Shown here one piece after another: positions 1 to 54,221 of a DNA stretch of 54,221 nucleotides (the first letter of the stretch is position 1; the number at the start of each line of letters is the position of its first letter). Both the position numbers and the translations under genes were made by a program. The DNA lies in the NCBI GenBank assembly GCA_019636535.1, contig JAHBXK010000023.1:1-54221 (forward strand), in the 5' to 3' direction. Below the pieces are notes generated by a model, which saw only the letters and a program-made list of their open reading frames with translations, was not told the origin of the DNA and made no database searches. This DNA comes from Phycisphaeraceae bacterium (lineage in GTDB: Bacteria; Planctomycetota; Phycisphaerae; Phycisphaerales; UBA1924).

Positions 1-1
1 C

Positions 2-391
2 AACGGCACGGTCACGCCCGAGATGGCGCTGGTCGAGGCCGCCAAGATTTTCCGCAAGCACCTGAACCCGTTCGTCCAGTACTTCGACGTCGGTCAGGAG
101 TTGGTCAGCGAGGAGGCCGCGGCGTCGGCCGGTGTCGACGACGAACTGATGCGCAAACTGGGCATGTCGATCAGCGATCTGGACCTTTCTGTCCGTGCCT
201 CGAACTGCCTCGAGTCGGCGCGGATCCAGACGGTCGGCGACCTGGTGGGCAAAACCGACGCCGATCTGCTCAAGGTCCGTTCCTTCGGCCGAACATCCCT
301 TCGCGAGGTCAAGAAGAAACTGCAGGAGATTGGGATGGACTTGGGCATGGAACTGCCCGAGGGCTTCGCCCCCGCTCCTCCCCCGCTCTGA
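2..391 (+). CDS. rpoA: RNA polymerase alpha subunit, C-terminal part (5' truncated by window edge)
   Basis: The reading frame is open from the window edge and ends at 391, so only the last 129 residues are present. The second half is the alpha C-terminal domain, which contacts UP-element DNA and activators. It shows the typical order: a helix starting near SISDLDLSVRASNCL, the helix-hairpin-helix stretch IQTVGDLVGKTDADLLKVRSFG, then a basic helix with the LREVKKKLQEIGMDLGM-type ending. The preceding part (VEAAKIFRKHLNPF) is the end of the assembly domain. rplQ follows 115 bases downstream, the classical rpoA-rplQ order. The identification is secure; the missing N-terminus cannot be assessed. 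Confidence 0.96.
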   Translation, partial: NGTVTPEMALVEAAKIFRKHLNPFVQYFDVGQELVSEEAAASAGVDDELMRKLGMSISDLDLSVRASNCLESARIQTVGDLVGKTDADLLKVRSFGRTSLREVKKKLQEIGMDLGMELPEGFAPAPPPL

Positions 392-506
392 TTTACGATC
401 GCCTTCGGTGCCGAGCCCTGTCGGTACCTAGCATTTCCGCTCGGTCCATTCGCTTTCGGGCGCTGAGCACGATTCTGCAAGCCCGTTGATTTCAAGGAGT
501 TAGGCC

Positions 507-1130
507 ATGCGTCACCGCAGAGGCGGCTACAAACTCGGTCGTACCACCGCCCATCGCGCCGCCACGTTGCGGAACTTGGCGATGGGTCTGTTCCAGCACG
601 GCCAGATCGTGACAACCGTCCCGAAGGCCAAAGCGCTGCAGCCGATGGTCGAAAAAATCGTCACCCTGGCCAAGCGGGGCGATCTACACGCCCGTCGGCT
701 CGTTGTGGCCAAACTCGGCGGCGATCGGTACGCCTTCGACTGGCTCTATCTCGCCAAGAACGCGACGGACGAGGAGAAGGAAGCGGTCGGCAAACTTCGT
801 GACCGGGCCGGCAAGTTCTTCCCCCTTCCCGACGGCTCCAAGGTCGAGCGCAATCGCTACGGCGAACTTCGGGAAGCCCCGAGAATCGTCAAGCACATCT
901 TCGAGAACGTCGCTCCCCGGTTTAAGGATCGCCAGGGCGGTTGCACCCGAATCGTGCGAATCGGTCGTCACCGAATCGGTGACGCCGCCGAGCTCTGCGT
1001 CATCCAGTTCGTCGGCGCTGAGGACGGTCCCGAGATCGGTGGCAAGCCGAGCACCCGCCGCCGAACGGCCGATAAGCGTACGGCCTTCGCCGCCAAAGTC
1101 CGAAAGTCAGCCGCATCGAACGCTCACTGA
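507..1130 (+). CDS. rplQ: 50S ribosomal protein L17
   Basis: Large-subunit protein L17, which lies near the peptide exit tunnel. The N-terminus MRHRRGGYKLGRTTAHRAA and the following LRNLAMGLFQHGQIVTTVPKAKAL are diagnostic. At 207 aa it is clearly longer than the usual 115-130 aa. There is an internal expansion around residues 75-130 (after the AFDWLYLAKNA stretch) and a basic C-terminal tail rich in Arg, Lys and Ala. A Shine-Dalgarno-like AAGGAG lies about 8 bases before the ATG. It directly follows rpoA, as in most bacteria. Nothing suggests a frameshift; the extra length looks lineage-specific. Confidence 0.95.
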   Translation: MRHRRGGYKLGRTTAHRAATLRNLAMGLFQHGQIVTTVPKAKALQPMVEKIVTLAKRGDLHARRLVVAKLGGDRYAFDWLYLAKNATDEEKEAVGKLRDRAGKFFPLPDGSKVERNRYGELREAPRIVKHIFENVAPRFKDRQGGCTRIVRIGRHRIGDAAELCVIQFVGAEDGPEIGGKPSTRRRTADKRTAFAAKVRKSAASNAH

Positions 1131-1165
1131 ATTCTCCGTGCCACACCCCGAACAGCGGGTATTCT

Positions 1166-1231
1166 CGGGGCGTAGAAGCAAGTATCCGGAAGGTCGCGGG
1201 GTATCGGTGTTCGATTCTCCCGCCCCAACCA
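1166..1231 (+). other. tRNA-like relic between rplQ and the Cys-rich lipoprotein
   Basis: The 66-base stretch begins CGGGGCGTAG and ends CGCCCCAACCA. These ends pair as a seven-base acceptor arm with a single C-A mismatch at the terminal pair, followed by a discriminator A and a CCA end. A T-loop-like TTCGATTC precedes the 3' arm. The centre is wrong for a tRNA: the length is short, no proper anticodon stem is visible, and the T-stem spacing is off by one with mismatches. It may be a decayed tRNA (initiator- or Pro-like ends) or chance structure. It is not annotated as a functional tRNA. Confidence 0.3.
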
Positions 1232-1279
1232 TCAAACACGCCGCCGTGGGCGGCGCCTGAGTTTTAAAGGAGCGACAAG

Positions 1280-1657
1280 ATGAAGTTCACGAAGGGACTG
1301 TTCTGCGTCGCAGCGCTCGGCCTCGCCCTCGGCCTGGGTGCCTGCAACAAAAACGAAGACAAGTGCTGCGGCACCTGCGGTGACAAGGCCGTGATGAAGG
1401 ACGGCTCGGTCAACGAGGCGTCGGCAAAGTCCTGCGGCAGCGAGTGCAGCAAGTCGTGCGGCGACAAGGCGAAGATGAAGGACGGCACGGTCAAGGAAGG
1501 CGCCGCCAAGTCGTGCGAGTCGTCATGCACGAGCAAGAAGACATCCTGCTCGGACGCCGCCATGAAGGACGGCACGGTCAAGGAGGCTTCGGCCAAGTCC
1601 TGCGAGAAGTCTTGCAGCACCAAGAAGGCCTGCCCGATGAGCGCCGGCCAGAACTGA
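1280..1657 (+). CDS. Cys-rich lipoprotein with three MKDG repeats
   Basis: A 125-residue predicted lipoprotein of unknown function. The N-terminus has two Lys, a hydrophobic stretch (residues 7-21) and the lipobox LGAC with acylated Cys22. The mature part contains three near-identical 14-residue repeats of the form MKDG(S/T)V(N/K)E..AKSC at residues 39-52, 66-79 and 95-108. Each is followed by two more Cys (C-x3-C-x3-C, C-x3-C-x6-C, C-x3-C-x5-C). After the lipobox Cys there are 12 further Cys in about 100 residues, plus many Lys. A strong AAAGGAG precedes the ATG and a terminator follows, so it is probably monocistronic. Metal binding or disulfide crosslinking at the outer membrane is only a guess. 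I do not recognise the family. Confidence 0.85.
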   Translation: MKFTKGLFCVAALGLALGLGACNKNEDKCCGTCGDKAVMKDGSVNEASAKSCGSECSKSCGDKAKMKDGTVKEGAAKSCESSCTSKKTSCSDAAMKDGTVKEASAKSCEKSCSTKKACPMSAGQN

Positions 1658-1683
1658 TACCGCTCGAAGCGAATGAGCACTGG

Positions 1684-1717
1684 AAGGCCCGCCCCACGGC
1701 GGGCCTTCTTCTTTTTT
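1684..1717 (+). terminator. Rho-independent terminator after the Cys-rich lipoprotein gene
   Basis: A perfect 10-bp stem (AAGGCCCGCC at 1684-1693 with GGCGGGCCTT at 1698-1707), a CCAC loop and a U-rich tail CTTCTTTTTT ending at 1717. It lies 27 bases after the lipoprotein stop and only about 24 bases before the pheS start. pheS transcription must therefore start inside or beyond it, or depend on read-through. Confidence 0.9.
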
Positions 1718-1740
1718 GATTTGCTCCTATGCTCTGGCCC

Positions 1741-2817
1741 ATGCTGCAGGAACTGGACCAACTCGAGTCCGAGGCCCGCGCCAAACTCGCTCAAGCCGCT
1801 GACGCCGACACGCTTGACCGATGGCGTCAGGAGTTCCTGGGCAACTCCGGCCGGCTCAAGGCCGCCATGGGCAACCTGAAGGACGTGCCCAAGGACCAGA
1901 AGCCCGCGGTCGGTGCAAGGCTCAACCAACTCAAATCGGAGTTTGAAGAGGCGCTCACCGCGCGTAGGACCGAACTCGGTGCGACGGGAGGAAACGGGCA
2001 GGTGGGCGGTCAGGGCGGGCGGCCGGGCCAGCCGTGTCTGGATCCCACCGAGCCGGGGCTGAACTACTCGACGGGACCCGGTCGTCGGCACATCATCACG
2101 CGAGTGCGCGACGAATTGGTTGAGGTGTTCGCACGCATGGGATTTCAGGTCGCCTCCGGGCCCGAACTCGAGGACGACGAGCACAACTTCGTCAAACTGA
2201 ACATCCCCGCGCACCACCCTGCTCGCGAACCGATCGACAACTACTTCATCGACGATCCGCGCAAGACCGACCGGCCGCGCATGCTCCGCAGCCAGACCAG
2301 CACGGTGCAGGTCCGCGTGATGGAGGACGCGGTGCGCCGGCTCAAGTCCGGTGATCCGTCGGGGTTCCCGATCCGCGTGGTGGCGCCGGGTCGCGTCTAC
2401 CGCCCCGACACCGTCGACGCGACGCACAGTTTCATGTTCCACCAGATCGAAGGGCTGGCGATCGATCGTGGCTTGTCGATGGCGGACTTGAAGTCATGTC
2501 TGTTGCACTTCGCGCGGGCGTACTTCGGCCCCGAGGCCGAGGTCCGTCTGCGGCCGAGTTACTTCCCATTCACCGAGCCGAGCGCTGAGTTCGACATGAA
2601 GATCCGCCTGCGCCCGGACCAGCCTGCGCGGTGGGTCGAACTCGGCGGATGCGGCATGGTCGACCCGGCGGTGCTGTCGATGTGCGGCATCGATCCGGAA
2701 GAGTGGTCGGGGTTCGCGTTCGGCTTCGGGATCGAGCGACTGGCGATGGGCAAGTACGCCATTCCCGACATCCGGATGCTGTTCGAGAACGATCTTCGGT
2801 TCTTGACGCAACTCTGA
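1741..2817 (+). CDS. pheS: Phenylalanyl-tRNA synthetase alpha subunit
   Basis: Class II aminoacyl-tRNA synthetase subunit that charges tRNA-Phe as part of an alpha2beta2 enzyme. The N-terminal helical coiled-coil arm (about residues 1-85) begins MLQELDQLESEARAKL. The start at 1741 is chosen because homologues begin this way; an in-frame ATG at 1729 would add MLWP. The catalytic core starts at about residue 110 (GRRHIITRVRDELVEVFARMGF). It contains LRSQTSTVQVRVM, the motif 2 region FPIRVVAPGRVYRPDTVDATHS..FHQIEGLAID, and the motif 3 region GFAFGFGIERLAMGKY.IPDIR. Length 358 aa is normal. pheT, usually adjacent, is absent from the neighbourhood. No Phe-rich leader peptide is visible upstream. 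Confidence 0.95.
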   Translation: MLQELDQLESEARAKLAQAADADTLDRWRQEFLGNSGRLKAAMGNLKDVPKDQKPAVGARLNQLKSEFEEALTARRTELGATGGNGQVGGQGGRPGQPCLDPTEPGLNYSTGPGRRHIITRVRDELVEVFARMGFQVASGPELEDDEHNFVKLNIPAHHPAREPIDNYFIDDPRKTDRPRMLRSQTSTVQVRVMEDAVRRLKSGDPSGFPIRVVAPGRVYRPDTVDATHSFMFHQIEGLAIDRGLSMADLKSCLLHFARAYFGPEAEVRLRPSYFPFTEPSAEFDMKIRLRPDQPARWVELGGCGMVDPAVLSMCGIDPEEWSGFAFGFGIERLAMGKYAIPDIRMLFENDLRFLTQL

Positions 2818-2928
2818 CGCTCGGATCGACTGCCAGCAGGGGGCTTCGGTCCGTGCGTGCTGATGGCCAGTCCAATCGTGTATGCCGACCGCGCGCCATT
2901 CAGTAATCGCCTCAACGACGTGAGCAGC

Positions 2929-3603
2929 ATGTCCGACGACGCTCAACCTCAACCCGCCCCTGTCGCGTCGGTTCCTCCGACAACCGATCAGTTCCGCTAT
3001 CAACCGCCGCCTGTCGCACCGCTCTGGCCAAAGGTCATCGGACTTGCATCGATTGTTCTCGGTGGGCTTGCGGTTCCCTGTGGCTTGTGCATGGCCGTGA
3101 GCACGCTCTCGGCCGAGGCGATTCTGGCGTGGTCGTCATCCATCGGCGCGCCCGGCTCGCCGGGTGCTGCCGGGGCCGGCACGCTCATCCCTCAGACACC
3201 GATGCCGCCCGAGATCAAGCCGGGGGTGCTGAGCATCACCGGGATGGTCTTGTGGCCGATCGGAGGTCTGACCCTGCTGGTGGCGGGCATCCTGTTGATG
3301 CAGCGCCGACCGTCGGCTCGACCGACCCACTTTGCCTACGCGGTGCTGAGTCTGCTCGGCGGCATCGCGGCGATCGCCGGCGGAGTGATGGACGAGTCGG
3401 CGGCCTCGCGGTTTGCGGCGGGCAATCCCGACGATCCCTGGGCCGACTTCATCACCATGCAGAGTGCCGGGGGCGGACGGCTGATGTCGAACATCCTGCT
3501 GCACAGCGCCGGGCTGATCTACCCCGCCTTCATCGCGATCTGGTTCTCGTTGGTCAAGAAGTCCTCGACGAGTCTGGGGGCGTTGCCTGATCCGGCGTCT
3601 TAG
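2929..3603 (+). CDS. Four-helix membrane protein, tandem paralogue 1
   Basis: A 224-residue integral membrane protein of unknown function. A Pro/Gln-rich cytoplasmic N-terminus (PPTTDQFRYQPPP) leads into LWPKVIGLASIVLGGLAVPCG, then three more hydrophobic segments (about residues 105-125, 137-160 and 190-210). It ends in the motif IYPAFIAIWFSLVKK. The ATG at 2929 is chosen over an upstream in-frame start at 2857 because the protein starting MSDDAQPQPA matches the paralogue that follows. The next gene shares the N-terminal PPT.DQF..QP and WPKVIG motifs and the C-terminal FIAIWF.L.K motif, indicating tandem duplication. No catalytic motif is visible. Confidence 0.8.
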   Translation: MSDDAQPQPAPVASVPPTTDQFRYQPPPVAPLWPKVIGLASIVLGGLAVPCGLCMAVSTLSAEAILAWSSSIGAPGSPGAAGAGTLIPQTPMPPEIKPGVLSITGMVLWPIGGLTLLVAGILLMQRRPSARPTHFAYAVLSLLGGIAAIAGGVMDESAASRFAAGNPDDPWADFITMQSAGGGRLMSNILLHSAGLIYPAFIAIWFSLVKKSSTSLGALPDPAS

Positions 3604-3669
3604 GGTAATCTGCCGCGACCGAGATCGCATCGCGGCGCTGCGCCGTCATCCATCGTCAGGAGAGTGATC

Positions 3670-4305
3670 ATGCCGACGTTCCCGAACGATCCCGCTCAGT
3701 CCGTGCCGCCGACTTCCGATCAGTTCGGCTTCCAACCCGAGCCGGAAGTGCCAGCCTGGCCGAAGGTCATCGGCATCATTTCGATCGTGTGGGCATCGCT
3801 CGGTCTGTTCTGCGGTGTCTGCGGGCTGCTGCAGATGGTCGCAGGCTCCGCGTTTCAGCCGCCGACAGCCCCGGGCGCTCCTGCGTTTCAGACACCTCCG
3901 CCTTCAACATTGATGATGGTCACGAGCGTGCTTGGGCTGATCGCCCCCGTTCTGCTACTGATTGCAGGCATCATGACGGTCCAACGCAAGGCGGCGGGAC
4001 GATCGTTGCACCTGGTCTACGCCGTGGTCTCGATCATCCTCACCATCGTCGGCATCGTTGTCGCGATGAGCACGATGGACGAAACGCTCAAGCAACTTGA
4101 AGCGCAGATGGCGGCCGAGAGCGACCCGAACGCGGCCGCTCAGATGCAGTCGATGATGCCCATGATGCGGATGGGTGCGTACATCGGCGTGGCCGTTAGC
4201 GGCCTGCTCGGCGTCGCCTATCCCCTCTTCATCGCGATCTGGTTCGGCCTGATCAAGCGTGACCCCAGCGAACTCACCCGCGGTGCGCTCCGCGACGTGA
4301 TCTGA
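3670..4305 (+). CDS. Four-helix membrane protein, tandem paralogue 2
   Basis: A 211-residue paralogue of the preceding gene. It shares the opening PPTSDQFGFQPEPEVPAWPKVIG, the second hydrophobic segment after a Pro-rich loop, and the closing AYPLFIAIWFGLIKRD. An AGGAGAG sequence 6 bases upstream supports the ATG at 3670; a GTG two codons earlier (3664) overlaps that site and is less likely. A Met-rich, charged loop (around EAQMAAESDPNAAAQMQSMMPMM) separates helices 3 and 4. It is 66 bases after its paralogue and probably co-transcribed. Function unknown. Confidence 0.8.
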   Translation: MPTFPNDPAQSVPPTSDQFGFQPEPEVPAWPKVIGIISIVWASLGLFCGVCGLLQMVAGSAFQPPTAPGAPAFQTPPPSTLMMVTSVLGLIAPVLLLIAGIMTVQRKAAGRSLHLVYAVVSIILTIVGIVVAMSTMDETLKQLEAQMAAESDPNAAAQMQSMMPMMRMGAYIGVAVSGLLGVAYPLFIAIWFGLIKRDPSELTRGALRDVI

Positions 4306-4338
4306 ACGACCGGTCAGAACGCCGGACGAGCCGGCGAA

Positions 4339-5184
4339 TCAGCCCTTGCTCATCGTCTTCTGTTCGATCCGCTTCTCCGGCACGCTCGTGACGATCCGGT
4401 CCACGTAGTTGCCCGGCGTGTGGATCGCGTCCGCGTCGAGCGAGCCCACCGGCACGATCTCCTCGACCTCCGCGATCACGAAAGTCGCCGCCGTCGCCAT
4501 CATCGGGTTGAAGTTCCGAGCCGTCTTGCGATAGACCAGGTTGCCGAACTCGTCGGCCTTCCACGCCTTCACCAGCGCCAGGTCGCCGTACAACCCGGTC
4601 TCCAGCACGTACTCGCGCGGCTCACCGCGCTGCGGCAGGGGCTTGGCCACCGCGTCCCCCCGTCCGCCGAAGCCCTTTCCCGGCACCGTGCACCCGCACA
4701 GCCCCTCGCTCGGCCGGTGGAACTTCCGCGTCTCCTTCCCCTCGGCCACCAGCGTCCCCGCGCCCGTCGCGGTGTAGAACGCCGGGATCCCCGCCCCGCC
4801 CGCCCGGATTCGCTCGGCGAGCGTCCCCTGCGGGTTGAACTCGACCTCCAACTCGCCCGACAGGAACTGCTTCTCAAACGTCGCGTTCTCCCCAACGTAA
4901 CTCGAGATCATCTTGGCAATCTGACGGGTCCGCAGCAGGAGGCCCAGCCCCCAGTCGTCCACGCCCGCGTTGTTCGAGACGCAGGTCAGGCCCTTCACGC
5001 CGCTGTCGCGCAGCGCCACGATCAACTGCTCGGGGATCCCGCACAGGCCGAACCCCCCGACCATCACCGTGATGCCGTCACGCAGCACGCCCTTGTCAAC
5101 CAGACCCGAAAACGCCGCCGCGGCGGTCGGAAAGACCTTGTTTGTCGCCATATGAGGCTCAGGGTAGTCCGATGCGATCGGCAT
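4339..5184 (-). CDS. 3-oxoacid CoA-transferase subunit A
   Basis: Alpha subunit of a family I CoA transferase (SCOT / AtoD type), which moves CoA between succinyl-CoA or acetyl-CoA and a 3-oxoacid. The family signature is clear: DGITVMVGGFGLCGIPEQLI near residue 40, SNNAGVDDWGLGLLL near 75, FNPQGTLAERIRAGGAGIPAFYT near 120-140, and a C-terminal ARNFNPMMATAA..VIAEVEEIVPVG. The start at 5184 has GGAGG 8 bases upstream; the alternative ATG at 5151 (MATNKV) lacks a clear site, so the first 11 residues are uncertain. The catalytic Glu lies in subunit B, which is not encoded next to this gene; both neighbours are unrelated. It is divergent from the lipocalin-like gene, 57 bases away. Confidence 0.88.
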   Translation of the reverse strand: MPIASDYPEPHMATNKVFPTAAAAFSGLVDKGVLRDGITVMVGGFGLCGIPEQLIVALRDSGVKGLTCVSNNAGVDDWGLGLLLRTRQIAKMISSYVGENATFEKQFLSGELEVEFNPQGTLAERIRAGGAGIPAFYTATGAGTLVAEGKETRKFHRPSEGLCGCTVPGKGFGGRGDAVAKPLPQRGEPREYVLETGLYGDLALVKAWKADEFGNLVYRKTARNFNPMMATAATFVIAEVEEIVPVGSLDADAIHTPGNYVDRIVTSVPEKRIEQKTMSKG

Positions 5185-5241
5185 CGCCCTCGCCTCCAAC
5201 GAACCGGGCAAGAGCGGCACCAAGTGAGGTAGAGTAACCGC

Positions 5242-6066
5242 GTGTCGATCCGACTCCGAAAGTGGTATCTGGACGCCGTCGATCCTGGTGGCCGTGCCGT
5301 CATCGTCAACTGGGCAACTCTCAGGATCGCCGGGGCCGGGCTGTCGGCCGCGTCGGTGCTCGATTCGCGCGGCGGGCAGACGCTCGCACGGACCACGCTC
5401 CACGCAGGGACCGAGCCGGTCATCGGGACGAACGGGTTGGAGTGGTCGAATCCTCGGCTCGGGGTGTCGGGCGTCTGGCGGACGCTTCAGCACGCGGAGC
5501 CCGTGCGGCTTCTGGGCGACGACCGGCGTGGCGTCCTGTGGCGTCCGTCGATCGTCGCGGCGGAGGTGAACGCCGTTGTCTGCGGAGTGCCGCTCGTCGG
5601 GGTTGGTTACGCCGAGTCGCTCGAACTCTCGGTGGCACCGTGGGCGCTGCCGATCTTCGAGTTGCGATGGGGTCGGTTCGTGACTGAACGAGCAAGCGTC
5701 GTCTGGCTCGATTGGCGGGGTGATCACCCGCTCAGGCTGGTCCTGATCGACGGTCAGGTTCGCGCTCACGGGCTCGTGAGCGATGATTTCGTGGAGGCCG
5801 ACGGCATGCGCGTGCGCCTGACCGAAAGCCGCGTGCTGCGGGAGGGCCCGATCGGCACGACCGCGCTCTCCGGAGTTCCCGGCTTGCAGTCCACGGCGCC
5901 GGCGGCCTGGCTCGGATCGATCGAACGCAAGGCGCTCGCCCGCGCGAGCATGGAGAGCGTGGCAGGGCGATCAACGGGATGGGCGATACACGAGGTGGTC
6001 CGATTCGGATCGGAAGACTGTGATGCGCAAGCGCGGCCGTTGACTCGCCGGGAAGGACCGGCCTGA
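5242..6066 (+). CDS. AttH/CrtC-like lipocalin-fold protein
   Basis: A 274-residue protein without a signal peptide. It begins RKWYLDAVDPGGRAVIVNWATLRI, a Trp-Tyr-Asp start and beta-strand pattern that recalls the AttH / hydroxyneurosporene hydratase (CrtC) group of double-lipocalin proteins. The rest is beta-rich with many Trp and Arg and a second repeat-like segment (DWRGDHPLRLVLIDGQVRAHG) near residue 160. The start is GTG at 5242. The stop codon overlaps the ATG of the next gene (TGATG), so the two are translationally coupled. That context suggests modification or binding of a lipid, possibly an isoprenoid. The family call is moderate; a role is inference. Confidence 0.6.
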   Translation: MSIRLRKWYLDAVDPGGRAVIVNWATLRIAGAGLSAASVLDSRGGQTLARTTLHAGTEPVIGTNGLEWSNPRLGVSGVWRTLQHAEPVRLLGDDRRGVLWRPSIVAAEVNAVVCGVPLVGVGYAESLELSVAPWALPIFELRWGRFVTERASVVWLDWRGDHPLRLVLIDGQVRAHGLVSDDFVEADGMRVRLTESRVLREGPIGTTALSGVPGLQSTAPAAWLGSIERKALARASMESVAGRSTGWAIHEVVRFGSEDCDAQARPLTRREGPA

Positions 6067-7982
6067 TGCTCGGACGCCTCGGCTACGCGCTGCTGTTCTG
6101 CGTGCTGCTCCCCGCGGCGTTGGTGGCCTGGGCCCGCGCGATGGACGCCGTGATCTCGCTGCCCATGCCGGCCGGTTCGCTCTGGAGCGCTGCGGGATGG
6201 GCGATCGCGGCCATCGGGCTGGCAATCACAACATGGTCGATGGTCCAACTCCGCGTTGAGACCGGCGGTCTGCCGATGAACGCCTTCCCGCCGCCGAGAT
6301 GGGCGGTTGGTGGGCCGTTCACGTGGCTCGCCCACCCGATCTACACCGGCTATGTCGTTCTGGTTGGCGGGGCGTCGATGGCGCTCGGCTCGGCCGCCGG
6401 ATTCTGGATCGTCACGCCGGTGATGGCGTTGGCGTGCGCGGCGTTGGTATGGGGGTACGAGCGCGACGACCTGCGCAAGCGTCTCGGTCCACGACCGTGC
6501 CAGCCGCTGCTCGCGAGGCCGATTTCGGGCGATGAGCCGCCGCGATTCCGCGAACAGTTGGGCGTGCTCGTGCTGATCTTCGCGCCCTGGCTGGTGCTCT
6601 ACGAAGCGATCGGTCACTTGCCGGTGCCGGACGCCATCGAAGTGTTCATGCCCATCGAACGCGAATGGCCGGTTGTCGAGTGGACCGAGTTGGTCTACGC
6701 GATGACGTACCCGTTCGTCCTGAGCGCGGTGTTCGCAGCACGCACCCGATCGGACCTGCGCCGGTTTGTATCGATCGGTCTGGTCGGGATGGTGGTGGGG
6801 TTCTGGTGCTATCTGTCGCTGCCCCTCATCGCTCCGCCGCGGCCGTTCGAGCCGACCTCATGGCTCGGCCATCTGTTGATGCTCGAGCGTGCGGACGGCT
6901 TGGCCGGGCGGGCCGCTTGCCCTTCGTTTCACGTGTTCTGGACCGTGGTCGCCGCGTGGATGTGGCTCCGTCGCGGCAGGATCGCCTCGGTCGTGGCCGT
7001 GCTGCTCGCAGCCGGCATCATCATCAGTTGCGTGACGACCGGCATGCACGCCATCGTCGATCTTGCCGCTGGCGCTGCGCTCGCGTTGATTGCGCTTCGG
7101 TGGCCGAACCTCTGGCGACGCATGCTCTCCGCAACCGAACGCGTGGCCAACGGCTGGTGGCAGTTTCGAATCGGACCCGCTCGCCTGCTGGTCCACGCGG
7201 TCTATGCGTTCGCCGCCGCCGCTTCCGGCGCGTTGCTCGCCTCAACGCTGGCCGGCGATTGGCGAGGCGTGGCGATCGTGGCGATCTGCGGGTTGCTCGG
7301 CGCCGCGATCTGGGGGCAGTTGGTCACGGGCGGTTCGGGGTTGGCACGGCCGTTCGGCTACTTCGGGCACGTGCTCGGCAGCGTCGTCGGATTGGTGATG
7401 GCGAGCGTCCTGATCGGAGACGTGTGGATGCTCGGCGCTGCGATCGCCGCGGCGGCGCCGCTCGTGCAAGCCGTCGGCCGGCTGCGTTGCCTCGTGCAAG
7501 GATGTTGTCACGGCCGGCTCTGCACCGACGCTGGCGGGATCCGTTATCACGATGCACGTTCCCGCGTTCTCAAGTTCACTGGTCTTGGTGGCAGATCTCT
7601 TCACGCAACGCCGCTGTACTCCATCCTCTCCAACCTGCTGATGCTCGGTCTGCTCCTTCGGCTGTGGTCGGTCGGAGCGCCCGCCTCATTCGTCGTCGGG
7701 TCGTACCTGCTGCTGTCAGGTCTGGCCAGGTTCGTGGAAGAGCACTATCGAGGAGAGCCACGCACACCGATTCGCGCGGGGCTCAGGCTGTACCAATGGC
7801 TGGCTGTCGCGTCTGTAGTTTCCGGCGCAGGTGTCGTGAGCATCCCGACGGGTGGGGTCGTCTGGCCGATGCACTTCGAGACGATCACGATCGTTCCGGC
7901 TGTATTCGTCGGTTTGGTGTACGCATTCGCGATGGGCGTTGACTTCCCAGAGTCCGCCAGGCGATTCGCCAGACTGGCATAG
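6066..7982 (+). CDS. Three-domain membrane enzyme: ICMT-like, PAP2/Aur1-like and Lgt-like
   Basis: A 638-residue polytopic membrane protein that reads as a fusion of three lipid-active modules. Residues about 1-140 resemble isoprenylcysteine carboxyl methyltransferases, with WLAHPIYTGYVVLVGG near residue 85 and a charged ERDDLRKRLG following the last helix. Residues about 160-355 resemble the inositolphosphotransferase branch of PAP2: PPRPFEP, CPSFHVFWTVVAAW near 285, and a third motif SCVTTGMHAIVDLAAG near 322. Residues about 390-635 resemble divergent prolipoprotein diacylglyceryl transferases, with AVGRLRCLVQGCCHGR near 472 and GLARFVEEHYRGEPRTP near 560. It overlaps the preceding lipocalin-like gene by one base. 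The substrate is unknown. No frameshift is seen within the gene. Confidence 0.75.
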   Translation: MLGRLGYALLFCVLLPAALVAWARAMDAVISLPMPAGSLWSAAGWAIAAIGLAITTWSMVQLRVETGGLPMNAFPPPRWAVGGPFTWLAHPIYTGYVVLVGGASMALGSAAGFWIVTPVMALACAALVWGYERDDLRKRLGPRPCQPLLARPISGDEPPRFREQLGVLVLIFAPWLVLYEAIGHLPVPDAIEVFMPIEREWPVVEWTELVYAMTYPFVLSAVFAARTRSDLRRFVSIGLVGMVVGFWCYLSLPLIAPPRPFEPTSWLGHLLMLERADGLAGRAACPSFHVFWTVVAAWMWLRRGRIASVVAVLLAAGIIISCVTTGMHAIVDLAAGAALALIALRWPNLWRRMLSATERVANGWWQFRIGPARLLVHAVYAFAAAASGALLASTLAGDWRGVAIVAICGLLGAAIWGQLVTGGSGLARPFGYFGHVLGSVVGLVMASVLIGDVWMLGAAIAAAAPLVQAVGRLRCLVQGCCHGRLCTDAGGIRYHDARSRVLKFTGLGGRSLHATPLYSILSNLLMLGLLLRLWSVGAPASFVVGSYLLLSGLARFVEEHYRGEPRTPIRAGLRLYQWLAVASVVSGAGVVSIPTGGVVWPMHFETITIVPAVFVGLVYAFAMGVDFPESARRFARLA

Positions 7983-8005
7983 ACCCGGCGACTGCAGGGC
8001 GTAAC

Positions 8006-8494
8006 TCAGAACAACCGCTGCTGGTCCTTCACGTCCGACACCCGCCCGTCCAGTTCCCGCAGTTCCTCAACGAAGTCCCCCACGCTCTTGTACTTGTAGT
8101 ACTCGCTGGCGAACCGCACGTACGCGATCGGGTCGAGCGCCTTGAGTTTGGCCATCACCCGCTCGCCGATCGCGTGCGACGGCACCTCGCGGTCGAACTC
8201 GCGGTGCAGTTCCTCCTCGATGTCCGCCGCGAGCCGCTGCTTGGCCTCTTCGCTGACCGGCCGCTTGCCGATCGCCGCTGTCACCCCGCGCAGGATGTTC
8301 TCCCGGCTGAAGGGGACGTGCGTGCCGTCGCGCTTCACGACCATCAGCCGCGAGGTCTCCTCGACTCGCTCATAGGTCGTAAACCGTTTGCCGCAATCCA
8401 GGCACTCCCGCCGACGGCGCACCGCCTTCCCGGCCTCGCTGGCCCGGCTGTCGATGACCTTGTCGTCGTTATGGCCGCAGAATGGGCAGATCAT
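8006..8494 (-). CDS. nrdR: Transcriptional repressor NrdR
   Basis: Zinc-ribbon/ATP-cone repressor of ribonucleotide reductase genes, 162 aa (family norm about 150). The ribbon is intact: Cys3 and Cys6 in MICPFCGH, and Cys31 and Cys34 in RRRRECLDCGKRFTTYERVEE. The ATP-cone follows (MVVKRDGTHVPFSRENILRGV), with the later conserved YVRFASEYYKYKSVGDFVEEL. No nrd gene is in the window, so its targets lie elsewhere. The gene is divergent from the thrS leader region. The upstream stretch is strongly purine-rich on the plus strand. Confidence 0.95.
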   Translation of the reverse strand: MICPFCGHNDDKVIDSRASEAGKAVRRRRECLDCGKRFTTYERVEETSRLMVVKRDGTHVPFSRENILRGVTAAIGKRPVSEEAKQRLAADIEEELHREFDREVPSHAIGERVMAKLKALDPIAYVRFASEYYKYKSVGDFVEELRELDGRVSDVKDQQRLF

Positions 8495-8674
8495 GACTTG
8501 GCTGGGATCAATGGGCTCAAGTGCGGGATCGCATGGAGATCGCGGGCGAGTGGGGAGGACGCAGGTAGACGGGGAGAGGGCTGAGAGGGGGGACGGGAAG
8601 GGAGAGGGGGGAGGCAGAGCATAACGTCCGCGGTCGGTCCGGTCCGTCCCTCGCGACGCCTATCGTTTCCAAGC

Positions 8675-8728
8675 ATGTCGACCGGCAGGACCACAACCAC
8701 GACGCGAACCTCATCAACCCGCGGGTAG
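8675..8728 (+). CDS. Threonine-rich leader peptide of the thrS attenuator
   Basis: A 17-codon reading frame, MSTGRTTTTTRTSSTRG, with eight Thr codons including five in a row (ACC ACA ACC ACG ACG). It sits 149 bases before thrS, with a terminator hairpin in between. This is the arrangement of amino-acid leader peptides that sense charged tRNA by ribosome stalling, here tRNA-Thr. There is no Shine-Dalgarno sequence. A possible -10 hexamer TATCGT (8661-8666) ends 8 bases before the ATG, so the transcript could be leaderless. The -35 is not evident. The Thr run, stop codon and downstream pairing segments together make coincidence unlikely, but expression is not shown. Confidence 0.75.
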   Translation: MSTGRTTTTTRTSSTRG

Positions 8729-8766
8729 CCGGGCCCGCCCATCGCTCTAAGAGTCTCGAACCCGGC
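8721..8766 (+). promoter_or_regulatory. Antiterminator and competing hairpin of the thrS leader
   Basis: GCCGGG at 8728-8733, which starts on the last base of the leader stop codon, is perfectly complementary to CCCGGC at 8761-8766, the 5' arm of the terminator. A ribosome stalled on the Thr codons would leave 8728-8733 free to pair and prevent termination. A ribosome at the stop codon would cover it and allow termination. GCGGG at 8721-8725 can pair with CCCGC at 8734-8738, a hairpin that would sequester the antiterminator segment when the leader is not translated. Base pairing is read directly; the mechanism is inferred from known attenuators. Confidence 0.65.
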
Positions 8767-8790
8767 CGACGAGCCGGGTTTGTCGTTTTT
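8759..8790 (+). terminator. Attenuator terminator upstream of thrS
   Basis: An 8-bp stem (AACCCGGC 8759-8766 with GCCGGGTT 8773-8780), a six-base loop CGACGA, then TGTCG and five T. It lies 30 bases after the leader-peptide stop and 86 bases before the thrS ATG. No other plus-strand gene lies upstream that it could terminate, since nrdR is on the other strand. It therefore most likely acts as a conditional terminator for thrS. Confidence 0.8.
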
Positions 8791-8876
8791 GAGCGCTCCC
8801 GTCAGCCCCAGACGCCCCTGATTCGGCCCGTACCATCCCCGACCATCCGCCCCCCAGTCACGCCCGGACCCGACCC

Positions 8877-11159
8877 ATGCCCACCATCACCCTTCCCGAC
8901 GGCTCCCAGAAGCACTTCGAGCACCCGGTTTCCGCGGCGGACGTCGCCAAGTCCATCGGTGCCGGTCTGGCCAAGGCCGCCCTGGGGTGCAAGGTCGACG
9001 GCGAACTCCGCGACCTCTCGACCCTCCTCGACAAGGACTGCCGGCTGTCGATCGTCACCCCGACCACCCGCGACAAGAAGCAGGACCCCGATGCGCTGTT
9101 CCTGATCCGCCACTCCGCGGCCCACGTCATGGCCGAGGCGATCCAGCGGATCATCCCGGGTGCACAACTCGTGTACGGCCCGCCGCTGGAGGACAAGTTC
9201 TACTACGACATCAAGTTTCCCGACAACCGGCCCCTGAAGGACGGAGACTTCCCGGCGATCGAGGCGGAGATGGCCAAGATCGTGGCGGAGGACCGGCCGT
9301 TCACGCGGTACGAGGTCGCCGCGGATCAGGGTCTTGGTCGTCTGCTCGAAGAGAAGAACAAGTACAAGGTCGACAATGCCGTTCGTGCATTGGAGGCCCA
9401 AGCAGTGGGTTGTGCAGCTGCGATGACCGGCGTTGTCAATGCTCCGGTCTCGCACGGAACGAATCGTGTCGAAGAACGGTCATTTCGCTATCTGTCCGAC
9501 TCCACGCTCTCCTTCTACGCCACCGGTACCCCCGGCCAGAACTGGGAAGATCTCTGCCGCGGGCCCCACGTCCCATCCACCGGCCGCATCGGCGCCTTCA
9601 AGATCCTCTCCCTCGCCAGCAGTTACTGGCACGGCGACGAGAAGTCCGACCGCCTCACCCGCGTCTACGGCACCGCCTTCGCCAGCAAGGCCGACCTCGA
9701 CACGTGGCTCACCCAGCGCGAAGAGGCCGCCAAGCGCGATCACCGCGTCATCGGCAAGGCCCTGCGCCTCTTCCACATCGACGAGGACGTCGGCCAGGGC
9801 CTCATCCTCTGGACCCCCGCCGGGTCGGTGCTGCGCCAGGAACTCATGCGGTTCATCGGCGACGAACTGAACAAGCAGGGCTACCACCAGGTCTTCACGC
9901 CCCACATCGGCAAACTCGACCTCTACAAGACCTCGGGCCACTTCCCGTACTACAAGGACGCCCAGTATCCGCCGATCCCCGAGCGAGATGCGCTGGACCT
10001 GGCGATGGGCGTTGAGGGCACCCAGGCGGCCGCGCTCGCGGCGGGGCTTCCTGCAGGCGGGTGCTCTTGTGCCGAACTCATGCACAGGCTCGACGGCGTC
10101 TCCGCGCGACTCGCCGCGCAGGTGAACGAGCGCACCCAGGCACAGACCATCGGGCCCGACCGCGTGCAGCCCGACGAGCAACTCCTCGACGGCTACCTGC
10201 TCAAGCCGATGAACTGCCCGCACCACATCAAGATCTTCGCGAGCGCGCCGCACTCCTACCGCGACCTGCCCGTGCGCCTCGCCGAGTTCGGCACCGTCTA
10301 CCGCTGGGAGCAGTCGGGCGAACTCAACGGCATGACCCGCGTCCGCGGCTTCACGCAGGACGATGCGCACCTGTTCTGCACCGAGGATCAGGTGCCCGAG
10401 GAACTCCTCGGCTGCCTGAGCCTGGTCAAGACCGTGCTGACCACGCTGAACATGACCGACTACCGCGTCCGCGTCGGCCTGCGCGACCCGGACTCGAACA
10501 AGTACACCGGCAACCCGGAGAACTGGGATCGCGCTGAGCAGGCCTGCCGCTTGGCGGCCAAGTCGCTCGGCGTCCCCTTCACCGAGGAGCCCGGCGAGGC
10601 GGCCTTCTACGGCCCGAAGATCGACTTTGTCGTCCGCGACGTCATCGGCCGCGAGTGGCAACTCGGCACCGTGCAGGTCGATTACAACCTGCCGATCCGT
10701 TTCGACCTCACCTACACCGGCCCGGACAACCAGCCCCACCGACCGGTGATGATCCATCGCGCCCCGTTCGGCTCGTTCGAGCGGTTCTGCGGCGTCTTGA
10801 TCGAGCACTTCGCCGGCAGTTTCCCGACCTGGCTCAGCCCCGAGCAGGTCCGCGTGCTGCCGATCAGCGAGAAGAGCGACGGCTACGCGAAGGAAGTGCT
10901 CGGCGCTCTCAAGGTCGCGGGATGCCGGGCGACCTGCGACTTCGGCAACGACCGCATCCAGGGGAAGATCAAGGTCGCGGCGGACCTGAAGATTCCCTAC
11001 CTGTTGATCGTCGGCCCGCGCGACGCCGAGCAGCGCTCGGTTTCGGTGCGGGCTCGCGGCCAGGAGAAGGACCTGGGCTCGATGCCGCTCGACCGGTTCG
11101 TGGAGGCGATCAAGAGCGAGATCGAGACCCGCCGGGCGGATTTGGGCGTGAAGCCGTGA
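8877..11159 (+). CDS. thrS: Threonyl-tRNA synthetase
   Basis: Class II synthetase charging tRNA-Thr, in full domain order. The TGS domain starts MPTITLPDGSQKHFEHPVSAADVAKSIG. The editing (SAD) domain has RHSAAHVMAEA with its HxxxH zinc motif, plus YYDIKFP near 105. The catalytic core has KPMNCPHHIKIF near 445, RVRGFTQDDAHLFC near 485 and MIHRAPFGSFERFCGVLIEH near 625. The anticodon domain carries QVRVLPISEK near 660. Length 760 aa exceeds the usual 640. One insertion sits in the editing domain (about residues 155-205). A second of about 65 residues, Ala/Gln-rich with GLPAGGCSCAELMHRLDG, lies just before YLLKPMNCPHH. Transcription is probably controlled by the Thr-leader attenuator immediately upstream. 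Confidence 0.96.
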   Translation: MPTITLPDGSQKHFEHPVSAADVAKSIGAGLAKAALGCKVDGELRDLSTLLDKDCRLSIVTPTTRDKKQDPDALFLIRHSAAHVMAEAIQRIIPGAQLVYGPPLEDKFYYDIKFPDNRPLKDGDFPAIEAEMAKIVAEDRPFTRYEVAADQGLGRLLEEKNKYKVDNAVRALEAQAVGCAAAMTGVVNAPVSHGTNRVEERSFRYLSDSTLSFYATGTPGQNWEDLCRGPHVPSTGRIGAFKILSLASSYWHGDEKSDRLTRVYGTAFASKADLDTWLTQREEAAKRDHRVIGKALRLFHIDEDVGQGLILWTPAGSVLRQELMRFIGDELNKQGYHQVFTPHIGKLDLYKTSGHFPYYKDAQYPPIPERDALDLAMGVEGTQAAALAAGLPAGGCSCAELMHRLDGVSARLAAQVNERTQAQTIGPDRVQPDEQLLDGYLLKPMNCPHHIKIFASAPHSYRDLPVRLAEFGTVYRWEQSGELNGMTRVRGFTQDDAHLFCTEDQVPEELLGCLSLVKTVLTTLNMTDYRVRVGLRDPDSNKYTGNPENWDRAEQACRLAAKSLGVPFTEEPGEAAFYGPKIDFVVRDVIGREWQLGTVQVDYNLPIRFDLTYTGPDNQPHRPVMIHRAPFGSFERFCGVLIEHFAGSFPTWLSPEQVRVLPISEKSDGYAKEVLGALKVAGCRATCDFGNDRIQGKIKVAADLKIPYLLIVGPRDAEQRSVSVRARGQEKDLGSMPLDRFVEAIKSEIETRRADLGVKP

Positions 11160-11409
11160 GTCTGAGACGTCGAAGTTTGCATCGGCGTTGCGATGCAGAT
11201 GCCCCGGCGTCAGGACGCGACAGGATTTCAGCCAGGTTCCGTTCGCAGTAGTTAAAGCGTGGTTTCGCCAAAGTCGCGACCTGGGGCCACCGGTCTCAGA
11301 GTCATTCCGCGGGTATTTTTCTGGCAGTCGGCAGTGATTTACGTATACTCTCCACACCGGCCGTCTCGAAGGTTTGAATCCCACGGCTGGGTAAGCGATG
11401 GAGAGAGAG

Positions 11410-13068
11410 ATGAAGCGCACCCTTTGGCTGTGGTTCGTAATTGCCGGTCTCGCAACGACTCACTCCGCGCAGTGCGGCACCAAGCTTGCTTCGCACGTTG
11501 CTGCGTACGTCGGGCAACAGGTTCCCGGTTACTCTCAGCTGACATTTACCAGCCTTGGGACTCCTTCGATTTCCACGAACGGCGTGATAACGTTCGATTC
11601 GGGTGTCCCGACATGGAGCAGCCCTTTCGTTGTGCGACGAACGGCGGGCGGTGAGTACTCCTTGGCGCTCAACGCTGCATTCGCACCAGGCGAAGCGCTC
11701 GGGCAGATCGGCATGTTGGGCGGTCTGGTTGGCAACGACGACCACGCGATCGCAGCGTTGAGCAACGCCAGTTCATTCGGATTCTACAATTCAGTGCTGG
11801 CTGGTCCCGCAGGAAGTGTCGCTGTCCTTGCACGTCTCGACGCACCTGCCCCGGGGTTGACCGATAGCGTTCATGACCGAGGATTCAAGCGTTTGCATCA
11901 GGCCGAAAGCGGCGCGATAGCATTTTTCGGGCAGATTCGTCCCGCTCCGGGACTGTCTGGTGATGTCGGTGGTGTTGTTTGGCGAAGTATCGGCGGAATA
12001 GTGCAGCCTTTGCTGCAGCACCGTCAGCATGTGTTCGGATTGAACGCCAACCAGTACGTTGATTTCTTCGACGGATCTGAGCCCCAAATCACCATAGGCA
12101 ATGCCGGACGGATGGCTGTCGTCGCTGGCTTTCGGACTGAGGGATCGCCGTCTGTTTCAGGCAATCGAGCAATCTACACAGGTGACAATGCCTCCAGCAT
12201 GTCCGTCGCCTTGCGTCGGGCTCAAGAAGTGGCACTGGGCTCGGGCACGTTTTGGATCGACAGCGTGACTATCCAGGATATTAGTTCGACAGGATCGATT
12301 TTAATCGGTGGATTAGCCGTTAAGAACAATCAAGGTGGATCTCGTTCTGCATTGTGGAGGCAGGCGGTGCCCGGTGGTTCTGTTGAGTTGCTGGGATTTC
12401 GTGGCGACATGGTTTCCGGATTTGCGCCGGATCGAACGATCCAACAGATCGGACAGTCTCGTCTTTTGCCCGACGGTCGAGTGATGGCGCTGCTCGCCGT
12501 TGGCCAGGCCGCCATGGGAACTTGGACAAGTGCCTTGGCTTATCGAGATGATGATGGGTGGCATAAGATTCTGGCAACAGGCGATGCTGCGCCAGGATTG
12601 TCAAATGGGGAGGTTATGGGTGGATCATTGTCAAATGGAATATTGTTCCGACACATGAATGATGCCGGCGCATTTGCCTTTCTAGGCATGTACACCGGTG
12701 GAGCAGCTGGAACGAGCAGTGTCATGTCGATCTGGGCCGGCCAGCTAGGCGGTGATATATACCTTGTTGCGAGCGTGGGTGATCGCGTGGTCGTTGCTCC
12801 AGGCGACGATCGAACTATTCTTGGATTGCAGCTCGACTCTGTCAGTACGGGAACATCAATTCAGGGAATTAGTCAGAACAACTGGCTGACCTATAGAGCA
12901 AGCTTCACTGATGGTACTTCGGCGATATTCACGACTCGAATACCAAGTCCTCCCACCGTACTGAGTGCGCTGATCGCTGTGGCTTTGATGCGACGACGGG
13001 GTACTGTGGCATCCAGACGGGTTGAGTGCCAAAGAACGAGGTTGATCGAAAGTGCGAGTGCGATCTAG
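11410..13068 (+). CDS. Secreted repeat-type surface protein, composition unlike neighbours
   Basis: A 552-residue exported protein. It starts with a signal peptide (MKRTLWLWFVIAGLATTHSAQC). Its loosely repeated beta segments contain phrases such as GGSRSALWRQA, GDMVSGFAPDRTI and GDAAPGLSNGEVMGGSLSNG, resembling the Planctomycete DUF7453/choice-of-anchor group. Near the end is a degenerate anchor, IPSPPTVLSALIAVALMRRRG, which in relatives would be close to the stop. Here about 23 more residues follow; the last 20 are encoded by a repeat copied from the start region of the DUF4112 gene. The start at 11410 follows GGAGAG; an in-frame ATG at 11398 is less likely. The gene is visibly poorer in G+C than its neighbours, suggesting transfer or rapid change. 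Function unknown. Confidence 0.75.
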   Translation: MKRTLWLWFVIAGLATTHSAQCGTKLASHVAAYVGQQVPGYSQLTFTSLGTPSISTNGVITFDSGVPTWSSPFVVRRTAGGEYSLALNAAFAPGEALGQIGMLGGLVGNDDHAIAALSNASSFGFYNSVLAGPAGSVAVLARLDAPAPGLTDSVHDRGFKRLHQAESGAIAFFGQIRPAPGLSGDVGGVVWRSIGGIVQPLLQHRQHVFGLNANQYVDFFDGSEPQITIGNAGRMAVVAGFRTEGSPSVSGNRAIYTGDNASSMSVALRRAQEVALGSGTFWIDSVTIQDISSTGSILIGGLAVKNNQGGSRSALWRQAVPGGSVELLGFRGDMVSGFAPDRTIQQIGQSRLLPDGRVMALLAVGQAAMGTWTSALAYRDDDGWHKILATGDAAPGLSNGEVMGGSLSNGILFRHMNDAGAFAFLGMYTGGAAGTSSVMSIWAGQLGGDIYLVASVGDRVVVAPGDDRTILGLQLDSVSTGTSIQGISQNNWLTYRASFTDGTSAIFTTRIPSPPTVLSALIAVALMRRRGTVASRRVECQRTRLIESASAI

Positions 13069-13316
13069 GCAAGTTGTCTATCGCTTGCCTGCGCACGTTG
13101 CGGCTGACCGAGTTGGCTCACTCCTCGGCGATTCATACAAATGGGTCGACTAGCAGTGGTTGCCCCAATATCGCGATCGGCGGGGCGAGCGATCATTGCC
13201 ACGCGACGTTCACGGCCGTTGAACCTTGATGTCGCTCAAGGCCGTTGCGAGCAATGACAACCCAGCGTGAACAGGATTCAGTTGGCCCCAAACGTCCGAT
13301 CGATGCCTTGGCTCGG
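13010..13316 (+). repeat. Diverged direct repeat, copy A (decayed duplicate of the DUF4112 gene ends)
   Basis: About 306 bases matching 13859-14165 over their whole length. Examples are CATCCAGACGGG against CATCCAGCCGGG at one end, CTCAAGGCCGTTGC in both, and CAGCGTGAACAGGATTCAGT against GGGCGTGAGCAGGACTCACT near the other end. Copy B holds the first 18 codons of the DUF4112 gene, the intergenic region and the last codons of the TlpA-fold gene. In copy A the corresponding ATG is lost and the end of the secreted-protein gene reads into it. The remaining stretch 13317-13460 shows no convincing match and no gene. Confidence 0.75.
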
Positions 13317-13460
13317 TATGTGGAGTCGTCCAACGACCAGTTGCATCGCAAAGCCGGTAATGGAGTTTCTGATTTCGAGCACGCCCGCGGCATCGGAACA
13401 TCGTGATGCAGCCGGCGATACACCGAGCGTGCGTCGCAAGCGCAGAGTCCGCGTGACGCG

Positions 13461-13913
13461 CTAATCGGCATCGGACCGTGCTGTTCCTTGCGTGGCTTTG
13501 GCGTGCGGAACACTCGTCCGATCCGTGTCAAGATCAATGCCCATGATCCTGAGATTCCGCACGTTCGCCTTGAAAGCAAAGTCGAACAGGTCACCAACGA
13601 TCGGCACCGTTCCGCCGAGCGCATCGATCAGCACGTTCGCCGTCATCAGCGCCAGTTGCTTTCGAGTGGCACCCAGTCGTCGGGCCTCGAAGACGATGTA
13701 CGCCGAGACCAGCAGCCCCGCGGCGTCACCCACGCCGGGCACGAGCCCGATGATCCCGTCCAACCCGATGCGCCACGACGTGCCGGGCACGCAGACCGAA
13801 GAGTCCATCAGCACGGCCAGCCGGCGCAGTCTGGCTTCGCGCCGATGGCGCGTCTCGGCATCCAGCCGGGACGTGTGCCAGGGAATGAGGCTGATCGGAA
13901 GCACAAGTGCCAT
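13461..13913 (-). CDS. DUF4112-family membrane protein
   Basis: A 150-residue protein with the DUF4112 signature. A basic segment (TRHRREARLRRLAVLMDSSV) is followed by IGLDGIIGLVPGVGDAAGLLVSA near residue 52, a second helix, then ANVLIDALGGTVPIVGDLFDFAFKAN near 90 and a short polar tail. The two GL.PGVGD / G..PIVGDLFD motifs flank membrane-embedded segments. Biochemical function is unknown for the family. The gene lies between two copies of an approximately 306-bp direct repeat, copy B of which includes its start. An earlier tandem duplication of this locus is therefore likely. Confidence 0.85.
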   Translation of the reverse strand: MALVLPISLIPWHTSRLDAETRHRREARLRRLAVLMDSSVCVPGTSWRIGLDGIIGLVPGVGDAAGLLVSAYIVFEARRLGATRKQLALMTANVLIDALGGTVPIVGDLFDFAFKANVRNLRIMGIDLDTDRTSVPHAKATQGTARSDAD

Positions 13914-14165
13914 CTGTGGAAGTTATTCGTCGGTTGCCCGCGCACGTTTCAGCGGACCACCTTTGGCACGTTGCTCTGCGGTACAAATCAGATCAGATCC
14001 GGCCCTCAACGGTCGTACGACAAGCGCTATGAGCGTAGCGAGCGATCACAACCCCGCAAGATCACGACCGTCGAATCTTGATCCCGCTCAAGGCCGTTGC
14101 ACGTGACAACGACCGGGCGTGAGCAGGACTCACTTGGTCTCGAGCGCCCGATCGATCGCCTCGGC
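13859..14165 (+). repeat. Diverged direct repeat, copy B (intact context)
   Basis: This copy spans the 5' end of the DUF4112 gene (minus strand, start at 13913), the 216-base gap to the next gene, and the 3' end of the TlpA-fold gene (stop at 14130). Because it contains the ends of two intact genes, it is probably the original arrangement and copy A the decayed one. Copies are 849 bases apart. Confidence 0.75.
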
Positions 14166-15347
14166 CAACTGCTGCCGCGTTGCCGGCCCTTGGAAGAACG
14201 TGCGAACTGTTCCGTCCGCGTTCAGGACGTAGCACGACGGGAAGCCCATCACCTTGAGGCCGTCGAGGGCCGAATCGCCGGCGGGAATCAGCCGCATCGT
14301 CGATTGACGGCCGCTGAAGAGATCCACCGCCGATTGCGGGCCGGGTTCGCGGCCGGCGATCGCCACAAACTGAACGCCGCGCTGCTGATACTGCTCCTGC
14401 AACGCGTGCACGTCGTCCAGCGCGTTGACCGACGGCTTGAACAGCGTGCCGAAGAAGTACATCACCGTCGGGCCGCGACCCACCGAGTCGTTGTTGAAGG
14501 GCTTGCCCGATGAATCCGTCAGGTTGAAAGAGGGCAGGTGCTCGCCTTCTTGCACGCCGAGTTTGACAACTTCAATGGGCTGCGCGGGTGCGCCTTGTTC
14601 GGGGCGAGCGACCGGGGCCGGCGTGAGGTTGCGTGCGTACCCCTCCGGCAGATCGATCGAAAAGTCCTTCGGCGACAGAGCCATCGGCTTCACGCTCTTG
14701 ATCTCGAAGATCATCGACACGGCTTCAGGCCCATCGCCCGCGGCCTGCACCAGCCGGCGCGGCAGCCGATCGATCGCGCTGATCGCCCAGACCTGCTTCA
14801 TCGAGCCGCGCTCCGGCGCGATGGAAATCAGGTCGCAGACTTCGCCGTTCAGGTTCTCAACGCCCACGCGCTCGATCTTCGGTGACAGCATCTCGCGAGA
14901 GAACGGCTCGGCGTCCATGAACACCGCGTGGACGAGCATGTTGTTGACCAGACCCATCGACGGCCGTGCCATTTGGTCGGTCACGCTCCGCTCCACAAGT
15001 TCGCGCTTCTCGTGGTCCAGCCACGTCACCGTGGTTCCGTCGTTGACAAGCCGAACGCGTTCGTCGCCCTTGGTCGGCTGCTTCACGCGCCCGTCCACCG
15101 AGATCATCGGCGAACGCATGTCCTTGTTGCGCAGCAGCCGGATCGTGCCCGAGGCGTCGATCACGTCCCTCAGCAGCCCCGTGGCCGATCGAGCCGTTGT
15201 CATCTCCATCCCGTTCGAGTTCTTGATGGCCTGCGCGGACTGCTCGAGGATTTCCTTCGCGCCCGGGTCGACCTGCGCCAGGCAAGTCAAGGGGCAGAAC
15301 GCGATGATCGCGGCGACGACGAACGAGCGAACTGGAATCATGGTCAT
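14130..15347 (-). CDS. Exported DUF2092/LolA-like plus thioredoxin-fold protein without redox cysteines
   Basis: A 405-residue exported protein. A signal peptide (MTMIPVRSFVVAAIIAFCPLTCLAQ) is followed by a domain of about 200 residues that resembles the DUF2092/LolA-like periplasmic fold (lines such as RLVNDGTTVTWLDHEKRELVERS). A C-terminal TlpA/AhpC-type thioredoxin fold begins near residue 260 (EGEHLPSFNLTDSSGKPFN). Where TlpA proteins have W-C-x-x-C, this one reads GPTVMYFFGTLFKPSVNALDDV, with no Cys. The fold probably serves binding rather than thiol chemistry. It ends FPSCYVLNADGTVRTFFQGPA, with the expected cis-Pro region. The start at 15347 follows CCGGAG closely; 15341 is an alternative. 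Confidence 0.75.
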   Translation of the reverse strand: MTMIPVRSFVVAAIIAFCPLTCLAQVDPGAKEILEQSAQAIKNSNGMEMTTARSATGLLRDVIDASGTIRLLRNKDMRSPMISVDGRVKQPTKGDERVRLVNDGTTVTWLDHEKRELVERSVTDQMARPSMGLVNNMLVHAVFMDAEPFSREMLSPKIERVGVENLNGEVCDLISIAPERGSMKQVWAISAIDRLPRRLVQAAGDGPEAVSMIFEIKSVKPMALSPKDFSIDLPEGYARNLTPAPVARPEQGAPAQPIEVVKLGVQEGEHLPSFNLTDSSGKPFNNDSVGRGPTVMYFFGTLFKPSVNALDDVHALQEQYQQRGVQFVAIAGREPGPQSAVDLFSGRQSTMRLIPAGDSALDGLKVMGFPSCYVLNADGTVRTFFQGPATRQQLAEAIDRALETK

Positions 15348-15958
15348 GAAACTCCGGAAAGTGTCGGCTGAGGTCATGCCGCCCGCTAAGCAGGCAGCCG
15401 ATTGCGTGGGATCCACAGGCGAAGTACCGCAGGGCTTATTCGCACAATTCGGCACCCTGCTCGGACGGGACGACGACCGAGGCGGGGGGCAGAGGATAGC
15501 GGTCTGTAGCCTTGAAACCGACATGCTATCGGTCGGATCGTGCTCCATGCTCACCGCGATTCGGCGAAGTTTGTTCGTACTTTGAGCGGATTTGGCGTTG
15601 CATCGGCGGGAACCCCCCTGGACCGGTGAATGGGAACCCGGATCGGTCGGTTCGCTTGGATTCGTGGGGATCTCCCGCGAAAACGGGACGTTCGGCGCGG
15701 GCTCTTCTAGTATTCGATTCTGTTCTCGGCCGTCCCGCCTTGGGCATGCCCAGCCAAGGCGAGGAGTCTCGGCGGTAATCGCCGGGTCGGTCTCCGCAGG
15801 GGTCTACCTCTGGCCTGGGCGAGCCGGGCCGTGCGGAGTGGGGGCCGGTGGTGGGGCAGCGAGCGTCGGATCGTTCGAGTGTTCGATGGGTCGAAGTCAA
15901 CTCCGGTCGGGCGGCGGACGCCTCTGGCCGGCAGACAGTCAGGAAAGGCAACAGCATC
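15348..15958 (+). promoter_or_regulatory. 611-base gap before ppdK with one strong inverted repeat
   Basis: No gene is supported in this gap. It contains an 8-bp inverted repeat, CGCCTTGG (15736-15743) and CCAAGGCG (15754-15761), around a 10-base loop, in a G/C-rich stretch. A possible -10-like TATTCGATT lies near 15710. A large open frame continues upstream of the chosen ppdK start but does not look like protein. Promoters for both flanking divergent genes must lie here; I could not place them. No known riboswitch motif was recognised. Confidence 0.4.
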
Positions 15959-18745
15959 ATGGCAGACCGCAGCGGCAAGACCGCCCGACAGCACAAGCCG
16001 GGCATGAGCAAGAAGAAGACCTCCAAGCGGCTGGCCCCGTCGGCTGCGCCGACCACGCTGGCGCACCACGAGTCCGGTGGGCTCAACGGAACGGTCAACG
16101 GCTCGAAGAAGCCCACGAAGATGGTGTACTACTTCGGCAAGAGCCGGACGGAGGGCAAGGCGACCGACAAACTGCTGCTGGGCGGCAAGGGCGCGAACCT
16201 GGCCGACATGACGAGCATCGGCCTTCCCGTGCCCCCCGGCTTCACGATCACGACCGATGTCTGCGCGCTGTACTACAAGGCCGGCAAGCGTCTGCCACAC
16301 GGCCTGATGAACGAGGTGCAGAAGAACGTCGCAATGCTCGAAAAGGACACGGGCAAGAAGTTCGGCGACGTGAACAACCCGCTGCTGGTCTCCGTTCGCT
16401 CCGGCGCAGCCGTCTCTATGCCGGGCATGATGGACACGATCCTGAACCTCGGCCTCACCGACGCGGCGACGGAGGGTCTGGCCAAGGCGACCGGCAACAA
16501 GCGGTTCGCCTACGACGCCTACCGCCGGCTCATCAACATGTTCGGCGACGTCGTGATGGGCGTCGACCACGAGCACTTCGAGCACAAGTTCGACGAGATC
16601 AAAAAGAAGTACCGAACCCAGAGCGACACCGACGTGCCCACCGAGGGCATCGTCGAACTCTGCGACGCGTACAAGGCGATCTACCGGCGCTACGTGGGCG
16701 AAGACTTCCCGCAGAATCCGTTCAAGCAACTGGAACTGGCGATCGAGGCCGTCTTCAAGAGCTGGAACGGTGAGCGTGCGATCACCTATCGCCGGCTGAC
16801 CAACGCCTCGGGGCTGAACGGCACCGCGGTGAACGTGCAATCGATGGTCTTCGGCAACATGGGCGACGACTCGGGCACGGGCGTGGCGTTCACCCGCAAC
16901 CCCAGCACGGGCGACAACGTCTTCTACGGCGAGTTCCTGATCAACGCGCAGGGCGAGGACGTCGTCGCGGGCATCCGTACGCCGAAGCCCGTCGCCGAGA
17001 TGGCCAAGTGGAACAAGAAAGTCTACGACCAACTTCTCAAGATCAAGTCCACGCTCGAGAAGCACTACAAGGAGATGCAGGACATCGAGTTTACCATCGA
17101 GCGCGGCACGCTCTACATGCTCCAGACCCGCTCCGGCAAGCGAACGGGCTTCGCCGCGGTCAAGATCGCCTGCGACATGGTGAGCGAGCGACTGATCGAT
17201 GAGAAGACGGCTCTCCTGCGCATCCCCGCCGGCGATCTGATTCAACTCCTGCTGCCCAGTTTCGACCCGGTGCAGAAGAAGATCGCACGCGTGCTGACGC
17301 GCGGCCTGCCCGCGTCGCCCGGCGCCGCGGTGGGCAAGCCCGCCTTCACCGCCGAGGAGGCCGTGACACGCGCTCGCAACGGCGAGAAGGTGATCCTTGT
17401 CCGAAAGGAAACGAGCCCCGAAGATGTTGAGGGCATGCACCTGGCGGCGGGTATCCTCACGAGCACCGGCGGAATGACCAGCCACGCGGCCGTCGTGGCA
17501 CGCGGCTGGGGCAAGTGTTGCGTCGCGGGCGCGGGCGAGGTCCAGATCGACTCCGCCAAGGGGCAGTTCACCGTCGGCGGCAGATTCTTCGGTCGGGAGG
17601 ACGTCATCTCGATCGACGGTTCCACCGGTGAGGTCATGCAGGGCGCGGTCGCGACGGTCGAGGCAAAACTCTCCGGTGATTTCTCAAAGGTCATGCGTTG
17701 GAGCGACAAGTACCGCAAGATCGCCGTGCGGACCAACGCCGACACGCCCGCCGATGCGCAGCGCGCTCGCGAGTTCGGAGCCACCGGCATCGGCCTGTGC
17801 CGAACCGAGCACATGTTCTTCGAAGGCGAACGCATCCGCTCGATGCGAAAAATGATCCTCGCCGAGACGCAGGCCGAGCGTGAGAAGGCGCTGGCCGAAC
17901 TGCTGCCTTATCAGCGCGACGACTTCGTGGGTATCTTCGCCGCCATGAAGGGCCACCCGGTCACGATCCGACTGATCGATCCGCCCCTGCACGAGTTCCT
18001 GCCGCACGACGAGAAGAGCCAGCAGGAGATGGCCCGGGCCCTCAACGTCAACGTCGACAAGATCAAGCGGCGGGTTGCCATGTTGCACGAACTGAACCCG
18101 ATGCTCGGTCATCGCGGCTGCCGGCTCTGCGTCACGTATCCCGAAATCCTGAAGATGCAGGTCACGGCCATCGCAGAGGCCACCATCGAGTGCATCCGTT
18201 CGAAGATCAAGGCGCTCCCTGAGATCATGATCCCCCTGGTCGGTACGCGCCGGGAGATCCAGTTCCTGCGCGAATTGGTCGAGCAGACGATCCACGAAGT
18301 CCGCGCGGCCGAGGACTACAAGCCGCGGCTGGACATCAAGATCGGCACCATGATCGAAATTCCTCGCGCTGCGCTCACGGCCGACGAGATCGCCCGCCAC
18401 GCCGATTTCTTCTCCTTCGGCACCAACGATCTCACGCAGATGACGTTCGGCTTCTCACGCGACGACATCAACTCCTTCCTGCCCGACTACCTCACCAAGG
18501 ACATTCTCGAGACCGATCCCTTCCAGACCCTCGACCGGACCGGTGTGGGACAGTTGGTGACGATGGGAATCGAGCGCGGCCGCCAGACGAACCCTCAACT
18601 CAAGATCGGCATCTGCGGCGAGCACGGCGGAGACCCCAAGAGCGTCCATTTCTTCGCCAAGACCGGCATGGACTACGTCTCGTGCTCACCTTACCGGGTG
18701 CCGATCGCGCGACTCGCGGCGGCACAGGCCGAACTGATGAAGTGA
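15959..18745 (+). CDS. ppdK: Pyruvate, phosphate dikinase
   Basis: Interconverts pyruvate, ATP and phosphate with phosphoenolpyruvate, AMP and pyrophosphate. All three regions are present. The ATP-grasp domain has LLGGKGANLADM..IGLPVPPGFTI near residue 75 and VSVRSGAAVSMPGMMDTILNLG near 145. The swivelling phospho-His domain has GGMTSHAAVVARGWGKCCV near 500, with His as the phosphorylated residue. The C-terminal PEP/pyruvate barrel has GIGLCRTEHMFF near 610 and a late GICGEHGGDPKSVHFF. Length 928 aa is slightly above the usual 880-900 because of a Lys/Ser-rich N-terminal extension of about 55 residues. The start at 15959 has AGGAAAGG upstream. It stands alone, with a 611-base gap before it. 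Confidence 0.96.
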   Translation: MADRSGKTARQHKPGMSKKKTSKRLAPSAAPTTLAHHESGGLNGTVNGSKKPTKMVYYFGKSRTEGKATDKLLLGGKGANLADMTSIGLPVPPGFTITTDVCALYYKAGKRLPHGLMNEVQKNVAMLEKDTGKKFGDVNNPLLVSVRSGAAVSMPGMMDTILNLGLTDAATEGLAKATGNKRFAYDAYRRLINMFGDVVMGVDHEHFEHKFDEIKKKYRTQSDTDVPTEGIVELCDAYKAIYRRYVGEDFPQNPFKQLELAIEAVFKSWNGERAITYRRLTNASGLNGTAVNVQSMVFGNMGDDSGTGVAFTRNPSTGDNVFYGEFLINAQGEDVVAGIRTPKPVAEMAKWNKKVYDQLLKIKSTLEKHYKEMQDIEFTIERGTLYMLQTRSGKRTGFAAVKIACDMVSERLIDEKTALLRIPAGDLIQLLLPSFDPVQKKIARVLTRGLPASPGAAVGKPAFTAEEAVTRARNGEKVILVRKETSPEDVEGMHLAAGILTSTGGMTSHAAVVARGWGKCCVAGAGEVQIDSAKGQFTVGGRFFGREDVISIDGSTGEVMQGAVATVEAKLSGDFSKVMRWSDKYRKIAVRTNADTPADAQRAREFGATGIGLCRTEHMFFEGERIRSMRKMILAETQAEREKALAELLPYQRDDFVGIFAAMKGHPVTIRLIDPPLHEFLPHDEKSQQEMARALNVNVDKIKRRVAMLHELNPMLGHRGCRLCVTYPEILKMQVTAIAEATIECIRSKIKALPEIMIPLVGTRREIQFLRELVEQTIHEVRAAEDYKPRLDIKIGTMIEIPRAALTADEIARHADFFSFGTNDLTQMTFGFSRDDINSFLPDYLTKDILETDPFQTLDRTGVGQLVTMGIERGRQTNPQLKIGICGEHGGDPKSVHFFAKTGMDYVSCSPYRVPIARLAAAQAELMK

Positions 18746-18956
18746 GCCGACAGCGCCGGAGCCCGCATCACGCGCACCCCTGCGCCCATGCCTTGGCTTT
18801 TGCGCGCCCGCCTGGCGCTTCCGTCCGCTGTGCCGTTTGCACGGGTCGGGCGGTGAGGCTGTAGACTGTGGCGTCAGGATTGAGACAGAAACCGCGTTGT
18901 TCGGTTGCCACGTTGGCCGAGGCGGGTCGGGGAGGACGTTGGAGAGTGCCCACGCG

Positions 18957-20285
18957 ATGACGATCGCGCTGATCCTTTTGCTCATCATGCTCAACGGCGT
19001 CTTCGCGATGACGGAGGCGGCGTTGATCTCTTCGCGCCGTGCGCGGCTTGAGGCCATGTCCGCTCGCGGCAGCCGCGGTGCACTTCGGGCCTTGGCGCTC
19101 ACCGACAATCCAACGCGGTTCTTGAGCACGGTGCAAGTCGGGATCACGCTCATCGGTATCGGCGCCGGTGCTCTGGGCGAAAAGTCGATCGCGGACCAGA
19201 TCGAGCCGCTCGTCCGCGACTTGCCGCTCATCGGGCGCTACTCGGGCACAACCTCGTCGATCATCATGGTCGTCATCCTGACGTACTTCTCCCTGATCCT
19301 CGGCGAACTGGTGCCCAAGCGGCTGGCGCTCGCAAACCCCGAAGGCGTGTCGAGCGTGATGGCTGCGCCGATGAACCTCATCGCCAGGCTGGTCCGCCCG
19401 CTGGTCGCGCTCCTCAGCACTTCAACGGACCTGCTCGTGCGTCTCTTCCCGGCGAGGGCATCGGCGAGCGAGGCACACGCCGAGGCCGAAGTGAAGGCGC
19501 TTCTGGCGTCGGGCGCGCAGCAGGGCGTTTTCCACGAGAGTGAGCAGCGCATCGTGGAGAGGGTCTTTCGGCTCAGCGATCAGACCGCGCGGTCGCTCAT
19601 GGTGCCGCGCACGGAGATCGACTGGCTTCGTGCCGACGATCCGGTCGGGCGCGTTCGAGTCGCCGTGGCGACCAGTTCACACTCGCACTTCCCGGTCTGC
19701 AAGGGACAGGGTGGACTGGACGATCTCATCGGTGTCGTGCACGTCAAAGACTTGGTCAAGAGCGGTCTCATCACCGACGACGTCAACGTCGGCCAGATCG
19801 CCCGACCGCCGATGTTCGTGCCGGAAAACACCCCAGCGCTCGAACTCCTCGAACGCTTCCGCCAGAGCCGCGAGCACATTGTCTTTGTCGCCGACGAGCA
19901 CGGCACGCTCGAAGGGCTGGTGACGCTCAACGACGTCGTGACCGCGATCATCGGCGAAGTGTCGCGGCACGATGACGACGACGACCCCATGGTCGTTCGA
20001 CGCAGCGAATCCTCGTTCCTGCTCGACGGATTGCTGGGCGTCGACGAACTCCGTCGGGTGATGGGTCTCAACGACGATGACGAACTGCCGAAGCAGGAAG
20101 AGGGGTACGAAACGCTCGGCGGTCTGGTGATGACGTTCCTCGGTCGAATCCCCGCCACCGGCGATGTGTTCACGTGGAACCGCTATCGCTTCGAGGTTGT
20201 CGACATGGACCGCAAGCGCGTCGACAAGGTCATGCTGACGATCGAGCCGGCCGGCGGCGAAGACCCGTTCGCCGCGGCGAAGTAG
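18957..20285 (+). CDS. CNNM/CorC-type transporter with CBS pair
   Basis: A 442-residue member of the HlyC/CorC (CNNM) family, often described as magnesium or cobalt efflux proteins. The N-terminal DUF21 domain has four hydrophobic segments with MLNGVFAMTEAALISSRRARLEAM at residues 10-33 and ILGELVPKRLALANPE near 120. Two CBS domains follow (ARSLMVPRTEIDWLRADD, then HIVFVADEHGTLEGLVTLND). The CorC_HlyC domain closes the protein (GRIPATGDVFTWNRYRFEVVDMD). An Asp-rich loop (RHDDDDDPMV) precedes the last domain. The start at 18957 follows GGAGAG by about 10 bases. The gene converges on purK. The transported ion is not certain for this family. Confidence 0.88.
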   Translation: MTIALILLLIMLNGVFAMTEAALISSRRARLEAMSARGSRGALRALALTDNPTRFLSTVQVGITLIGIGAGALGEKSIADQIEPLVRDLPLIGRYSGTTSSIIMVVILTYFSLILGELVPKRLALANPEGVSSVMAAPMNLIARLVRPLVALLSTSTDLLVRLFPARASASEAHAEAEVKALLASGAQQGVFHESEQRIVERVFRLSDQTARSLMVPRTEIDWLRADDPVGRVRVAVATSSHSHFPVCKGQGGLDDLIGVVHVKDLVKSGLITDDVNVGQIARPPMFVPENTPALELLERFRQSREHIVFVADEHGTLEGLVTLNDVVTAIIGEVSRHDDDDDPMVVRRSESSFLLDGLLGVDELRRVMGLNDDDELPKQEEGYETLGGLVMTFLGRIPATGDVFTWNRYRFEVVDMDRKRVDKVMLTIEPAGGEDPFAAAK

Positions 20286-20348
20286 AGCGCGATCTCGATC
20301 CTCCTTTCGAAGGCGTGACTCGAGCCGGCCGCGGACATCGGTCACGAT

Positions 20349-21617
20349 TCAGTCGGCCGTCGCAGCGGGGATCGAGCCCCGAATCCACCCGATGCGCCGT
20401 TCGAGATCTGCACGCGATACTGCGCACGCGTTGATGTGCCCGATCTTTCGTCCGCGACGGGCCGCCTTGCCGTAGAGGTGCAGCCGCATCCACGGCTCTC
20501 GTGGCATCGAGGCGGGATCGGGGATCGGCCCGCCGATCAGATTCACCATGCCCCAGACCGTTCCGGATCCCTCCACGGGCAAATGACTCGTGCTGCCGAT
20601 CGGCCAGCCGAGCACGGCGCGTACATGGTTCTCAAACTGTCCGGTGACAGAGCCGTCCATCGTCCAATGTCCGCTGTTGTGCACGCGCGGCGCCATCTCA
20701 TTCCCGAGCATGCGCACGCCGCCCTTCCCTTCCTCGACGACAAAGAGCTCGATGGCCAGCACGCCGCGATACTCCATGTCGGCGAGCAATCGATCGATGT
20801 TCGACCGAATCTGACGAAAGGTCACACTCTCGGGCCCGGTCGCGGGTGCGATCGAAGTCCGAAGGATGCCGCCCGAGTGAGTGTTCTCGGTCAGTGGGTA
20901 GAAGTGTGTTTCGCCCCCCGCACCTCGAACGCAGATCGCTGAGACCTCGCGTGCGAAGGGCACGAATGCCTCCACGAGCAGTTCGACGCCGCTCGCACCG
21001 TTCGCGCTCTCACCGGCCCGACCCACGTCCTGTTCCGGTGAGCCGTTCGGTACCCTGAGGTGCCGCGCAACGTCCTCGAAAGAGACCCCGATTTCGCCGT
21101 GCGAGCGGATCACCGCCTGGCCCTTGCCGTCGTAGCCCATGCGGCGCGTCTTGAGCACGCACGGCAACCCAATCGGCCCTTCGATGGCCTTCCGCAGCTC
21201 GTCAACGCTCGAAACAGCTGCGTAGGCGGGCACGGCGAGCCCGGCCCGCTCGAATGCCCGCTTCTCCTCCAGGCGATCCTGTGCCACCGCGAGCGCGTTC
21301 GGAGGCGGTGACACAATGCCGGGGCGCTGCGCTGCGAGCCAGCGCGCGGTGGCCGCGGGCACGTTCTCAAACTCATACGTGATCGCGTCCAGACCCTCCG
21401 CAAACCGCGACAGCGCTGCGGCATCATCGAACCGTCCGACAATCAGTTCCCCGACATCCCCCGCCGGTGCGTCCGGGTCAGGATCGAGGAACCGGAAGCG
21501 CACGCCCAACGGCGCACCGGCGAGCGCAAGCATTCTTCCGAGCTGGCCGCCGCCCAGAACACCGAGCGTGGCGGTGTGTCGCAGGTCGGCCGTTGCCCGA
21601 TGCCGACCGATGCTCAC
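20349..21617 (-). CDS. purK: N5-carboxyaminoimidazole ribonucleotide synthase
   Basis: ATP-grasp enzyme that carboxylates aminoimidazole ribonucleotide in purine synthesis. The N-terminal [22 protein letters not shown] is diagnostic. The later [47 protein letters not shown] and [21 protein letters not shown] match the family. Length 422 aa is slightly long, with a loop near residue 195 ([18 protein letters not shown]). The start overlaps the purE stop by 4 bases, so purE and purK are translationally coupled. Confidence 0.95.
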
Positions 21618-22162
21618 GCCGCGGCTCCACCGTCTTCTGCCCCACCGCCTTCAGAGGGACCCGAAGCTTGGCCGACCGTGCGCGGGTCAGGTTGTTCAAG
21701 CACAAATCGCGTCTGCTCCTCCCGGAACGCGACCAGTCGCTTGCGGATCAATTCGTCGCTCCCCGCGAGAATTGCCGCCGCGAGCAACGCGGCGTTCTTC
21801 GCGCCCGCTTCGCCGATCGCCAGCGTGCCGACCGGAATGCCCGCCGGCATCTGCGCGATGCTCAGCAACGAGTCGAGCCCGTTGAGCGCTCTGCTCTGCA
21901 CAGGCACGCCGAGCACCGGCAGGTGCGTCTTGCTCGCGCACATGCCCGGCAGGTGCGCTGCGCCGCCGGCCCCGGCGATGATGATGCGGAGCCCGCGATC
22001 CGCTGCGGACTCTGCATACTCAAAGAGCAAGTCGGGCGTTCGATGCGCTGAGACGACCCGGGTTTCGTGCCCGATCTCGAGCGCGTCAAGCGTTCGCGAT
22101 GCGTGCCGCATCGTTTCCCAGTCCGACTTGGACCCCATGATGATGCCGACAAGGACCGCCAT
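21614..22162 (-). CDS. purE: N5-CAIR mutase
   Basis: Class I PurE, the step after PurK in de novo purine synthesis. The sequence begins [18 protein letters not shown], continues with VVSAHRTPD near residue 42, and has [12 protein letters not shown] near 65 and [21 protein letters not shown] near 85. These are the usual active-site loops. An extra low-complexity C-terminal tail ([15 protein letters not shown]) extends the protein to 182 aa. The ATG at 22162 is preferred over a GTG two codons earlier. Confidence 0.95.
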
Positions 22163-22216
22163 GCACACAGCGTATGCGATTCCCTCGCGACCCGGTCGCT
22201 GCGACTTCGTTCGGCG

Positions 22217-23209
22217 TCAGGGGGTGTCCGATTCCCAGAAATCCGAGCCCGAACCGCTCTTGCCCCCGTCGTCCCGTTCCCCATCGATTCCGGGTACATG
22301 GTCGGCCGCACCGGGTTGGCGAACGGCTCGGTTCTCACTCGCCGAGTCGCGCAGCAGCCGGGCGTCGTCCATCAGGTAGAGCGAGACAAGCCAGTCTCGA
22401 ACCAGGTACGGATCGACTCGCAGGATGCCCCTGATCGAGCCGTCGACCGCCAGTTTCTGTCGGCTCGTGGCGGGAGTGGTCAACTTGACCTCGATCGCGT
22501 CGTACGGTGTCGGGGGCACGCCGATGCAGCAACCGTCCCACTGATTCAGCATCATCAGCATCTCGTCCGGGCTTGCGGCCATGATCGGAAACGCGATGTA
22601 GCCCGAAATGCTCACCCACTTGTCGTGAACGAGGTTCAACCGATCCGGTAGGTGCGTGCGGCCGAGCCTGGGTTGGTATGTCTCCTGCGCCGAGACCAGA
22701 AACTCCCAAGTGATCTGGATGGGGTCCGCCTCAGTGCCTTTGCCCTTCAACACGAAGCGGTTGTCGACGAGCATCGAGCCGTCGTCGCGTCGATCAACCA
22801 CGGCCTTTGGGGGCTTGTCGTTCGACTCGATGCGCGATGCCGTCTGAGCCGCCTCGGCGCCAACGGGTTGGCGACTCGGTGAATTCCCGCCCGGTGCTTC
22901 AAAGACGGGCAGGGCGGTCGAATCGAACGGATCCGCCGCGAGCATCGGATCGGCAAACAGCGAGCGCTCCAACTCTGCGGTCATTTCGTCCAGTGCATCG
23001 AATTCGCGCTGCGACTGCGTGCCCGTCCGATCGGGAGTCGCTGTGTTTGCTCGTTCAGGCTCCGCCCGTCGGGGCGGATAGACGATCGGCCGTCCTTCAC
23101 CGCTCGCATCGGCCACAGTCCCTGACGCCGAATCGTCCGGCAAACGACGGACGACGAGCACCGAGGTCACGATCGCCAGCAATCCCAGTATGGCCCAGAA
23201 GATCTTCAT
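22217..23209 (-). CDS. Membrane-anchored DUF3299 protein
   Basis: A 330-residue protein with an N-terminal anchor or signal (MKIFWAILGLLAIVTSVLVV), then a long polar linker rich in Pro, Glu and Ser (about residues 25-150). A DUF3299 domain follows: KWVSISGYIAFPIMA near 215 and the hallmark WDGCCIGVPPTPYDAIEV near 242. The family often occurs with ABC transporters and lipoproteins in Gram-negatives and may sit in the periplasm. Its biochemical role is unknown. The C-terminus is charged and disordered. The gene is divergent from the Hsp70 gene about 100 bases away and 54 bases downstream from purE. Confidence 0.8.
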   Translation of the reverse strand: MKIFWAILGLLAIVTSVLVVRRLPDDSASGTVADASGEGRPIVYPPRRAEPERANTATPDRTGTQSQREFDALDEMTAELERSLFADPMLAADPFDSTALPVFEAPGGNSPSRQPVGAEAAQTASRIESNDKPPKAVVDRRDDGSMLVDNRFVLKGKGTEADPIQITWEFLVSAQETYQPRLGRTHLPDRLNLVHDKWVSISGYIAFPIMAASPDEMLMMLNQWDGCCIGVPPTPYDAIEVKLTTPATSRQKLAVDGSIRGILRVDPYLVRDWLVSLYLMDDARLLRDSASENRAVRQPGAADHVPGIDGERDDGGKSGSGSDFWESDTP

Positions 23210-23311
23210 GCTTGCGTGATCGATCGCTCGGCGACAGCCGCTCATACTACCGCTCGGAACACCCGAACGGTTCGGCCATAGGCAGCCCCGAACGAACCCT
23301 ATCTTTGACCG

Positions 23312-25366
23312 ATGCCGAGCGATCCGCACAGTCCGGCTGTTCCCGCCGCCAACGAACGAAGCGCCGAATCAGACGGCCCGATCGTTGGTATCGACCTCGG
23401 CACGACCAACTCACTCATCGCCGTCGCGGGCTGGTCGCGTTCCGCCGCTGCGGGCCCCGACGAACTCGCGCCGCGCGTTCTGACGGATGAGGCCGGGGAG
23501 CCCATGTTGCCCTCGGCGGTCAGATACGCGACCGATCCGGCGCAGCAGCCGGTCGTCGGCTCGGAGGCACACCGGCTCGCCGCGGAACAGCCGCAGTGGA
23601 CGGTCCTGAGCGTCAAGCGACTCATGGGTCGAAGCCGCGATGACGCGGCGCGGGCCGGAGACCTGGCGTACCTGGGCTACGAGGTCGTCGAGGGACCGAA
23701 CCGCACAGCGCGCGTCAGATTGCCCGACGGTCGAGTGCTCTCGCCTCAGGAGATCAGCGCCACCATTCTGCGCAATCTCCGGGTGCGTGCCGAGCGGGCG
23801 CTCGGCGTACCGATCCGCCGTGCGGTGATCAGCGTGCCCGCCTACTTCGACGATGCCCAGCGACAGGCCACGCGCGACGCCGGTCGGCTCGCGGGGCTCG
23901 ACGTCTTACGCATTATCAACGAGCCCACCGCCGCGGCCCTCGCCTACGGACTCGGCGTCCTCCCTTCGCGCCGAGACCGCGACACGCAGGAGCGTGCCTT
24001 CAACATCGTGGTCTTCGACCTCGGCGGCGGCACGTTCGACGTGTCGATTCTCAGGCTGATCGCGGGCACCGGCGATCGCGCGGCAAGTGCCGACCTCGTC
24101 CAATCCGACCTGTTCCAGGTCCTCGCAACCGCGGGTGATACCCATCTGGGTGGAGATGACTTCGATCATGTGTTGGTCGAGTTGTTCACACGAGAGATCA
24201 ACGAACAATTTGCACCCAGCGGCCCTCCGATCTCCTTCCCGCCGGGCACCCGTCAGGCCCTGCGATCGCTCGCCGAGCAGGTCAAGGTCCGGCTCAGCGA
24301 CGCGGAGAGCGCTTCGGTCAGCATCGACGTGGGTTCGGACGATCGCGCTCAGCCCCGGACCTATGACCGCACCATCTCTCGCGCCGAGTTCGGCTCCATC
24401 ACGCGACATCTGATCGACAGAGCCCTCGACTGCTGCCGGCGTGCGTTGCGAGATGCCAGACTCGGTCTGGCGGGTGAGCCGATCGGCGCGGTCGTAATGG
24501 TCGGCGGAGCCACGCGCATCCCGGCCGTTCGTTCCGCCTGCCGATCGTTCTTCGGCGTCGACCTCTACACCGCGATCGATCCAGATCAGGCCGTTGCGCT
24601 CGGCGCGGCGGTGCAAGGTTCGATCCTCGATCGAGCCATCGCTCCCGGCGGTCGATCGAAGACCGGCCCCTCCGGCGTGCTGCTCGACGTCGTCCCGCTC
24701 TCACTCGGCGTCGAGACCGTCGGCGGCGGTGTTGCAAAGCTCATCGTGCGAAACTCGAACGTCCCTGCTCGCGCCAAGGAGATGTTCTCAACCAGCGTCG
24801 ACGGTCAAACCTCGATCAAACTCAACATCCTCCAGGGCGAGCGCGAAATGGCCGCGGACTGCCGGTCCCTCGGCGAGTTCCATCTTCGCGGCATCCCGCC
24901 CATGCCCGCCGGCATCCCGCAGGTCGAGGTCGAGTTCGCCGTCGACGCCAACGGCGTGCTCTCCGTGCAGGCCGTCGAGCGGCGCAGCGGCAAGCGGGCG
25001 GACCTGCAGGTCGTCCCGAACCACGGCCTCACGCGCGATGAGGTCGATCGTCTCGAGCAGGAGAGCCTCGCCTTCGCACGCGAAGACATGATCAGGCACC
25101 GCGTGGCGGATTTGATCGCCAACGCCCGGCTTGACCTCAAGTGGATCCGAAAGCAGTTCGAAACCCATCAGGCACTGCTCGATCCCGCGTACGCGGTCGA
25201 ACTTTCCGGACTGATCGACGCGCTCGCCCAGCTGACCGAATCAGCAACGTCGGACTGGCGGTCGGTCGATCCAAACACGTTCCAACAGGCCAAAGAGAAC
25301 CTCGATCGTGCGTCGGTGCGCTTGCACGAGATCGCCATCACGCAGAGTCTCAAGGCCGACTCATAA
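23312..25366 (+). CDS. Hsp70 chaperone, HscA-like
   Basis: A 684-residue Hsp70. The ATPase domain has GIDLGTTNSLIAVAG at about residue 26, VPAYFDDAQRQATRDAG near 182, INEPTAAALAYGLG near 205, FDLGGGTFDVSIL near 235 and VVMVGGATRIPAVR near 395. The substrate-binding region reads NILQGEREMAADCRSLGEFHL followed by RGIPPMPAGIPQVEVEF and VVPNHGLTRDEVDRLEQES. The DCRSL and RGIP wording resembles HscA more than DnaK, and the lid is short with no DnaK-type EEVD-like or Gly-rich tail. No hscB, iscU or fdx gene is adjacent. Paralogue function is uncertain. Confidence 0.9.
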   Translation: MPSDPHSPAVPAANERSAESDGPIVGIDLGTTNSLIAVAGWSRSAAAGPDELAPRVLTDEAGEPMLPSAVRYATDPAQQPVVGSEAHRLAAEQPQWTVLSVKRLMGRSRDDAARAGDLAYLGYEVVEGPNRTARVRLPDGRVLSPQEISATILRNLRVRAERALGVPIRRAVISVPAYFDDAQRQATRDAGRLAGLDVLRIINEPTAAALAYGLGVLPSRRDRDTQERAFNIVVFDLGGGTFDVSILRLIAGTGDRAASADLVQSDLFQVLATAGDTHLGGDDFDHVLVELFTREINEQFAPSGPPISFPPGTRQALRSLAEQVKVRLSDAESASVSIDVGSDDRAQPRTYDRTISRAEFGSITRHLIDRALDCCRRALRDARLGLAGEPIGAVVMVGGATRIPAVRSACRSFFGVDLYTAIDPDQAVALGAAVQGSILDRAIAPGGRSKTGPSGVLLDVVPLSLGVETVGGGVAKLIVRNSNVPARAKEMFSTSVDGQTSIKLNILQGEREMAADCRSLGEFHLRGIPPMPAGIPQVEVEFAVDANGVLSVQAVERRSGKRADLQVVPNHGLTRDEVDRLEQESLAFAREDMIRHRVADLIANARLDLKWIRKQFETHQALLDPAYAVELSGLIDALAQLTESATSDWRSVDPNTFQQAKENLDRASVRLHEIAITQSLKADS

Positions 25367-25702
25367 ATTGCGAAGTTCGGCCTCGTCCGAGAAGACCTGC
25401 CGTGGCGCATCTCGCCGGCAGGAGTTTCCGTCTGTACCGACGGACCCTCCGAGCGGGGGAGCGTCCACCCTTGTCTTCGGCCGCCGGGAATCGGATATCA
25501 GGGGTGTCCGATCGACGAACCCACGTCCGCGGCTAACTGGCCGATGCCCGTGTGTGCGTTGCCGCCGCCTGCGAGAGAGAGCGGGCGAGAGAGAGATGCT
25601 TGGAGGGGACCCAATCCAGCCTCCAAGTTGATTCGGGGAGAGAGAGTTGGCGGCTTCGCCCGGGCATCGGCCGCCGCGGCATTCTTGCTGCGGCGGCCCG
25701 GC
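25367..25702. other. Structured convergent intergenic region
   Basis: 336 bases between two convergent genes, with no supported gene. It contains purine-rich GAGAGAGA tracts (about 25570-25595 and 25636-25645) and an 8-bp inverted repeat CTTGGAGG / CCTCCAAG (25599-25606 and 25620-25627). A very strong hairpin follows: a 12-bp stem, 25669-25680 with 25687-25698, around ATTCTT. This last hairpin lies just after the stop of the minus-strand gene and probably ends transcription, although neither strand has a U-run after it. Confidence 0.55.
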
Positions 25703-26533
25703 TCACTCACCAAGCCACCACCGCCGTTTCTCAGTCTTCCACGCAAAGCCGAATCGGTTGACGACTTCCTCCGCGATGAAGCCCACCGCTTCCTCAGGCG
25801 AGTCGGTGACGAGCAGCAGGTCAAGGTCGTGCTCGTCGATCGCCCCGTTGGCAAGCAGGCGATCACGAACGAACGCCATCATCGGCGCCCAGTAGTCTCG
25901 ACCCATCAGGACGATCGGGAAGTCGCGGATCTTGCCCGTCTGCACCAGCGTGAGCGCCTCGAACAGTTCGTCCAGCGTGCCGAACCCGCCCGGCAGCACC
26001 ACGAACGCGTACGAGTACTTGACGAGCATCACCTTCCGCACGAAGAAGTACCGGAACTCGATGAACTCGTCCAAATATGGGTTCGGAACCTGCTCCATCG
26101 GCAGTTCGATGTTGCACCCGATGGAGCGGGCCTTCACGTCGCGTGCACCGCGATTGGCCGCCTCCATGATCCCCGGCCCCCCACCCGTCATGATCGTGAA
26201 CCCAAGTTCGCCGATCCGTCCCGCAACGTCGCGAGCCAGTCGGTAGTAGGCGTGATCCTCCTTGAATCGCGCGCTCCCGAACACCGTCACGCAAGGTGCC
26301 TCGAAGTGCAGCCGCCGGAAGCCCCGGATGAACTCTGAGAAGATCCGCAGCGCCCGCAGCAACTCGAACGAGCGTCCACGCGGCCCTTCGAGAAACCGCC
26401 CCTCTTCCACCTGTCGTGTCGCCTTCCCCCAGCGGCCGCCGCCGTCGGGCCACGGCACCGACCAGTGCTCCGGCACGTCCTTCTCATCGGGCAGACTCTC
26501 GGTCGCCTGCGAGGTTTGATCAGCCGCGCTCAT
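25703..26533 (-). CDS. LOG-family (TIGR00730-type) Rossmann-fold protein
   Basis: A 276-residue protein of the LOG / cytokinin-riboside monophosphate phosphoribohydrolase superfamily. The two signature motifs are present: GGGPGIMEAANRGA near residue 135 and PGGFGTLDELFEALTLVQ near 195. The N-terminal VTVFGSARFKEDHAYYRLA is also typical. Family members cleave nucleoside monophosphates to base and ribose 5-phosphate; the substrate here is not known. An extended N-terminus (about 90 residues, with WSVPWPDGGGRWG) precedes the fold, as in the longer bacterial TIGR00730 group. The start at 26533 gives MSAADQTSQ; an upstream frame extension looks non-coding. Confidence 0.85.
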   Translation of the reverse strand: MSAADQTSQATESLPDEKDVPEHWSVPWPDGGGRWGKATRQVEEGRFLEGPRGRSFELLRALRIFSEFIRGFRRLHFEAPCVTVFGSARFKEDHAYYRLARDVAGRIGELGFTIMTGGGPGIMEAANRGARDVKARSIGCNIELPMEQVPNPYLDEFIEFRYFFVRKVMLVKYSYAFVVLPGGFGTLDELFEALTLVQTGKIRDFPIVLMGRDYWAPMMAFVRDRLLANGAIDEHDLDLLLVTDSPEEAVGFIAEEVVNRFGFAWKTEKRRWWLGE

Positions 26534-26677
26534 GCTGAATGTCCGTAGGGTCCAAACGGGCAGCGAAGGACAGATTCCCCACAATCCGACCGCACAGCGT
26601 ATCGCGTCAGGGTCGAAGCATCCGTTCAAAGGCGTGACGTTCGATTGGCGGATTCCCCCGGCCGACTACGATCGGTC

Positions 26678-27166
26678 GTGTCCAGCCACGCAAGCGAAGA
26701 CCCCGATGACCACACCCAGAGCGTGACGCTCGTTACCGTGCAGCGCGCGTTCGAAGCCGAGGCCATCGCCGCCGCCCTCCGCGAGCGTGGCATCAACGCC
26801 CAAGCGATCGGGACCACGATGGGCGCCGTTCTTTCCAACCAGATCGCGCCCACGCGCGTCATGGTCCTGGCCGATCAGGCCGAGGAGGCACGTGTCGTCC
26901 TCGACCGGATCCAGGCTGAGGCATCCAAAATCGATTGGTCGCAGGTCGACTTTCCGGAAGACGATCCACCGCCGTCGCCCCCGCGGGGACGATGGCTCTG
27001 GACCCTGACCGTGCTGTTGGTTCCCCTCGGCCTGATCGTCATGTCCTTCGGCATCCAGCGTCGCGACGTGATGATTCAGGCGCTCGGCGGCACAGCGCTC
27101 GTCGCCGCCATTGTCATCGCCTTCGTCATGCTCAATACCGAGCGTGCACCCGCCGACCGACGGTGA
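26678..27166 (+). CDS. DUF2007-like domain protein with two membrane helices
   Basis: A 162-residue protein. The first 75 residues (VTLVTVQRAFEAEAIAAALRERGINA, then VLADQAEEARVVLDRI) match the small alpha-beta fold called DUF2007, a putative signal-transducing domain. After a Pro-rich linker (EDDPPPSPPRGR), two hydrophobic helices close the protein (about residues 100-120 and 130-150). The start is taken as GTG at 26678; a TTG at 26645 would add 11 residues. It is divergent from the LOG-family gene and convergent with the next. No role is known. Confidence 0.7.
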   Translation: MSSHASEDPDDHTQSVTLVTVQRAFEAEAIAAALRERGINAQAIGTTMGAVLSNQIAPTRVMVLADQAEEARVVLDRIQAEASKIDWSQVDFPEDDPPPSPPRGRWLWTLTVLLVPLGLIVMSFGIQRRDVMIQALGGTALVAAIVIAFVMLNTERAPADRR

Positions 27167-27224
27167 CGGGCCGGATCCGCCCACATCTCGTTGTGAATCG
27201 CTGTAGTGGCCCCGGCGGCTTTGC

Positions 27225-28106
27225 TCAACCGCTCCGCTTGCCGACCAGCAGGCCGATGATCGCGGCAAACACCATCGCACCCGCGAAGATGCCAAGCCAC
27301 ATCATCAGGTTCGACGAGACCATCGAAACCAGCGGGTTCTGGTCCCCACCGATGAGCGCGAACAGCACGGCCGCCAGTGAGAACGTCAGCACGCCCACCG
27401 CACCGAGCGCCAAGCCGCCCGCGATCCCCGACCACGTGCCGTCGTACGGCTCGGCCGCAACCATCGCCATCGGCGCGGCCGCCGCAGCGCTCGACATCGA
27501 AACGTCCGACATCGCCGGCGTCGGCTCGAACAGACCCGAAGCGCCCTGCGTCTGGCTGCCGCCCGCACTCTCCTCGCCCTGATCCGAATAGACGTCCTGC
27601 AGCAGGTCCGCGCCGAGCGATGTGTCGTCCCCCTCGCGTGTCAGGTCGAGCAGACCCGAGCCAGACCCCACGTTGTCCAGCGTCAACTCGCCCAAGCCCC
27701 CGCCACCGGTGTCCGTGATCCGTGTCACGGCCGAGGGATCGCCTTCTTCGGTCGAATCCGTGTCAAAGATCGAGATCCCAGAGCGATCCTTCGGCTCGTC
27801 CATCGCGATGCCTGGCCCGGAGCCCGAACCGCCGAGATTCAGCCCGCTGCTGCTCAACGGTGCACTGTCCTCAAGCGACAAACCGAGCCCGGACGCCGCG
27901 CCCGAATCGGCCAGCGGAATCAGGCCCGAGTCCTCCGCCCCGGTCCCCGGCTCGGCGAGCATGTCCACCTGGTCCTTCTTGAACACCAGACGGTCGCGAT
28001 CGCGAAACTCCTGGAGTTTGCCCGACTGAACCAATTGCTCCACTTCTTGGGTGGACTTGCTCAGCCGCTCCGCGGCCTCCTCCAACGAGTAGAACATCTT
28101 CGCCAT
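27225..28106 (-). CDS. HTH-domain protein with acidic linker and C-terminal membrane helices
   Basis: A 293-residue protein with three parts. Residues 1-50 (MAKMFYSLEEAAERLSKSTQE, then VQSGKLQEFRDRDRLVFKKDQV) look like an excisionase/MerR-type helix-turn-helix. Residues about 55-205 are low-complexity, rich in Gly, Ser, Asp and Glu (GLGLSLEDSAPLSSSGLNLG, for example). Residues about 215-290 contain two long hydrophobic helices. A GGAGAC about 9 bases upstream supports the start. A DNA-binding-like domain tethered to the membrane by a disordered acidic linker is unusual. The HTH may bind protein rather than DNA. Function unknown. Confidence 0.7.
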   Translation of the reverse strand: MAKMFYSLEEAAERLSKSTQEVEQLVQSGKLQEFRDRDRLVFKKDQVDMLAEPGTGAEDSGLIPLADSGAASGLGLSLEDSAPLSSSGLNLGGSGSGPGIAMDEPKDRSGISIFDTDSTEEGDPSAVTRITDTGGGGLGELTLDNVGSGSGLLDLTREGDDTSLGADLLQDVYSDQGEESAGGSQTQGASGLFEPTPAMSDVSMSSAAAAAPMAMVAAEPYDGTWSGIAGGLALGAVGVLTFSLAAVLFALIGGDQNPLVSMVSSNLMMWLGIFAGAMVFAAIIGLLVGKRSG

Positions 28107-28207
28107 CGCTGCGGTCTCCAATCTGGCCCGGCGAGTCCGCCAAGACCGGTCACTTCGATCGGCCGAACATCCCGACCCTCACCAAAGCCTAGCCCAGCCT
28201 GACAAGC

Positions 28208-29152
28208 CTATACGGCAGCCTCCCCAGACCGGATCGCCCCACCTTGCGGCTCCAAACTCGCTCCGTTCGATCGTGCCCCGCTTTCGCCTCGACGCTGTCC
28301 CCAGCGAACTTGGACCGTTGGTCTGCGCCCGAAGATCGCTACCTGCGATCCCAACGCCAAAACCGAGGCCAGCGGTGCAGCCCCGTTCAGAAATCCCCAG
28401 TCCACTCCGAAGAGGTTGGCAAAGTCGACGCGGAGATCGACGTTCGATTCCGGGAAGACGCTCCAGAGCGGGTGCAGCACCTCGTGAACCATCACCCCAC
28501 CGACTTCTTGCGGCTTGGCGGGCCCGCGAATAGGCGTTGAACTTGCCGGAGGTGGGGGGGTGCTCAGGGCAGTGGTAAAGACCCAGCGGTTCTCTTTCAG
28601 CCAGTGTTCCACCCCCCGGGCGTCCGGACGCACCACAGGCTTGGATGCTTCGATCGTGAACCGAAACTCACCCCGCGTCCCTTCCGGGCGGGCCACCTGA
28701 CCCGGCCCAGGCACTCCGACCGGCGGCACGAAGTCAATCGAGTGCTCAACGCGGATCGTCCGTGGTTGCTGCCGAACGGTCTCGGCGACCGTTTGCTTCC
28801 GGCAGTCCTCACCAAACCGCCGAACCCCCGCCCATGCCCAAAGTCCCGAAGACGTGTACCGTCGGATGTGCAGCACCCCGCGCCGATCTCCCTGCCGAAC
28901 ATGAACGCGCAATGCCAATTCGCAAAAGGACGAGTGTCCGGGCCAGCGAACACCCCACAGCCGCATCAACTCGGCGCTCAACCCGACCAATGTGACGATC
29001 CCTGAATCTGGGGAATCGCACAAGTCCGGATGCGGATCGTCGACCACAAGGTTGCCACCCTGCGGCAAGAGCGCCTCGATCATCGCTTTCGGGGCCGCGT
29101 ACGCGACGATCCCGATGTGCTTGAACTGGCCGGTCACCAACGGGCGGGGCAT
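28208..29152 (-). CDS. DUF2071 (YqjF-like) protein
   Basis: A 314-residue protein that fits the DUF2071 family. It has an acetoacetate-decarboxylase-like beta fold, with HIGIVAYAAPKAMIEALLP near residue 10, GLSAELMRLWGVRWPGHSSF near 55, and a late HWLKENRWVFTTA / VMVHEVLHPLWSVFPES region. A Pro-rich insertion (STPPPPASSTPIRGPAKP) splits the last part. The start at 29152 (MPRPLVTGQ) is chosen by family length; no good ribosome site is visible, and an upstream frame of 18 codons cannot be excluded. Molecular function is not established for the family. Confidence 0.65.
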   Translation of the reverse strand: MPRPLVTGQFKHIGIVAYAAPKAMIEALLPQGGNLVVDDPHPDLCDSPDSGIVTLVGLSAELMRLWGVRWPGHSSFCELALRVHVRQGDRRGVLHIRRYTSSGLWAWAGVRRFGEDCRKQTVAETVRQQPRTIRVEHSIDFVPPVGVPGPGQVARPEGTRGEFRFTIEASKPVVRPDARGVEHWLKENRWVFTTALSTPPPPASSTPIRGPAKPQEVGGVMVHEVLHPLWSVFPESNVDLRVDFANLFGVDWGFLNGAAPLASVLALGSQVAIFGRRPTVQVRWGQRRGESGARSNGASLEPQGGAIRSGEAAV

Positions 29153-29427
29153 CGCCACAAGCAAACACCGCTCGAACCCCCCAGACAAGGCGCAGAACCC
29201 GCCCAAACCGGTTCGGCAAGGTCAACGACCCACGCCCCTAACATGACCCTCGAATCCGCCCAGACCGAAAGCGGTCGTGCGCGGCCAGGGTCAAAATCTT
29301 CCCAGTACCGCCAATGCCCTCAGGCTCTGCCTCCCAAACATCCGCGCCATCGACCGTTCCCCGCACGTCGGGGGCGGGTGCCGGTCAAGGTGCCGCCCGC
29401 GGGTCGTTCCTAGCCCGTCTGCCCGAG

Positions 29428-31503
29428 ATGCCCCACGCCCGGCTCGATCGCTGGTTCGCCGCGATCATCGCCGTCCTGAGCATCCTCGTCTTCTTTCACA
29501 CCATCGACGGCGATTGGGTGTGGGACGACGTGCTCCAGATCAAGCAGAACCAACAGATTCAGGACCCTGATCTCGCTTGGAGAGCCCTGACCACCGACGT
29601 CTGGTCGTTCCGATCGGCAACAGGAACGAGCGAGTCGAGATACTGGCGCCCGTCCTTCATCGCGTGGATGATCGGCGTCGAGCGTGTGGCGGGAACCGAA
29701 GAAGCAACCCTCTGGCGTGCGAGCGTTGTGCTGCTCCACGCCATCGCAAGCGTGCTGGCGTACTTCGTGGTCCGGGGCGTGGGCTTCGCGCCGCTCTGGG
29801 CCGCCCCAGTAGCGCTGATCTTCGCCCTCCATCCAACCAAGCCCGAGTCGGTTGCGTGGGTCTCGGGCGCAACCGACCCGATCCTCGCGGTCTTCCTCTT
29901 CACCGCGTTGATCTGCACGCTCAGCATCGTCAGGTCGAGGCCCCTTCCGTCCGAAGGTGCGCGCGTTGCGCCCGGACACTACCTCAGGCGATCCGGGCTT
30001 TGGCTCATCGCGACTCTTGCCTTCGCCGGGGCGCTCGGCTCCAAGGAAGTCGCGGTGCTCTTCCCGGGCTTGGTCTTCGCCGCGGCCGTCGCGTACCGAT
30101 CCGCCGGCACGCAGGCGACAGCCGGTCCCGACCGCTTCGATCGGCGTTCGCTCGTTCCCGCACTGGTCATGGCCATGCCGTTCGCGGCGATGAGTCTCGC
30201 GTTCCTGGTCCTCCGTCGCTGGTTGCTTGGGCCGGACTCGCGCCCAAACGAGTCGTTCCTGCCCTTCGAGGTCAACCTCTACACCCTTCCTCGTGTCGGG
30301 CTCTTCTACCTCCAGCAGGGCTTTGTCCCTATCCGAGTCTCGCCCTTCCATGTGCTGTCGCACCAGTTGAAGCCCGACTTCGAAGGGTTCTTCCTGCCCG
30401 CGATCGGTCTGGTCATGAGCGGCCTGTTCATGCTCTGGATCGTCTTCGGCCCAGCGAGATCGCGAGCCGCCGCGGTCGGGCTGGCCATGTTCGCGCTCAT
30501 CATCGCGCCCGCGGCCTATGTCACCAACTTCCCGCCTCCCGATCAACTCGTCCACGATCGGTATCTGTACCTGCCGCTGTTGGGCCTGCTCCTGCTCGTC
30601 GCAGCCCTTGCGAGGCATCTGACGCGCCGGCTCGACCAGACCAAAGTCCAGATCGGTGCGCTGGCGCTCGGCATCGTGCTGATCGGCGCGATGGCGCCCT
30701 ACACGATGCGCTACGCCGAGGCGTGGAAGAGCGGACTCGGCATGTGGGGGTGGGGCACGCGCGTGGCTCCCGGTTCGGCCATGTCCTGGCAGCACTACGG
30801 GCTTGAGTTGGCCCACATCGGCCGCCACGACGAGGCGATCCAGGCCTTCCAACGCTCGCTGGATATCCACGTCACGCCGCTCACCTACCTCGGGCTCGCG
30901 CAGTCGCTCGTCAACGTCGGCAGGCTCGACGAGGCCGAGCGGGTCATTCGTTCGGTTGTCGACCGCCTCGAAGCGATCGGCTCGAACCGCATCGAGTACT
31001 TTCACGCACTCGACATGCTCGCCACGCTCCGTGTCTTTGCCGAGAACGACGTCGACGGCGCCGTCCGCACCTATGCACGCGGGCTCGAGCGACTGCCCAA
31101 CTACCGCGCCTCGCTCTACAACTGCATGGCGGTCAAGTGCTTCACCGCCGATCGAAACGACGAAGCACTCGGCTACCTGCTCAAGGCCCGGCCGTTGGTC
31201 GACTCAGACGCCCAGCCCTCAGCCCGAACGGTCTACCTCCACCTCGGTCTTGTCTACCTGCGCCAGGAACGCCTGGACGAAGCGGCACTCGAATTGGAGA
31301 AGTTCCTCGAAGAAGTCGAGGGCTTCGACGATCGCTTTTTCACGGGCGAGTCGGCCAAGGCCTACGAAGTGCTGACCTACCTCTGGTCGATGGGCAAGGG
31401 CAAGCGAGCGGCCCAGTACCGCGGGCCCAGGCGCGCCCTCCCCGACGATCTCGCGCTGCCGCAGCCTGCCACTCCGATCGCACCGAGCGGGGCAAGACCA
31501 TGA
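29428..31503 (+). CDS. GT-C-like membrane protein with TPR repeats (TMTC-like)
   Basis: A 691-residue protein. The first about 450 residues hold ten or so hydrophobic helices. The first loop carries GDWVWDDVLQI, like the acidic pair in GT-C and TMTC O-mannosyltransferases, followed by YWRPSFIAWMIGVERV. The central LHPTKPESVAWVSGATDPIL motif is typical of this group. From about residue 455, TPR units follow (SAMSWQHYGLELAHIGRHDE, AIQAFQRSL, and later LHLGLVYLRQERLDEAALEL). The sugar donor and acceptor are unknown. The start at 29428 (MPHARLDRW) is preferred over 29314, which would add a Ser/Ala/Gly-rich stretch. The stop overlaps the next gene's start by 4 bases (ATGA). Confidence 0.75.
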   Translation: MPHARLDRWFAAIIAVLSILVFFHTIDGDWVWDDVLQIKQNQQIQDPDLAWRALTTDVWSFRSATGTSESRYWRPSFIAWMIGVERVAGTEEATLWRASVVLLHAIASVLAYFVVRGVGFAPLWAAPVALIFALHPTKPESVAWVSGATDPILAVFLFTALICTLSIVRSRPLPSEGARVAPGHYLRRSGLWLIATLAFAGALGSKEVAVLFPGLVFAAAVAYRSAGTQATAGPDRFDRRSLVPALVMAMPFAAMSLAFLVLRRWLLGPDSRPNESFLPFEVNLYTLPRVGLFYLQQGFVPIRVSPFHVLSHQLKPDFEGFFLPAIGLVMSGLFMLWIVFGPARSRAAAVGLAMFALIIAPAAYVTNFPPPDQLVHDRYLYLPLLGLLLLVAALARHLTRRLDQTKVQIGALALGIVLIGAMAPYTMRYAEAWKSGLGMWGWGTRVAPGSAMSWQHYGLELAHIGRHDEAIQAFQRSLDIHVTPLTYLGLAQSLVNVGRLDEAERVIRSVVDRLEAIGSNRIEYFHALDMLATLRVFAENDVDGAVRTYARGLERLPNYRASLYNCMAVKCFTADRNDEALGYLLKARPLVDSDAQPSARTVYLHLGLVYLRQERLDEAALELEKFLEEVEGFDDRFFTGESAKAYEVLTYLWSMGKGKRAAQYRGPRRALPDDLALPQPATPIAPSGARP

Positions 31504-32225
31504 CCTCCCGCCCGCACCAATCCACGCCTCAATCTCGGGCCGCATCCCCGGCTTCGCACGTCGATCCGGTGATCAAGCACCTCCGCGAGTTGCGCATCCG
31601 CCACAAGCCCGCCTGCCCATACTTCACCCAAGCCGAGCGGGCGATCGACGATCAGTGGGGCTCGATCATCGCCCCGAGACTCGAGATCCTCCGGCCCGAT
31701 CTCTCGCACGTGCTCGAGATCGCCTGCGGCCACGGCCGCAACACCGCCCGCCTTCTCGAACTCGGCGCCGCCCGCCTCACCGCCGTCGACATCCAGCCTC
31801 ATTGCGTTGAGGCGTGCGTGGCCCGCTTCCCCGCCGAGGTCCGCTCCGGCCGGCTCCGCCTCCGCGTCAACGACGGCCTCACGCTCCCCATGGTCGAGAC
31901 TGGCACGGTCTCACTCGCGTACACATTCGACTCGCTGGTGCACATGGAGTGGCCGATCGTCGAGAGTTACCTCCGCGAGATCGCCCGCGTGCTCAAGCCA
32001 GCCGGGACCGCGTTCATCCACCATTCCAACTTCGCCGCGCTGCCGAGCCTGCATTCGGTCACCAATCCCAAGTGGTTCGACAACCCGCATTGGCGATCGA
32101 ATTGCTCCGCCTCGCAGGTTCGGGAACTCGCCGTGTCGCTCGGTTTCGAGATCGTTGCGCAGGACTTGATTCCGTGGGGCGAAGTGCCCGACCTCGACGC
32201 GATCACGCTGCTCCGCAAGCGCTGA
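31500..32225 (+). CDS. Class I SAM-dependent methyltransferase
   Basis: A 241-residue methyltransferase. Motif I is HVLEIACGHGRNTARLLELG near residue 75, followed by LTAVDIQPHCVEACVARFP and a post-motif region VSLAYTFDSLVHMEW typical of SAM methyltransferases. A late FIHHSNFAALPS adds two His. The N-terminal 30 residues are low-complexity. Translation is coupled to the TPR/GT-C-like gene by an ATGA overlap, so both may act on the same glycan, lipid or protein substrate. That link is inference. Confidence 0.85.
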   Translation: MTSRPHQSTPQSRAASPASHVDPVIKHLRELRIRHKPACPYFTQAERAIDDQWGSIIAPRLEILRPDLSHVLEIACGHGRNTARLLELGAARLTAVDIQPHCVEACVARFPAEVRSGRLRLRVNDGLTLPMVETGTVSLAYTFDSLVHMEWPIVESYLREIARVLKPAGTAFIHHSNFAALPSLHSVTNPKWFDNPHWRSNCSASQVRELAVSLGFEIVAQDLIPWGEVPDLDAITLLRKR

Positions 32226-32510
32226 GCCCGCGATCTCACGATGACGTCGGGAGACGAGCGCCACGGTCGATTCCCGCCCACTCCGCCCGGCAGTCCGGGC
32301 ATCGCACGCGCTCCGATCCTACAACCCGCTCGCCGCGTGCTGCCATCGCGACAGGCCCACCTCGACCCGTTTCCCCCGATCGTCCGCGATGGCCGCTGTT
32401 GCGGTCTTCATACCTCGTCCCGAGCGTACCAGATCGTGCCATCCGGTCCGCACGTCCCACCGCCCACGTTCCCCACACTCTGCCCCGTCTCGAACCGATA
32501 TCGTCTGTCG

Positions 32511-34670
32511 ATGTCCACGCTCGCCGTGCAAAGCGCTCCCAGCCCCAAGCCCGCTCTCGCGGACGCACCACCCAGCGGCCTCTGGACCCGCCTCACCTCC
32601 CCCCGCGGCGAGTTGTACTCCGCCATCCTCGCCGGTGTCCTGCTCCTGGCCTCCCTCATCGCCCGATGGGTCATCGACGGCGACGGCGGGCGAGAGGCCG
32701 CCCTCGTGCTTGCTTGGGTCAGCCTCGCCATCGGACTCTTCCACGGCGCCCGCGCCGCGTGGGAGTCACTTGCGCAACTCACGTTCGACATCGACGTCCT
32801 CATGGTCATCGGCGGCGTCCTCGCCGCGGTCATGGGCGCGCCCGGCGAAGGGGCGCTCCTTCTGTTCCTCTTCGTCCTCTCCGGCGCGCTCGAAGCTCTC
32901 GCCATGCAGCGCACCACCCGCGCCGTCGAGGCCCTCCACAAACTCATGCCCACCAAGGCCCACCGGCTGCGACCCGGCGCCGATCCCGCCTCCGCTTCGG
33001 AATCCGATTGGGAATGGGTCCAGCCCGAGCAACTCGCGCCGGGCGACGTCGTCCGCGTTCCCCCCGGCGAGACCATCCCCGCCGACGCCAAGGTGCTCTC
33101 CGACAACGGCGACGAGGGCGGATGGGCGGTCAACCAGGCCTCGCTCACGGGCGAGTCGCTCCCCCGAACGCTCCACGCGGCCGACGACGTTTACGCCGGC
33201 ACGATCAACGTCGGCAACCCGCTCCGCATCCGCGTCAGCAGGCCCGTCAGCGAGTCGTCCCTGCAGCGCGTGCTCAACCTCGTCATCGAGGCCCAGCAGC
33301 AGCGCGAACCCGTCCAGCGCCTCATCGACCGTTTCAGCCAGCCCTACGCCATCTCCGTCATGCTCCTCTCAATCGTCGTGTTCTTCGTCTGGTGGCTGGG
33401 GTTCGGTGCTCCGGTCTGGGCGACACCGTCGTTCTCATCGGCGGCCGCGGAGTCCGACACACGCACCGAAGTGGGCGCGCTCTATGTGGCGATCACACTC
33501 CTCATCGTTGCTTCCCCATGCGCGGTGATCATCTCAACGCCCACCGCGACGCTCGCGGCCATCAGCCGTGCGGCACGCATGGGCGTGCTCTTCAAGGGCG
33601 GACAGGCCATCGAGCGCCTCTCGCGCTTGCAGGCGATCTGCTTTGACAAGACCGGCACCCTCACCGTCGGCCGTCCGAGCGTCTCGCAGATCCACGCGGT
33701 GGGCTGGTCCGACGAAGAGTCCCTGCTCTCCGTCGCGGCCGGGCTCGAACAGGAATCGACGCACCCCATCGCCGACGCCATCCGCCGCGCCGCCGCCGAA
33801 CGCGGCGTCACGCCCGCACCCGGCACGCAGCACGAGTTCGTTCCCGGCCGGGGCGTCCAGGCGGTCATCGCCGGCAAGCCCGCCCGGCTCGGCACCCTCA
33901 AGCACACGCACGACCTGATCCCCGTTTGCTTCCGCAACAAGGTGCAGGAGGTGCTTCAATCCGTGCAGGAGCGCGGCAACATCGCCGTGGTGGTCGTGCA
34001 CGACCAGCAGGCCGCGGTCGTTGTGCTCTCCGACATCGTGCGACCCGGTGCCGAGCGACTGGTCTCTCGCCTGCACCAGATCGGTGTGCGACCGGTCGTC
34101 ATGCTGACGGGCGACAACGAGCACACCGCGGCAGCCGTGGCAAAGAAACTCGACATCGACCTCTTCTTTGCGCAGTTGCTTCCCGAGGACAAGGTCCACC
34201 ACGTCGAGCGAATCAAGTCGGGCCAAACCGCATCGGGCGAGCCCGGCACGATCCCAGACGGCCGACGATTCACAGGCGTCATTGGTGACGGTGTCAACGA
34301 CGCCCCGGCCCTCGCCGCGTCGGACGTTTCCATCGGCATCGGTTCCATCGGCTCCGATGCGGCCCTCGAAACCGCCGACATCGTGCTGCTCAACGACGAT
34401 CTCGGAGTCGTCCCTTGGGCCGTCGGGTTGGCTCGAAGGGCAAGAAGGACAATCCTCTTCAATCTGACGCTCGCCGTCTCGGCCATGGTCGTCATGGCGA
34501 TCTGGACGCTCGTCGGCTCGCGAACCGGAGCACCCCTGCCGCTCTGGGCAGGCGTGTTGGGGCACGAAGGGGGCACGCTGGTGGTGGTTCTCAACTCGCT
34601 GCTGTTGCTCGCGTACCCGTCCGGCACGGGTGTGGCTTCGCTCGAATCCGCCTCGGGTAACTCGGACTGA
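32511..34670 (+). CDS. P1B-4-type heavy-metal-translocating P-type ATPase
   Basis: A 719-residue metal-exporting ATPase with all P-type motifs: LTGESLPR near residue 212, CFDKTGTLTVG with the phosphorylated Asp near 379, ESTHPIADAIRRAA near 420, and IGDGVNDAPALAASD near 592. The metal-site helix reads VASPCAVIIS (SPC, near 335) rather than CPC. A late helix carries HEGGT (685-689). SPC with HEG(G/S)T is the signature of the P1B-4 subgroup, linked to cobalt, iron or zinc export (CoaT, PfeT, CtpD). No N-terminal metal-binding domain is present. The start at 32511 (MSTLAVQSA) is chosen; the 285 bases upstream hold no supported gene. An Rrf2 regulator follows 95 bases downstream. Confidence 0.9.
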   Translation: MSTLAVQSAPSPKPALADAPPSGLWTRLTSPRGELYSAILAGVLLLASLIARWVIDGDGGREAALVLAWVSLAIGLFHGARAAWESLAQLTFDIDVLMVIGGVLAAVMGAPGEGALLLFLFVLSGALEALAMQRTTRAVEALHKLMPTKAHRLRPGADPASASESDWEWVQPEQLAPGDVVRVPPGETIPADAKVLSDNGDEGGWAVNQASLTGESLPRTLHAADDVYAGTINVGNPLRIRVSRPVSESSLQRVLNLVIEAQQQREPVQRLIDRFSQPYAISVMLLSIVVFFVWWLGFGAPVWATPSFSSAAAESDTRTEVGALYVAITLLIVASPCAVIISTPTATLAAISRAARMGVLFKGGQAIERLSRLQAICFDKTGTLTVGRPSVSQIHAVGWSDEESLLSVAAGLEQESTHPIADAIRRAAAERGVTPAPGTQHEFVPGRGVQAVIAGKPARLGTLKHTHDLIPVCFRNKVQEVLQSVQERGNIAVVVVHDQQAAVVVLSDIVRPGAERLVSRLHQIGVRPVVMLTGDNEHTAAAVAKKLDIDLFFAQLLPEDKVHHVERIKSGQTASGEPGTIPDGRRFTGVIGDGVNDAPALAASDVSIGIGSIGSDAALETADIVLLNDDLGVVPWAVGLARRARRTILFNLTLAVSAMVVMAIWTLVGSRTGAPLPLWAGVLGHEGGTLVVVLNSLLLLAYPSGTGVASLESASGNSD

Positions 34671-34765
34671 AGGGTCCTAAACTGTGCGGGCGCTCAAACC
34701 CGGGCGTGCCCACCTTTATCCCCTCGTTCTCCCCGGCCCCGCAGCGCCATTCGGAGCGACCCCCG

Positions 34766-35239
34766 ATGTTCTCTCAAACCACCGAGTACGCACTGCGAGC
34801 CATGGCTTGGCTCGCCCTCTCGCCCGACACGCTGACGCCCACCGGCCAGCTGGCCGAGAAGACCAAGGTGCCAACGCACTACCTGTCCAAGGTGCTGCAG
34901 CAACTCGGCGACGCAAAACTCATCTCGGGTCGTCGAGGCGTCAAGGGCGGCTATCGCCTCGCCCGCCATCCCTCCCAGATCACGTTGCTCGAGGTCGTCA
35001 ACGCCGTTTCCGAGGTCAAACGGATCACTTCGTGTCCGTTGGGCCTTGCCAACCACGGACCCAATCTCTGCCCGCTGCACCGTCGGATCGACGCCGTGGC
35101 CGCGGCCACCATCGAGATCTACGGCAACACCACGCTCGAGTCGCTCCTGCTCGAGCCCAACGCTCCCAAGCCGTTGTGCGACACCGAGATGACCGCCAAA
35201 CTCAGCATCGGGGGCGTTCCAATCGGTACGCGTGGCTGA
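34766..35239 (+). CDS. Rrf2-family transcriptional regulator
   Basis: A 157-residue Rrf2 regulator. The winged HTH begins MFSQTTEYALRAMAWLAL, then PTHYLSKVLQQLGDAKLISG and RRGVKGGYRLAR. The ligand region has TSCPLGLANHGPNLCPLHRRID near residue 90, with two Cys, and one more Cys near 145 (KPLCDTEM). In IscR and NsrR, three Cys hold an iron-sulfur cluster. Here the spacing differs, so cluster binding is possible but not certain. It follows the P1B-4 ATPase in the same direction, and regulation of that metal exporter is plausible. Confidence 0.88.
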   Translation: MFSQTTEYALRAMAWLALSPDTLTPTGQLAEKTKVPTHYLSKVLQQLGDAKLISGRRGVKGGYRLARHPSQITLLEVVNAVSEVKRITSCPLGLANHGPNLCPLHRRIDAVAAATIEIYGNTTLESLLLEPNAPKPLCDTEMTAKLSIGGVPIGTRG

Positions 35240-35506
35240 AGGGGCTCCCCTTTGAAGCCAGTCTGACCAATCCGCACGGCTTGCCCGTGTTCACGCCGGA
35301 TCGCTGCGCTCCCGCTGGTCACTCAACCATCGCGTGCTCCACTGTGAACGCCGAAATCGGTGCGGTCGTACGGAATCAGAGCGCCCGCGCGGGCGGCGGC
35401 GAAGCACCAGACGCCGCGTTCCCCAGCCGGCATTGGTCCCACACCGGCCTCGGCTGTCTCGTGCTGTTTCCGTCGCGATCGCGGCCCTGACCGATAACAT
35501 TCCACA

Positions 35507-36709
35507 ATGTCCTCAGCCCTCTCCGCCATTCCCTACTTCTATGTCGCCATGCGGCCCGGCGGGGGTCGCACCGTCGGCGTTCGATCGGCCGGCTCGATCC
35601 AGGCGCTCTCCCAGTCTCTCCGATCCGAAAACCGCCTGCTGCTCAAGACCTACCGCCTCCCCTCTTGGGCCGGCTCGGCGGCGGGCATCTCGCTCAAGGA
35701 CTACGCCCTGCTCAACGAGCAGTTGGCTCAGTTGCTCTCCCGCGGTGTGCCGCTGGTCGAGGCGCTCGAAGTCGTCGCACAGACCGTCCGACCCGCCGCA
35801 CGCCCGATCATCGTCCGCATGAAGGACCTGGTCGCGGCCGGCTCTTCATTCGCGGACGCATGCCGCCAGGTGGGCGGATTCGACAACGTGACCATCGCCG
35901 TCTATCGCGGCGCTGAGCGTTCGGGCGATCTCGCCGGCGCAGCGCGCGAACTCATGCTCAACGCGCGCCGCCAACTGGGCATCCAGGGCAAGGCGACGAC
36001 CCTCATGGTCTACCCGATCGTCGTGCTCTCCATCAGCGCCGTCGTCACGGTGTTCATGATGATCGGCGTCGTGCCGAAACTGGGTGAGGCGCTCGCCGAC
36101 GCGGACATTCCGCTCCCCTGGGTGTCGCAGGTCGTGATGAACACGGGCGCGTGGATGAAGACCAACGCGCTGTGGCTCGGGCTCGGCTTCGCCGTGCTCG
36201 CCGTGGGCGGCATCTTCGCGCGCAAGATCATCGCCGCCGCGCTCGCCCGCGCCTTCCGCCGACTGCCGCTGATCCGCGACGTGGTGCTCGCGCAGGAATC
36301 GGCCCGATTCTTCTCGGTCATGGCGGCGATGGTGCGCACAGGTGTGCCCCTCGGCGATGCGCTCGGCGTGGCCAACCAGGCCGTGACGCACCCGGTCCTG
36401 CGAAGTCAACTCGAGCGTCTCCGGACGCGCCTCATCGAGGGCGGACTGCTGCGAACCCTCATCGACGAGGTCGTCGCCTTCCCGATCGCCACGCGCCGCC
36501 TCCTCGTCGCGGCCGAACGCAGCGGCGACATGGAGACCGCCTTCACCACCCTCGCCGGCGACATGACCACCGAGGTCGAGACCCGTTCCGCACGCCTGCT
36601 GGCCGTGCTCGAACCGCTCCTCATCCTCGTCATGTTCGCCGTCATCGGCACGCTCTTGCTCGCCGTCATGCTCCCGATGCTCACCATGTCGTCGCGCGTG
36701 TCGTTCTAG
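35507..36709 (+). CDS. gspF: Type II secretion / pilus inner-membrane protein GspF
   Basis: A 400-residue GspF/PilC platform protein. It has duplicated helical domains (about residues 70-190: LLNEQLAQLLSRGVPLVEALEVV, then AVYRGAERSGDLAGAAREL; about 270-400: FSVMAAMVRTGVPLGDALGVA, then RLLVAAERSGDMETAF). Three hydrophobic segments lie near residues 165-190, 220-240 and 370-395 (LEPLLILVMFAVIGTLLLAV). It interacts with the secretion ATPase and pseudopilins in other systems. It starts a run of secretion-like genes that continues to 45.1 kb. Confidence 0.92.
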   Translation: MSSALSAIPYFYVAMRPGGGRTVGVRSAGSIQALSQSLRSENRLLLKTYRLPSWAGSAAGISLKDYALLNEQLAQLLSRGVPLVEALEVVAQTVRPAARPIIVRMKDLVAAGSSFADACRQVGGFDNVTIAVYRGAERSGDLAGAARELMLNARRQLGIQGKATTLMVYPIVVLSISAVVTVFMMIGVVPKLGEALADADIPLPWVSQVVMNTGAWMKTNALWLGLGFAVLAVGGIFARKIIAAALARAFRRLPLIRDVVLAQESARFFSVMAAMVRTGVPLGDALGVANQAVTHPVLRSQLERLRTRLIEGGLLRTLIDEVVAFPIATRRLLVAAERSGDMETAFTTLAGDMTTEVETRSARLLAVLEPLLILVMFAVIGTLLLAVMLPMLTMSSRVSF

Positions 36710-36856
36710 GACGACCGCCGCGAAACCGCTTGTCCCGAACCTCCCCGGCCGATCCGGATCCAACCCAAGCGCCCGACCCGCCCAGGGCGAATCACTAGGA
36801 AACCGCGGGCAGACTCGCCCGAATCCCTCGTACCAGCCCCTGCCCGGAGATCCACC

Positions 36857-37264
36857 ATGACCGTTCAGACAAAGAGCCGTTCCAGCCGACCCGCACGCCG
36901 GGCCTTCACCCTCCTCGAAATGATGCTCGTGGTGGTCATCATGGGCGTGCTCGCCACCGTCGCGGTCGTTTCGCTCTCAGGCCGCGGCGATGCGGCCAAA
37001 CGCGGCGCAACCTTCGCGTCCCTCAACACCGTTCAGTCCAGCATCCAGCAGTTCCACCTCGAGAAAAACCGCTACCCCAGCAGCCTCTCCGAACTCGTTC
37101 CGAAGTACATCTCCAAGACGCCCAAGGACGGCTGGAAGCGAGAGTTCATTTACGTCTCGCCTTCCCCGGACGGCAGGCCCTACGACTGCTACTCGATGGG
37201 CTCCGACGGACAGATCGGCGGCGGCGACGACATTTCTATCTGGGACGAGGACACGGGCGACTGA
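36857..37264 (+). CDS. gspG: Major pseudopilin GspG
   Basis: A 135-residue pseudopilin. The prepilin peptidase site is RRA-FTLLEMMLVVVIMGVLA; Ala precedes the cleaved Phe instead of Gly, and Glu at +5 is present. The globular part has the GspG pattern LEKNRYPSSLSELVPKYI, then PKDGW and a closing GSDGQIGGGDDISIWDE. The latter contains the acidic residues that bind calcium in GspG proteins. It follows GspF by 147 bases. Confidence 0.92.
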   Translation: MTVQTKSRSSRPARRAFTLLEMMLVVVIMGVLATVAVVSLSGRGDAAKRGATFASLNTVQSSIQQFHLEKNRYPSSLSELVPKYISKTPKDGWKREFIYVSPSPDGRPYDCYSMGSDGQIGGGDDISIWDEDTGD

Positions 37265-37343
37265 ACACGACAATCGCGCGCCCATGAAGCCCCGACCGAT
37301 CTGATCACGCACATCAGGACCGAGACAGTGTGAGCACCACCGA

Positions 37344-37985
37344 GTGAACCACCCGAATCGTCATGCCCGACTGCACCGACCGGGGCTCACGCTTCTGGAG
37401 ATGGTGCTTTCCGTCGTGGTACTCGGGCTGGTCGCCGCGGCGATCATGAACGCCGTCGGCTACATCATCGGCGTCGAGGCACGGTCGCGCAGGCTCATCG
37501 CCGCGCACGAACTGGCCAACCGCCTCATCCTTCAGTACCTCGACGACGACACCAGCATGCCCGATCGATCCCGTCCGCTCGAGTACAACGACCACATCTA
37601 TGCGTGGGACATCGAGGTCCAGCCGGTGACGATGGATCCCTCCAATCCGATCCGCGCTGCCACATCCCCCGTGGCCATGCAGTTTCTCTCCCGATTCAAA
37701 CTGCTCACCATCGTCGTCTACGAAGCCGAGCGTGGCCCGTCCGGAGGGCTGATCCTCGGCGAGCCTATGGCCATGCTCTCGCGGGTCTTCGATCCCACGG
37801 TCGTTCGCAACCCCGACGCAATGGAGCGGTTCGGCGAGAACGAGGACCGAGTGCAACGACTCGTCGGAACGCTCACGGGCGCTGCGAACCTCGACGTCGG
37901 CAGCGGACTCAGTTCCCAGGGACTCGGACGGGGCAGGCCCGATCGCTCCAACCGCGTGAACCGAACGGGAGGGAGCAGGCGATGA
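37344..37985 (+). CDS. Minor pseudopilin (GspI/H-like)
   Basis: A 213-residue minor pseudopilin. It has the cleavage motif PG-LTLLEMVLSVVVLG, with Gly14 before the cleaved Leu15 and Glu19 at +5. The globular part is not specific enough to separate GspI from GspH. The Arg- and Gly-rich C-terminus (GLGRGRPDRSNRVNRTGG) looks disordered. The start is GTG at 37344. The stop overlaps the next gene by 4 bases (ATGA). Position between GspG and a GspJ-like gene favours the I/H role. Confidence 0.8.
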   Translation: MNHPNRHARLHRPGLTLLEMVLSVVVLGLVAAAIMNAVGYIIGVEARSRRLIAAHELANRLILQYLDDDTSMPDRSRPLEYNDHIYAWDIEVQPVTMDPSNPIRAATSPVAMQFLSRFKLLTIVVYEAERGPSGGLILGEPMAMLSRVFDPTVVRNPDAMERFGENEDRVQRLVGTLTGAANLDVGSGLSSQGLGRGRPDRSNRVNRTGGSRR

Positions 37986-39577
37986 CCAGCCCACGCACGG
38001 CCCGCGCCTTCACGCTCATCGAGGTGGTCCTCGCCTCGCTCATCGGTTCGCTCGTGCTCATCGCCGCCGTCGGTGTCTTCGCCGCGATGAACTCGACCGA
38101 CCAGCGGCACAAAGTCCGCACACGCCAGACCAACGAGATCTCGCTCGCCTATCGCGTGCTCGAGCGCTGCTTCCAACTGCTCGTCATGGACGATGCGCCG
38201 CCCTCCGCCGATGCCGACGCTCGCACGCGCATCGAGCGCGACCTGCAGCGTGCCGACGGCCTCCTCATCTCCGACGACGGAGCGGACCTCGAGAACGCCC
38301 GGCTGCTGCTCATCCCCGACGCTACCGCGCCGGGTCTGATGCATGGCGCCGACGGCACTTCCCGCCCTCAACTCGTGCGCATGTCGCTCCGTTCGCCGCC
38401 GATCGCCGGCGGCCTGCCGAGCCGCGGCCCTGAGCAGTCCTCAGCGCTCACCGCCCAACAGGTGCTCGAGCGTCCGATCCGTCGATCCGGCTCGGTCTCA
38501 AGGTCCACGGGTCTCTCCACGGACCCTGCCGGCGACGAAGAAGACGAGTGGGATCCCGCCGCCGCCGAGGCTCCCCGCGCGCCGGGCGTTCGCGCCGAAC
38601 TGATCCTGCTCCCAGATTCACAGCAACCCGAAGCGACGCCCACTTCAAGGTCGGCCGTGGTGGTCGCGGGCCTGTCGAGCACCTCGTTCGCAACTTCGTT
38701 CCACTCGGCCGATCTTGATGAGCAAGGTTGGACGCTCTGGTACCGCGAGATCCCGGCACGGAGCGGCGCCGATCACCTCACGCCCGATCAACGAAGCCGC
38801 GTGCTCGCAGGTGATGTCGGCCTGCTTCAAGGCGAGATCGACCCGGCCGACTTGCACTACCAGCCAGACCCCGCGTCCTTCAGACGCATCCCGCTCATCT
38901 CCGGCATCCGCCACCTCGAGTGGCGTGTCTATCGCCGCAGCAGGTTTGTGAGCCAATTGGCCGCGATCGCCTCCCGCGAACTCCCCGCGTACGTCGAAGT
39001 CTCTTTCGAGTTGCTCAACGGCCGACGCGAGAACTGGATGTTCGAGGTCTCGTGGACCACCGGACCCGAGCCGGGTTCGCTCCTCTCGCTGGGGGCCGAT
39101 CCGCTCGACCTGCTCGTCGATCCAGCCCAGTTCACCAATCCGGACGGCACGCCCACCAACCCACTCCTCGGCGGTGGCAACGGCGGCGCTGGCGCAGGCG
39201 CCCGCCCCACAACCGGCGGCAACGCCGGCACGCCCGCGACCCCAGGCCAGCCCACCCGCCCGGGCGGTCAGGCTCGTCCCGGCACCCCAACGCCCAAGCC
39301 CGGCACGACCACCACCACCGGTTCCGGCGGACGAAGCAACGCCCCCGCTGCCCCCGCGCGACCAGGCTCCTCCGGCACCGGTTCCGGCGGGACTCAGTCC
39401 GGCGGTGGTGGTGGCGGAGGGAGTAGCAGCACCGGCGGGAGTGGGGGGGGCGGTGGGAGCGGCGGCGGGGGTTCGCGCACACCCTCGAACTCACCCAACA
39501 AGCCGACCGCCCCCGTTCCCGAAACGCACCGTGAACTCGTCCCGCGGGGCGGCGGCGGAACCAAGCCCAACAACTGA
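37982..39577 (+). CDS. GspJ-like pseudopilin with a long Gly/Pro/Thr tail
   Basis: A 531-residue protein, about two to three times the size of GspJ. The N-terminus MTSPRTARA-FTLIEVVLAS has a prepilin site with Ala9 before Phe10 and Glu14 at +5. The central domain (to about residue 385) has GspJ-like features, including a beta-rich core ending ISGIRHLEWRVYRRS and a closing ENWMFEVSW. After about residue 387 the chain becomes low-complexity, rich in Gly, Pro, Thr, Ser and Ala, with many Gly runs, to the C-terminus (about 145 residues). Base use here is extremely G+C-rich. Surface exposure or filament-tip spacing is only a guess. Confidence 0.8.
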   Translation: MTSPRTARAFTLIEVVLASLIGSLVLIAAVGVFAAMNSTDQRHKVRTRQTNEISLAYRVLERCFQLLVMDDAPPSADADARTRIERDLQRADGLLISDDGADLENARLLLIPDATAPGLMHGADGTSRPQLVRMSLRSPPIAGGLPSRGPEQSSALTAQQVLERPIRRSGSVSRSTGLSTDPAGDEEDEWDPAAAEAPRAPGVRAELILLPDSQQPEATPTSRSAVVVAGLSSTSFATSFHSADLDEQGWTLWYREIPARSGADHLTPDQRSRVLAGDVGLLQGEIDPADLHYQPDPASFRRIPLISGIRHLEWRVYRRSRFVSQLAAIASRELPAYVEVSFELLNGRRENWMFEVSWTTGPEPGSLLSLGADPLDLLVDPAQFTNPDGTPTNPLLGGGNGGAGAGARPTTGGNAGTPATPGQPTRPGGQARPGTPTPKPGTTTTTGSGGRSNAPAAPARPGSSGTGSGGTQSGGGGGGGSSSTGGSGGGGGSGGGGSRTPSNSPNKPTAPVPETHRELVPRGGGGTKPNN

Positions 39578-39623
39578 TCAGAGAACCTGCCCAACACCGT
39601 CCGATCCAAACGAGCCGCAAGAC

Positions 39624-40505
39624 GTGAACATCGCGACTCTCAACCAGACCCCAATCGCACGACCGACGCTCAAGCGCCGATCTGTCGTCTTGCGCCGATC
39701 GCGTGCGTTCGCGATGCCGCTCGTGCTCATCCTGGCGCTCGCCGGGTCGCTGATCATCGCGATCTTGCTCGAGCGTCAAGGCTCGGCGAGCCTCTCTGTG
39801 CGACGCCAACTCGACGCCTACCAGTTCCACCACGTCTCCGGCGGCATGCGAGAAATGATCGCTCGCTGGATGAAACTCGCCCGGGGTCCGATCGAGTCGA
39901 ACCTCGACGACGATGGACGGGCCTTCATGCTCCAACTCCCCGGCGGATACTCCGTCGATGTCTACATGGAGGACGGGCAGGGCGGCGCGCTCACCGATAC
40001 CTCCCAACTCGTCGGTCGAAGGCGCCAGATCGCCGAGTACATGCGAGCCTACGTCGAGACCTTCGGCGATCCCGACGAGTTCGACGTCTCGCTCCGTCCG
40101 GCCGGACCGGCGGTCATCAGCGTTGCGAGCGCACCCCGCATCGTGCTCGAGGCGTTGGCGTCGGCCTGCGTCGAGCCCGATCAAGTGCAGCAGGTGGTCG
40201 ACACCCTTCTCGCCATCGCCGCTCAGCACGCCGAGCCCGGATATGTGCACTCGTCATCCCCACAGATCTCCCTCGCCGATCTGCGGATCGACTCGGTCGC
40301 CCGCCAGGAGATCGAGTCCATGATCACGACCAGCCCTTCCATCTTCCGAATCATCTGCGTTGAGCGTGCTCCGGGAGGACGTGCCAACTGGCGTGCGGGC
40401 GGACTCATGGACGTTGCCTCCACACGCTCCGTGGCTGCATATGACCAGGGGGGGCCGTTCCTGACTTGGGAGGATTTGCCGCCCGAAGGCACCCGCAGCC
40501 GATAA
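39624..40505 (+). CDS. GspK-like pseudopilin
   Basis: A 293-residue protein with one N-terminal hydrophobic helix (AFAMPLVLILALAGSLIIAILL) and no Glu at the +5 position, a trait of GspK. The soluble part has alpha-helical segments (RQLDAYQFHHVSGGMREMIARW) and the VASAPRIVLEALASA stretch resembling the GspK 'NVNTAP' motif. A late FRIICVERAPGGRANWRAG matches the end of GspK domains. The start is GTG at 39624; the frame continues upstream through the Gly-rich tail region of the preceding gene but is not protein-like there. Downstream, 137 bases precede the next gene. Confidence 0.78.
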   Translation: MNIATLNQTPIARPTLKRRSVVLRRSRAFAMPLVLILALAGSLIIAILLERQGSASLSVRRQLDAYQFHHVSGGMREMIARWMKLARGPIESNLDDDGRAFMLQLPGGYSVDVYMEDGQGGALTDTSQLVGRRRQIAEYMRAYVETFGDPDEFDVSLRPAGPAVISVASAPRIVLEALASACVEPDQVQQVVDTLLAIAAQHAEPGYVHSSSPQISLADLRIDSVARQEIESMITTSPSIFRIICVERAPGGRANWRAGGLMDVASTRSVAAYDQGGPFLTWEDLPPEGTRSR

Positions 40506-40642
40506 ACCCCGGTATCAGGTGCCTTGCCGTCCTCCCGCCGCCACCGGCAGGGGTCGCGGCGGGTGACGGCTCGGCCGGCACGCGTGCGGAGCACGCATAA
40601 GTTTCGGTATATGCTGGAGATGCATCAATTGGAGCCCGCACC

Positions 40643-41830
40643 ATGAGCCGCCGTCACACCGATCGAAAAGCCACCAGAACCGCGCAGATCGCTGTCCTTA
40701 TCGCCGGGGCCGGGGCTGCGGCCATGCTCGTCGGGCCGGTTTCCCGTCTCCTCGCGCCGGAAGTTCCCGTCCCGAAGGGGCGATCGGTCCCCGACGGGGC
40801 GAACGTCATCGCCGCAACGAGCCAGCGGGAGATCCCCACCAGCGACGCCATCCAAGCCCTCTCATTGGCCAATCCAAGGACGGCCCGCCCGGTGGTCGAG
40901 AAGACCCCCGAGCCGGAGAACCTCGTGCAGATCGAGCCCGACGATACCGCCGAGCAGGAAGTGGTGCTCGACGAGCCCGACGTCAGCGGCGAGTGGTACT
41001 ACATCGGTTCCATCGTTTCGGCCAAAAACTCCTACGCCTGGTTCATGGTCGACGGTGTCCAGTTCCTGCTCGCACGCGGCAATTCGAAGGACGGCCGACG
41101 CCTCGTCGAAGTGCACGCCGACCACGTCATCATCGTCGATTCCTCGAACATCGAGCGACGGATCGATCTCCTGCCGCCTTCACGCGCTTGGCCAGAGCCC
41201 GGCATGCGCGCCTCCTCCAACCCAGACCCGAACTCTCCCGCGGCACGTGCGATGGCCGCTTCGTCCGCGCGGCCCACGGCACAGGGCTCACCCGTACGCG
41301 CCCGCGGTCCACGCGCAGCCGATGTCTACCGCGAGCAGATCAACCGATCCCGAGCCGCCTCACTTCCGCCCGTCAGGCCGGCGCCCGGCACACAGACCGC
41401 CGCCTCGGACAGCCGCTCCAGAGACGGCCGTTTCGATCCGGGCGACTTCCCACCGAATCTCGACCCGGTCGAGTTTTCCGAGTTCATCTCGAAGGTGAGC
41501 ACCGGCGACTACGACCCACACTGGGCTCGCGAGATCATGGATCGCGCAGGCCTCGAGATCGATTCTCCGATCAACGAACAGATCGACAGGCTCGCCCAGC
41601 TCGGCGTCACGGTCGAAAGCAACCCCTCGTTCTTCCAGAACCTCGACGAACTCCAGGAACGCGTCATCGACGCCGAGGCCGACCCGGGCACGCAGGAGAA
41701 ACTCAAGGCCATCCTCGCCGAGCAGCGTGCCGCTCAGCAGGAGCAGCAGGAGAACACGGGACAGGAATTGGACGAAGAGACGCGCCGAAAACTCGAAGAG
41801 ATCCGCGAGAAGGAGCGGTCCGGTCAGTAA
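40643..41830 (+). CDS. GspC-like inner-membrane/periplasmic protein
   Basis: A 395-residue protein with a single N-terminal helix (residues 15-35, RTAQIAVLIAGAGAAAMLVG) and a Pro/Glu-rich linker. A small beta domain near residues 115-170 follows (EWYYIGSIVSAKNSYAWFMV, then LVEVHADHVIIVDSSNIERR), which resembles the homology region of GspC/PilP. The rest is disordered and Ala/Pro/Arg-rich, ending in a charged coiled coil with many Gln and Glu (LAEQRAAQQEQQENTGQELD). The position before GspL-like and GspM-like genes supports a GspC-type role. Sequence similarity alone is weak. Confidence 0.6.
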   Translation: MSRRHTDRKATRTAQIAVLIAGAGAAAMLVGPVSRLLAPEVPVPKGRSVPDGANVIAATSQREIPTSDAIQALSLANPRTARPVVEKTPEPENLVQIEPDDTAEQEVVLDEPDVSGEWYYIGSIVSAKNSYAWFMVDGVQFLLARGNSKDGRRLVEVHADHVIIVDSSNIERRIDLLPPSRAWPEPGMRASSNPDPNSPAARAMAASSARPTAQGSPVRARGPRAADVYREQINRSRAASLPPVRPAPGTQTAASDSRSRDGRFDPGDFPPNLDPVEFSEFISKVSTGDYDPHWAREIMDRAGLEIDSPINEQIDRLAQLGVTVESNPSFFQNLDELQERVIDAEADPGTQEKLKAILAEQRAAQQEQQENTGQELDEETRRKLEEIREKERSGQ

Positions 41831-41852
41831 TGCCCGGCCACGAGAGGCAGTA

Positions 41853-43772
41853 TTGAATCGAGTTGTCTGCTATGTCGAGCGATCCTCCTCCGGTCGAACC
41901 ATCGAGCGGATGCGTCTGGTTGCGCCAGGCCTCCACCGTCAGTGGAACGGCGACTCGATCCCCTCCTCCGCTTCCGATTCAGTTGCGCACTTTGCACGCA
42001 TCGGCGCAGCCGCCAAGTGGATCGCCGACAACCTTCACGCTCTCGGTGCGGCCCGTCTGGACGCCCTCTGCGTCGATCCCGAAGGTGCGGTCTGCACCTG
42101 GTTCAGCGCCACGAGCCCCGACGAGAAGGTCGTTTCGGCAACGCTCGCACAAGCGGCGCTCGCTGCCGGTGACGCCTCCGGTTCCCCGAGCGGCTCCGCC
42201 GTCGTGACCGGCGGAGGCGCCGCTGGCCGGCTCGCCATGCTCGCTTCGAGCGATCCCATGACCGCCCTCTCCGAGTTGACCCTCCAGCCACTCGCCGTTG
42301 CGCGGCCGGGCGACGATCCAACGCCCACCGGCGGACTCGGCAAGTGGGCTTTCGGCCGGGGCAAGTCGGCAGCACGCGCGACGACCGGCACACAGGGACG
42401 TTTCGCTCTGCTGAGCATCCCCGACGCATGCGTCCGAGTCCTCGTCGACTCGCTCGACGATCTCGGCGTCGAGATCGGCTCGGTCACCTCGCTCTGGCAC
42501 GCGCTCGGCGCGGCGTTCGACCCCAGCGCCAGATCCGGCGCGGGCGCAGATGCTGAGAACGTCGTCGCGAGTTCTGATCCCGCGACAGCCGTGATCATGG
42601 TCGACCCGCGCGGGCGCATGGTCTGGTCATGGTCGCGCGCGGGCATGTTGGTCGCGGGGGGCTCGATGCGTCTGAGGCTCATCACGCCCCCATCGTTCGA
42701 ACCAAGCACCGTTACGGACCGCGGCGGAACTCCTGCCGAGCCCGAACCGATCGACGCCCTCTCCGCGAGCGGCGCCGGCACGGCCCGTCGGCTCGGCGGT
42801 CAGACCGATCAGGTGTCCAGTCGCGCCGATGAACCCGCGCCCGAAGCATCGTCAGCCGAGGTCGGTCGCCTCGTGGCCGACTGGCTGGCGTGGAGCACCC
42901 AACTCGGCGCTGCCCCGCAGCGCGTCGTCTGCTTCGGCCCGGCAACGTCGCCCCAGTCCGGAGTTGATCCGGCACACCCGTCGTTCGGTCAGGCGCTCGC
43001 GAAGGCCTGGCCCGGCGCAACCGTCGACCTGTTCGAACACGACGATCCGGTCGGACTCACGCTCCAGCGCCTCGCGGGCGTCAGCGGCGCCGACATGGGC
43101 TCGTTCGGCGCATCGGCCCGACTCGCCGGGCACGACCGTGACGTGCACATCGCGAGCGATCCGCGACTCTCCCTCACCGCCCTCTCGAACCGTCCCGGGC
43201 GATCCTCACGCCGCATGAATCGGTGGGTGGCGCTCGCGATCCTCCTCGCCGCGACCTTCGTCGCCGTTTGGGGATACCAGTTGCACCGCTCCGCCGGTCG
43301 CGCTGACGCGCTCATCGCCAAGGCTCGAAGCGATCGTGCCGAGATCGTCGCCGGTCTCGAACCGCTGATCCCCACGCTCGCCCGCGAGCCGAACCCCGAC
43401 GCCGTACTCACCGCCAGAATCAACACGCTCAGCGAGCAGGCCCGTGCCGTACGTCAGGCACCCCCGCTGCTCGGCGAGGTCGTGCGCTTGCTCAAGGCAT
43501 TCCGCGCTGTGCAATCCGAACTCCCCGAAGACCGCCGCGACGCGCTCCGAATTCAGGAAATGACCCTCTCAACGCTCGCCGCCGTCTTCAGGCTCGAAGT
43601 GCCCGACTCCGAGACCGGCCCACGCATCGAGATCGCGGTCAAGGCATCGCCCGGCCTCGTGCAGTGGTCCGGACGGGCCCCCGGCCCCACCGCTGGCCCT
43701 CAGACCTACATCCTCACAGGCATCCTCCCGCAAGAGCCGCTCTCATCCACCGGCGGCGGAGGGCCGCGCTGA
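41853..43772 (+). CDS. GspL-like assembly-platform protein
   Basis: A 639-residue protein. The cytoplasmic part (about 1-445) has an actin/PilM-like pattern with VVCYVERSSSGRTIERMRLV at the start, RFALLSIPDACVRVLVDSLD near 185 and AVIMVDPRGRMVWSWSRAGM near 250, interrupted by Ala/Ser-rich stretches. One transmembrane helix (MNRWVALAILLAATFVAVWG, near 456) leads to a periplasmic coiled coil. The start is TTG at 41853 after GAGAGG; a later in-frame ATG (MRLVAPGL) is possible. The stop overlaps the next start by one base (TGATG). The GspL assignment rests on architecture and position. Confidence 0.68.
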   Translation: MNRVVCYVERSSSGRTIERMRLVAPGLHRQWNGDSIPSSASDSVAHFARIGAAAKWIADNLHALGAARLDALCVDPEGAVCTWFSATSPDEKVVSATLAQAALAAGDASGSPSGSAVVTGGGAAGRLAMLASSDPMTALSELTLQPLAVARPGDDPTPTGGLGKWAFGRGKSAARATTGTQGRFALLSIPDACVRVLVDSLDDLGVEIGSVTSLWHALGAAFDPSARSGAGADAENVVASSDPATAVIMVDPRGRMVWSWSRAGMLVAGGSMRLRLITPPSFEPSTVTDRGGTPAEPEPIDALSASGAGTARRLGGQTDQVSSRADEPAPEASSAEVGRLVADWLAWSTQLGAAPQRVVCFGPATSPQSGVDPAHPSFGQALAKAWPGATVDLFEHDDPVGLTLQRLAGVSGADMGSFGASARLAGHDRDVHIASDPRLSLTALSNRPGRSSRRMNRWVALAILLAATFVAVWGYQLHRSAGRADALIAKARSDRAEIVAGLEPLIPTLAREPNPDAVLTARINTLSEQARAVRQAPPLLGEVVRLLKAFRAVQSELPEDRRDALRIQEMTLSTLAAVFRLEVPDSETGPRIEIAVKASPGLVQWSGRAPGPTAGPQTYILTGILPQEPLSSTGGGGPR

Positions 43773-44392
43773 TGTCGCAGATGTCAACCGGCGGGATCTC
43801 CCCTCAGGATGTCACCGGCAGCGCCGGGGTCGATATCGCCATGGCCGCCGCCGCCCGAGAGCGTGCCAACACCTCCCGTGTCCTCATCATCCTCTCACTC
43901 GTCGTCTTCCTCGGCGCGTGCATCTACGCGTTCACCGGCATCGCGGCTCGACGCGAGGCCGCCTCCAAAGTGGCCCGGCAGGTCAACGCAACCCAAGCGA
44001 CCCGCCAGTTGGCAGAGCGCTTCCGCGCCGCGACCGAGGGGCAAGCCGACGCTCGCTTCGCAGCCGACCCCCTCATGGGATCCAAGATCGAGCGTCTCGC
44101 AGACTCGGTCGGGCTCAAACTCTCCGGCCCGGTTGCCTTCGTCGAGTTGCCGACCGTCGGCGGTGTCGCGGGCATGGTCCAGCGACGGTTCACCGCACGC
44201 GCCGCAAACGCCGATCCCGCGATCCTGATCGAGTTTCTCATCGGCTCCCAGGACAGAGCCGGCTTTCCAGGTCTCGACATCACCAACATCGTGCTGCGCC
44301 CCTCCGGCCGCGCGGCCGGCGCTGAGGCGACCCACGACGGAGGATGGGATCTTCAGGTCGACTTCACGCGATGGGAGCGCCGCGCCGGCTGA
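43772..44392 (+). CDS. GspM-like assembly-platform protein
   Basis: A 206-residue protein with a short cytoplasmic tail, one helix (VLIILSLVVFLGACIYAFTG, near residue 35), a Gln/Ala/Arg-rich coiled coil (about 60-100), and a small C-terminal alpha-beta domain (VGLKLSGPVAFVELPTVGGV, later FPGLDITNIVLRPSG). This matches the layout of GspM/PilO proteins. Translation is coupled to the GspL-like gene (TGATG). Its function in the platform is inferred from position. Confidence 0.65.
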   Translation: MSQMSTGGISPQDVTGSAGVDIAMAAAARERANTSRVLIILSLVVFLGACIYAFTGIAARREAASKVARQVNATQATRQLAERFRAATEGQADARFAADPLMGSKIERLADSVGLKLSGPVAFVELPTVGGVAGMVQRRFTARAANADPAILIEFLIGSQDRAGFPGLDITNIVLRPSGRAAGAEATHDGGWDLQVDFTRWERRAG

Positions 44393-44431
44393 GCACGTCC
44401 TTGGAAACGCACGACGACGCAAGGATCGATC

Positions 44432-45088
44432 ATGACCACGCGCCGAACCACCCTCGCCATCCACTCCCAGCGCAACGCCGCCAAGTTCGTTGCGCTCGCG
44501 CTCGCACTCGCAATCGCGGCCGCCTCGGGCTGCAACTCCGGCTCCGCGACCAGCGATGCCGAACGCGTCCGCCTCGACGAGGCCAACGCCGCACGAAAGG
44601 CGCTCGAGCACGTGCGCGAGGCCGAGCGCCTCGAGCGGAACACCAAGAACGATCTCGCGATCGAAGAGTACCTGCGCGCCGTCAGGCTCTACCGCGAACT
44701 CCCCGCCGCCTGGAACAACCTCGGACGCCTCCTCATGATCAAGGGCGAGAACAACGCCGCCGCCGAGGCCTTCAGGATCGCCGCCGATCTCAGCCCCGCC
44801 GACCCCAAGCCCGTCTACAACCTCGGGGCGCTCTGGGAGTCCATGGGCTGGCCGGACGATGCCTCCCGTTACTACACCGAGGCGCTCGCCCGCGACCAGA
44901 ACCACCTCCCCTCTCTGCGCAGATCGATCCTTTTGGACGTCAATCTCGGCCGAGCCACCGACCAAACCGAGAACCGCCTCCGCAGGGCCCTCTTGCTCGA
45001 GTCAGACCCCGATTGGCGAGGCCACCTGATGCGGGCACAGGTCCGCATGCGCGACGGAAGCCTCACCGTCGGCAACGAGACTCGCTGA
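44432..45088 (+). CDS. TPR lipoprotein, likely pilotin-like accessory
   Basis: A 218-residue predicted lipoprotein. The signal (FVALALALAIAAASGC) ends in a lipobox with Cys34. The mature part is helical, with TPR units starting near residue 70 (AIEEYLRAVRLYRELPAAWN, then GRLLMIKGENNAAAEAFRIA, later LGALWESMGWPDDASRYYTE). It is 39 bases after the GspM-like gene and ends the secretion-type run. Outer-membrane TPR lipoproteins often help secretin assembly (PilF/PilW type), a plausible but untested role here. No terminator was recognised after it. Confidence 0.75.
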   Translation: MTTRRTTLAIHSQRNAAKFVALALALAIAAASGCNSGSATSDAERVRLDEANAARKALEHVREAERLERNTKNDLAIEEYLRAVRLYRELPAAWNNLGRLLMIKGENNAAAEAFRIAADLSPADPKPVYNLGALWESMGWPDDASRYYTEALARDQNHLPSLRRSILLDVNLGRATDQTENRLRRALLLESDPDWRGHLMRAQVRMRDGSLTVGNETR

Positions 45089-45272
45089 CTCCGCGACGCC
45101 TCCCGCGCGTCTTGGACCGAAAATCCCTCATCCCCACTGGCATCGAACTCATCCGTCAATAGACTGAAAGTTCGGGCGCTCCCTCTCGACGCTGTCATTG
45201 CGCCCGCGTGTTCGGATTATGTTCTTTTGGCCCGCACCCACACTCGCATCACGCTCCATCGCACCAACGACC

Positions 45273-47528
45273 ATGAAACGAACCTCAACCGCTCTTGGCC
45301 TGCTCTCCTCGGCGACGGCGCTGGCGATCTCCGCCGGAACCGCCCTCGCACAGGACTCAACGTCCAACACCGCCGGACTCCCCGGCGACGCCATCGACGC
45401 CTACCGCGTGGGCGCCACCTCCGAGCAGTTCAACGACTTCGTGCTCGATCTCAGCCCGCGCGCCAGTTCGTGGGGTCGTTCCTTCGCCTTCGGTCCTTTG
45501 GCCAAGGCCAGCCGCGCCAACACAGGCGGCTACTTCAGCCACATCGTCGGCGCTCAGTCCGCCTCCGCGCGCTTGTCGCTGCTGCCCATGCCCCGACCCG
45601 CGTACGGCGTCTGGTCCGGTCCCATGTTCGGCGTCAACAGCCAGACCAACAACACGCCGGGAACGATCTCGACGACCGGTCTCTACGGCCGTCGGTTCGC
45701 CGTCGGCTTCATGGAGTTCGGCTGGGGCAACGACGGCGCTTTCGGCACCGGAGACGACGAGAACAACATCGTCGCGGCCGTGGCCAGCTTCATCCACTCG
45801 CGCCCGAATCGCCTCTACGTCTCAAGGATCAACGCGCTCAGCAACAAGCTCACCGCCGCCGGCACCATGACCGCCTCGCTCGGCCTCGGCGGGATCGATG
45901 AGGCCGGAGTCGTCCACGCCTACGCCGACGGCTACGCCTCCACCGCCGCGACGCGACTGCTGCAGCGCAACATCGTCCGAGTCAACAGCCTCTCGCGCAA
46001 CCCCGCAAGCGTGAACCGCTTGCAGGAGAGCGGCTTCAACGACGCCGCGGCGTCCGCAAACGTCCGTGTCAGCACCACCACGATGACCGTGCCCACGATC
46101 ATCTCCTCGCTCCTTCCCGGCGGCCTCGCCAGGCCCGTCGTCCTGGCGCTCGACTTCGCCTCCGACTACATCCACGAAGCAACCGCCGGAACCACCACCA
46201 CCACCAAGTCATACCTCACCGGCGGCGCGGGCTCCGCACGCGGCACGCTCTCTTTCACCCCCTCCCCCTTCCAGGCCACAGGCGGCGCTTCCACCGTCGG
46301 CGTCGGCGCTTCCCTCCTCCGAACCGATTCCAACACGCGCACCCGCGGCATCCAACTCTTCGGCGTTCAGTCCAACGGCGCACCGACAAACCCGCTGCAG
46401 TTGATCCTGCCGACGGTCAGCGCCTTCCTCAACGATCCGTCCGACGGTTTCGCGCCCGGCTCCGCCTTCCCGCCGCTCGGAACGCACGAGTTCACGAACT
46501 ACGCCTCACAGGTTCCTTTCCGCGGCGGGTCCGGGCAAGTCGCGACCGTCGTTCTCCCCAACGGCGATCTTCTCGCCGCCGCGCTCGTCTCCGCGACCGC
46601 CACGGGCGGCACCGTCCCGCAGAGCCAGGACAACTACCTCGCCGTCGCCCGCGTCACGCCCGCCGGCGCGGCCTCCTGGACCGTCGCCGCCCACACCGGC
46701 AACGCTTCGGGCTCCGCAGGCACTCTCTCCAAGGCCATCCTCGGCGACTACGGCGCCGACGGCATCCCGGGCACCAACGACCCGGGCGAAGGCGACGGCA
46801 TCATCGACTCCACCCCCATCGGACGCATCGCCAAGGCCTCCGAGGTCTTCGCCAACACGACCACCGGCCCTTCGATCTCTTCCCCCGCCTTCGACCGCGC
46901 GGGCAACCTCTACTTCTTCGCAACCGTGGCGATCAACAGCGTCTCCGGCACCGAGTACACCACCGCCCTCCTCCGCGCCAACCGCAACCCCGCCAACAAC
47001 TCGTACCAGCTCGAACTGCTCCTCAAACTCGGCGACGTGATCCAGGGCGCCAATTCATCTCTCAACTATCAGGTCCAGTACCTCGGTCTCTCCGACGCCG
47101 ACTCCACCGACTCGGGCTCCATCTTCGCTTCAAACTCCGTCCGCGACCTGATCCCCGGCGTCGATCCCGGCGTGCTCACGACCCCCACGAATCCCAACAC
47201 GCTCGGCGCCCTCGCCTTCCGCGCACGCATCGTCTACGACGTCAACAACGACGGTCTGTTCATCGATCCGTCCGGCGTCGGCGGCGCTTCGAGCCCCGAT
47301 CAGGCGTACAACGTCGTCATGCTCATCATGCCGCGCATCCGCGTCGGCGACGCCAACCGCGACGGCTTGATCGACCTCTCAGACCTGCTGGTCTTTCTCG
47401 ACTTCTGGCTCCCCGCCCTCGGCAGCAACAACCCCGGCTCTTTCGCCGATTGGAACGGCGACGGCGTCATCGATCTCGCCGACCTGCTCGCCTTCCTCGA
47501 CGATTGGCTGCCGAACCTCGGAACCTGA
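45273..47528 (+). CDS. Secreted protein with C-terminal dockerin-like anchor
   Basis: A 751-residue exported protein. The signal peptide is MKRTSTALGLLSSATALAIS plus GTALAQ. The large middle part is beta-rich and Thr/Asn/Gly-rich, with Gly-Asp loops such as GWGNDGAFGTGDDENN, YGADGIPGTNDPGEGDG and VYDVNNDGLFIDPSG. The last 60 residues hold two calcium-loop repeats, GDANRDGLIDLSDLLVFLDFW and DWNGDGVIDLADLLAFLDDW, the dockerin-type ending of Planctomycete secreted proteins. It lies 184 bases downstream of the secretion-type operon, so export by that system is plausible. Its stop abuts the stop of the convergent LptF/G gene with no gap. Specific function unknown. Confidence 0.85.
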   Translation: MKRTSTALGLLSSATALAISAGTALAQDSTSNTAGLPGDAIDAYRVGATSEQFNDFVLDLSPRASSWGRSFAFGPLAKASRANTGGYFSHIVGAQSASARLSLLPMPRPAYGVWSGPMFGVNSQTNNTPGTISTTGLYGRRFAVGFMEFGWGNDGAFGTGDDENNIVAAVASFIHSRPNRLYVSRINALSNKLTAAGTMTASLGLGGIDEAGVVHAYADGYASTAATRLLQRNIVRVNSLSRNPASVNRLQESGFNDAAASANVRVSTTTMTVPTIISSLLPGGLARPVVLALDFASDYIHEATAGTTTTTKSYLTGGAGSARGTLSFTPSPFQATGGASTVGVGASLLRTDSNTRTRGIQLFGVQSNGAPTNPLQLILPTVSAFLNDPSDGFAPGSAFPPLGTHEFTNYASQVPFRGGSGQVATVVLPNGDLLAAALVSATATGGTVPQSQDNYLAVARVTPAGAASWTVAAHTGNASGSAGTLSKAILGDYGADGIPGTNDPGEGDGIIDSTPIGRIAKASEVFANTTTGPSISSPAFDRAGNLYFFATVAINSVSGTEYTTALLRANRNPANNSYQLELLLKLGDVIQGANSSLNYQVQYLGLSDADSTDSGSIFASNSVRDLIPGVDPGVLTTPTNPNTLGALAFRARIVYDVNNDGLFIDPSGVGGASSPDQAYNVVMLIMPRIRVGDANRDGLIDLSDLLVFLDFWLPALGSNNPGSFADWNGDGVIDLADLLAFLDDWLPNLGT

Positions 47529-48746
47529 TCACGTCCGAACCCAACTCACGCTCGCCACCGCGATCGGCAGCAGCGCGATCACCGGCAGAAACGCCGAAAA
47601 CCCCGGCGGCAAGCCAGGCACCGGAACCGTCGCCAGCAGAACCCCGCCCATCAGCGCCACGATCGCCACAGGCGCACACTTCAGGCTCTGCACCAGCATG
47701 TTCTTCGGCTCGCGCAGCAGGAAGAACGGGATCGTGATGATCAGGCTCAGCAGCCCGCTCAGCACCGTCGAAACCCGCCCGTACCGGATCCGCTGCAGCT
47801 TCTCCCGCATCTGCGGGTCCATGCCGGGGTTCTCCAACAGCGCCCCGATCTGCGCCCAACTCAGCGTCTGCGAATAACGCTCGTGCCGCTTGGCGATCAA
47901 CTGCTCAGGCCCAAGGTCCGTCTCGACCTCCGTCGGCACGGGCCCCGGGTCGACTTCGGTCACACCGCTTCCGGGCGGCGGCATCCGCATGCTCCGCGCC
48001 GTCGCGTCCGTCAGCACCCAGTACCCCCTTCCTGCGCCAAAGTCGCTCCCCGCGCGCCACGTCGCGCTCGCCGCACGGATCGTCCGCGTCGCCACACCCG
48101 CCGCGTCGCGCTCCCAGATGATCACGCCCGTCAGCGAGTGCGTGTCCGGATCGAACCGATCCGCCATGAACACCCGCCGACCCGCTCCCGCTTCCAAGCC
48201 GCCGTCGGCCGTCTCCGGGCCCGCGCGCCGCGGCGAGAAGCCACCCTCCGGCGTCGGCGGCACCCCGAACTGCGAAATGCTCCGATTCCCAACCTCCCCG
48301 TGATCCCGGATCAGCAGCGGCGCAATCCGCGGGTGCGACAGCACCAACTCGTGATCCACCACCTTCAGGATCATGAACCCCACCGCCACCACGAGAATCG
48401 GCCTCGCAACACGACGCAGCGAGATCCCAGACGCCAGCATCGCCGAGAGTTCCCGATGCCGAACCATCTGCGTCAGCGTGAAGCCCATCCCGCCGACCAG
48501 CGCCAAGCCGACCGTGAAAGCGAACAACTGCAGCAGCCGCGGACCCCACAGGTCGAACACCAGCATCGCCGTCACCACCGCGCGCCGCAGCCCCGTGCTC
48601 GACGGGTCCACCCTTCCCGCGTTCCGTACAAACCGATCGATGTTCAACGTCACGTCGATCGCCACCACGAACGTGAACAGCAGCACCAGCAGCGCCAACA
48701 CGTTGAACAGGTACTGCCGCGCGATGTAGCGATCAAGCGTGTTCAC
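47529..48746 (-). CDS. LptF/LptG-family permease
   Basis: A 405-residue permease of the LptF/LptG group, the membrane part of the ABC system that extracts LPS for transport to the outer membrane. The N-terminus MNTLDRYIARQYLFNVLALL and the following MVRHRELSAMLASGISLRRVARP are typical. Three C-terminal helices end the protein (PFFLLREPKNMLVQSLKCAP between the first two). The periplasmic jelly-roll domain lies at about residues 130-300 and includes RVFMADRFDPDTHSLTGVII. It is co-transcribed with the PAP2 gene upstream (4-base overlap). Whether it pairs with another LptF/G elsewhere is not visible. Confidence 0.88.
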   Translation of the reverse strand: MNTLDRYIARQYLFNVLALLVLLFTFVVAIDVTLNIDRFVRNAGRVDPSSTGLRRAVVTAMLVFDLWGPRLLQLFAFTVGLALVGGMGFTLTQMVRHRELSAMLASGISLRRVARPILVVAVGFMILKVVDHELVLSHPRIAPLLIRDHGEVGNRSISQFGVPPTPEGGFSPRRAGPETADGGLEAGAGRRVFMADRFDPDTHSLTGVIIWERDAAGVATRTIRAASATWRAGSDFGAGRGYWVLTDATARSMRMPPPGSGVTEVDPGPVPTEVETDLGPEQLIAKRHERYSQTLSWAQIGALLENPGMDPQMREKLQRIRYGRVSTVLSGLLSLIITIPFFLLREPKNMLVQSLKCAPVAIVALMGGVLLATVPVPGLPPGFSAFLPVIALLPIAVASVSWVRT

Positions 48747-49684
48747 GCCGGCACCCCCCGCCTCACAGCGCTCGAGCCAAGGTGCGACTCCACGCCCGCT
48801 CCGCCGTTGTTCTGCCGGTCAAGTTCACGCACAAACAACACCGCCAGCCACCCCAGCACGCCCGCCGCGTACACGTCCGAAAGAAAGTGCGCCCCGGCGA
48901 TCATCCGCGAGAGCCCCGTCCCGATCGCCAGCGCCAAGACCAGCCACCGCGCCCGCGGCCAGATCAGCCCCAGCGCCATCGCCGCACCAAACGCCACCGC
49001 CGCGTGCGACGACGCAAACCCCAGGTTCTCCGCGCTCAACGGACGCTCCCACCACGGCCTGAACGCGAACCAACCCCCGATCAGCCCCTCGTCCAGCGCC
49101 GCGTTCGGCCGCAGCCTTCGCACCACCAACTTCAGAACCTCCGCCGCACCCCCCGCCAGCGCAGCGCTCAGCAGCACGAACACCGCACGTCTCAGCACGC
49201 GCCCCGCCGACGCGAGCCCACGCGACGCAAAGTGAGCCCAGTCGCGCAGCACCAGCACCGGCGCCACGAACACCACGATCCACGTCAACTCCCCCAACCC
49301 CTTGAGCAGCGCGAACCACCACCGCGTCTCCAGCGCGCCCCGCTTTGCCTCCATCATCGCCACGTCACCCAGCCGTGCACCCGCGGCCAGGTTCAGATAC
49401 GCCGCTCGATCCCAGCACAACGACACCACCAACCCCATCAACACCCACCACCCCCAGCGCCTCAGCCACGCCGCACAAGCACCCCAAGCCCCCACCAGCC
49501 GCACACGCCACCCGTGAATCACCCGCTCGACGGGCGACCGAGCCAGCGGCCCATCATGCCGAGCACCGGTCGGTCGCGTCCGGCCGCCAAGCGTGTCCGC
49601 ACCTCCGGCCTCCGGCAAGACTCGCCGGCCATCGCCCGCGCCCCGCGTCCCGACCCGCACGATTCTCGACGCCTCAACCGTCAT
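48743..49684 (-). CDS. PAP2-family lipid phosphatase
   Basis: A 313-residue membrane phosphatase of the PAP2 superfamily, acting on lipid phosphates at the membrane surface. All three motifs are visible: KLVVRRLRP near residue 190, FASSHAAVAFGAAM near 225 and GLSRMIAGAHFLSDVYAAG near 265, with conserved Lys/Arg-Pro, Ser-His and Arg/His-Asp. The region ahead of the first helix is basic and low-complexity. The start at 49684 (MTVEASRIVRV) is chosen; a longer frame runs upstream but reads as Gly/Arg-rich noise. The stop overlaps the LptF/G start by 4 bases. The link to an LPS permease suggests undecaprenyl or lipid A phosphate as substrate. Confidence 0.85.
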   Translation of the reverse strand: MTVEASRIVRVGTRGAGDGRRVLPEAGGADTLGGRTRPTGARHDGPLARSPVERVIHGWRVRLVGAWGACAAWLRRWGWWVLMGLVVSLCWDRAAYLNLAAGARLGDVAMMEAKRGALETRWWFALLKGLGELTWIVVFVAPVLVLRDWAHFASRGLASAGRVLRRAVFVLLSAALAGGAAEVLKLVVRRLRPNAALDEGLIGGWFAFRPWWERPLSAENLGFASSHAAVAFGAAMALGLIWPRARWLVLALAIGTGLSRMIAGAHFLSDVYAAGVLGWLAVLFVRELDRQNNGGAGVESHLGSSAVRRGVPA

Positions 49685-49785
49685 CAACCACGATCGTACG
49701 GGCGAATCGCCCCGCGCGGGGCCGCGCCGCCCCTCCCCCGCCCACTTTCCACCGCTGCGCCCAAACTCGCCGATGCATCCGCACG

Positions 49786-50898
49786 ATGCCACACGCATCC
49801 AACCACCCCGCCCGGCACGTTGTGGCCCTCATCCCCACCCACGCCCGGCCCGACAAGGCCGCCGCCTGCGCCAGCACGCTCGCCCGCCAGTCCCATCCCG
49901 CCGAGGCCTTCACCGTCCTCTTCGCGCTCGACGGCGACGACCCGACCACCCGCGCTGAGATCCAATCCGCGTGGACCCAGGCCGCCGGCCGCGCCGCCTC
50001 GCTCATCGTCCATGCCTGCCCCCGCGCTGGGTACAACGCCGCCCGCAACCACGGCCTGACTTACCTCCGCGAGCACCATCCCAACCTCGCGCTCGACCGC
50101 ACCACGCTCCTGCTCTCCCTCAACGACGACATCCTCGCCGATCCCGATCTCATCGCCGCCCACGTCCGTGCCCACAACCAAGCCGCCCGACTCGGTCATC
50201 GCGGCGTCATCATCTCCGGCAGCGCTCCCTGGGTCGTCCCCACCGTGGATCAAGACTCGCTCACCGACCGCCTCGTCCGCGAAACGTCCATGGTCTTCTT
50301 CTACGACCAGATGTCGCGCGAGAAACACCCCGACCCCTACCGCGACTGGGGCTTCCGCCACTGCTACGGACTCAACTTCTCCGCCCCGCTCTGGGCCGTG
50401 ATCGAAACCTGCGGCTTCACAGCCTTCCCTTTCACCTACGGCCACGACGACATCGAACTCGCCTTCCGACTCAACGCCCGATTCGCCTTCCCCGTCTGGT
50501 TCCGCCCCGACGCCAGAGTCCGCCACGACCATCGCTACCGCGCTCAGCGCCTGCTCGACCGCGAGTTCAACCTGGGCGTCGCGTCCTGGCGATTCGCCCA
50601 AGCCCTCCCCGCCTTCGGCCGGGCGCTCTTCAACCGCGACGTCACCTCCCCCGAAGAGATCGAGTACTCGCGCCAGTTCCTGCAGCGCGAAGCCCTCGCC
50701 GCCGAGCGCCTCCGCCGCACCTTCCTTTCCTTCGATCAACTCCCCGCCGCGTCCATCCCACCCTCCGACACGCCCGCCGCCCGCACCCTCATCGAGGCCC
50801 TCTACCAGCAGCACCTCCTCCTCAAACGCTGGACCTGGCGCAAGGGCCTCCTCGAAGCCGCCGCATCGCCCACACCGGCGCTCAACCTACCTTCCTGA
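49786..50898 (+). CDS. Family 2 glycosyltransferase
   Basis: A 370-residue GT-A-fold transferase. It starts HVVALIPTHARPDKAAACAS, with a nucleotide-sugar site SLNDDILADPDL near residue 112 (NDD in place of DXD). A later GHDDIELAFRLNARFAFPVW near 220 resembles the acceptor/base motif of GT2 enzymes. A His/Arg-rich FRPDARVRHDHRYRAQR follows. There are no membrane helices. The start at 49786 (MPHASNHPA) is chosen because the upstream frame is low-complexity. It stands between the PAP2/LptF pair and the NIF3 gene, so an envelope polysaccharide role is plausible. Confidence 0.85.
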   Translation: MPHASNHPARHVVALIPTHARPDKAAACASTLARQSHPAEAFTVLFALDGDDPTTRAEIQSAWTQAAGRAASLIVHACPRAGYNAARNHGLTYLREHHPNLALDRTTLLLSLNDDILADPDLIAAHVRAHNQAARLGHRGVIISGSAPWVVPTVDQDSLTDRLVRETSMVFFYDQMSREKHPDPYRDWGFRHCYGLNFSAPLWAVIETCGFTAFPFTYGHDDIELAFRLNARFAFPVWFRPDARVRHDHRYRAQRLLDREFNLGVASWRFAQALPAFGRALFNRDVTSPEEIEYSRQFLQREALAAERLRRTFLSFDQLPAASIPPSDTPAARTLIEALYQQHLLLKRWTWRKGLLEAAASPTPALNLPS

Positions 50899-50977
50899 AC
50901 GCACCCCGCGCTGCCGCCGGACTCACCAGCGCCCCCTCCGCCCGCCGGCCACGCCGCACCGCGCACGGACCATCACC

Positions 50978-52255
<1,278 letters not shown>

Positions 52256-52637
52256 CGCAAGTCTCTGCCGAGCAAGCGATTACGAATCGCTGCCGAGCAA
52301 ATCTCCGTCGCGAAAGCCCGATAATCCCCTCCCCCGCGCCCGATCCCCCGACGAATAGTCGGAATTTTCGTCACAACCCCCTTGTTCGGGCGTGCATTTC
52401 AAGTAGAATCTTCACAGTGAGTCGAGAGAGAGACCCGTTCGCGCGGCAGAGTGCGCTCAGCGCACTCGCCTAACGTGAACCCAGTCACGATCGAGACGAG
52501 CGAACGTCCGCGGCGTGTGGCCGCGGGGTGTCGGCTGTGTGGCCGCACCGGAAAGTGGACGATCAGCCGCCGCCGTCGTGTGAATGTGCGGGGTAAGTCT
52601 GTGTGGGCCGCCGTGAGCGGCAAAGGAGAGATCAGAG
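52256..52637 (+). other. 382-base gap upstream of the last secreted-protein gene
   Basis: No gene is supported between the NIF3 gene and the secreted-protein gene. The gap contains the promoter listed next and a long 5' untranslated stretch of about 220 bases after it. It ends with AAAGGAGAG 11 bases before the ATG at 52638. A GAGAGAGA tract lies at 52424-52432. No riboswitch was recognised. Confidence 0.5.
52382..52409 (+). promoter_or_regulatory. Candidate sigma-70-type promoter
   Basis: TTGTTC (52382-52387) and TAGAAT (52404-52409) with a 16-base spacer, in an unusually A/T-rich stretch for this genome. It faces the secreted-protein gene and would give a 5' untranslated region of about 220 bases. 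Confidence 0.5.
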
Positions 52638-53885
52638 ATGAATCGCAAACTGGCTTTGATGGCAGCACTCGGCGCTGCGCTCGGCGCTGCCGGCGTGGCA
52701 TCGGCTCAGGTGGCCCTGCCCGCCGTCCCCGGCCCCTCGGCCGGCGTCACCACGACCTGGTCGGGCGGCTACAACCTCGGCCCGGTCCCCGCCGGTTCCT
52801 ACACGTCCGCACTGGTCATCACCAACTGGGACGGCTCCACCGCTGCGGCCAACCAGTGGAGCAGCGAGGCCCGCGCCTCGCTCCACGGCGCCGCCCTCAG
52901 CGGCACGCCCGGCACAGGTAGCCTCGGCCCCTCCGGCTCCGGCACGGTCCACTACAACGCCCCCGGCGCCGCTGTGGGTTCCGCTGGCAACATCAACGCC
53001 GTCAACAACATCTTCTGGTTCGGCAACATGGGCACCGCCTTCAACTCCGACGGCACCAACGACCTCTACCTCTCCCACCGCCAGACGTTCAACGGTGTCC
53101 CCGCCGTGACGTGGAGCAACATGCGCGTCGTCCTGAACCCCACGGTCACCAACGGCCGCACGCTCGGCACCGGCGTCACCGCTCCCGGCACCTTCAGCGA
53201 TCTGGGCACCCTCGCCGTCGGCAACACCAACCTCACCCTCCCCGTCAACAACACGAGCACCGGCGCGGCGGGCATCTCCTGGTTCCGCTTCCAGGTCAAC
53301 TCCAACGTTGACGCCTCCAGCGCCTTCGACATCTTCTCCTCCGACGGCCCCAACGGTGTCAACTTCGATACCCGCGTCTCCCTCTTCCGAAACACCGGCT
53401 CCGGCCTCTTCCCCGTCGCCTCCACCGACGACATGAACGGCGCCACGAATCGCCACGGCGGCGTGACCTTCGGGTCCAGCGACCCGACCGCCCTCGGCCG
53501 CGATATGTACGAGCCGGCCACGGCTCCGGGCTTCCTCAACGGCCGCGGCGGCACACTCACCCTCGCCGCCATGGACGGGTTCGGCTACTTCGCAAACACG
53601 CCCGGCGCGGGCACCCTCTCGGCCGGCACCGAGTACTTCCTCGCCGTCTCGCACTGGAGCACCACGGCTCCGACCGCCACCCTCGTCGGCGGCGGCACCG
53701 CCTTGAACATGGACGAGTTGGGCGTCACCCTCACCGGCACCGTCAACGCCGGCATCGGCGCAGGCTCCGCGACGGCCCTCGGCACCGACAACGTCCTCAT
53801 CAACTTCCGCTCCATCCCGACCCCCGGCGCCATGGCCCTCCTCGGCCTCGGCGGCCTCGTCGCAGCCCGTCGCCGTCGCGCCTGA
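52638..53885 (+). CDS. Secreted protein with PEP-CTERM-like C-terminal anchor
   Basis: A 415-residue exported protein. The signal is MNRKLALMAALGAALGAAGV plus ASAQ. The mature part is beta-rich with many Thr, Asn and Gly, and no enzymatic motif I recognise. The C-terminus is IPTPGAMALLGLGGLVAARR plus RRA: Pro, hydrophobic helix, Arg cluster, the layout of PEP-CTERM-type sorting signals in Planctomycetes. A region near residue 225 (SWFRFQVNSNVDASSAFDIF) resembles choice-of-anchor beta domains. A good ribosome site, a promoter upstream and a strong terminator downstream make it a self-contained unit, suggesting high expression. Confidence 0.85.
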   Translation: MNRKLALMAALGAALGAAGVASAQVALPAVPGPSAGVTTTWSGGYNLGPVPAGSYTSALVITNWDGSTAAANQWSSEARASLHGAALSGTPGTGSLGPSGSGTVHYNAPGAAVGSAGNINAVNNIFWFGNMGTAFNSDGTNDLYLSHRQTFNGVPAVTWSNMRVVLNPTVTNGRTLGTGVTAPGTFSDLGTLAVGNTNLTLPVNNTSTGAAGISWFRFQVNSNVDASSAFDIFSSDGPNGVNFDTRVSLFRNTGSGLFPVASTDDMNGATNRHGGVTFGSSDPTALGRDMYEPATAPGFLNGRGGTLTLAAMDGFGYFANTPGAGTLSAGTEYFLAVSHWSTTAPTATLVGGGTALNMDELGVTLTGTVNAGIGAGSATALGTDNVLINFRSIPTPGAMALLGLGGLVAARRRRA

Positions 53886-53966
53886 TACGCGATCGCGACC
53901 GCATCTTTCCGAGTCTCGGCGAAGGGCCTACGGCAGTCACCCCCGCCGCGAACCACGCAACGACAG

Positions 53967-54003
53967 CAGACCCCGGGAGCATTCCCGGGGTCTGTTCTTT
54001 TTG
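53967..54003 (+). terminator. Rho-independent terminator after the secreted-protein gene
   Basis: A perfect 12-bp stem (CAGACCCCGGGA 53967-53978 with TCCCGGGGTCTG 53983-53994), a GCAT tetraloop, then TTCTTTTT. It lies 81 bases after the stop codon. Confidence 0.92.
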
Positions 54004-54070
54004 CGTTCTGCTCCCCGCCCCAACTCCCCACCCATCAAAACTCCCCCGCGCGTGCTCTCCACCTTTCCCA

Positions 54071-54096
54071 GCTCCGCCGCTCCGCCGCTCCGCCGC
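54071..54096. repeat. Short tandem repeat, 8-base unit GCTCCGCC
   Basis: Three exact copies of GCTCCGCC, with a partial fourth. It lies in the gene-free end of the window after the terminator; no gene is supported from 54004 to 54221. Confidence 0.8.
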
Positions 54097-54180
54097 TGCT
54101 TCCCCTCCGCGTCTCTCCCCAAACTTCGAGACCTCCGAGTTCCAATCCGGTCTTCCGCTTTGCCGCTCTGCCGCTTCCCC

Positions 54181-54204
54181 CTCCGTGCCTCCGTGCCTCC
54201 GTGC
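54181..54204. repeat. Short tandem repeat, 8-base unit CTCCGTGC
   Basis: Three exact copies of CTCCGTGC at the window edge, followed by a pyrimidine-rich run. It has the same 8-base period as the repeat at 54071 but a different unit. Confidence 0.8.
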
Positions 54205-54221
54205 CTTCCTCCCCCCCCAAC

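Follow-up and report, generated by a model that had tools for sequence, protein, structure and literature searches.

In the enterobacterial thr operon (thrABC), an attenuator senses Thr through the Thr codons of a leader peptide, thrL, and acts by terminator control; it is represented in Rfam by the family Thr_leader. The gene for threonyl-tRNA synthetase (ThrRS), thrS, is controlled by T-boxes in Firmicutes and, in E. coli, by a translational operator with tRNA-Thr-like stem-loops to which ThrRS binds at the position of the ribosome site. Leader-peptide attenuators of synthetase genes are known for pheST in gamma-proteobacteria and for trpS and leuS in Streptomyces (PMC1262725), and histidine leader peptides precede hisS/hisZ in bacilli (PMC2965389). 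Candidate leaders in Streptomyces lividans TK24 precede alaS as well as thrS; the thrL proposed before thrS has two Thr in 18 codons and a leaderless start assigned from RNA-seq (PMC8079986). Short leader genes of Planctomycetes have been counted in relation to ribosome reinitiation, in an article whose main text is silent on thrS and on threonine (PMC4833913). A search of the open-licence literature found no description of a planctomycete thrS attenuator.

The DNA analysed here, a stretch of 54,221 nucleotides (the window), had been read in an earlier note as carrying a threonine attenuator before thrS. The coordinates and letters then given for the leader, GCCGGG, terminator, hairpin and TATCGT held when the sequence was read again, and the locus comprises the following parts.

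8006-8494, minus strand: gene upstream of and divergent from the leader, which we take from a motif to resemble nrdR
8661..8666, plus strand: -10-like hexamer TATCGT, 8 nt 5' of the leader ATG
8675..8728, plus strand: leader peptide ORF MSTGRTTTTTRTSSTRG, ATG at 8675, stop codon TAG at 8726-8728
8690..8704, plus strand: five-Thr run ACC ACA ACC ACG ACG, the presumed stall site
8721..8738, plus strand: possible stop-codon hairpin, GCGGG (8721-8725) with CCCGC (8734-8738), GCCGGG in its loop
8728..8733, plus strand: antiterminator 5' half GCCGGG, pairing with CCCGGC (8761-8766) through six pairs, all G-C
8759..8780, plus strand: intrinsic terminator stem-loop, AACCCGGC (8759-8766), loop CGACGA, GCCGGGTT (8773-8780)
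8779..8790, plus strand: T-rich tail TTTGTCGTTTTT, from the sequence and a pattern scan
8877..11159, plus strand: thrS, threonyl-tRNA synthetase, 760 aa, scoring above the TIGR00418 curated cut-off

The leader ORF has 17 codons, eight of them for Thr, and codons 6-10 are all Thr. GCCGGG begins at the last base of the leader stop codon, and its complement, CCCGGC, sits within the terminator 5' arm. The terminator stem of 8 bp is lengthened to 10 pairs (8757-8782) by the pattern scan, its T tail is interrupted, and thrS starts approximately 95 nt beyond it. The stop-codon hairpin, 5 bp as first read, has six pairs in the RNAfold drawing. The combination of TAnnnT, a 4-11 nt gap, a short ORF and a terminator (the signature) has a single occurrence on the two strands of the 54-kb window, namely the leader. 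Taken by itself, the leader has an ordinary fold (z -0.94, with 37 of 200 shuffles equally good), so the case for an attenuator rests on comparison and not on folding energy; the folding energies of the leader alone and of the stop-codon region could not be told apart from those of shuffles and were dropped as evidence.

It is very probable, from the sequence comparisons presented below, that 8661-8790 constitutes a ribosome-mediated transcription attenuator of thrS of the classical type. Transcription would start on the leader ATG or no more than a few bases from it, giving a leaderless message to which a ribosome would bind. Under a shortage of charged Thr-tRNA, the ribosome would halt on the codons of the Thr run, and GCCGGG (8728-8733) would remain available for pairing with CCCGGC (8761-8766); the terminator would not form, and RNA polymerase would read into thrS. 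When Thr-tRNA is charged, a ribosome at the stop codon would cover GCCGGG, the terminator would form, and the transcript would end near 8790. More ThrRS would lead to more charging, closing a feedback loop. The sequence comparisons show the parts and their conservation, the Thr specificity, the placing of the -10-like element and the group-wide covariation of the alternative pairing, whereas we infer the transcription start, the stalling, the termination and the response to tRNA-Thr charging.

The enterobacterial thr operon and this locus are alike in that the ribosome senses Thr codons, as predicted here, and in control at a terminator, but the former controls biosynthesis whereas the latter precedes a synthetase gene and has no Rfam match at the gathering score. 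A cognate-codon short ORF, an antiterminator and an intrinsic terminator are shared with the pheST, trpS and leuS attenuators; the locus differs from them in the synthetase (ThrRS), in its planctomycete host, a lineage not named in the available part of that article, and in Thr runs of up to nine codons in relatives (PMC1262725). The leaders of hisS/hisZ in bacilli are likewise terminator-based synthetase leaders outside Proteobacteria and Actinobacteria, but they concern His and Firmicutes, as against Thr and another phylum (PMC2965389). With S. lividans thrL the locus shares a leader ORF before thrS and a leaderless start, assigned there from RNA-seq and predicted here from DNA; thrL, however, is described as having one hairpin and no U-rich tail (PMC8079986), whereas here dozens of genomes combine extended Thr runs with a clear terminator and an antiterminator that covaries. 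The mechanism class is known, and the earlier claim of a different solution for thrS is less novel than it had seemed, since synthetase attenuators (PMC1262725) and S. lividans thrL (PMC8079986) have been published; the attenuator reading itself stood up to most of the comparative tests. With this locus, leader-peptide attenuation appears to extend to a further phylum and to a strongly conserved new target.

Of 61 genomes (that of the window and those of the same genus, family and order), 58 yielded a ThrRS, and upstream DNA was obtained from 56 relatives, leaving out G009, which is cut by a contig end. Addition of 80 named loci, 78 of them with usable upstream DNA, gave 135 thrS upstream regions with the window included, and 124 after removal of duplicates. 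A short ORF rich in cognate codons, the first hallmark of an attenuator, is present in the sequence, with Thr well ahead of other residues: runs of at least four Thr occurred in sense-strand short ORFs of 30/124 regions, compared with 7 for the runner-up, Arg. The corresponding count for Thr in 20 dinucleotide shuffles had a mean of 0.1 and a maximum of 1, and no such Thr runs were found on the antisense strand of the 124 regions. When the rule was relaxed to four Thr within eight residues, a Thr-dense leader was counted in 47 of the 124 distinct regions. The second hallmark, an intrinsic terminator between leader and gene, is present in the window and accompanied 43 of these 47 leaders, 22-45 nt past the leader stop. 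In the other four, G004, G039, G043 and L092, no terminator satisfied the scan rule, but the sequences of G039 and G043 show a terminator-like hairpin that falls outside it. The closest relative (G030, ThrRS 76% identical) has just three Thr codons. The thrS start lies up to 364 nt beyond the terminator in relatives (G013), with a small gene between in some.

This small gene was observed in G003, G011, G013 and G034 (loci L040, L039, L042 and L036, respectively); it encodes about 75 residues, contains cysteine pairs and is zinc-ribbon-like by eye. Since it stands between attenuator and thrS, the leader would head a co-regulated two-gene unit there. The Thr codons of the 43 leaders were distributed as ACC 153, ACG 129, ACT 26 and ACA 15. 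ACG, ACT and ACA together account for 170 of these 323 codons, and the window's thrS uses ACC for 32 of its 39 Thr codons. Particular tRNA-Thr species may be what the leader senses.

A search that ignored the peptide was carried out to avoid selecting for Thr. Upstream regions were scanned for the signature of TAnnnT, 4-11 nt, short ORF and terminator in a set of 184, made up of the 124 regions and 60 from a class-wide search. The signature was found in 51 of the 184 regions, and 50 of the 51 ORFs so identified were Thr-rich (at least three Thr within eight residues); the remaining ORF, in L110, was not Thr-rich and was taken as a chance hit. The signature was detected in none of the 184 antisense strands, 73 stretches within thrS or 61 stretches at 1.3-1.8 kb upstream. 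Nor was it detected at other genes of the relatives (0/30 pheS, 0/19 hom and 0/30 trpS/tyrS; 0/79 in total, where 10 of the 79 control loci had less than 1000 nt of upstream DNA and six of these less than 200), while the same kind of search found it at 13 of 29 thrS loci. In the window's own genome, no similar attenuator was found at the synthetase-family loci matching PF00587 and PF00133 or at hom. Sixty sites of five ACN units, some overlapping, occur in that genome, and among the 30 that were readable the signature was present solely at the thrS leader. A pheS match (PF01409) lies on the same contig at 2074-2811 on the plus strand, approximately 6 kb upstream of thrS; the scan detected no leader signature there. 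The signature is simple enough to serve in genome scans for further leaderless attenuators.

A leaderless start, merely suggested earlier from the spacing of TATCGT, gained support from the placement of TAnnnT hexamers in other genomes. Grouped by stop codon, the 124 regions contain 49 Thr-dense ORFs, and in 46 of them an in-frame ATG or GTG follows TAnnnT by 4-11 nt (by 6-8 nt in 32). In shuffled upstream DNA the mean was 3.8 and the maximum 10. TAnnnT precedes the thrS start itself in 10/124 regions, and Shine-Dalgarno-like motifs precede two of the 49 Thr-dense ORFs. The leader message is probably leaderless, with little or no 5' untranslated part.

The third hallmark, an antiterminator incompatible with the terminator and hidden beneath a ribosome that stands on the stop codon, is indicated by pairing and by geometry. 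A MAFFT alignment of the stop-to-terminator regions aligned the terminator but not the antiterminator, and RNAalifold recovered the terminator alone; pairing was therefore tested by swapping segments between genomes. Near copies were collapsed, which reduced the 43 leaders to 36. In the terminator, five of six aligned core pairs showed at least one compensatory change across the 36 leaders. Duplexes between the stop-side segment and the terminator 5' arm had a mean energy of -13.07 kcal/mol, against -9.62 kcal/mol for shuffled segments, and this mean was matched by 0/200 shuffles; the significance belongs to the group, as 11 of 36 segments taken singly were in the best 5% of their own shuffles. 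In the swap test with 36 leaders, segments preferred their own arm at p 0.0016, 0.0012, 0.00035 and 0.0004 for successively wider, overlapping segments, a test that does not wholly remove shared ancestry, while two control segments, one taken within the Thr codons and one farther downstream, gave p 0.30 and 0.64. An earlier run with the 36 dereplicated leaders gave p 0.0014; in a first swap test, run on all 43 leaders before near copies were collapsed, p was 0.011 and the own segment had 13 as its median rank among 43, and G040, G053, G057 and L125, whose arms are unusual, ranked 33 or worse. Matching changes were seen on the two sides: CCAGC(C) arms occur with GGCTGG at the stop (G005, L103), and CACGGC arms with GCCGTG or GCCGT (G047, L125, L150). 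Conservation of the Thr frame and of the pairing in relatives had been set beforehand as a comparison that could refute the attenuator; with Thr runs in 30/124 regions, leaders in 47/124 and these swap p values, both are conserved. The two alternative hairpins proposed earlier fared differently. Pairing of stop-side segments with the terminator arm is supported by the swaps across the group; for the stop-codon hairpin, 31/36 folds enclose the stop with three or more pairs and a GCGGG/CCCGC-type hairpin recurs by eye in several relatives, but a mean z of 0.12 and a swap p of 0.056 lend it little weight.

In modelling ribosome positions, the leading edge was assumed, after E. coli toeprints, to lie 12 nt downstream of the A-site codon's first base. 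All 43 leaders contain at least three Thr codons at which a stalled ribosome would leave the antiterminator free, and a ribosome at the stop would cover at least half of the antiterminator in 37 of 43. We then considered the RNA made before the terminator 3' arm exists, with the stall placed at the third-last Thr codon. The terminator 5' arm was predicted to be at least half paired upstream in 33/36 leaders with the ribosome stalled, compared with 16/36 with the ribosome at the stop; for the window the paired fractions were 0.80 and 0.00, respectively. At equilibrium in the full transcript, the terminator averaged 0.96 with the ribosome at the stop and 0.69 when stalled. In the window, however, it reached 0.98 in both ribosome states, a model result that counts against a simple equilibrium switch; as the terminator wins in both states, read-through would have to be kinetic.

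A leader, either Thr-dense or with the blind signature, was found in 29 of 57 order-level genomes and was absent in 28. By family (labels f1, f2 and so on are those of the search tool), leaders were present in 20/33 genomes of f1 in the order-level search and 3/7 in the class-wide search, and in 1/1 of f3, 5/6 of f4, 1/6 of f5, 2/5 of f6 and 5/10 of f11; f2 had none in six genomes. In family f15, thrS is preceded in four of seven genomes by a short ORF that packs at least five Thr into eight residues, with no terminator recognised by the scan. These ORFs (L209, L210, L212 and L215, in G069, G087, G113 and G166, respectively) have sequences such as MNTTTTTTTTC, and possibly represent a different output stage on the same sensor. 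The remaining 36 class-level regions showed no signature; a weaker Thr-containing short ORF, with no terminator, was seen in G081, G096 and G155. Outside the class, no full signature was found in the 28 genomes scanned of 74, and two of them carried a weak short ORF containing Thr, with no terminator. The best reading is that the attenuator is patchy and, within the samples taken, confined to the class of the window. Its absence from 28 order-level genomes, the three Thr codons of the closest relative and the interrupted T tail of the window count against the attenuator.

The f15 ORFs show that the Thr frame can occur apart from this kind of terminator, and S. lividans thrL, as published, also has no clear terminator (PMC8079986). 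Both observations fit an alternative in which the Thr frame acts on thrS translation or on message decay, by way of coupling or of access for Rho, and the hairpin, instead of being a regulated terminator, belongs to a 3' end or to RNA processing. We judge this alternative improbable. Against it stand a terminator at a narrow distance in 43 of 47 leaders and the covariation of the stop-side segment with the terminator 5' arm across the group; moreover, thrS begins from about 95 nt (window) to 364 nt (G013) past the terminator, with the small gene between in some genomes. Still less likely, and very improbable in our view, is that Thr-tRNA is sensed by other means, for example a T-box or an operator that binds ThrRS, with the ORF as a bystander. 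Sensors of both kinds do exist at thrS, in Firmicutes and E. coli, but neither explains the conserved Thr codons; no Rfam family reached its gathering score in the window, and neither a T-box nor the Rfam threonine operon leader was among three weak matches (E up to 10) in 8600-8900. That ACN trinucleotide repeats arose by chance or composition beside the ordinary terminator of an upstream transcript is hardly credible: the region is G+C-rich, the genome has its 60 five-ACN sites and the leader folds no better than shuffles, but the synonymous Thr codons are mixed rather than one repeated unit, the start codon directly follows a -10-like box in 46/49 ORFs, the Thr-blind signature marks thrS but none of the control sites, which speaks against chance for the group as a whole, and the upstream gene is divergent, so that the terminator cannot end its transcript.

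The preferred reading, a transcription attenuator sensed by the ribosome, has a consequence for these cells. Such an attenuator works only if a ribosome closely trails RNA polymerase, so that these planctomycetes would couple transcription with translation. For Gemmata, another planctomycete, it has been proposed that the two processes are spatially separated. On balance we favour the view that many genera of Phycisphaerae carry a leaderless, ribosome-sensed thrS attenuator and hence that transcription and translation are physically coupled in them. If the attenuator works in Phycisphaerae, it would provide genetic evidence for coupling in the class and make an open question testable.

On a tree of 78 named ThrRS sequences, the leader label requires 15 changes, 11 of them forced by well-supported branches, compared with 23.2 for shuffled labels. 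The attenuator would accordingly either have arisen early in the class, with many later losses, or have been gained repeatedly. Locus L153 (WYBR01000109.1) is labelled Vicinamibacteraceae (Acidobacteriota), but this label looks wrong because its ThrRS groups with Phycisphaerales and the attenuator is present. L155 (Spirochaetes) and L162 (Acidobacteria) are also among the best 80 ThrRS matches despite labels from other phyla. Finally, the ThrRS match contains one internal stop codon in G065, G105 and G132 (TGA) and in G104 and G110 (TAG), where the match could run past the end of the gene.
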